From a virus: DNA of 22,219 nucleotides. The stretch is taken from positions 1-22,219 of the IMG/VR virus record IMGVR_UViG_3300035660_000092; one strand, written 5' to 3'. Under the pieces are notes generated by a model. That model saw only the letters and a program-made list of their open reading frames with translations, did not search any database and had not been told where the DNA came from. This document shows positions 1 through 22,219 of the stretch, piece after piece; position 1 is the first letter of the stretch, and each line of letters begins with the position of its first letter. A program made the position numbers and the translations under genes.

Positions 1-1
1 G

Positions 2-511
2 CTACGCGGTGCCAACGCGGGAGCGCTCACGGGCAGTGAAGTTAACGAGCGCGAATATTGGACGGGGATCAGCGCTTTGCAACTGCTTCACGAGCCTACG
101 ATTTGGGCGCTTATCGACGCATTGATTGAGACAGGCCAGATAAGTGAGGTTGAAGATTACCGTATAGTCTGGCCTGCTGGTTTCGAGCTCACTGAAAAAG
201 ACAAAGCTGCGATCAAATTGCAGCTAGCTCAAGTGCACAACCTAGAATCAGCTTGGAAAACCGTTGATGAGCTTCGAGCTGAAGAGAAGCTTAATCCATT
301 GCCGAATGGCGCTGGAAATGTTGTTTTGGGTATCAAGAAGGCTGAAAGTCAGCCGTTCGGCGCTAGCCCTAGTGGGGATTCAGCCTCTCAACACGAGCCC
401 GATGAGGAATCTGAAGATCTTATGACAGATGAAGAGGGGCTCTTTTCACGGTTCATTTCATGGTTACGGAGGAAAAAACATGACCAGAACGTTCAGGACA
501 AATCAGGTTGA
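2..511 (+). CDS. Portal protein, C-terminal part (cut by the left edge)
   Basis: The frame is open to the left edge of the window, so the gene starts outside it and only about 169 residues are seen. The first visible residues read LRGANAGALTGSEVNEREYW. That motif type (G-ALTGSEVN-REY) is typical of the C-terminal part of DUF1073-like phage portal proteins, just before the final helices. The portal is the dodecameric ring at one capsid vertex through which DNA enters and leaves. The end of the protein is acidic and then turns basic (FSRFISWLRRKK), as portal tails often do. It is followed, with a 32-nt overlap, by a maturation protease gene, which is the usual head-gene order. The internal TTG at 77 is not the real start. 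Confidence 0.72.
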   Translation, partial: LRGANAGALTGSEVNEREYWTGISALQLLHEPTIWALIDALIETGQISEVEDYRIVWPAGFELTEKDKAAIKLQLAQVHNLESAWKTVDELRAEEKLNPLPNGAGNVVLGIKKAESQPFGASPSGDSASQHEPDEESEDLMTDEEGLFSRFISWLRRKKHDQNVQDKSG

Positions 512-1868
512 GTTTGATTCGACAAAAAAGATCATCGAGACGGATACCGAGATCATAGTGCCGACCATCTTCACGCGAGAGAGCATCCTACCGTTTGAGG
601 ACGGAAAAGGCTACAGGTCAGCTGACGAGCTGAAGAAGTACGGCTGGACTCTCGAAGATGCTTGGCTAGTCGCCTACGACCACATTCCGACTGTTTTCCC
701 GACGTCTCCGCGTCAGGTGAGAGGAAAAGCTAGAAACGTCAGCTTTTGCGACAAGATCAATGGCCTGATTGGTAAGAGTCACTTCTTCAAACGCTTGTGT
801 CCTCCGGATTTTCAGGATGCTGTGAGAAAGGGGCAACTGAAGGACGTCAGTGTTGCCTACTTCAGCGAGGACGTGAGGTCGCCTGGCAACTTTGGGGATC
901 AGCCATACGATTTTGCACAGACGGAATTCTTTTTTGGTCACGTAGCTTCGGGCGTCGATGAAGGTCGGTGTCCTTCGCCTTTTTGCGGCATGTCTGTCGA
1001 CAGTCTGGTTGCCCATTGGGATCCCGAGGAGACCGCGAACTTTGTTCACATACCAATCCGCGATAAGGCTCTCTTCGTTGAGGGTAAGGACCGAACTTTC
1101 ACCCTTTCAGCAGAGCAAGGCATTGAAGCCGTTAGTGGCAAACTCAAGACCGACCCCGAAGGCAAGATGCACATTCAGAAGTACATGTTCGCAAAGGCTA
1201 AGGGCTGGACGATGGAGAAGGCACAAGCATGGGTCAAAGAGCACAAAGACGCCTTCAGTCTTGAGGAAATCAAGGCTAAAATCGTTGAGCTCAATCAGCA
1301 ACGGCAGCAAATGATGGAGAAGCTGTATCCTAAGACGAAGTTGTCGGAGGATGAACAGCGTCAGGTACATAATGAGCTGACAGTTTTGGATGCTGAGACC
1401 AATGCATTCACGCAAATGCTAAGTGAAAACCTCGGCAGCGCCTCCGAAGGTCTGGCGCAGGGCAAAGATGCAGCGTGGACGACTGAATACGTGAACAATT
1501 TGCCCGATTCAGCTTTTGCGGTAGTCGAGTCTGGGGGCAAGAAGGATGATCAGGGCAAGACTGTGCCGCGTTCTCTGAGGCATTTGGAGTACAAGAACGA
1601 TCAAGGCCAGATTGACCATGATCATCTTGTGGCTGCTCTCGCTGCGCTCGGTGGGGCTCACACCGGATCTCCTCCGTCTTATGCGGGTGAGGCGAAGCCG
1701 AAGCTTTGTGCAGCGGTGAAAGCGTGGAATTCTGCGCATCCAGACAGCAAAATCGAGTCTGAGGTCTGCGGGACCGCCCAAGGCGATGCCTGCATAGGCT
1801 ACCTTCAAGTTGACGAGGAATCAGTAGCCAGAGAGCTTGAGCGTTCTCGAAAGCTTCTTTCACGGTAA
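480..1868 (+). CDS. DUF2213-type prohead protease / head maturation protein
   Basis: A 462-residue protein. I chose the ATG at 480 because GGAGG lies 7-11 nt upstream; the in-frame ATG at 429 lies inside the portal gene without such a site. Residues 1-175 resemble DUF2213 phage proteins: a His in AYDHIP (about residue 67), KGQLKDVSVAYF (about 118-128) with a Ser in the strand, YDFAQTEFFFGHVA (about 143-156), and a terminal GRCPSPFCG. By analogy with prohead proteases the His and Ser are catalytic candidates, which is inference. Residues 235-330 are charged and helical. Residues 335-430 (WTTEYVNNLPDSAFAVVESG, then RSLRHLEYKN) look like the small domain often found on phage and archaeal proteases of this type. 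It would cleave scaffold and capsid proteins during head maturation. Confidence 0.7.
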   Translation: MTRTFRTNQVEFDSTKKIIETDTEIIVPTIFTRESILPFEDGKGYRSADELKKYGWTLEDAWLVAYDHIPTVFPTSPRQVRGKARNVSFCDKINGLIGKSHFFKRLCPPDFQDAVRKGQLKDVSVAYFSEDVRSPGNFGDQPYDFAQTEFFFGHVASGVDEGRCPSPFCGMSVDSLVAHWDPEETANFVHIPIRDKALFVEGKDRTFTLSAEQGIEAVSGKLKTDPEGKMHIQKYMFAKAKGWTMEKAQAWVKEHKDAFSLEEIKAKIVELNQQRQQMMEKLYPKTKLSEDEQRQVHNELTVLDAETNAFTQMLSENLGSASEGLAQGKDAAWTTEYVNNLPDSAFAVVESGGKKDDQGKTVPRSLRHLEYKNDQGQIDHDHLVAALAALGGAHTGSPPSYAGEAKPKLCAAVKAWNSAHPDSKIESEVCGTAQGDACIGYLQVDEESVARELERSRKLLSR

Positions 1869-1977
1869 CATGCTCCAGACGTGGAGCCGAACAAAATGTT
1901 GCAGAATTGCGCCGATATGATGGTGCTCACCCTACGGCGGGGTGTAAAACAATGCCAGAAATTGAGCAGGAATAAGA
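1869..1977 (+). other. Intergenic leader with two small hairpins
   Basis: This 109-nt gap is one of the longest within the late operon. It holds a CTCC-N6-GGAG stem at 1873-1886 and a stronger CACCC-N7-GGGTG stem at 1928-1944, followed by an A-rich stretch. A 7-codon reading frame (ATGCCAGAAATTGAGCAGGA, then stop) precedes the ATG at 1978. The structures could process or attenuate the late transcript between the protease and scaffold/capsid genes. Only the complementarity is seen directly. Confidence 0.35.
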
Positions 1978-2442
1978 ATGAACAATGATGATAAAGGTGG
2001 GTCGGGTTCAGGCACTGGAGGCTCCGCTGGTGCGGGTGCTGAAGGTGCTAAGAACAAGACTGTAAAGATGAGTATGGATGAGGCACTTGCGAAAGTTGAC
2101 CAGTTAGACAAACTGGTGAAAGAGAAAGATGACTTGCTCGGTGATGTCACTAAACAACTCAAAGAGGCCAACGATTACATAAGCGGTGAGAGGAAGGCGA
2201 AGAAAATCAACTGGCTACTGGCAAACACGAATTTCAAGATGGACGAACTTGTGCCAAAAAGCGACGAAGAGCTTGACAGTATGATTACAACGGTGGGACA
2301 GGCTAAGTTGCCGCACGTGAACAGTGCCCGTTTCGGCGTTCAGGCTGCGGACCTATCCGATCGTGAGAAGGGCTTGACGGTGGGCGATAAGAGCTGGGTG
2401 ACACAACAGAAGCGGAAGGTTGCTGCTCTTGGAGCTGGCTAG
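1978..2442 (+). CDS. Scaffold-like coiled-coil protein of the head module
   Basis: 154 residues. The N-terminal 27 residues are a low-complexity Gly/Ser/Ala stretch. A Lys/Glu-rich heptad-like helix follows at about residues 30-75 (MDEALAKVDQLDKLVKEKDD) and is probably a coiled coil. The C-terminal half is helical and basic and ends KRKVAALGAG. No enzymatic motif is visible. Its place between the maturation protease and the decoration and capsid genes, its length and its helical character fit a capsid scaffolding protein, which lines the procapsid and is removed by the protease. The sequence itself is not diagnostic, so a minor capsid protein is the alternative. The decoration protein gene starts 2 nt after its stop. 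Confidence 0.5.
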   Translation: MNNDDKGGSGSGTGGSAGAGAEGAKNKTVKMSMDEALAKVDQLDKLVKEKDDLLGDVTKQLKEANDYISGERKAKKINWLLANTNFKMDELVPKSDEELDSMITTVGQAKLPHVNSARFGVQAADLSDREKGLTVGDKSWVTQQKRKVAALGAG

Positions 2443-2444
2443 CT

Positions 2445-2921
2445 ATGCCACAATGGATAACAAAACCGGCTAACCAGGCGGTTGTGGCTGGAGATCCGCT
2501 CAAAGTTGAGTACGAGATCGGCGCAAATGCTACTGCTGCAAAGATGCTCCCAGGGCGAGTTGTAATTCACGACGACGTTGACGGCACAGTGAAAGAGGCT
2601 GGCGCGAAGGCTCACGGTGTTGTCGGGTTCCTCGACGTTGCACCGGACAAACTTGAGGCGGACCACTACGCTGTGGGCGAGCAGGCGATGGTAGTCAAGG
2701 GACGCTGTATTGCAAAGCTTACGCTCTTGGCTGCTGAAAACGTTGCCCGTGGCGACAGACTTGTTACAGCTGCTGATGGCAAACTGGCTAAACTGGCGGT
2801 TGGTGCCATGGGCGGTCAGGGTTCCGTTGTTGGCACAGCTGAAGAGAGTAGCAATGTGACAGTGGACGCGGAAATTCTGGTTGACTGGAATCCAGCACAC
2901 GAACCTGCAGCGGCGGCCTGA
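2445..2921 (+). CDS. Capsid decoration (cement) protein, DUF2190-like
   Basis: 158 residues, almost entirely predicted beta strand with many Gly, Ala and Val. It begins PQWITKPANQAVVAGDPLKV. It continues through a pattern seen in DUF2190-like and other phage head-decoration proteins: VVGFLDV, then AVGEQAMVVKGRCIAKLTL, ARGDRLVTAADGKLAKL and GSVVGTAEESS. Such proteins bind the outside of the expanded capsid at threefold axes and stabilise it. The gene lies directly in front of the major capsid gene with 5 nt between them. The Ala-rich end (EPAAAA) is probably flexible. Confidence 0.62.
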   Translation: MPQWITKPANQAVVAGDPLKVEYEIGANATAAKMLPGRVVIHDDVDGTVKEAGAKAHGVVGFLDVAPDKLEADHYAVGEQAMVVKGRCIAKLTLLAAENVARGDRLVTAADGKLAKLAVGAMGGQGSVVGTAEESSNVTVDAEILVDWNPAHEPAAAA

Positions 2922-2926
2922 TAGAT

Positions 2927-3811
2927 ATGCAAAGTTTGAGCAGAGTTGGAATGGATACCGGCCGTTTGACCACAGAGGAAACGACGTACATTGACAACCG
3001 CATTGTCGACGCTGTATACGCGCAGACTATCGGGCGCAACCTTTTCCCCGTATTCACTTTGCCTAACGCGGGTATCATGACTGTTCGAGGCTACAAGCGC
3101 GGTAAGATGTCAGCTGCCAGAATCAGCCTTCATGGCCAAGGCGGTTCAAAGGATCGCACCGAGAAAACTTCCTTCGACATCACCGTCCCCGTCATAGAAA
3201 AGGAATTTGACATTGAGTGGCGAGACCTTGAGGCAAGCCGTGGCAGTGGCATGCCCATAGACATAGGCGACGGCGAGGATGCAGCAAGAAGAGTTGCTGA
3301 GGATGAGGACAAACTGTTGATCACAGGCGAATACTCAGGATGGCGTGCCTGTGGCGTCGAAGGCTTAGCAACGGCAACGGGACGAAATACAAAGGCAAGT
3401 GCAGGCGCATGGCCAGCCAACAGCTTGACCGATCTCAGTGCCGCTATAGGTGAATTGGAGGCTGACGGTCACACACGGAGCAACGCATATGCGTGTGTGC
3501 TGCGCAGTTCTTGGGCTGCAAAACTCAGGGCACTCGTGACCAACACAGCTGAAAAGTGGACAAACGTCATTAAAGACCTGTTTCCGGCCGGAATCTACGT
3601 CAGTGACAGTCTCTACAGCAGCGCTGGACTTACGACGAGCGCACTGGCTCTGGAACTTGGGCAAGACAATTTTGAAATGGTAATCGGTCGAGACATTGAA
3701 ACACGCAAGACTCCTGACAAGTACGGCAACCTCGAGTGCGTAGTCCGTGAAGTCGTGGCACCAAGAATCAAGCGCCCCACAGCTATCTGCGAGTTAACAG
3801 CACTGACCTAA
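2927..3811 (+). CDS. Major capsid protein, HK97 fold, encapsulin-like
   Basis: 294 residues. It has the order of elements seen in encapsulin/Linocin-M18-like capsid proteins. An N-terminal helix follows TTEETTYIDNRIVDAVY. A glycine-rich strand region (TVRGYKRGKMSAARISLHG) leads to a long E-loop-like segment with VPVIEKEFDIEWRDLEASRG. Then come AARRVAEDEDKLLITGEY and GVEGLATATG. The A-domain follows, with LRSSWAAKLRAL, GIYVSDSLYSS, LELGQDNFEMVIGRDIET, and a final basic strand, REVVAPRIKRPTAI. In family-1 encapsulins the segment F-hydrophobic-hydrophobic-RDLEA-RG and the ED-LLI-GE stretch are the hallmark. It forms the icosahedral shell. A T-rich tract follows the stop. Confidence 0.78.
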   Translation: MQSLSRVGMDTGRLTTEETTYIDNRIVDAVYAQTIGRNLFPVFTLPNAGIMTVRGYKRGKMSAARISLHGQGGSKDRTEKTSFDITVPVIEKEFDIEWRDLEASRGSGMPIDIGDGEDAARRVAEDEDKLLITGEYSGWRACGVEGLATATGRNTKASAGAWPANSLTDLSAAIGELEADGHTRSNAYACVLRSSWAAKLRALVTNTAEKWTNVIKDLFPAGIYVSDSLYSSAGLTTSALALELGQDNFEMVIGRDIETRKTPDKYGNLECVVREVVAPRIKRPTAICELTALT

Positions 3812-3826
3812 GCGATGCGCCTACGG

Positions 3827-3850
3827 TCTTTCCCCTGTTTTCCCCTTTTT
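3827..3850 (+). terminator. T-rich tract after the capsid gene, archaeal-type (partial) terminator
   Basis: Directly after the capsid stop the strand carries runs of T separated by C runs, ending in T5 (TCTTTCCCCTGTTTTCCCC then TTTTT), without a strong GC hairpin. Archaeal termination is driven by U-rich stretches, so partial termination here would raise capsid mRNA relative to downstream genes. This is inferred from composition and position. Confidence 0.4.
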
Positions 3851-3899
3851 CGTTAGTCAGTTCCCAAAAAAAGCATGAAAGGAGGGTTGAAAAGCCAAA

Positions 3900-4115
3900 A
3901 TGAAGTTCAAACTCAAGAAGGGCAAGGGATCAGTGGATAACTTCACCGATGCAGCGGGCGTGAAGCATTTGCCAGGTGATGTTGTGGAGCTGCCGAAGAG
4001 TTATCTGGGTGAGAAGTGGCTTGAGCCTGTTGAGCCTAAGCCTGAGCCTACGATGGTTCCGGTGAAGCCTGAAGAACCTGTTGCCCCGAAGAAGGAAAAA
4101 AAGTCAAAGTCTTAG
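3900..4115 (+). CDS. Small Lys/Pro-rich head-module protein, candidate frameshift donor
   Basis: 71 residues, with a strong ribosome site (AAAGGAGGGTTGA) ending about 13 nt before the ATG. The first 45 residues look like the small beta domain found in short proteins encoded after phage capsid genes: KLKKGKGSVDNF, then AGVKHLPGDVVELPKSY and EKWLEPVE. A linker of Pro-Glu-Lys repeats follows (EPKPEPT, VKPEEPVAPKK), and the end is KEKKSKS. I do not recognise a specific function. The last codons contain the slippery heptamer A_AAA_AAG (4097-4103). A -1 shift there would fuse residues 1-68 to the glycosyltransferase-like protein encoded next. The zero-frame stop is TAG at 4113-4115. Confidence 0.6.
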   Translation: MKFKLKKGKGSVDNFTDAAGVKHLPGDVVELPKSYLGEKWLEPVEPKPEPTMVPVKPEEPVAPKKEKKSKS

Positions 4116-4138
4116 TCGGCATTCCGTTGACGGAGCCG
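4097..4138 (+). promoter_or_regulatory. Predicted -1 programmed ribosomal frameshift signal
   Basis: A_AAA_AAG sits in the correct phase, with codons GAA AAA AAG in the zero frame. Thirteen nt downstream, 4117-4138 folds as CGGC-AT-TCCG-TTGA-CGGA-GCCG, two stacked 4-bp stems with a 2-nt bulge and a TTGA loop. A slip to -1 leads into a frame open from 4073 to the glycosyltransferase stop at 4774. The predicted fusion is 291 residues. A heptamer plus 3' hairpin is the standard architecture of -1 frameshift sites. A purine-rich stretch, GAAGAAGGA, lies immediately upstream. Confidence 0.6.
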
Positions 4139-4774
4139 ATGTATCACATGCAGTATCGCGATAGGGTACTGGAAGGCATAAGGCAGGCTTGTGAGGGTGC
4201 TCAGCGTCTGGCGGAGTTCCAGGTTTTCGTAAATGAGGCTACAAAGAAGCAACTTCTTGCTGGCGTGGTTGAAGCTACCAACATGCTTGTGGATAAGTGT
4301 ATCCGTGAAGGTTTTGATTATTTATGGATCGTTGAGGCTGACGTGGTTGTGCCTCGCGGCGCGTTTTTGAGGCTTTTCAGGCCCTTGGCTGACATTAATT
4401 TGGGGTTTTATCCGAACCATCGGGTTGATTTGAGGTTGATGGCTGGCTACTTCAAGCTTGGTCGGCAAGGCAACCCTCCGACAGTTGTCAGCGTTACCGA
4501 TGTGCCAGCCTTGAAGGGCAAGGTTTTCACGGGTATGGTCTGCGCTGGGATCGGCTGCGCCCTGATTCACAGGCGAGTGTTCGAGGCTGGATTAGATTTC
4601 AAGTACGACCCGCAACTGTACACGGCAAAAGTGGGCGTGCACGACCAGCTTTTCCTCTACCTAGCCCAATGGGAATACGAGTTTTCTGTCTACTTGCATG
4701 GTGACGTTATTTGTGGACATCTGCCGGAGTGGCCACTTGAGAGACTTTCAGCCGTTTTGGAGGCTTCAGGGTGA
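4127..4774 (+). CDS. Glycosyltransferase-like protein (GT-A fold), probably made by frameshift
   Basis: The reading frame gives 215 residues from a TTG at 4127, or 223 from the slip site at 4103. Upstream, KVKVLVGIPLTEP reads like the first beta strand of a GT-A Rossmann half. No ATG or GTG start precedes it in this frame, and the TTG lacks a ribosome site. Other fold features are the helix YRDRVLEGIRQACEGA, the metal-site-like segment FDYLWIVEADVVVPRGAF (DxD-like EAD), a mid-domain MVCAGIGCALIHRRVFE, and the late acidic/His elements GVHDQLFLYLAQ and GDVICGHLPEW. These resemble GT2-like transferases. It would transfer a sugar from a nucleotide donor. The target is unknown, but the next gene, overlapping by 4 nt (GTGA), encodes a collagen-like fibre. 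Confidence 0.62.
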   Translation: MTEPMYHMQYRDRVLEGIRQACEGAQRLAEFQVFVNEATKKQLLAGVVEATNMLVDKCIREGFDYLWIVEADVVVPRGAFLRLFRPLADINLGFYPNHRVDLRLMAGYFKLGRQGNPPTVVSVTDVPALKGKVFTGMVCAGIGCALIHRRVFEAGLDFKYDPQLYTAKVGVHDQLFLYLAQWEYEFSVYLHGDVICGHLPEWPLERLSAVLEASG

Positions 4775-5859
4775 GCGAGGATGCTGCCGAGGTTTTGAGG
4801 CGAAACCGTGAACTGCTGCAAGCTCAGAGAGATAGCCAGGAGAGCGAGCGACTCCTAGAGAAGCTTCCGCAAGGGCACGGTTCAGGGCTTAATGCGGATA
4901 TGGTTGACGGGATGCACGCCTCGGAGATTCTTGCCAAGGCTCCAGGTAAGCGAGGCGGAGGAGGCGCAACAGGGGGCGGGACACCAGGGCCCCAAGGTCC
5001 TCAAGGCGAAGTCGGTCCAGTCGGTCCGCAAGGTGAACAGGGAGCTCAGGGTATTCAGGGCGCTCAGGGGATCCAGGGTGAAACTGGACCGCAAGGCGCT
5101 AAGGGCGACAAAGGGGATACAGGGTCTCAAGGTCAGCAGGGTATCCAAGGCGAGCAGGGTATTCAAGGTCAAACTGGCGCGACAGGTGCGAAGGGTGATA
5201 AGGGCGATAAAGGCGACACTGGCGACGCGGGACCTAACACTGTCACAACATCAACAACCACGAATCTTACTGGCTTGTTGAAGGGCGATGGCGCACATGT
5301 AGGTGTTTCATCTTCAACTGAGGCTGATGTGGCTGACGCCATAACCAAGAAACACGCCAAAAACGCGGATACAGATTTAGAAAGTACCTTTGAAGCCACC
5401 TTTGAAAAAGTTGCCAATAAAGACGCGGCATCTGGCTATGCGGGATTATCTGCAGGGTCCAAGCTTGCGACTTCTCAGATGCCAACGGCAACAATCAAGA
5501 CTACGTTAACTTTGGCTGACGCTTCCGACCCTTTGACAACAGGCACAGATAAAGCTCCGACGCTTCTTTCTCCGGGCACTTTGACAATAACGAAGGTGAA
5601 GCTTGTGGTCAAGACGGCGCCGGTGGGAGCTGCCATAATCGTTGACGTCAACAAGGGGGGAACCACGATATTTACTAATCAGGCCCATCGACCGCAGATC
5701 GCCGCGGGAGCCACGACGGGAGAAACAAGCACCATTGACGTTTCAGGCCTTGTCGAAGATGACAAATTAACGTTTGACATCGACCAGGTGGGTTCTTCGA
5801 CTCCAGGCAGCAAGATCACGGTTGAAGTTGTCACAAGTCAGGCGGTGGCCTTTTCATGA
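4771..5859 (+). CDS. Collagen-like fibre protein (virion fibre)
   Basis: 362 residues from a GTG that overlaps the previous stop (GTGA). Residues 1-35 form a charged helix. GLNADMVDGMHASEIL (about 39-54) matches the short A-x-VDG-hydrophobic-AS motif that often precedes fibre shafts in phage tail fibres. Residues 73-156 are 28 uninterrupted Gly-X-Y triplets, rich in GPQ, GIQ, GAK, GDK and GDT (DNA 4987-5238), which predicts a trimeric collagen helix about 24 nm long at 0.29 nm per residue. Residues 230-362 form a beta-rich head domain (KVKLVVKTAPVGAAIIVDVN). Its place between the capsid and connector genes suggests a capsid or neck fibre rather than a baseplate fibre. The DNA of the triplet region is necessarily repetitive. 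Confidence 0.75.
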   Translation: MSEDAAEVLRRNRELLQAQRDSQESERLLEKLPQGHGSGLNADMVDGMHASEILAKAPGKRGGGGATGGGTPGPQGPQGEVGPVGPQGEQGAQGIQGAQGIQGETGPQGAKGDKGDTGSQGQQGIQGEQGIQGQTGATGAKGDKGDKGDTGDAGPNTVTTSTTTNLTGLLKGDGAHVGVSSSTEADVADAITKKHAKNADTDLESTFEATFEKVANKDAASGYAGLSAGSKLATSQMPTATIKTTLTLADASDPLTTGTDKAPTLLSPGTLTITKVKLVVKTAPVGAAIIVDVNKGGTTIFTNQAHRPQIAAGATTGETSTIDVSGLVEDDKLTFDIDQVGSSTPGSKITVEVVTSQAVAFS

Positions 5860-6497
5860 CTGACACTAGCCCAGCAACGAAGTATCCTGCTACGTGGGTG
5901 AGCCAGAACAGCAGCCCAGCCGGCTTAAGTTGGTGGGACCACACCGGAGTCGACATCTCGGGTACGACCTGCGACATGAACGGGCCGAACGATAACGTGT
6001 GCTGTTACCGTACTCGCTCGGGTAACTGGTGGATTCACCTTCTCCTCAGCACATGGGGTTTCAACCTTCCACCCGACGCGATTATTGACTTGATCACTGG
6101 CAACATTAAGGGCACGAATACTAGCGGTTTATTAGCCTCTGAAAGTGTGACCTTTGCGAAAGGCTCAAACTCGGTGATATCATCAGGACCGGGCGGCGGA
6201 GCGCAATGCAGTGATAGTTACTTTCCTATCACGGAGGAAGTAAGTTTGGGTCCTCTAGGCTTAACCGTCAACGATTTGAATACTGACAACTTTACCTGTA
6301 CAGTAGAGGGATCTGGCTCAGGACTCCAAAGCAAAACCGTCTGGGTTGACGCAGTGCGAATCATCGTCAAGTTCCATGTTCCTTCACCTAGCACTGGGGG
6401 GATTCTCGCTCAAATAATGATGCACAAGCCAAAAATGCCAAACTTCGCGCCACGACCCCTAACGATGCCACGTTTTATTCCCAGGAAGGTAATCTGA
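5856..6497 (+). CDS. Beta-rich, Cys/Trp-containing virion protein, function unknown
   Basis: 213 residues, starting in an ATGA overlap with the fibre gene and so probably translationally coupled. The protein is rich in Gly, Ser, Thr and Trp, with several Cys (CDMNGPNDNVCCYRT). Strands such as NWWIHLLLSTWGF and KTVWVDAVRIIVKFHV predict a beta sandwich. The last 35 residues are a Met/Pro/Arg-rich tail with two copies of an MPxFxPR pattern (MPNFAPRP and MPRFIPRK). I do not recognise the family. The coupling to the collagen-like gene suggests a partner such as a fibre tip or anchor on the head. Confidence 0.5.
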   Translation: MTDTSPATKYPATWVSQNSSPAGLSWWDHTGVDISGTTCDMNGPNDNVCCYRTRSGNWWIHLLLSTWGFNLPPDAIIDLITGNIKGTNTSGLLASESVTFAKGSNSVISSGPGGGAQCSDSYFPITEEVSLGPLGLTVNDLNTDNFTCTVEGSGSGLQSKTVWVDAVRIIVKFHVPSPSTGGILAQIMMHKPKMPNFAPRPLTMPRFIPRKVI

Positions 6498-6721
6498 TGA
6501 GAAAAGTGCCGAACTCTGAGGAAGATCAGCCGCCGAACAGTAGAATTCGCGTGGCTGCCACCATTGACGATAGATTGCTGGCGGAGATGAGGCGCATTCA
6601 CGTGATAGAGGTTGCAGAGGCTAAGCGCTGCGACAGAGCTGACCCTGACTGGAGCAATACGGTTGAAATGCTCCTGCGCAAAGGCGTAAAAGCCTACAAA
6701 TTTTCACATTCACCGGAATAA
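6497..6721 (+). CDS. Small ribbon-helix-helix-like DNA-binding protein
   Basis: 74 residues. The ATG overlaps the previous stop by 1 nt and CAGGAAGGT lies just upstream. A beta strand, RIRVAATID (about 16-24), is followed by helix 1, DRLLAEMRRIHV, and helix 2, SNTVEMLLRKGVKAY. This is the strand-helix-helix order of MetJ/Arc repressors, with about ten extra residues (KRCDRADPDW) between the helices. Such proteins dimerise through the strand and insert it into the DNA major groove. The DNA directly after the stop carries three TGCAA/TTGCA half-sites at 10-bp spacing, which could be its operator. A transcription factor inside the late head operon is unusual. A structural role is a less likely alternative. 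Confidence 0.55.
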   Translation: MRKVPNSEEDQPPNSRIRVAATIDDRLLAEMRRIHVIEVAEAKRCDRADPDWSNTVEMLLRKGVKAYKFSHSPE

Positions 6722-6723
6722 CG

Positions 6724-6748
6724 TGCAATAACGTTGCATTTTATGCAA
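6724..6748. promoter_or_regulatory. Candidate operator: TGCAA half-sites phased at 10 bp
   Basis: TGCAA at 6724-6728, its complement TTGCA at 6734-6738 and TGCAA at 6744-6748 alternate in orientation, each starting exactly 10 bp after the last. This makes two overlapping inverted repeats. One-turn spacing of short half-sites is what tandem ribbon-helix-helix dimers recognise. A weak TATA-like TTTATTTAG follows at 6753-6761, about 50 bp before the TTG start at 6812. The repeats are seen directly; their function is inferred. Confidence 0.5.
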
Positions 6749-6811
6749 TAAGCTTTATTTAGGCTTCTTTCCAAGGTTTTATCATCACAAAGGTACTGGA
6801 GTATTTTAGGT

Positions 6812-7189
6812 TTGGTTACTGTACTGCCGAGCGAGGTCCGTGAACGTATCAATGTTTCCGCAGCTGATGCGCCTGATGACGTCGTGAATAGGTTTATCAC
6901 GGCTGCCGGAGTCACCGTTGAAGTCGAGATCGGCGAGATAGTCGATCCCACAAATTGCTCTAAGGCTCAGGCTGAGGCTATTCGCAACCTTGCAGCAATA
7001 TACTGCGCTTGCAGGATCACGGGAGGCTCAGCTCAGGGCCTAAGCTTCCGTGTTGGTGATTTGGCTGTCAACGAATCCAGCAGCTCCAGTTCTGGCCTCA
7101 GTGGCGGCAACCTTCAGTTTCTGCTTGATCAAGCTCTGAAAATTATCGAGAGTTTGAAGGGACCGCAGTTCAGGGTGGTGAACGCCTAG
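6812..7189 (+). CDS. Head-tail connector protein (HK97 gp6-like)
   Basis: 125 residues from a TTG; there is no ATG or GTG in a better position, and the preceding 90 nt are non-coding. The protein is mostly helical: LPSEVRERINVSAADAPDDV, then VVNRFITAAGVTVE, and SKAQAEAIRNLAAIYCACRI. Then come a Ser-rich loop and a final helix, LQFLLDQALKIIESLKG. The helical bundle with a P-E-VR-R start and a middle LAAIYAC helix is typical of gp6/gp15-type adaptor proteins, which form the ring under the portal. The order portal, capsid, connector, closure is conserved in siphoviruses. The next gene begins one base after the stop. Confidence 0.6.
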   Translation: MVTVLPSEVRERINVSAADAPDDVVNRFITAAGVTVEVEIGEIVDPTNCSKAQAEAIRNLAAIYCACRITGGSAQGLSFRVGDLAVNESSSSSSGLSGGNLQFLLDQALKIIESLKGPQFRVVNA

Positions 7190-7190
7190 C

Positions 7191-8813
7191 ATGGGCACCG
7201 TTCCGAGCGTCTATTACGAGTACATAATGCACTATGCGCCTTGGTTTTATGTCTTGACTACGGCGATGGCTGCGGACCCGCCAGGAGGACAAAAAGACAT
7301 TCTCGTCACAGATGGTATGCAATTCTCTGCCAACATGCCAGCAGAAATTAAGGATTCCGCTCACAGCGAATGGAACGAGGTTGATTCGGTTCTTGGCAAC
7401 GTTGTTACCATGAAAAACAATCTAGCCTACACTTATTATGTCGCAAAAGGAGGCACTGTGGATCACCCGGATATCAGTTTCATGAAAGGTGCTTTTCCGG
7501 CTGCTTTTGCCATCGAATTCTTGTATGAAGCCTATTCCGCATCTCAGTATTTACTCCTGCAGGCCACGATTCTCGCGAAGATCGTAGAGCTCACCGATTG
7601 GCTCTTGACTCAGCAGTGCACAGATCCAGCGCGGAAGGCGTATGGCGGGTTTGCTTCAGCTGACGGCGGGACAGAGTTTTACGCGATTGACGCGGGTCGT
7701 GTGATTCCTGCTCTGCTTAAGGCTTATGCTCTTGTCGGGACGAGCGGATATCTTGATGCCGCTAAGCTTGCGGGCTACACTTTTTTGTATACCATGCAGC
7801 ATGAACCCTCAAACTTGGGGATTCATGATAGGTACTATGGTGGCTTCGCTACGAAAGTGACCATTGCAGACGCTTGGGACGTGACCATGAGCGTCGAAAA
7901 TCTGTATTGTTTGATTGGCTTGAAAATGCTGGCTAATACTTACGATGTGGCTAATGCCTCGCGGTATATCGCGATGATGGCTGATGCTTCCGACTTTCTG
8001 CGTGACGGTTTCGAACAGATCTACCTCTACTACAGTCCGCCGCCTTCTGGTCTTGGTCGATGGTGGCGTGTGGGTCTACAAGACACTGAGATCTATGACG
8101 ATCCCGTGAGTTTTGCGCTCTTGGGCTTGTACATTTATGAGGCTTGGAGCCTGACATGCCAGCGCGTCTACAACTTTCTTCAAGCAATTCGCGCTAGTGG
8201 CCAATATCCTGCCTACTGGCCCGAAATTTGCTGGCCCGGTTACGTCGATGTGATTAGTCGATTCCCGGCTTGTGCATACTATGACGCGATCACGACTGGG
8301 ATTCTGGGAAAAATCCGACAGGAACGAGACCCGCCAAGCTGCAAACTCGCCCATCAAGTCGTTGAAAAGTACGCAGATGAATTCATGTACTGGGGACCAA
8401 TTTTTAGCGATTACAGCCCGATAACGGGTCAGAAAGCGATGGCTAACGTCACCTGGCTCGCAAGAATGTTTCTCAATTACGAGGAGCCTCTCACTCGGTT
8501 CACGAGGATTTTGAATAGCAAGGGCGAGGCTGTGCTCTTGTATCCCGTGCGGCAAGCGGTTGAAACCGTATCATACGGCGAGCCCTTAGACATTTTTGCG
8601 GTTGTTTCGCCCGTGCGGGTTGAAGAGGTCTTGCTCGAGGCGGGATATCTCTTGAACGACTATCTAGCGTTTTACACGTTTGTGCCGGTGCGCAACCATG
8701 ATAAAATCAGGCGAAAAGGCGAGGACTACGAAATTCAGACGTTGCAGGCCTTCACCTACGAGAATCAGACCATCTATTTCAAATCGATTGCTAGGAGGTT
8801 GGTTGCTACCTAA
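7191..8813 (+). CDS. Fusion: alpha/alpha-toroid (glycosidase-like) domain plus head-closure domain
   Basis: 540 residues. Residues about 100-430 have the repeated helix-pair pattern of alpha/alpha-toroid enzymes (six-hairpin glycosidases, terpenoid-cyclase-like lyases): AIDAGRVIPALLKAYALVG with a following YLDAA helix, SVENLYCLIGLKMLANTYD, and PVSFALLGLYIYEAWS. Between the helices are aromatic and acidic loops (KAYGGFASADGGTEFY, HDRYYGGFATK, DTEIYDDP) that could form a sugar-binding cleft. Residues about 432-540 are different. TRFTRILNSKGEAVLLYPV, GEPLDIFAVVSPVRVEEVLL and a terminal RNHDKIRRKGEDYEIQTLQA have the small beta-barrel pattern of phage head-closure/stopper proteins. That matches the gene's place directly after the connector. 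So a conserved neck protein carries a large, probably glycan-active, N-terminal domain. Catalytic residues cannot be assigned from sequence alone. Confidence 0.6.
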   Translation: MGTVPSVYYEYIMHYAPWFYVLTTAMAADPPGGQKDILVTDGMQFSANMPAEIKDSAHSEWNEVDSVLGNVVTMKNNLAYTYYVAKGGTVDHPDISFMKGAFPAAFAIEFLYEAYSASQYLLLQATILAKIVELTDWLLTQQCTDPARKAYGGFASADGGTEFYAIDAGRVIPALLKAYALVGTSGYLDAAKLAGYTFLYTMQHEPSNLGIHDRYYGGFATKVTIADAWDVTMSVENLYCLIGLKMLANTYDVANASRYIAMMADASDFLRDGFEQIYLYYSPPPSGLGRWWRVGLQDTEIYDDPVSFALLGLYIYEAWSLTCQRVYNFLQAIRASGQYPAYWPEICWPGYVDVISRFPACAYYDAITTGILGKIRQERDPPSCKLAHQVVEKYADEFMYWGPIFSDYSPITGQKAMANVTWLARMFLNYEEPLTRFTRILNSKGEAVLLYPVRQAVETVSYGEPLDIFAVVSPVRVEEVLLEAGYLLNDYLAFYTFVPVRNHDKIRRKGEDYEIQTLQAFTYENQTIYFKSIARRLVAT

Positions 8814-9898
8814 TGGTCCGTAACTGGAAGCTAGTACCGCCCAAGCTCAGAAAGGGGTCGTGGAATAGTCTCATCAACGATTTCGTCGAGCTCTCACCCG
8901 TATACGTGCAGAAAAACAACGGCGAAGACCTACTACAAACGGTTGCAGCCGATTATCCCGAGCGAAAAATAAAGATTCCCCCCGGAACCTTTATAGTCGA
9001 TGAACCGCTCTGTCCCGTCGGAACCGACGATGAAGAAGCAACGATTTTAGGCACAAAAGAAGGCATTATTGAGGGTTGCGGCGAAAGAACTATAATAAAA
9101 GCTGCTGCAGGTGTGAGTCCAACCGTAAAGTACGCGCACTATCACGGCCACGGAACATACGCGCAAAGCCGCCCCGTCTTGCGAGATCTCTGCATAGACG
9201 CAAATGGAAACCAAGACTGCCTTGAGCTTGACAATGTCAAGCATGGCGAGTTTAAACACTTGCTGCTCAAGAATTTTACAAGATATGGGCATCACTCACT
9301 AGGATACTCAACGACAACCAGCGGTCATAGCTACTGGAATCTACTGCGAGATGTCAGGGTTTCCACCGGAGCTTGTACCGCTGCCCTATGCGCTGAAAAA
9401 AACGCGATTGACAACTTTTATGAACACATCTGGGGAACGGCGAACGGCATCGGTTTTCTATGCAAAGGAGACGGAGGGCACATTCTGAGGGACCTATGGC
9501 TTGTTGATGTAATCAACGAAATAAAGTTACACGCCATCGACGATGATATTTACGACATAACAATTCAGAACGCCCGTATCGACACCCCAACAGATCATGG
9601 TATTCTCATGGAACTAGACAACCACAGCATCAACCGCGTAAAAGTCCTATCGCCACACTTTTTCAAGATTCCCCTCGCGAAAGATAACTTCAACTTTGTT
9701 GGCTTCGCAGAGAAAGGCTTTGCACATTTGTTAATCGACGGTCCTGACGATGATACATCTGTGCCAAGATGGAACTATAACTGGAATGGCGTTGGCACAT
9801 TCCCAACGACAAATCAGATTCGCACCAATAAATTGACCCTCGGGTCAAGCGGGAAAAATAACAACGTTCCGGCGGGGTGCTTCACATGCGAGGCTTAA
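8813..9898 (+). CDS. Right-handed beta-helix (pectate-lyase-like) spike protein
   Basis: 361 residues. The ATG shares one base with the previous TAA. RKIKIPPGTFIVDEPLCPVG is the typical first coil of phage-type pectate-lyase-3 domains (Y-x-hydrophobic-PxGTF-hydrophobic). It is followed by ATILGTKEGIIEGCGERTII and PVLRDLCIDANGNQDCLELD. Short repeating strands continue (WNLLRDVRVSTGACTAALCA, DDIYDITIQNARID, NHSINRVKVLS), as expected for stacked beta-helix coils. Virion proteins with this fold bind or cleave cell-surface polysaccharides. It lies between the head-closure and tail-completion genes, so it may be mounted on the neck rather than the tail tip. Active-site residues are not identifiable by eye. 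Confidence 0.62.
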   Translation: MVRNWKLVPPKLRKGSWNSLINDFVELSPVYVQKNNGEDLLQTVAADYPERKIKIPPGTFIVDEPLCPVGTDDEEATILGTKEGIIEGCGERTIIKAAAGVSPTVKYAHYHGHGTYAQSRPVLRDLCIDANGNQDCLELDNVKHGEFKHLLLKNFTRYGHHSLGYSTTTSGHSYWNLLRDVRVSTGACTAALCAEKNAIDNFYEHIWGTANGIGFLCKGDGGHILRDLWLVDVINEIKLHAIDDDIYDITIQNARIDTPTDHGILMELDNHSINRVKVLSPHFFKIPLAKDNFNFVGFAEKGFAHLLIDGPDDDTSVPRWNYNWNGVGTFPTTNQIRTNKLTLGSSGKNNNVPAGCFTCEA

Positions 9899-9902
9899 TG
9901 CC

Positions 9903-10967
9903 ATGCCAGACTACACGTATGTTGGTGACTTCGATGGAGAAGATTTTGATGCGGAGGACTTTTGGGTGAGCGCTGAGCTTGAGGATCCTGTTGCGACTCT
10001 TCTGCGGTTGATTACCTCGAGGATTCGTGTGGTAAAGGATAGCGGTTCGGTTGCCAGCATTTTGGCTACTGAGGCAGCCTACGATCGGGAGCTGTTGAAG
10101 GAGTATGATGCTCAAATCACGCTCGCTCTCGACCCGAATGTCGGAGTTCTGGACCAGAAACTCGAGCTCTCGGGACGTCTGAGACGCAGGTACATGGGCT
10201 TCAAGTGCAGTATCCATGCTGTGGATAAGTCAGCTCCTGGCAGTGATTCGGCCAGAGTAATGCGGAACAAAGTGACTGCACAGATCGAGGCTATTATACG
10301 AGAAAACCGAAACCTGCCCTATCAAACCGTCTACAACTTCAGTGGGCTCGGATATCCGAGTGGAGACCCTCACAAGGCCTTTGCTGCAGGTGCAGTAACT
10401 GACCTTGCGCCGTCGAGCACGTCGTGGGCTGAACTCTCCGTAGCGAATTATCAGAAAATCTGGTCCAGCGACGACGTTAGACACTCGAAAAGCACGACCG
10501 TGAGCGGTGAGTATGCTTTGATGCTTTTCAGGTTCAAGATCCAGCCTCGAGAGGCCTGTGTCAAGAAAGTTGTTATCAGCTTTGAGGGTTATGGCCTCTC
10601 CCCGAACGGCAACGGCGTACGGATGAAACTCTGGAATCACGAGTCTTCAGTTTGGGAACAGGAGCAATGGAACATTTGGGGCTCGGACATGACCCTAATA
10701 ATTACGCTGACGTCGGAGAGCGTGGATTACATCGACTCAAACGGCTACCTTTACGTTCTGGTCAAAACGCGGACCGCAAGCAACGGCGTCGATCCCGCGG
10801 TGCTATACTGCGATTTCGTTGAGTGCACGGTCCAGGTTTATGGGATCTCCCATGTTGACGTCATCACTTATCGAAACACCGAGGTGACCGATGTGAAGCC
10901 ACACGTTTTCCAGACCGAGTTTCTGCTGAAAGGCTGGCTTTTCGAAACAATCTCAGGAGCATTCTAG
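9903..10967 (+). CDS. Tail-completion/terminator-like protein with inserted beta-sandwich
   Basis: 354 residues. The N-terminal tip is acidic (GDFDGEDFDAEDF). Residues 28-145 have the pattern of tail-completion proteins: ATLLRLITSRIRVVKDSGS, then YDAQITLALDP and KLELSGRLRRRYMGFKCSIH, a helix RVMRNKVTAQIEAIIREN and NLPYQTVYNFSG. The last 35 residues (VDVITYRNTEV, FQTEFLLKGWLFETI) look like the end of that same fold. Residues about 165-312 break it with a beta-sandwich-like block: YALMLFRFKI, VKKVVISFEGYG, GVRMKLWNHESSVWE, MTLIITLTSE and YLYVLVKTRT. This resembles carbohydrate-binding jelly rolls. The gene's place just before the tail tube gene supports a neck or tail-terminator role. Confidence 0.55.
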   Translation: MPDYTYVGDFDGEDFDAEDFWVSAELEDPVATLLRLITSRIRVVKDSGSVASILATEAAYDRELLKEYDAQITLALDPNVGVLDQKLELSGRLRRRYMGFKCSIHAVDKSAPGSDSARVMRNKVTAQIEAIIRENRNLPYQTVYNFSGLGYPSGDPHKAFAAGAVTDLAPSSTSWAELSVANYQKIWSSDDVRHSKSTTVSGEYALMLFRFKIQPREACVKKVVISFEGYGLSPNGNGVRMKLWNHESSVWEQEQWNIWGSDMTLIITLTSESVDYIDSNGYLYVLVKTRTASNGVDPAVLYCDFVECTVQVYGISHVDVITYRNTEVTDVKPHVFQTEFLLKGWLFETISGAF

Positions 10968-10986
10968 TCATGGAGTTGACATAAAA

Positions 10987-11853
10987 ATGGTTGAAACATA
11001 TGGAGTGGACGAAGAGCGGTTCTATTTCGTGACCGAAAACGTGCTTGGAACTGTGCCGACGAATCCGGCGATGCTCAGCGTGCCCACTGATCCCATTGAC
11101 CCGGGTTTCGACCCGGGCAACTTGAAGTTGAGAGGACCCGGAAGTTATGATCTGCAAGCGATAAAAAAGGGTCTTCGGAAGCCCAGCTTGAAGATAGGTT
11201 ATGCGTTGCCCTCCGATGCGCCGATTGAGCTTTTGCAGTGGGCGAAAATGGATCTGGACAAGAGCCTCAGTTGCCAAGTAATATACTACAAGGGACTTTT
11301 TGCGTCTGCCTCGGACATTCTATCCCTACTATATAAGGGGATGCGAATCAGCAAAGTGTCGGTCCAGTGTGGCATCGAAGACGTAATCAAAGCGACAATG
11401 GAGCTTGAGGGGCAGGATCTTGAGACTGGAACCGCGAAGATTTCAGGAGCAAGCTATGCAGACCACTCGGGAGCGGTGCCCTTCCACGAGAGCTACGTAA
11501 AGAAGGCCACGAGCACACTGGAACGTGTGATTGATTGGAAATTCGATATCCTAAACCACCCGAGAAGGGTTCCCGTCATTCGCAGCACAAACGGACACCT
11601 TGCGAAGTACATTCCATTTGGCACTAGGGACTTGTCCGGTGAACTGGCTTTTGAGTTCGAAAGTAAGGAAGAGCTGGATGAGGCTCTAGCCGATGCGGAG
11701 TTTACTCTGGAATTCGGGCTAGGTGGCACGTGCAAGGCGGTTTTCACTGCATGCAAATGGGATACCATAACTCACACGAAATGGTTGGAAGACCTGATCT
11801 GCTGCAAGGCCCCGTTTGTCGCCAAGGGCCCTGTAGCGATCAGTGCCAGTTAG
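10987..11853 (+). CDS. Tail tube protein
   Basis: 288 residues from the ATG at 10987. The start GVDEERFYFVTENVLGTVP followed by NPAMLSVPTDPIDPGFDPGN and KGLRKPSLKIGYALPSDA is characteristic of archaeal and phage siphovirus tail-tube proteins. After it come alternating strands: SLSCQVIYYKGLF, MRISKVSVQCGIEDVIKATM and RDLSGELAFEFESKEELDEA. Subunits stack as hexameric rings to form the tail lumen. There is a single such gene and no sheath protein nearby, so the tail is probably non-contractile. Order with the tail-assembly chaperone and tape measure agrees. Confidence 0.72.
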   Translation: MVETYGVDEERFYFVTENVLGTVPTNPAMLSVPTDPIDPGFDPGNLKLRGPGSYDLQAIKKGLRKPSLKIGYALPSDAPIELLQWAKMDLDKSLSCQVIYYKGLFASASDILSLLYKGMRISKVSVQCGIEDVIKATMELEGQDLETGTAKISGASYADHSGAVPFHESYVKKATSTLERVIDWKFDILNHPRRVPVIRSTNGHLAKYIPFGTRDLSGELAFEFESKEELDEALADAEFTLEFGLGGTCKAVFTACKWDTITHTKWLEDLICCKAPFVAKGPVAISAS

Positions 11854-11867
11854 GAGGCTTGTGTCAC

Positions 11868-12002
11868 ATGGCGAGATTGTGCGCGATTTGTCTGGAGATT
11901 CGGATGCGACTGGCGAAGATGCCGCCGTGGAAGCGGAAAATCTTCCTAGACGACCTGCAGATTGCCGCTAGGAATCGCCTGAAGGTTCTGGAGGCTGCAT
12001 AA
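11868..12002 (+). CDS. 44-residue basic protein between tail tube and chaperone genes
   Basis: A short frame with a good ribosome site (GGAGG at 11853-11857, 10 nt before the ATG). The product begins MARLCAICLEIRMRLAKMPP, has one CxxC pair, then a basic amphipathic helix ending RNRLKVLEAA. It ends two bases before the next ATG, and the tight packing supports real translation. One CxxC could coordinate metal only as a dimer. I do not recognise the family. A small tail-assembly accessory protein is a possible role, on position alone. Confidence 0.5.
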   Translation: MARLCAICLEIRMRLAKMPPWKRKIFLDDLQIAARNRLKVLEAA

Positions 12003-12003
12003 A

Positions 12004-12468
12004 ATGAAGACGGAATGTTTGGAGATTGATGAGAGATTCGGGAAAGAATATCAGGGCAGCTACGTGTTCCGAGAGATCACGTGGGCTAAGCGGAACCGCA
12101 TCATTCAGAAGCACACCAAGTACAGCAAGGCCAGCGGCGAAGTTGAAAGCAGCGACTTCATAGCCATCCAAGCAGAGACCATCTGGGCATCGCTCCAAAA
12201 ACAACCAGAAACCAAACCCGTATCACTTGAAAGGCTTCTAGGCGAGGATATCGGGATCCCGATAGATCTCGGTGAATTGTTCTCAAAAGTCGCGAACAAA
12301 CTCAATGGCATGAGCCACGAGGATCTCCGTTTTTTACTCGAGCAGCTCGACGAGGAAAGCCGCACCCGGCTCTTTCAGAGTTTCGGCTTTGTCAAACCTT
12401 CGGATGGACCCCAACCCAGCTTGGAAACCAGCCAGCCCGAACAATCCAAGAATTCTGTGTCATCCTAA
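12004..12468 (+). CDS. Tail assembly chaperone, short form (gpG-like)
   Basis: 154 residues. GGAGG at 11990-11994 serves the ATG. The protein starts with a small beta part (CLEIDERFGKEYQGSYVFRE) and becomes helical: EITWAKRNRIIQKHTKY, then SSDFIAIQAETIWASLQKQP and MSHEDLRFLLEQLDEESRTR. The end is low-complexity (DGPQPSLETSQPEQSKNS). This composition, and a place between the tail tube and tape measure genes, is typical of the first chaperone that coats the tape measure during assembly. As in lambda G/GT, a second frame overlaps its 3' end and is reached by a -1 shift (next feature). Sequence identity to G itself is not evident, so context carries most of the call. Confidence 0.6.
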   Translation: MKTECLEIDERFGKEYQGSYVFREITWAKRNRIIQKHTKYSKASGEVESSDFIAIQAETIWASLQKQPETKPVSLERLLGEDIGIPIDLGELFSKVANKLNGMSHEDLRFLLEQLDEESRTRLFQSFGFVKPSDGPQPSLETSQPEQSKNSVSS

Positions 12469-12539
12469 ACGTGATGGACCAGATGGCGGAAGAAGAAAGG
12501 GCAAGAGCGGAGAAAGAGGCGAAAAAACATGGCCGTTGA
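12336..12539 (+). CDS. -1 frameshifted extension of the tail assembly chaperone (gpT-like part)
   Basis: The -1 frame is open across the end of the short form and continues to TGA at 12537-12539. It encodes a protein-like stretch: CQTFGWTPTQLGNQPARTIQ, followed by EFCVILNVMDQMAEEERARA and a basic end, EKEAKKHGR. FGWTPxxL followed by a helix and a charged tail is what T-type extensions look like. No ATG, GTG or TTG opens the protein-like part before GTG 12471, so a frameshift is needed. T_TTT_TTA at 12330-12336 is the only canonical in-phase heptamer I found in the overlap, and gives a 178-residue fusion. The first about 18 codons after it are Arg-rich and less convincing, so a slip nearer 12390 at a non-canonical site remains possible. 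Confidence 0.5.
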   Translation, partial: TRAARRGKPHPALSEFRLCQTFGWTPTQLGNQPARTIQEFCVILNVMDQMAEEERARAEKEAKKHGR

Positions 12540-12900
12540 AGTAACCTGCGACGTGGAAGGCATGGAGGAATTCCAAGCGGCGATGCAGAGGTTTGACGCT
12601 GCAATGCAGAACCAAGTATACCGCTTTTTGGCTAGCTGGGCTGCCGACGTGAAGGCTGCTGCAATGCGAAATGCTCGAGTTAGATCGGGATATCTGCGCA
12701 GTAAGATCTACGCTACGATAAAAGAGTGGGTTGCTGAGTTGGGTGCTGATACCACTTACGCGTTCTTCATCGAGTTCGGTACCAGGTACATGCAGGCTCA
12801 TCCGTACTTGTGGCCTGCGATTCAGGAGTACCTTCCGAGCCTTGAAATGAACATCATTGGAGCCTTGGAACAGGCGAAATCGGAGGCTGGCTTATCATGA
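12529..12900 (+). CDS. HK97 gp10-like tail/neck completion protein
   Basis: 123 residues, starting 11 nt inside the chaperone extension. It starts VEVTCDVEGMEEFQAAMQRF. A helix with AADVKAAAMRNARVRSGYLR follows, then strands ending in DTTYAFFIEFGTRYMQAHPY and an LWPAI helix. V-RSGxLRxSI followed by Y-x-xFIEFGT-xMxAHPYLxPA is the signature of the HK97 gp10 family, involved in joining head and tail. In most siphoviruses this gene precedes the tail tube gene. Here it sits between the chaperone and the tape measure, which is an unusual position. It overlaps the next gene by 4 nt (ATGA). Confidence 0.72.
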   Translation: MAVEVTCDVEGMEEFQAAMQRFDAAMQNQVYRFLASWAADVKAAAMRNARVRSGYLRSKIYATIKEWVAELGADTTYAFFIEFGTRYMQAHPYLWPAIQEYLPSLEMNIIGALEQAKSEAGLS

Positions 12901-13439
12901 GTTTTCGTGAGATCGCTGTTACGATTCGCGCTATCAATAGGGCAAGTAGCGAGTTCGCCAGAATTCAGACCGATGCTGAGGCCTTGACCGCGCGGATAAA
13001 GAATATGGGTCTAGCGATCGCGGGGATAGGCGCGACTGGCGTCGCGATAGGGCACATTGCCCACGAGTTCGGCTTGTTGAACGATCAGCAGGCTCGCACT
13101 TTCACTTCCATTATGTCTGTCGTGACCGTTATGGGTATGTTCATGAATACATCTATCGGTGTAGCCATTGCACAGAAAGTGTACGCTGCTGCATGCTGGA
13201 TCGCCACAGCTGCTCAAAATGCGCTCAACATCAGCTACGCGACGTTTTTGGCACTGACTGGTGTCGGGATCGCTGTGATCGTGACGGCTGCCGCTGCTAT
13301 GTGGGCTTTCTCGTCAAGCATGAATGCCGCCACTTCGAGCGTTCAGAGTTTTAATTCGGCTGCTGCGGAGATTCCATCCCAAGGGCGCAACATTCAGCGT
13401 GCCGGCGAACTGGATCTGGCACGTCGTGGAGTCGAGTGA
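12897..13439 (+). CDS. Very short tape measure-like protein
   Basis: 180 residues. The start SFREIAVTIRAINRASSEFA then TDAEALTARIKNM is a typical tape-measure N terminus (a strand followed by a long helix). Three hydrophobic stretches follow: GLAIAGIGATGVAIGHIA (about 38-55), TFTSIMSVVTVMGMFM to about 100, and ALTGVGIAVIVTAAAAMWAF (about 118-137). They match the hydrophobic core of tape measures, including a LNISYATFLALTGVG-type turn. Typical tape measures have 600 or more residues. At about 0.15 nm per residue, this one would measure a tail of only about 27 nm. It is followed by the hub gene in a GTGA overlap, and I see no frameshift extension or second piece. Confidence 0.6.
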   Translation: MSFREIAVTIRAINRASSEFARIQTDAEALTARIKNMGLAIAGIGATGVAIGHIAHEFGLLNDQQARTFTSIMSVVTVMGMFMNTSIGVAIAQKVYAAACWIATAAQNALNISYATFLALTGVGIAVIVTAAAAMWAFSSSMNAATSSVQSFNSAAAEIPSQGRNIQRAGELDLARRGVE

Positions 13440-15388
13440 AAGTGTCTGTTGCGAACCCGAGCCTTGCCGTGGTTTTGGGGAGCGTAACTCCTCCTCAGGG
13501 TGATGTCAAAAACCTAACCCTTCATCTGGGTTGCACAGGCGAAGTCTCAAGCTTTGAGCTTTTGATGCAGAACTGGGACAAGAAGTATAGCCCTGGCGGG
13601 ACTTATCCGCTTCAGGAAGGCGCAAACGCGACGGTGTACATGGGTCGGGGCGCAAACTGTCCGCTTCTTCTGACGGGAAAGATTGAAAAGGTGAATTATC
13701 CTGGCACACCCACGACGCACTATGTCAAGGTCTCTGGCCGTTGCGTCGGGAAAAGCCTCTTCTCCAAACGTGTAACCAAGACCTACACATCTCAAAAAGG
13801 CGAGGCAATCGTCAAAGACGTCATCGACAATTACACAGTGCTCAGCCATAACCGCGGCGGGACAGAGTTGGTTGAGGATACGGACACAACATACGCTAAA
13901 CTTGAGTATGCGGACACCCCAGTAATTGACATTTTGAAGTATATAGCGTCCACGGCGGACAAGAGCGGTGTGATCGGTTTTGATTTCCGTGTCGCTCCTG
14001 ACGGAAAGTTTGAGTTCTTCCGCCAAAATAGCAAAACGAGCCCTGTGAGCCTCACGGATGTGGTTGAAGAGAGCGATTACACAAAAGACAGTCTCAGAAT
14101 CAGAAATAAGATCACGATCTACGGCGCTGCGGACAAGAGCGAGCCTAGTGACAAGGATTCGTTGACGGATGGTTCCGAAAACTATCTCATTGCAGACGAT
14201 CCCGAGGACATCCACGACAACACGAGTTATCAGCTGGTCGGAACTGCAATCTACAACCCGCCAGCCGGTCAAAAATTGCACTTGCAGGTCGTTGAGCTTC
14301 AGGCTAAAGTCTCCGGAGAAACGGGTTACTACAAGATAACCTACCAGAAGGAGGGCGACTCCGAAACCACCATCGTAACGGATCAAAGCTTCACGAACAC
14401 CGGCTACGAGCTGAAACAACACACGGGGCTTGACATCTGGGGAGACATCAGCAAAGACGTCACGGTCCGGTTCTACACGCGAATCTCTATTGCCGATCAG
14501 AACGTCTACAGCAAAGAGCACCGTGGGACAGGCGATAACTGGAAGGGCGACTGGGTGAGCGAAGCTGGCGACATCGACCTCGACACGACGACTAAGGTAA
14601 AAGGCTCAGCGAGTATCAAAATCACGGGGGCGAGCTACTATTGGATTGGCGCTTCGATCACGTTTGAGTCAGTCATAAACGCAGATCTGTACCCGCTCTT
14701 CAACGTCTGGCTCGAACGGGATAGCGCCTTCAACGGTAACATTTCCGTCTGGCTATACGACAACACGGGCAAGACTGCGAGTAACTGGTTCACGGGCAGC
14801 GTCGGAAAATGGTTCCAAAAACAGATAAAGGTAGGCTCTGCAAACGCGGACCAGTGGGGCGTCGAGACCGGCTTCGACTGGACCAACATCAAGAAGGTGC
14901 GAATTGACTTCTGGACCGAAAGCGGAACCGGGTCAGGCTCTTGCCGGGTAGATGGATTGTTCTTTGGAGCCAGACGGTATAGCGCCACCCGGGAAGACCC
15001 GGGAAGCGAAAGCAAGTACGATCCACAAGAGTATTCTGACACAGACGAAGAACTCTACAGCGATAACGAGTGCGATCTGAGGGCCAAAGCGGTTCTCGAT
15101 TTTCTCAAAGAGTTTGCGGAATACTCGCCCATAAAATCCACGGTCCTTGACTACGGGACCACGCCAGTGTTGCCAGCTGACAAGATCCACGTGGAGCTGC
15201 CGAACGAGAATGTTGATGCCGACTTTCGGATTCAGACCGGTGTTGAGTATGTTTTCGATGCCGACAAGGGAGAACTCGAGATCAATTTCACGGTCGGCAG
15301 GGAGATCCAGCAACTCGCTGACTATCTTTACGCGCTGAAGAGCAAGACCGACCAGATGAGCCGGCACAAGATTGCGAGGATGATTTAG
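13436..15388 (+). CDS. Baseplate hub / tail-tip protein with inserted beta-sandwich domains
   Basis: 650 residues from a GTG in a GTGA overlap. Residues 1-230 have the hub pattern: a barrel (VKNLTLHLGCTGEVSSFELL, TVYMGRGANCPLLLTGKIEK), VKVSGRCVGKSLFSKRVTKT, and then YADTPVIDILKYIASTADKS and GFDFRVAPDGKFEFF. This is as in XkdQ/gp27-like proteins. The pattern returns at about 540-640 (ECDLRAKAVLDFLKEF, LPADKIHVELPN, YVFDADKGELEINFTVGREI). Between them, about 231-355 and 370-512 are beta-rich insertions. The second (KVKGSASIKITGASYYWIGA, FNVWLERDSAFNGNISVWLY, IKKVRIDFWTESG, CRVDGLFFGARR) reads like a carbohydrate-binding jelly roll. It would close the tail tip and contact the host surface. Confidence 0.65.
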   Translation: MKVSVANPSLAVVLGSVTPPQGDVKNLTLHLGCTGEVSSFELLMQNWDKKYSPGGTYPLQEGANATVYMGRGANCPLLLTGKIEKVNYPGTPTTHYVKVSGRCVGKSLFSKRVTKTYTSQKGEAIVKDVIDNYTVLSHNRGGTELVEDTDTTYAKLEYADTPVIDILKYIASTADKSGVIGFDFRVAPDGKFEFFRQNSKTSPVSLTDVVEESDYTKDSLRIRNKITIYGAADKSEPSDKDSLTDGSENYLIADDPEDIHDNTSYQLVGTAIYNPPAGQKLHLQVVELQAKVSGETGYYKITYQKEGDSETTIVTDQSFTNTGYELKQHTGLDIWGDISKDVTVRFYTRISIADQNVYSKEHRGTGDNWKGDWVSEAGDIDLDTTTKVKGSASIKITGASYYWIGASITFESVINADLYPLFNVWLERDSAFNGNISVWLYDNTGKTASNWFTGSVGKWFQKQIKVGSANADQWGVETGFDWTNIKKVRIDFWTESGTGSGSCRVDGLFFGARRYSATREDPGSESKYDPQEYSDTDEELYSDNECDLRAKAVLDFLKEFAEYSPIKSTVLDYGTTPVLPADKIHVELPNENVDADFRIQTGVEYVFDADKGELEINFTVGREIQQLADYLYALKSKTDQMSRHKIARMI

Positions 15389-15390
15389 CC

Positions 15391-15744
15391 TTGGATGAGC
15401 GTCTCTATAATCGGATCATGCACCTTGAGAAGGGTAGTTGCATCAAGGTTGGCTGGTTTGACGCTAACGACACATGCGGCGTTATCGGTCAGCTTAAGAA
15501 ACCTGAGGTTCTGGTTGACGAATGGGGCGTTTTCTTGGGCGTGGAGGGCAACCCTAAACACGTCCTGCTAGGTAAGCTCTACGTACCTGATTCTCGCACG
15601 TGGGAGATATCGTGCATTCCGCTCTCTCTAGTCAATTCCGTGGACGTAATAGGTAAGGAGACGTCCCGGGAGATCCGGTTGAAGAGATACAGGGTCGAGG
15701 GTTGCAGACAGTTATTCATCAGGAAGGTGAAGGGCCTTGGCTGA
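15391..15744 (+). CDS. Small conserved-looking late protein, function unknown
   Basis: 117 residues from a TTG two bases after the hub stop, with GAGG about 11 nt upstream. Strands dominate: GSCIKVGWFDANDTCGVIGQ, then VDEWGVFLGVEGN, KHVLLGKLYVPDSRTWEIS and SLVNSVDVIGK. A basic C-terminal segment (REIRLKRYRVEGCRQLFI) follows. The pattern suggests a small beta-barrel with nucleic-acid- or glycan-binding potential, but no family is recognised. It overlaps the next gene by 8 nt and is probably co-translated with the holin-like gene. Confidence 0.5.
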   Translation: MDERLYNRIMHLEKGSCIKVGWFDANDTCGVIGQLKKPEVLVDEWGVFLGVEGNPKHVLLGKLYVPDSRTWEISCIPLSLVNSVDVIGKETSREIRLKRYRVEGCRQLFIRKVKGLG

Positions 15745-15997
15745 CTGGTTTAGGCGAGTCCTTACAAAGAAAATACGACGCAGGGGCACCCGGGGCAACC
15801 AGCACATAGTCATCGTTGCACCAAACGAGAAACTGATCTACGCTGTGAAGTTTGCCGTCTATATGACTGTATGCTTATGTGCTCTCGAAATCGCTCACAT
15901 GGCCTTTCTCCATACCTGGAATAGCGAGATCTTCGTCGCCATATCCAGCTTGATCACGTTCGTAAGCGGAATAATCATAGGCCAGAAGGCGAGCTGA
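15737..15997 (+). CDS. Two-membrane-segment protein, holin-like
   Basis: 86 residues from a TTG, with AGGAAGGTGA upstream. The N terminus is strongly basic (RRVLTKKIRRRGTRG). It is followed by two hydrophobic segments, about 34-56 (IYAVKFAVYMTVCLCALEIA) and about 64-82 (IFVAISSLITFVSGIIIG). Short length, two membrane spans and late-operon position fit a holin or another membrane-permeabilising or anchoring protein. No endolysin is visible next to it, so the lysis role is inference. An inner-membrane partner of the terminase or ejection machinery is an alternative. Confidence 0.5.
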   Translation: MADWFRRVLTKKIRRRGTRGNQHIVIVAPNEKLIYAVKFAVYMTVCLCALEIAHMAFLHTWNSEIFVAISSLITFVSGIIIGQKAS

Positions 15998-16359
15998 TGG
16001 CCAGCGCCTATCATACGATCAACCTCATGCTCAAAGCTATCCTGCAAAAAATCGACATCCTAGACATCAAGATATCCATGGTCGGGGAGGAGCTCAGGGG
16101 TCCACGTGGACCCGCTGCAGGTAATACGGTTTACCTAACCGTAGGCATACAGACGACCGTCCAAGCTCTGAAGACCATCAAAACGCCGGTCACAGCTCGA
16201 CAAGTTGCTGCGATAACAGGACGTGCCCGAGCCGTGGAGAGCGCCCACCTGAACGAACTGTGGAGGAACGGGATGGCCACCAGAACCATGCGCGAAAGAG
16301 AGAGGCTTTTCGTCTTGAAGGAGGAATACCGTGACAAAGGGCAAGCCTTGGAGTCGTGA
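15997..16359 (+). CDS. Small winged-helix-like protein upstream of terminase
   Basis: 120 residues. The ATG shares one base with the previous stop. Residues 1-40 form an amphipathic helix (INLMLKAILQKIDILDIKIS) that may dimerise. After a Gly/Pro hinge (GPRGPAAGNT), residues about 45-115 read like a helix-turn-helix plus wing: VQALKTIKTPVTARQVAAIT, then GRARAVESAHLNELWRNGMA and RERLFVLKEEY. A late-gene regulator or a DNA-packaging accessory is possible. It overlaps the terminase small-subunit gene by 29 nt. Confidence 0.5.
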   Translation: MASAYHTINLMLKAILQKIDILDIKISMVGEELRGPRGPAAGNTVYLTVGIQTTVQALKTIKTPVTARQVAAITGRARAVESAHLNELWRNGMATRTMRERERLFVLKEEYRDKGQALES

Positions 16360-16777
16360 GGAAGAGACTAAACTGCGAGATCTCCTCTCCACGAGAGAAC
16401 CCGTCAGTTCGATCGCTAAAGCTCTCGGGAAAACAAAGGGTTCCATCTATGCGAAGATTGACGAGATGGGGATTGTGTTAAAAGAAGAAGAGACGCCTGC
16501 ACGAAAAGGTCTCGCTTCTTCTTCTAACTTGAAGCTGCCTCGTCAGCTGCCAAGCATCGAGAAAGCGATGAAGCGCCTCGTGCGTGCACTGAATGAGTTG
16601 GAGAAGCCGGGCCTTGACATCGTTGAGGTGCAACGGTTGCGGGGCATCATTCAGGGTGTGAAGATCTACAAGGACATTTTCGCGGACTACGTCGATTATC
16701 GGGCTATTGAGGATATGCTGCTTGATTTGAGGCAGAAATATGAACAGCTTGTTCAGAAGACGACGAAGAAAGCTTGA
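16331..16777 (+). CDS. terS: Terminase small subunit
   Basis: 148 residues from a GTG with a strong site (AAGGAGGAA, about 6 nt before). Residues 6-50 form a SANT/Myb-like helix-turn-helix (PWSREEETKLRDLLSTREPV, then SIAKALGKTKGSIYAKIDEM). That is the DNA-recognition domain of many terminase small subunits. The second half is helical with long coiled-coil-like helices (IEKAMKRLVRALNELEKPG, YRAIEDMLLDLRQKYEQL), suited to forming a ring. It recognises the packaging start site on the concatemer and hands it to the large subunit. The next gene, with a 38-nt overlap, is the large subunit. Confidence 0.68.
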   Translation: MTKGKPWSREEETKLRDLLSTREPVSSIAKALGKTKGSIYAKIDEMGIVLKEEETPARKGLASSSNLKLPRQLPSIEKAMKRLVRALNELEKPGLDIVEVQRLRGIIQGVKIYKDIFADYVDYRAIEDMLLDLRQKYEQLVQKTTKKA

Positions 16778-18191
16778 CCTCAGAAGGTTTCTGAGGGAAG
16801 AGGACAGCCTCCTCAGTGACGTGAGATTTAGAGAGATCGCTGAAGACGAGAAGGTCACAGAGTTGCAGTTCGACGCTGTCCAGTTCTTCCGTCAAGTTCT
16901 GGGGTTCGAACCTTACGAGTACCAGAAGGAATTCATCAAACTGTTCGAAGAGAACCAATTTCTCGCGGCGCGTTGGTGTAGGCAGAGCGGCAAAAGCTGG
17001 ACCGTCTCAGCTCTATTACTGAATTACGCGCTCAAACACCCAGACAGCTACATAGCTGCTGTCGGTCCTTCGTGGCGTCAAACCAAACTTAACATCAGGC
17101 GCATAACCTATTTTCTGCGCAAGATCCCACCCGACTTGTACTATAAGCCTCAGCGCACGGTACTCAGGTTCACGAACGGCAGCGTGATCGAGGCTTTTCC
17201 TAACAATCCAGAAACGATACGTGGGCCAACATTGAGCGTTATATGGTGGGATGAGAGCGCATGGACTCCTTGCGATGCCGACCTTTACGACGCGATTCTC
17301 TTCACGTTGGGGACGACGAACGGAAAACTGATCTGCACGAGCACGCCGTGGAATAGCGATTCGCTGTTCTGGAAGATCTGTAACCATAAGGACTTCAGTG
17401 ATTTTGCGAGGCATCACGTCACTTGGGAGCAGGCTCAGGAGCCGAACGGACCGCTGAAAAAGGCCATTCTGGACAAGATCAGGAAGCAGTTCCGCGAGGA
17501 TCCCGCACGGTGGCGTCGTGAGATGGAGGCTGAGTGGGCTGAGGATGAGAACGTTTGGCTGCCGCAGAGCTTGATTGTGTCGTGCGTGGGCACTGAGAAA
17601 AATTGTGGCGAGGATCTGCAGCCTTGGAACCCTGAACAAGGAAATCAAGGCGATCTCTTCGCTGGCTTAGATCTCGCCCAAGTGCGAGATTATTGCGTTT
17701 TCAGCGTGTTAGAACGATTGAATGATAAACTTTTCCTGCGACACTTGAAGATTTTCATGCAGCCGACGAAGTACGCTCACGTTCTGGGTTACATAAAGAC
17801 CTTGCAGGATCGTTGGGGCGGCTTCCAAAAAATCCGGGTTGACTTCACGAAGGAGGGCCCGAGCATCATCAGCGACATGGAAGATGCGGGAATCAAGAAC
17901 GCTGAAGGTGTTACATTTTCTGTGCCGCGCAAGAGCGAAATGGCCAGCTTGCTCAAGCAGCGGATGGGTGATCAGAAGCTTTTCTATCCGCTCTTGACGT
18001 GGGAGAAGCCTTACAGAGGCGATATCTGCAGCGAGTTGAACCTGGAGCGATATGAATTGCGCAAGGACGGAGCCCAAGCGTTCAGCCATCCCAATGGTAC
18101 GCACGACGATGTTTTCTGGTCCATTGCCCTGGGCGTTTATGCCACTGTCGCCATGAAAACCTTCGATCTAGAGGCTATACGCTTTGGTTAG
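16740..18191 (+). CDS. terL: Terminase large subunit (packaging ATPase and nuclease)
   Basis: 483 residues, a typical length. The basic N terminus (RRRRRKLDLRR) precedes an adaptor, GFEPYEYQKEF. ATPase motifs: Walker A WCRQSGKSW (about 79-87), Walker B SVIWWDESAW (about 166-175) with the catalytic Glu, and coupling motif ICTSTPWN (about 198-205). The RNase-H-like nuclease follows, with acidic residues in FAGLDLAQVRD (about D310), IRVDFTKEG (about D367) and GTHDDVFWSI (about D455/456). It translocates DNA into the procapsid and cuts it. Unusually, the terminase genes follow the tail genes here instead of preceding the portal. That is consistent with a circularly permuted or circular map. The stop overlaps the next start by 8 nt. 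Confidence 0.92.
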   Translation: MNSLFRRRRRKLDLRRFLREEDSLLSDVRFREIAEDEKVTELQFDAVQFFRQVLGFEPYEYQKEFIKLFEENQFLAARWCRQSGKSWTVSALLLNYALKHPDSYIAAVGPSWRQTKLNIRRITYFLRKIPPDLYYKPQRTVLRFTNGSVIEAFPNNPETIRGPTLSVIWWDESAWTPCDADLYDAILFTLGTTNGKLICTSTPWNSDSLFWKICNHKDFSDFARHHVTWEQAQEPNGPLKKAILDKIRKQFREDPARWRREMEAEWAEDENVWLPQSLIVSCVGTEKNCGEDLQPWNPEQGNQGDLFAGLDLAQVRDYCVFSVLERLNDKLFLRHLKIFMQPTKYAHVLGYIKTLQDRWGGFQKIRVDFTKEGPSIISDMEDAGIKNAEGVTFSVPRKSEMASLLKQRMGDQKLFYPLLTWEKPYRGDICSELNLERYELRKDGAQAFSHPNGTHDDVFWSIALGVYATVAMKTFDLEAIRFG

Positions 18192-19632
18192 ACACCGCGA
18201 GCCTCTCAGGATCCACAGGTTCCGGCGCGTCTACGATAGGACAGAGGGCAAGTTTCGCTTTCAAATAAGCTACTCCACATCTGCAGAACTCACGCCGCGG
18301 ACCATTGCGGTTGCTCAGGCTTTCGGTCTAGGCATTGACGAGGGAAGGAAATTCACGGTTCTCGATACCGAGCTAAAAATAGGAGTTGGCGACGTCGTTT
18401 ATATCACTGGCGACAGTGGCAGCGGCAAAAGCGTTCTGTTGAATGCCCTTGAAAAAGATATCAGGCGAGGCATGCGGGAAACCTGCATCAATGTTGCAGA
18501 CGTGAAATTGCAGCACAATAACCCGTTGATCGAAACGGTGGGCGAAACCGTCGAAGAGGGCTTGGAGCTGCTAAGTAGGGTCGGTTTGAATGATGCTTTT
18601 CTCTTCCTTCGTACTTTTCGAGAGCTGTCGGATGGTCAAAAGTATCGCTACCGTATCGCCAAGATGGTCGAGAGTGGAGCGCGGTTCTGGGTGATGGATG
18701 AGTTTGCGGCTACGCTGGATCGTGATACGGCTAAGATCGTGGCTTTCAACCTTCAGAAGCTCGCCAAGGCTCTCGGCAGGTCTGTAATCGTGGCAACGAC
18801 GCACAAAGATCTGTTTGAGGATTTGAAGCCTAGCGTATACGTGCACAAGCGTTTTGGCAAGGAAATCACCGTAAACTATTACCCGAATGAGCCTGCAGGA
18901 GAGTGCAGCCTAGCCAAAGAGATGCAGGTCGAGGTTGGCAGCCGAAAGGATTGGCACGGTCTGGAGGAATTCCATTACCGGAGCCGAAACCTGGGAGCTG
19001 CTAGGAAAATCTTCTGTCTAAAGCGCGGGGAAGAGCTCTGCGGCGTGATCGTGTACTGTTATCCGCCGATGAACTGCGCCGGAAGAAATAAGGTCTTGCC
19101 AAGGATGGCTGTGAAGGAGATGAATGAGAAGGTGAGTATAATTTTGAGGGTTGTAGTCCATCCCAAGTACCGCACTATTGGGTTGGGTGTTAGGCTGATT
19201 CGCGAGACGTTGCCGCTTGTGGGCACAAGGTACGTTGAGATGTCTGCCGTCATGGCCAAATATAACCCGTTCGCTGAGAAGGCAGGCATGCGCAAAGTCG
19301 TTGAGCAAGCGCCCGCGAAAGAAGCGGTTAAGATATCCAAGGTTCTGAGCGATGTTGGTTTTAACCTGCGGTTGCTGAGCAGCGAAAGGTATGTGTGTAG
19401 TGTACTATATAACTTGAGCCCTGAGCAACTGGCCAGAGTCAAACAGGTCTTGGCGAAGAATGATAATCCGCGTCTGCGGAAAGAGCTTGGTGATCGGCAC
19501 AGGCCTTTCGGAAACTCGGCTGCTTATGTGGCTGCAGTTCAAGGCGCGGATTCTGCAAATTTGGCCAGGGTTATCCGTGTGGTCGGGATGCTTTTGCAGA
19601 CGAAGGTTTACCTGTTCTGGGGTAAACCATAA
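18184..19632 (+). CDS. ABC-type ATPase fused to GNAT acetyltransferase
   Basis: 482 residues from a TTG inside the end of terL, with no gap, so the two are probably co-translated. ABC elements: Walker A GDSGSGKS (76-83), signature-like LSDGQKYRYRIAK (about 148-160), Walker B FWVMDEFAATLD with the catalytic Glu (about 168-179), and switch His in ATTHKD (about 207). There are no membrane segments, so it is soluble. Residues about 255-375 form a GNAT fold: FCLKRGEELCGVIVYCYPP, then IILRVVVHPKYRTIGLGVRL, containing the acetyl-CoA loop R-x-x-G-x-G, and MSAVMAKYNPFAEKAGM. The last about 100 residues are helical. The substrate is unknown. Linkage to the terminase suggests a packaging-related or DNA-end-related role, but modification of host components is possible. 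Confidence 0.8.
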   Translation: MVRHREPLRIHRFRRVYDRTEGKFRFQISYSTSAELTPRTIAVAQAFGLGIDEGRKFTVLDTELKIGVGDVVYITGDSGSGKSVLLNALEKDIRRGMRETCINVADVKLQHNNPLIETVGETVEEGLELLSRVGLNDAFLFLRTFRELSDGQKYRYRIAKMVESGARFWVMDEFAATLDRDTAKIVAFNLQKLAKALGRSVIVATTHKDLFEDLKPSVYVHKRFGKEITVNYYPNEPAGECSLAKEMQVEVGSRKDWHGLEEFHYRSRNLGAARKIFCLKRGEELCGVIVYCYPPMNCAGRNKVLPRMAVKEMNEKVSIILRVVVHPKYRTIGLGVRLIRETLPLVGTRYVEMSAVMAKYNPFAEKAGMRKVVEQAPAKEAVKISKVLSDVGFNLRLLSSERYVCSVLYNLSPEQLARVKQVLAKNDNPRLRKELGDRHRPFGNSAAYVAAVQGADSANLARVIRVVGMLLQTKVYLFWGKP

Positions 19633-19637
19633 AAAAA
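19631..19637 (-). terminator. T7 tract ending the leftward unit
   Basis: Seven A on the + strand read as T7 on the - strand, 33-39 nt past the stop of the leftward secreted-protein gene. This fits an archaeal oligo-T terminator. On the + strand the same place follows the ABC-GNAT stop. No strong hairpin accompanies it. Confidence 0.35.
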
Positions 19638-19655
19638 GGGGAGTTTTGGGGTGTT

Positions 19656-19778
19656 GTGCTAATAGCGATTTATTTGGGCATGCAGGTGCGTGAGCCGCCT
19701 TTCCACGTATGGATTTTTGAGCCGTATACTGGTGGGGGCCTAGAGGAGCCGCCTGTGCTGAAGGTTGTTGTTCCCTGA
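19656..19778 (+). CDS. Possible 40-residue membrane peptide after the ABC-GNAT gene
   Basis: A short frame opening at GTG 19656 with AGGGGAG about 12 nt upstream. Its product begins with a hydrophobic stretch (VLIAIYLGMQV) and continues REPPFHVWIFEPYTGGG, ending KVVVP. It is protein-like, and the frame is also open back to an ATA at 19629 (KKGEFWGV before the listed start). It overlaps the convergent secreted-protein gene by 109 bp, so the coding claim is weak. If real, it is the last gene of the rightward late operon. Confidence 0.35.
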   Translation: MLIAIYLGMQVREPPFHVWIFEPYTGGGLEEPPVLKVVVP

Positions 19779-20524
19779 GTGACCGGCAGAAAGCAGTCGC
19801 TCTGGGCTGGATAGTCGTCTCCGAGTATGAACCACGCGCGCTCTTCACCGGTCAAACCGCAAAGGGACCACCAGCGCATAGTGAAACTGAAGTACATTCT
19901 TATGTGGTCGCCAAGATGTTGCGCGGCAAGATCGTTGGGTATGCCTAAGCTTCCAGCACCCTCACACGTCGCTCCGTTCCAAAGCATGTTGCTATAGTAG
20001 CGGACGTTCAATTTGCCGACTCGCATGTACGCTTTGCCGCCGTCGTCACTCACTTGGGTCGGAACCTTGGTGTAGTCCGGCTCGAAACTGTTAGACTCGG
20101 GTAGCCTGATCGTGGTGCCGAGGTTTATTGGTCCGATGCCTGCTGACAGAGACCATGACACTGGCAGGTTGTTATCACTCATGCTGAGCGGGTACCATTT
20201 TTTCCATAATGTCCAGTCGTAGTTTCCATAGTCGTCATCGCGGAAATATGCCTCGATAGTCCACCCTGCAGGTACCAAGACTCTAGACAACAAGGGTATG
20301 GCTATATTTTTTTGTTTGATGTAGAATTTGAAAGCCCACTCCTCGCTGGCAGAAGGGTTAGCAGCGTCTACTGGGAAGATCGGCAGGTATTCCATGTAGA
20401 CTTCATAATAGTCCGAAACTTGGCGCTCGAATCCACATGAGACGGCATGCACGCTCTTTATCTGCGTGAACATCGAAAGCACTAGCGCGGCACCTATCAA
20501 CAGGATTAAGGACGTTTTTCTCAT
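19670..20524 (-). CDS. Secreted protein with signal peptide, function unknown
   Basis: 284 residues. It starts MRKTSLILLIGAALVLSMFT and has a likely signal-peptidase site after SVHA (about residue 27). The mature part is rich in Trp, Tyr and Asp: YDWTLWKKWYPLSMSDNN, VSWSLSAGIGPINLGTTI, RMYFSFTMRWWSLCGLTG. It has five Cys in the mature region, suggesting an extracytoplasmic beta-rich fold with disulfides. No enzyme motif is visible. It is transcribed opposite to the late operon, in an ATGA overlap with the membrane/coiled-coil gene, so the two form a unit. Accessory cargo acting at the host surface (superinfection exclusion or conversion) is a reasonable guess. Its 3' end overlaps a short rightward frame. 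Confidence 0.6.
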   Translation of the reverse strand: MRKTSLILLIGAALVLSMFTQIKSVHAVSCGFERQVSDYYEVYMEYLPIFPVDAANPSASEEWAFKFYIKQKNIAIPLLSRVLVPAGWTIEAYFRDDDYGNYDWTLWKKWYPLSMSDNNLPVSWSLSAGIGPINLGTTIRLPESNSFEPDYTKVPTQVSDDGGKAYMRVGKLNVRYYSNMLWNGATCEGAGSLGIPNDLAAQHLGDHIRMYFSFTMRWWSLCGLTGEERAWFILGDDYPAQSDCFLPVTQGTTTFSTGGSSRPPPVYGSKIHTWKGGSRTCMPK

Positions 20525-20706
20525 TCCTTTGAATCCCGTTTTCTCTCAGCAGCAGAATCTTCTCGGCTTGCTTTGAACTCGCTCAGTTTCCGTTCGATAG
20601 TCTCCAGTCTCTGTGACATCGATGCAAGTAACCAGCAAATGGCGATGAGCAGAATCACGATGGCAGGAATGCCATATTCAATCGCTATGATCAAGTTTTC
20701 ATACAT
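20521..20706 (-). CDS. Single-membrane-segment coiled-coil protein
   Basis: 61 residues with GGAG about 7 nt before the ATG. One membrane segment (IPAIVILLIAICWLLASM, about 13-30) is followed by a charged helix with heptad-like spacing (RLETIERKLSEF, then ASREDSAAERKRDSKE). The layout (short outside end, membrane span, charged cytoplasmic coiled coil) resembles BhlA/UviB-type phage holin-like proteins and also small membrane scaffolds. It is coupled to the secreted-protein gene by a 4-nt overlap. Two TATA-like elements lie upstream. Confidence 0.6.
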   Translation of the reverse strand: MYENLIIAIEYGIPAIVILLIAICWLLASMSQRLETIERKLSEFKASREDSAAERKRDSKE

Positions 20707-20882
20707 GTTGTATCTCCATTCTTTCCTTCTGTAACAGGGTGGTGTTTTCCCAATTTTCCCCTTCTGGGTAAGTCAGGAAAAACCTTATATGGGAAAATCT
20801 CTTTTTCCGGAAGTAATATAAAACGTTTTCTTCCGTGACCACCTGTTCTATTCTCTATCATACACACTATTGCCTTTGTCAT
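20691..20882 (-). CDS. Possible small basic protein, unknown
   Basis: 63 residues. The ATG is preceded by a purine-rich stretch, AAAGGAGAAAGGGGAGAAC, a good ribosome site. The product is basic (NRTGGHGRKRFILLPEKEIF, PDLPRRGKLGKHHPV). The segment RKRFILLPEKEIFPYK loosely recalls the strand-turn of the AbrB-like protein encoded at 21560-21772. The gene overlaps the following one by 16 nt. The TATA-like elements of that gene lie inside this frame, which weakens the call. Confidence 0.4.
   Translation of the reverse strand: MTKAIVCMIENRTGGHGRKRFILLPEKEIFPYKVFPDLPRRGKLGKHHPVTEGKNGDTTCMKT
20783..20824 (-). promoter_or_regulatory. Two TATA-box-like elements for the leftward unit
   Basis: On the - strand, TTTTATATTA (20814-20823) and CCATATAAGG (20783-20792) resemble archaeal TATA boxes. 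The first has a purine-rich GGAAGAAAACG immediately upstream that could serve as BRE. With the usual 25-27 bp distance, transcription would start near 20793 or 20761, giving leaders of about 87 or 55 nt to the ATG at 20706. These are pattern calls only. Confidence 0.4.
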
Positions 20883-21191
20883 GTTCTCCCCTTTCTCCTT
20901 TCGTCAGTATGTGCGTATGACCATGATTTACCTATTACAGACTTCACTCTCAATTCCCTCCACTCGGGATTTTGTCATGTGTCGCCTCTAGTTAAAGATT
21001 TGTAGAACAATGTTCTATGAACCTTCAATTCCCCCTTTTTTGGACTTTGCTTCTGCATGTGGCTGAATCGGGTAGGAAGGGAAGCAGGCATGAGATAGGA
21101 GAAAAAAGAAAACGCTGTTCTTCTTTCAAAACTCGAATCAGTCGGGGCCTGCCTCCCTCCCACATCATTTTTCCTCTTTCAGTTTCATCGC
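20883..21191. other. 309-bp region without a convincing gene
   Basis: This stretch lies between the two leftward units. It contains a near-perfect dyad at 21003-21017, an AG-rich ribosome-site region near 20886-20900 and a T-rich stretch on the + strand. A 62-codon leftward frame from GTG 21163 exists, but its product is low in protein-like pattern and it has no clear ribosome site. A 16-codon leftward frame after 20980 (MTKSRVEGIESEVCNR) is too short to support. I see no tRNA or other RNA gene. Confidence 0.4.
21003..21017. promoter_or_regulatory. 15-bp palindrome, candidate operator
   Basis: TAGAACA-A-TGTTCTA is a perfect 7-bp inverted repeat around one central base. It lies about 120 bp upstream of the leftward unit beginning at 20882 and downstream of the PadR-like gene. 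Dyads of this size are usual targets of dimeric winged-helix or helix-turn-helix regulators. Confidence 0.45.
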
Positions 21192-21563
21192 TCATAGACA
21201 GGCCTCTTGGGCTAACAATGCCTCAAGAAACGTCTTGGTCTCCTCTCGGTACGCGAACAGTCCATTCAGCAAATCAACGCCTTTCTTTGTCGTGACGTAG
21301 AATTTGGCACTCGCGTCTGAGCGCATTTCCGTGTCTAGGATAATCAACCCTTCCTTTTCAAGCCTTGCCAACCTGTGGTACATCGCGTCCGAACTGATTG
21401 CTACTGCATACTTGTCATGCACGTAGTGCTTCAATCGGTTGCCATTCATGCGTTCTTTTCGACCCGCATCTATTATGATGAGGTCGAGAAAATGCCTTAC
21501 AGTTTTCAGCCAAAAGCGTCTAACAAAAGCGTTCTCCAACGTTCCAGAAGCCTCCCGGATCAC
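21192..21563 (-). CDS. PadR-like winged-helix transcriptional regulator
   Basis: 123 residues from the GTG at 21563. That start overlaps the upstream stop as GTGA and has AGGA about 6 nt before it, which is better than the GTG at 21605 lying inside the previous gene. The winged helix is at about 10-100: FWLKTVRHFLDLIIIDAG, then NRLKHYVHDKYAVAISSDAM, followed by the recognition helix YHRLARLEKEGLIILDTEM and a wing with AKFYVTTKKG. A final helix, EETKTFLEALLAQEA, probably dimerises. ISSDAMYHRLARLEKEGLI is the classic PadR/MarR-like recognition region. It may bind one of the dyads nearby (21003-21017 or 22090-22125). Confidence 0.68.
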   Translation of the reverse strand: MIREASGTLENAFVRRFWLKTVRHFLDLIIIDAGRKERMNGNRLKHYVHDKYAVAISSDAMYHRLARLEKEGLIILDTEMRSDASAKFYVTTKKGVDLLNGLFAYREETKTFLEALLAQEACL

Positions 21564-21772
21564 TGGTTTTCCTGCGGCTTCTCTGTTGCTGGCGGTTCCT
21601 TCCACTTTTCGATCAGGAGTTTGTTGTCGCCCAACTTGAAGCCTATTTTCACGGCGAGAGAGTCTGCGCCCTTGAATGGGAACATGCTGTCTTCCGCCAA
21701 GTCCTTGGGAACATAGATCAGGTACTTCGCATCCTTTCTTCTGAAAAGTCGTCCTTTTCCTTCATGCACCAT
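21560..21772 (-). CDS. AbrB-like (swapped-hairpin) small regulator
   Basis: 70 residues with a very strong ribosome site (GGAGGTGAT about 9 nt before the ATG). The order of short strands fits the SpoVT-AbrB swapped-hairpin fold: RRKDAKYLIYVPKDLAED, then FPFKGADSLAVKIGFKLGDN and KLLIEKWKE. Here K-Y-hydrophobic-hydrophobic-hydrophobic-P is the first strand and GD-x-hydrophobic the second. A Pro/Glu tail follows. AbrB-like proteins serve as transition-state regulators or antitoxins. No toxin is adjacent; the operon partners are a zinc ribbon and a PadR-like protein. Its ATG directly follows the upstream TAA. Confidence 0.6.
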   Translation of the reverse strand: MVHEGKGRLFRRKDAKYLIYVPKDLAEDSMFPFKGADSLAVKIGFKLGDNKLLIEKWKEPPATEKPQENQ

Positions 21773-21922
21773 TTATAAATCACCTCCGGTCCCGTCGCCC
21801 TGCAAAAACGTTTTCGCGGTGCTCAGGCAAGATCGGCATAACGCCTTGATGCCCTTGATGTATACCAGTATGCCATGCATGTGGCACCTGGGGCATTTTC
21901 CGAAACCCATTTTCAGCTTCAT
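21773..21922 (-). CDS. 49-residue zinc-ribbon protein
   Basis: This short frame begins MKLKMGFGKCPRCHMHG and has a second pair in LCRSCLSTAKTF. The spacing CPRCH-N15-CRSC gives four Cys for one zinc. GGAG lies about 8 nt before the ATG. The stop TAA immediately precedes the next ATG, so it is the second gene of a tightly coupled leftward operon. Short virus zinc ribbons commonly bind DNA or modulate transcription. The specific partner is unknown. A longer frame in another register on the same strand (21780-21962) is its shadow. Confidence 0.62.
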   Translation of the reverse strand: MKLKMGFGKCPRCHMHGILVYIKGIKALCRSCLSTAKTFLQGDGTGGDL

Positions 21923-22011
21923 GCTTCTTTCTCCAGTTCTCGCCTCTCAGGTCTGGCGCCACGCAACCCCTTACTTATCCACCCTTTTAGTAGGCTGCGC
22001 AACACCTCCAC
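21919..22011 (-). CDS. Candidate 30-residue leaderless peptide heading the regulatory operon
   Basis: The frame GTG GAG GTG TTG encodes MEVLRSLLKGWISKGLRGAR, then PERRELEKEA, an amphipathic and charged helix. It ends in an ATGA overlap with the zinc-ribbon gene. A TATATAT element centred at about 22040 would place the transcription start at about 22012-22015, at the GTG itself, so the mRNA would be leaderless, as is common in archaea. Small size keeps confidence moderate. Confidence 0.42.
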   Translation of the reverse strand: MEVLRSLLKGWISKGLRGARPERRELEKEA

Positions 22012-22036
22012 TTTTGCCCCGAGAGGTATCGAGCGG

Positions 22037-22043
22037 TATATAT
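22037..22043 (-). promoter_or_regulatory. TATA box of the leftward regulatory operon
   Basis: ATATATA on the - strand within GGTGATATATACCGC. At the normal 25-27 bp distance it places the transcription start at the GTG of the 30-residue peptide (22011). It is back to back with a rightward TATA box at about 22079. Confidence 0.55.
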
Positions 22044-22078
22044 CACCGGTTTACCTACTCGGTTATTGTGCCTAATAG

Positions 22079-22086
22079 TTTATAAG
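22079..22086 (+). promoter_or_regulatory. TATA box of the divergent rightward promoter
   Basis: TTTATAAG, preceded by CTAATAG. It predicts a start near 22107, followed by inverted repeats and a ribosome-site-like GAGGGGTGATG at 22149-22159. It drives a gene that runs off the right edge. Confidence 0.5.
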
Positions 22087-22089
22087 GTT

Positions 22090-22125
22090 TGTCACTACAG
22101 AAGAGTGATCAACCATATGGTGACA
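22090..22125. promoter_or_regulatory. Overlapping inverted repeats at the rightward start site
   Basis: TGTCAC (22090-22095) pairs with GTGACA (22120-22125). Inside this lie TCACT (22092-22096) with AGTGA (22104-22108) and the palindrome CCATATGG (22113-22120). They cover the predicted rightward transcription start, as expected of a repressor operator. Seen directly as complementarity; the binding protein is unknown. Confidence 0.45.
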
Positions 22126-22162
22126 CAATGTAGACAATAAAGGTTTTGAGGGGTGATGAATC

Positions 22163-22219
22163 ATAAAGAGTAATGGCGATAAGTTGGCGAGAGAGGGTCA
22201 AGGCAAGATCGTAAATCGT
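22163..22219 (+). CDS. Possible start of a rightward gene, cut by the right edge
   Basis: After a strong ribosome-site-like GAGGGGTGATG, the frame from ATA 22163 is open to the right edge (IKSNGDKLAREGQGKIVNR). In that frame the only usual start codon is TTG 22184. Two other short frames nearby stop quickly. The start is therefore uncertain, and too little is visible to name a product. Confidence 0.25.
   Translation, partial: MKSNGDKLAREGQGKIVNR

Follow-up and report, generated by a model that had tools for sequence, protein, structure and literature searches.

The analyzed DNA, referred to here as the window, comprises 22,219 bases of the IMG/VR virus record IMGVR_UViG_3300035660_000092. 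A gene for a major capsid protein is followed by a small open reading frame (ORF), by a second frame that overlaps it, and by a fibre gene, with a large terminase gene elsewhere in the window:

2927..3811, plus strand: HK97-fold major capsid protein gene, Linocin_M18/encapsulin-like (Pfam PF04454, 1.6e-19; PHROG 264)
3900..4115, plus strand: small ORF, the 0-frame product of 71 aa, with its TAG stop at 4113-4115
4073..4115, plus strand: two-frame overlap, bounded by the -1-frame opening and the 0-frame stop
4097..4103, plus strand: A_AAA_AAG, a slippery heptamer in the phase of the small ORF
4103..4774, plus strand: predicted GT-A fold glycosyltransferase domain, the -1-frame product of 223 aa (alignment, AlphaFold2, Foldseek)
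4117..4138, plus strand: 4+4-bp hairpin with a TTGA loop, which may act as a local stimulator and lacks conservation across the family
4771..5859, plus strand: fibre gene with a collagen-like repeat (PF01391, 1.5e-11), not part of the fusion
16740-18191: large terminase gene

An open -1 frame spans 4073-4774; it encodes KKVKVLVGIP, and its first ATG, GTG, or TTG is the TTG at 4127, 3′ of KVKVLVGIP. Within the overlap, seven A residues at 4096-4102 are followed by a G and are read by the small ORF in the codons GAA (4095-4097), AAA, and AAG. A slip at this heptamer would yield a fusion of 291 aa (68 + 223), for which the predicted junction-spanning peptide is …KKEKKVKVLVGIP…. An earlier sequence-only reading of this DNA had proposed that the transferase lacks a credible start, that its KVKVLVGIP strand lies upstream of the only usable TTG, that A_AAA_AAG sits in the right phase, that the slip runs in the direction needed to join the frames, and that the fusion, about 291 residues long, places a small beta domain and a Lys/Pro-rich tether in front of the enzyme; all of this was supported on re-examination, and in their frame relation, their in-phase heptamers, and their lack of starts the relatives described below agree. 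The window by itself is nevertheless unconvincing, since an in-phase heptamer arises in about 30% of synonymous resamplings of its Lys-rich tail (P about 0.3), and the decision therefore falls to the relatives.

As a single-sequence query, the window transferase gave no matches in viral, genome, and phage collections. The window capsid protein returned three contigs, two of which, L003 and L004, have the same gene pair. Alignment-based searches then enlarged the set to 18 IMG/VR contigs with the small ORF and the transferase, namely the window, L005-L018, L026, L032, and L039, the contigs of L003 and L004 being numbered L016 and L017 in this set. In 17 of the 18 loci the capsid gene lies 5′ of the small ORF, the L026 contig being cut off there. 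The transferase frame is at -1 relative to the small ORF in every locus, and it is intact across 212-406 codons in these divergent sequences. The proposal had also called for homologues in which the two parts form one frame; in all 18 gene pairs they lie in different frames.

The enzyme part is predicted to have a GT-A fold. Its AlphaFold2 model has a pTM of 0.82, and Foldseek matched it at a probability of 1.00 with numerous entries for GT-A enzymes and nucleotidyltransferases (TM 0.4-0.56), including COLGALT1, GalNAc-T2, STIV A197, and nucleotide-sugar pyrophosphorylases. No Pfam match was obtained for the transferase, while the L004 protein has a weak profile match to PHROG 12406, glycosyltransferase (6e-4). 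The aligned transferases (the window and 14 relatives, 36-61% identical to that of the window) have invariant Asp, His, and Gly positions, among them D80, which is the second Asp of a DxD-like motif and its only invariant one, D181, and H206. In 13 of these 15 members a methyltransferase domain (PF08241) follows in frame, and by sequence L039 shares this extension, making 14 loci in all; the window, L005, L026, and L032 have no methyltransferase in the transferase frame. In L005, an ORF at 4611-5132, 3′ of the transferase and in a different frame, appears methyltransferase-like as judged by eye. In the window it is the fibre gene that follows, its GTG start overlapping the transferase stop, and a long collagen-like Gly-X-Y run occupies 4978-5230; no such run occurs 3′ of the transferase in the 17 relatives. 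The COLGALT1 matches had suggested the collagen-like fibre as an acceptor, a reading rejected family-wide because the long repeat occurs in the window only.

Where could translation of this enzyme begin? Twelve of the 18 loci lack any ATG, GTG, or TTG between the frame opening and the end of beta strand 1 (VLVGIP), and in another four (L005, L006, L013, and L018) such codons are present only within that strand, so that 16 loci are without a start ahead of it and an earlier one is possible in only two. These two are L007 and L008, where a GTG and the small-ORF stop share bases (GTGA) and coupled reinitiation is possible. Beta strand 1 is conserved in all 18 loci; in the window model it spans residues 2-7, with a mean pLDDT of 91 over the first ten residues. 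The TTG at 4127 corresponds to residue 9, and initiation there would thus delete the strand. L019, a distant transferase homologue in another gene setting, has in-frame ATGs well upstream of the fold. As for the small ORF, its conserved N-terminus falls on CTG in L006 (2037), L013 (3765), L015 (3768), and L018 (3765), and on ACG in L008 (3747). The position of these codons behind a strong GGAGG suggests non-standard start codons for the small protein in some relatives; the window small ORF also has a strong GGAGG upstream.

An in-phase X_XXY_YYZ heptamer lies inside the overlap in all 18 loci. Sites of the form C_CCT_TTA/G occur in 15 loci and A_AAA_AAR in 13, with both present in 10; L009, L016, L017, L032, and L039 have C_CCT_TTR without A_AAA_AAR, while the window, L008, and L012 have only the latter. 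Synonymous resampling gave an expectation of 4.0 loci with any heptamer against the 18 seen, counts that are not independent because the loci are related, and of 0.5 loci with CCCTTT against 15. Codon choice points the same way: wherever the tail has [AVSI]-P-L, the codons are xxC CCT TTR (15/15 loci) even though the first residue varies, vs. 0/17 occurrences of such a tripeptide in long ORFs from these contigs. On this sequence comparison, C_CCT_TTA/G is the main predicted slippery site of the family, and the window would rely on a second one. Its nearest relative, L005, has both sites, of which the window retains only the second (A_AAA_AAG). On the transferase tree the A-only state has two distinct positions, one at the window and one at L008/L012, and the C-only state likewise has more than one. 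Each locus has kept at least one site, the absence of site-free loci not being itself significant at these frequencies. CCCTTTR and AAAAAAR both allow the P- and A-site tRNAs to re-pair one base back, and the interchange of CCCTTT and AAAAAA is as predicted by such tandem re-pairing.

Homologous small ORFs that lie behind related capsid genes in viruses without the transferase served as a control (L058/L035, L061, L062, L064, L067, L068, L070, L071, and L073). The heptamer is absent from the tail in seven of these nine. L070 has A_AAA_AAA at the very end of its small ORF, and L035 keeps C_CCT_TTA at 5162-5168 (the same site in L058) though the fibre gene is next and there is no transferase; a slip there would append just a few residues, and we read L058/L035 as a recent loss of the enzyme. 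The difference between 18/18 loci with the enzyme and 2/9 without it gives a Fisher p of 4e-5, uncorrected for relatedness.

A 3′ stimulator is common at -1 sites and is not strictly required. Of the nested hairpin singled out in the sequence-only reading, the structure itself is real, pairing CGGC (4117-4120) with GCCG (4135-4138) and CCG (4124-4126) with CGG (4131-4133) and starting 13 nt 3′ of the heptamer, whereas its generality failed: it recurs only in L005, where one outer pair has changed from C-G to G-C with compensation. It may be a local stimulator in the window. Conserved structure downstream of the heptamers was sought across the loci, with no consensus. Folding energies of the 75 nt downstream were low in the window (z = -2.3) and L017 (z -3.9) and unremarkable in the other loci, mostly with z > -1.3. 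Pairing of upstream sequence with the anti-Shine-Dalgarno ranged from -1.8 to -9.5 kcal/mol, mostly weak and at varying distances. Stimulators usually lie 5-9 nt downstream, in contrast to the 13 nt of the window hairpin (PMC8211752), and a stem-loop or pseudoknot at that usual spacing was not found.

We consider it very probable, from the comparison of these loci, that the overlap is a programmed -1 ribosomal frameshift site from which both a free small protein and an enzyme fusion would be made. From the frame relation, the missing starts, and the conservation of the heptamers, all observed, we infer that the slip takes place in the cell. The majority of ribosomes would complete the small head-region protein, while a minority would move back by one base at a heptamer suited to tandem slippage in the Pro/Lys-rich tail, A_AAA_AAG in the window and C_CCT_TTA/G, often followed by A_AAA_AAG, in relatives, and enter the -1 frame. 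The resulting chain would consist of the N-terminal domain of the small protein, a flexible tether, and the GT-A glycosyltransferase, with a SAM methyltransferase domain next, in frame, in most relatives. The enzyme would thus depend on the slip: ribosome slippage would set its dose, and the small head-region protein its location.

Other accounts of the overlap fare less well. An independent transferase start, or one coupled to termination on the small ORF, at a non-ATG codon near the stop or at TTG 4127, would fit the short distance between that stop and the transferase N-terminus, the suitably placed GTGA of L007 and L008, and the apparent use of CTG, ACG, or TTG by the small ORF itself in some relatives. 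However, the other 16 loci have GTC, ATA, GTA, TTA, ATC, or similar at that place, initiation at TTG 4127 would lose residues 2-7 of the fold, and the in-phase heptamers would be left unexplained; we regard such a start as unlikely. Slippage of the transcript rather than of the ribosome could occur at the A runs of the window and 12 relatives, but the five loci with C_CCT_TTR only have no long homopolymer, which excludes it as a general cause, and the phase requirement is exactly kept throughout, making this explanation highly improbable.

Two further possibilities would remove the need for any recoding. The A7 run is of an error-prone kind and the window is a single metagenomic contig, so a one-base sequencing or assembly error might have split what is truly one frame; yet the -1 relation recurs in 17 more contigs, and the overlaps of five of these contain no A_AAA_AAR at all; error is thereby excluded as a family-wide cause and is hardly credible for the pair as a whole. 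It is just as implausible that the -1 frame is a decaying remnant from which no enzyme is produced: the enzyme has been wholly lost in L035, but elsewhere the reading frame is intact in all 18 divergent loci and has invariant Asp, His, and Gly positions.

The small protein has a beta-rich N-terminal part of ~45 aa, modeled by AlphaFold2 with a pLDDT of 86-89 over residues 1-40, and a Pro/Lys-rich tail in which pLDDT is low; profile searches gave no family match and structure comparison no informative fold match. Its occurrence without the enzyme in nine related viruses implies that it has its own function near the capsid gene, and its place beside that gene and its size would be compatible with a decoration protein. 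The small protein may bind the capsid, with the fusion recruited to the particle or displayed on it, a reading that we advance tentatively. The capsid-bound small protein would then carry a small number of enzyme molecules to the particle or onto it, where the recruited enzyme might modify capsid or envelope glycans.

Frameshift-extended coat proteins are known from phages T3 and T7 (gene 10), Lactobacillus phage A2, and Listeria phages A118, A500, and PSA (PMC5009743), and Ig-like extensions of coat and tail proteins are added in this way (PMC5009743; PMC6669499). In the phages named, as proposed here, frameshifting places a second domain on a minority of head-protein copies; there, however, an Ig-like or other non-enzymatic domain is carried by a major capsid or tail protein, whereas here a glycosyltransferase (-methyltransferase) would be carried by a separate small protein. 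TpeX and the SPP1-type major tail protein extensions likewise add a carbohydrate-related domain through a programmed frameshift, in their case a carbohydrate-binding module on the tail tube rather than an enzyme (PMC6669499). In archaeal tailed viruses, -1 frameshifting has been described for tail chaperones (PMC5009743), with the same slip at X_XXY_YYZ in another gene, module, and product. STIV A197, COLGALT1, and GalNAc-T2 share the predicted fold at 12-15% identity and a TM of about 0.5. A search of the open-access literature found no case in which frameshifting attaches an enzyme to a virion protein. To our knowledge, the extensions that frameshifting adds to virion proteins are domains for binding or structure and none is an enzyme of this kind, and programmed frameshifting is thinly documented in archaeal viruses.

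The window virus is tailed and probably infects archaea of sediments or hot springs. Relatives have HerA-like and DUF553 transglutaminase genes, which fit an archaeal host, while the archaeal replication and repair markers Hjc and MCM had no match in them; the transferase alignment, searched against species genomes, matched none, so no host genome is directly linked. Fuxivirus (proposed Fuxiviridae, Bathyarchaeia) is a ~32-kb member of the Caudoviricetes with an HK97 capsid and type IV-B cas/CysH genes, and the main text of its description mentions no frameshift (PMC10848311). A possible link to the present group is indirect, through RAMP and CysH-like genes in G017, the contig of L039. On that contig (L046, 5060-7263, minus strand) a RAMP/Cas7-like gene (PF03787) adjoins a PAPS-reductase CysH-like gene (PF01507), a pair that makes up the type IV-B CRISPR signature reported for Fuxivirus. 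Speculatively, an archaeal tailed-virus lineage may use frameshifting to tether a glycan-building pair of glycosyltransferase and methyltransferase to the particle via a capsid-associated protein, with two consecutive, interchangeable slippery sites (C_CCT_TTR and A_AAA_AAR) as redundant switches and no conserved stimulator. The family offers -1 sites, in probably archaeal viruses, that are conserved as a set and vary naturally among its members, and the proposed fusion predicts where such viruses would modify glycans. Also conserved in the group, beside or near the terminase, is an ABC-type ATPase with an acetyltransferase-like C-terminal part, found in the window at 18184-19632, in L042 at 10061-11542, in L043 at 8631-10160, in L045 at 11532-12992, and in L046 at 16409-17857.

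Follow-up and report, generated by a model that had tools for sequence, protein, structure and literature searches.

Known head-closure proteins (stoppers) of tailed viruses are about 100–120 amino acids (aa) long. It has been reported that the stopper of Staphylococcus phage 812 carries an extra beta-sandwich only (PMC12886913). In lactococcal 936 phages, carbohydrate-binding modules (CBMs) and pectin/alginate/esterase-like modules are carried by a separate neck-passage collar protein (PMC6669499), so that an earlier note on this DNA is only partly right in calling the neck an unusual place for glycan degradation. In the haloarchaeal virus HFTV1, the head turrets bear a predicted polysaccharide deacetylase, for which a role in modifying host glycans ahead of tail binding has been proposed; in the passages covered, no such domain is mentioned on the head–tail connector (PMC12494034). 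As for the viruses of Bathyarchaeia, the main texts of PMC11705971 and PMC10848311 mention neither this toroid domain nor neck proteins. A toroid built into a stopper was found in no report on bacterial or archaeal viruses, which is weak evidence, the coverage of the literature being partial.

The protein described here resembles each of these systems in part. Like the stoppers of tailed phages (Hc1; SPP1 gp16 type), it has a C-terminal beta-barrel of about 108 aa, matches to Hc1 PHROGs and the corresponding gene order; unlike them, it has an enzyme-fold domain of about 430 aa ahead of the closure domain. Like the neck-passage structure (NPS) of 936/P335 phages, it would bring carbohydrate-related modules to the neck in multiple copies, here by analogy, but the NPS is a protein of its own, optional and unfused to the stopper, built on a BppU-like base with a coiled coil, and its folds are CBM, pectin/alginate or esterase-like, whereas the fold here is a toroid. 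Like the turret head protein gp31 of HFTV1, it brings a carbohydrate-active-type domain into a virion structural protein of an archaeal tailed virus, although gp31 lies on the capsid turrets and has a polysaccharide-deacetylase fold. What appears to be new is the fusion of a toroid into the stopper, while carbohydrate modules at the neck were already known as separate proteins of lactococcal phages.

The window, that is, the whole stretch of 22,219 nucleotides analysed, is a virus record of 22 kb in which profile searches reveal the standard morphogenesis module of a tailed virus. Its main features are as follows:

429-1868: protease (profile search).
2927-3811: major head protein (profile search).
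6812-7189, plus strand: head-tail connector (adaptor), immediately 5′ of the focal ORF (Phage_connect_1, 17.6 bits, sub-threshold; upstream in relatives).
7191-8813, plus strand: focal ORF of 540 aa, made up of an alpha/alpha toroid that has a beta insert and of a head-closure domain (frame, structure model, family).
9903-10967, plus strand: g9903, the conserved next neck gene, probable tail terminator that ends in a beta-sandwich (terminator role from position and reading, no profile).
10987-11853, plus strand: tail tube protein (Phage_tube_2, 1.2e-8; phrog_290).
12529-12900: Neck1/tail-completion relative (profile search).
16740-18191: terminase (profile search).

Of 197 distinct complete ORFs of the family, 164 are preceded by the connector and 185 are followed by g9903, with a median gap of 0 bases. 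The gene is thus placed between the connector and the terminator or tail tube, the position that the earlier note had expected of a head-closure protein. The window is an exception to the family order, having an extra ORF of 361 aa (8813-9898) between the focal gene and g9903. It reads as a right-handed beta-helix (pectate-lyase-like), has no Pfam or PHROG match and only one relative in viral contigs (L312), and is possibly another neck or surface protein. Relatives of g9903 match GH114_assoc of Pfam below threshold. Elsewhere in the window, a collagen-repeat, tail-fibre-like protein is encoded after the head genes and before the connector (4771-5859), and the terminase has as its neighbour an ABC-type ATPase with a fused GNAT acetyltransferase-like domain (18184-19632).

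The focal ORF is an intact frame of 540 aa. Taken alone, its protein has no match in Pfam, PHROGs or PDB; tblastn against phages gave no match, and against plasmids a chance match only (E 4). AlphaFold2 (AF2) reached a pLDDT of 33 from the single sequence, whereas the model built on an alignment of 52 diverse relatives has a pLDDT of 94.9 and a pTM of 0.93. This model has about 12 toroid helices at residues 6-15 and 101-428, followed by a beta-rich domain at 446-536; the helices (6-15, 101-115, 118-141, 165-182, 185-208, 235-251, 253-275, 303-317, 321-331, 366-379, 381-393 and 417-428) are twelve, the number expected of an (alpha/alpha)6 toroid. A single-domain protein is ruled out by the two domains of the model, and an assembly artefact by more than 230 complete two-domain ORFs. 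Relatives are numerous in viral contigs and occur in prokaryote genomes too. The protein thus consists of an (alpha/alpha) toroid in its N-terminal part and a head-closure domain at its C-terminus, fold and position both being well supported, and the boundary at about 431/432 proposed in the earlier note was borne out. The parts within the ORF are as follows:

7191-7256, plus strand: residues 1-22, first toroid helix (6-15), kept in members without the beta insert (AF2, structural alignments from residue 1, family alignment).
7257-7469, plus strand: residues ~23-93, Rider-like beta module between toroid helices 1 and 2 (PF24149 sub-threshold; strands in 20-93).
7470-8483, plus strand: residues ~94-431, main part of the toroid, of (alpha/alpha)6 type (AF2, structure searches, C5-epim_C).
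7689-7691, plus strand: codon of D167 (Asp in 207 of 208 distinct members).
8097-8102, plus strand: codons of D303-D304, an Asp-Asp pair at the start of an inner helix (303-317), invariant in 208 of 208.
8214-8285, plus strand: residues 342-365 with invariant Y342, W348, Y351, Y363, Y364 and D365 (208-member alignment).
8484-8810, plus strand: residues 432-540, head-closure (stopper) domain (PHROG 939/161; BFVD; beta-barrel strands in 446-536).

The head-closure domain, which the earlier note had recognised in about 108 C-terminal residues, is confirmed by profiles and structures. These 108-109 aa match phrog_939 'head protein' in 26 of 52 members (best E 2.8e-8) and phrog_161 'head closure Hc1' in 9 of 52 (best E 1.6e-3), and 'head-tail joining' and 'closure knob' proteins of BFVD, about 110 aa long, were matched at E of about 3e-5 to 1e-4, being assigned to the C-terminus by the length and names of the targets, as the table gives no aligned ranges. 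With hhalign, no signal was obtained between the closure domain and the single sequences of HK97 gp7, other HK97 neck proteins or K1ind1 proteins, and the closure domain of a relative had no tblastn match in phages. No stopper appears among the PDB structure matches listed for the full model, because toroid matches fill that list.

The best 50 PDB chains for the model, with VIA-align Z of 28.7 to 23.6 and over model residues 1-432, are nearly all alpha/alpha-toroid sugar enzymes, in agreement with the prediction of the earlier note, and the top match (Z 28.7) has 304 aligned residues at 3.2 A. Together with the twelve helices, this gives a closed toroid of about six helical hairpins; of the first ~430 residues that had been read as toroid, residues ~23-93 turned out to be otherwise, forming the inserted beta module. 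The top Foldseek/VIA matches (Z 23-29) are GH76, AGE/cellobiose 2-epimerases and unsaturated glucuronyl hydrolase, although a match of toroid fold is by itself no demonstration of function. The domain is like these enzymes and C5-epimerase in fold and, in several members, in passing the C5-epim_C cut-off, and unlike them in its identity of 6-13%, in its unmatched catalytic residues and in belonging to a viral structural protein.

At the sequence level, C5-epim_C (PF06662, D-glucuronyl C5-epimerase) of Pfam is matched by 43 of 52 members, and its curated cut-off of 23.3 bits is passed at 25.3-25.6 by L076, L087 and a Bathyarchaeia provirus, the window's own protein lying below it. Weak additional matches to GH76, GH88, GH127 and pectate lyase were found among members. 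When the toroid profile was compared with PDB sequences, the top matches were three C5-epimerases at a non-significant E of 0.19-0.21, and in the weak alignment (E 0.19) Y468, one of the catalytic tyrosines of the D-glucuronyl C5-epimerase (zebrafish numbering), faces a non-Tyr residue. In 208 members, the toroid has no invariant His, the best being H212 (87%) and H292 (81%). That no His is conserved above 87% argues against an AGE-type mechanism, and the AGE/cellobiose 2-epimerase type, whose catalytic histidine pair is absent, was rejected. GH76 mannanase has a catalytic Asp-Asp pair in its toroid cleft and the present family has the invariant D303-D304, a comparison of residue type alone. 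No catalytic residue set of any known enzyme family was matched in the toroid. It thus appears near C5-epimerase at the superfamily level, C5-epimerase being the best, though weak, relative by sequence, and no reaction can be named, as the weak alignment does not bring out the catalytic Tyr and no His is invariant. The earlier note's glycan-active enzyme is therefore plausible but unproven: the fold family and the invariant acidic/aromatic residues fit one, while the defining residues of no catalytic family were matched. Weak cellular relatives occur in Bathyarchaeia genomes (L307, L308 and L309), and the neighbours of the first two are glycosyltransferase-like genes, named by reading and without a profile.

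The alignment of 208 distinct members shows which residues never vary: W291, D303, D304, Y342, W348, Y351, Y363, Y364, D365 and W401, while D167, R170 and Y239 are altered in one or two members. Median identity is higher in the toroid (0.584) than in the closure domain (0.488), and 91% of pairs show the toroid ahead. Inner toroid helices are more conserved than outer ones (0.764 against 0.647), as is partly expected from burial, since buried residues are conserved in any toroid. Conserved polar/aromatic residues lie on the cleft side in 18 of 30 cases, where 163 of 338 residues lie, which is non-significant by itself. Taken whole, the protein is conserved to about the same degree as the tail tube (median identity 0.57 against 0.60).

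Bathyarchaeia are abundant sediment archaea, and they are the host group to which the family points. Of 26 loci in prokaryote genomes, 22 are titled Candidatus Bathyarchaeota and one Crenarchaeota; the remaining three belong to bins named Gallionella, Bipolaricaulis and Njordarchaeum, and may reflect misbinning or other hosts. In 257 genomes of the Bathyarchaeia class, taken as the class of one of the gene-bearing genomes, the gene occurs in 40, in about 60 copies, with 2-6 in several genomes, and the provirus BATPV1 (JAAKEZ010000002) has it too (L101), so that it can serve as a marker for Bathyarchaeia proviruses. The virus of the window would likewise have its host in Bathyarchaeia. One decayed provirus has a toroid fragment that continues in frame into a different, tail-like protein (L311:1887-3167).

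The neck of these viruses probably bears sugar-acting or sugar-binding domains arranged in a ring, which could aid attachment to, or breach of, the sugar-coated host surface. In the reading that we prefer, with a probability of roughly 0.5, the protein is the head-closure protein of a tailed virus of Bathyarchaeia whose toroids, by analogy, stand outside the neck ring and bind and modify glycans of the host envelope. The C-terminal beta-barrel would be part of the neck, lying between the connector ring and the tail; the N-terminal two thirds would form a toroid outside the ring, with the same copy number as the stopper (six by analogy), where stoichiometry and exposure are assumed from bacterial phages. 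The toroid would bind and cleave, epimerise or otherwise modify host-envelope glycans during adsorption or entry, with the S-layer glycoprotein or another surface polysaccharide as candidate target, and the Rider-like beta module and other inserts would be accessory modules for carbohydrate contact. Going further, it may tentatively be proposed that the stopper ring is itself a multi-copy glycan-processing enzyme, uniting genome retention and envelope breaching in one protein. If true, the stopper as an enzyme would be a virion architecture for which no description was found in bacterial or archaeal viruses. The family, of roughly 200 members, places a sugar-enzyme fold at the neck throughout one archaeal-virus lineage; it bears on how viruses of uncultivated sediment archaea cross the cell surface, and supplies a defined domain and residues to test.

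The best surviving alternative, though an unlikely one, is that the toroid is a catalytically dead, lectin-like collar which binds glycans for reversible side-on adsorption, as lactococcal neck-passage structures do. The neck CBMs of 936 phages bind host cells weakly and in an ancillary role (PMC6669499), HFTV1 attaches head-first (PMC9973310), the catalytic signature of no enzyme family is confirmed in the toroid, and the associated beta modules resemble carbohydrate-contact domains. However, binders of variable host glycans tend to vary, yet this protein is nearly as conserved as the tail tube; moreover, conservation is higher in the toroid than in the closure domain, and the invariant D303, D304 and D365 are typical of catalysis.

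It is improbable that the toroid has a purely structural role in the neck, serving decoration, stabilisation or assembly with no glycan contact. The neck decoration proteins of Staphylococcus phage 812 are thought to reinforce the adaptor–stopper junction (PMC12886913), and the fusion is almost never lost, as expected of an essential structural component, but a spacer would have no need of the conserved acidic/aromatic set, and the outer surface is tolerant, since the beta insert comes and goes and one relative (L028:5892-7979) has an extra beta-rich insert of about 156 aa in the toroid loop after residue ~220.

Least probable is an action of the toroid in or on the infected cell before assembly, for example altering host glycoproteins for virion release or superinfection block, with the stopper fusion secondary, for although a hydrophobic N-terminal segment precedes the conserved toroid start in 8 of 203 members and one archaeal contig (L111/L310) has this segment and the toroid without the closure domain, such forms are a small minority, nearly all intact members keep the closure domain, and the gene is locked in the neck module. 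The hydrophobic segment is membrane-like in L082, L124, L126, L132, L135, L139 and L144; the contig without the closure domain (L111:503-1819), binned as Njordarchaeum, is a possible stand-alone toroid form.

The beta module at residues ~23-93, placed between toroid helices 1 and 2 by the AF2 strands and the family alignment, resembles the 'Rider' domain of K1-lyase (PF24149) below threshold, with a best E of 1.4e-4 over members and, among the matches listed, 14.6-16.8 bits against a cut-off of 27. It is missing from L030, L083, L085, L086 and L087, and 119 of 233 complete two-domain ORFs have no match to it. The module recurs in tail-tube proteins of related viruses (L126, L129 and L195) and in hub-like (baseplate hub) proteins of relatives (L015, L038, L072 and L182), so that one module is distributed over several surfaces of these virions. 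Tail-tube proteins with the module inserted are found at L126:8276-9352 and L129:9312-10382, and hub-like ones at L038:5705-8989 and L015:13083-15995.
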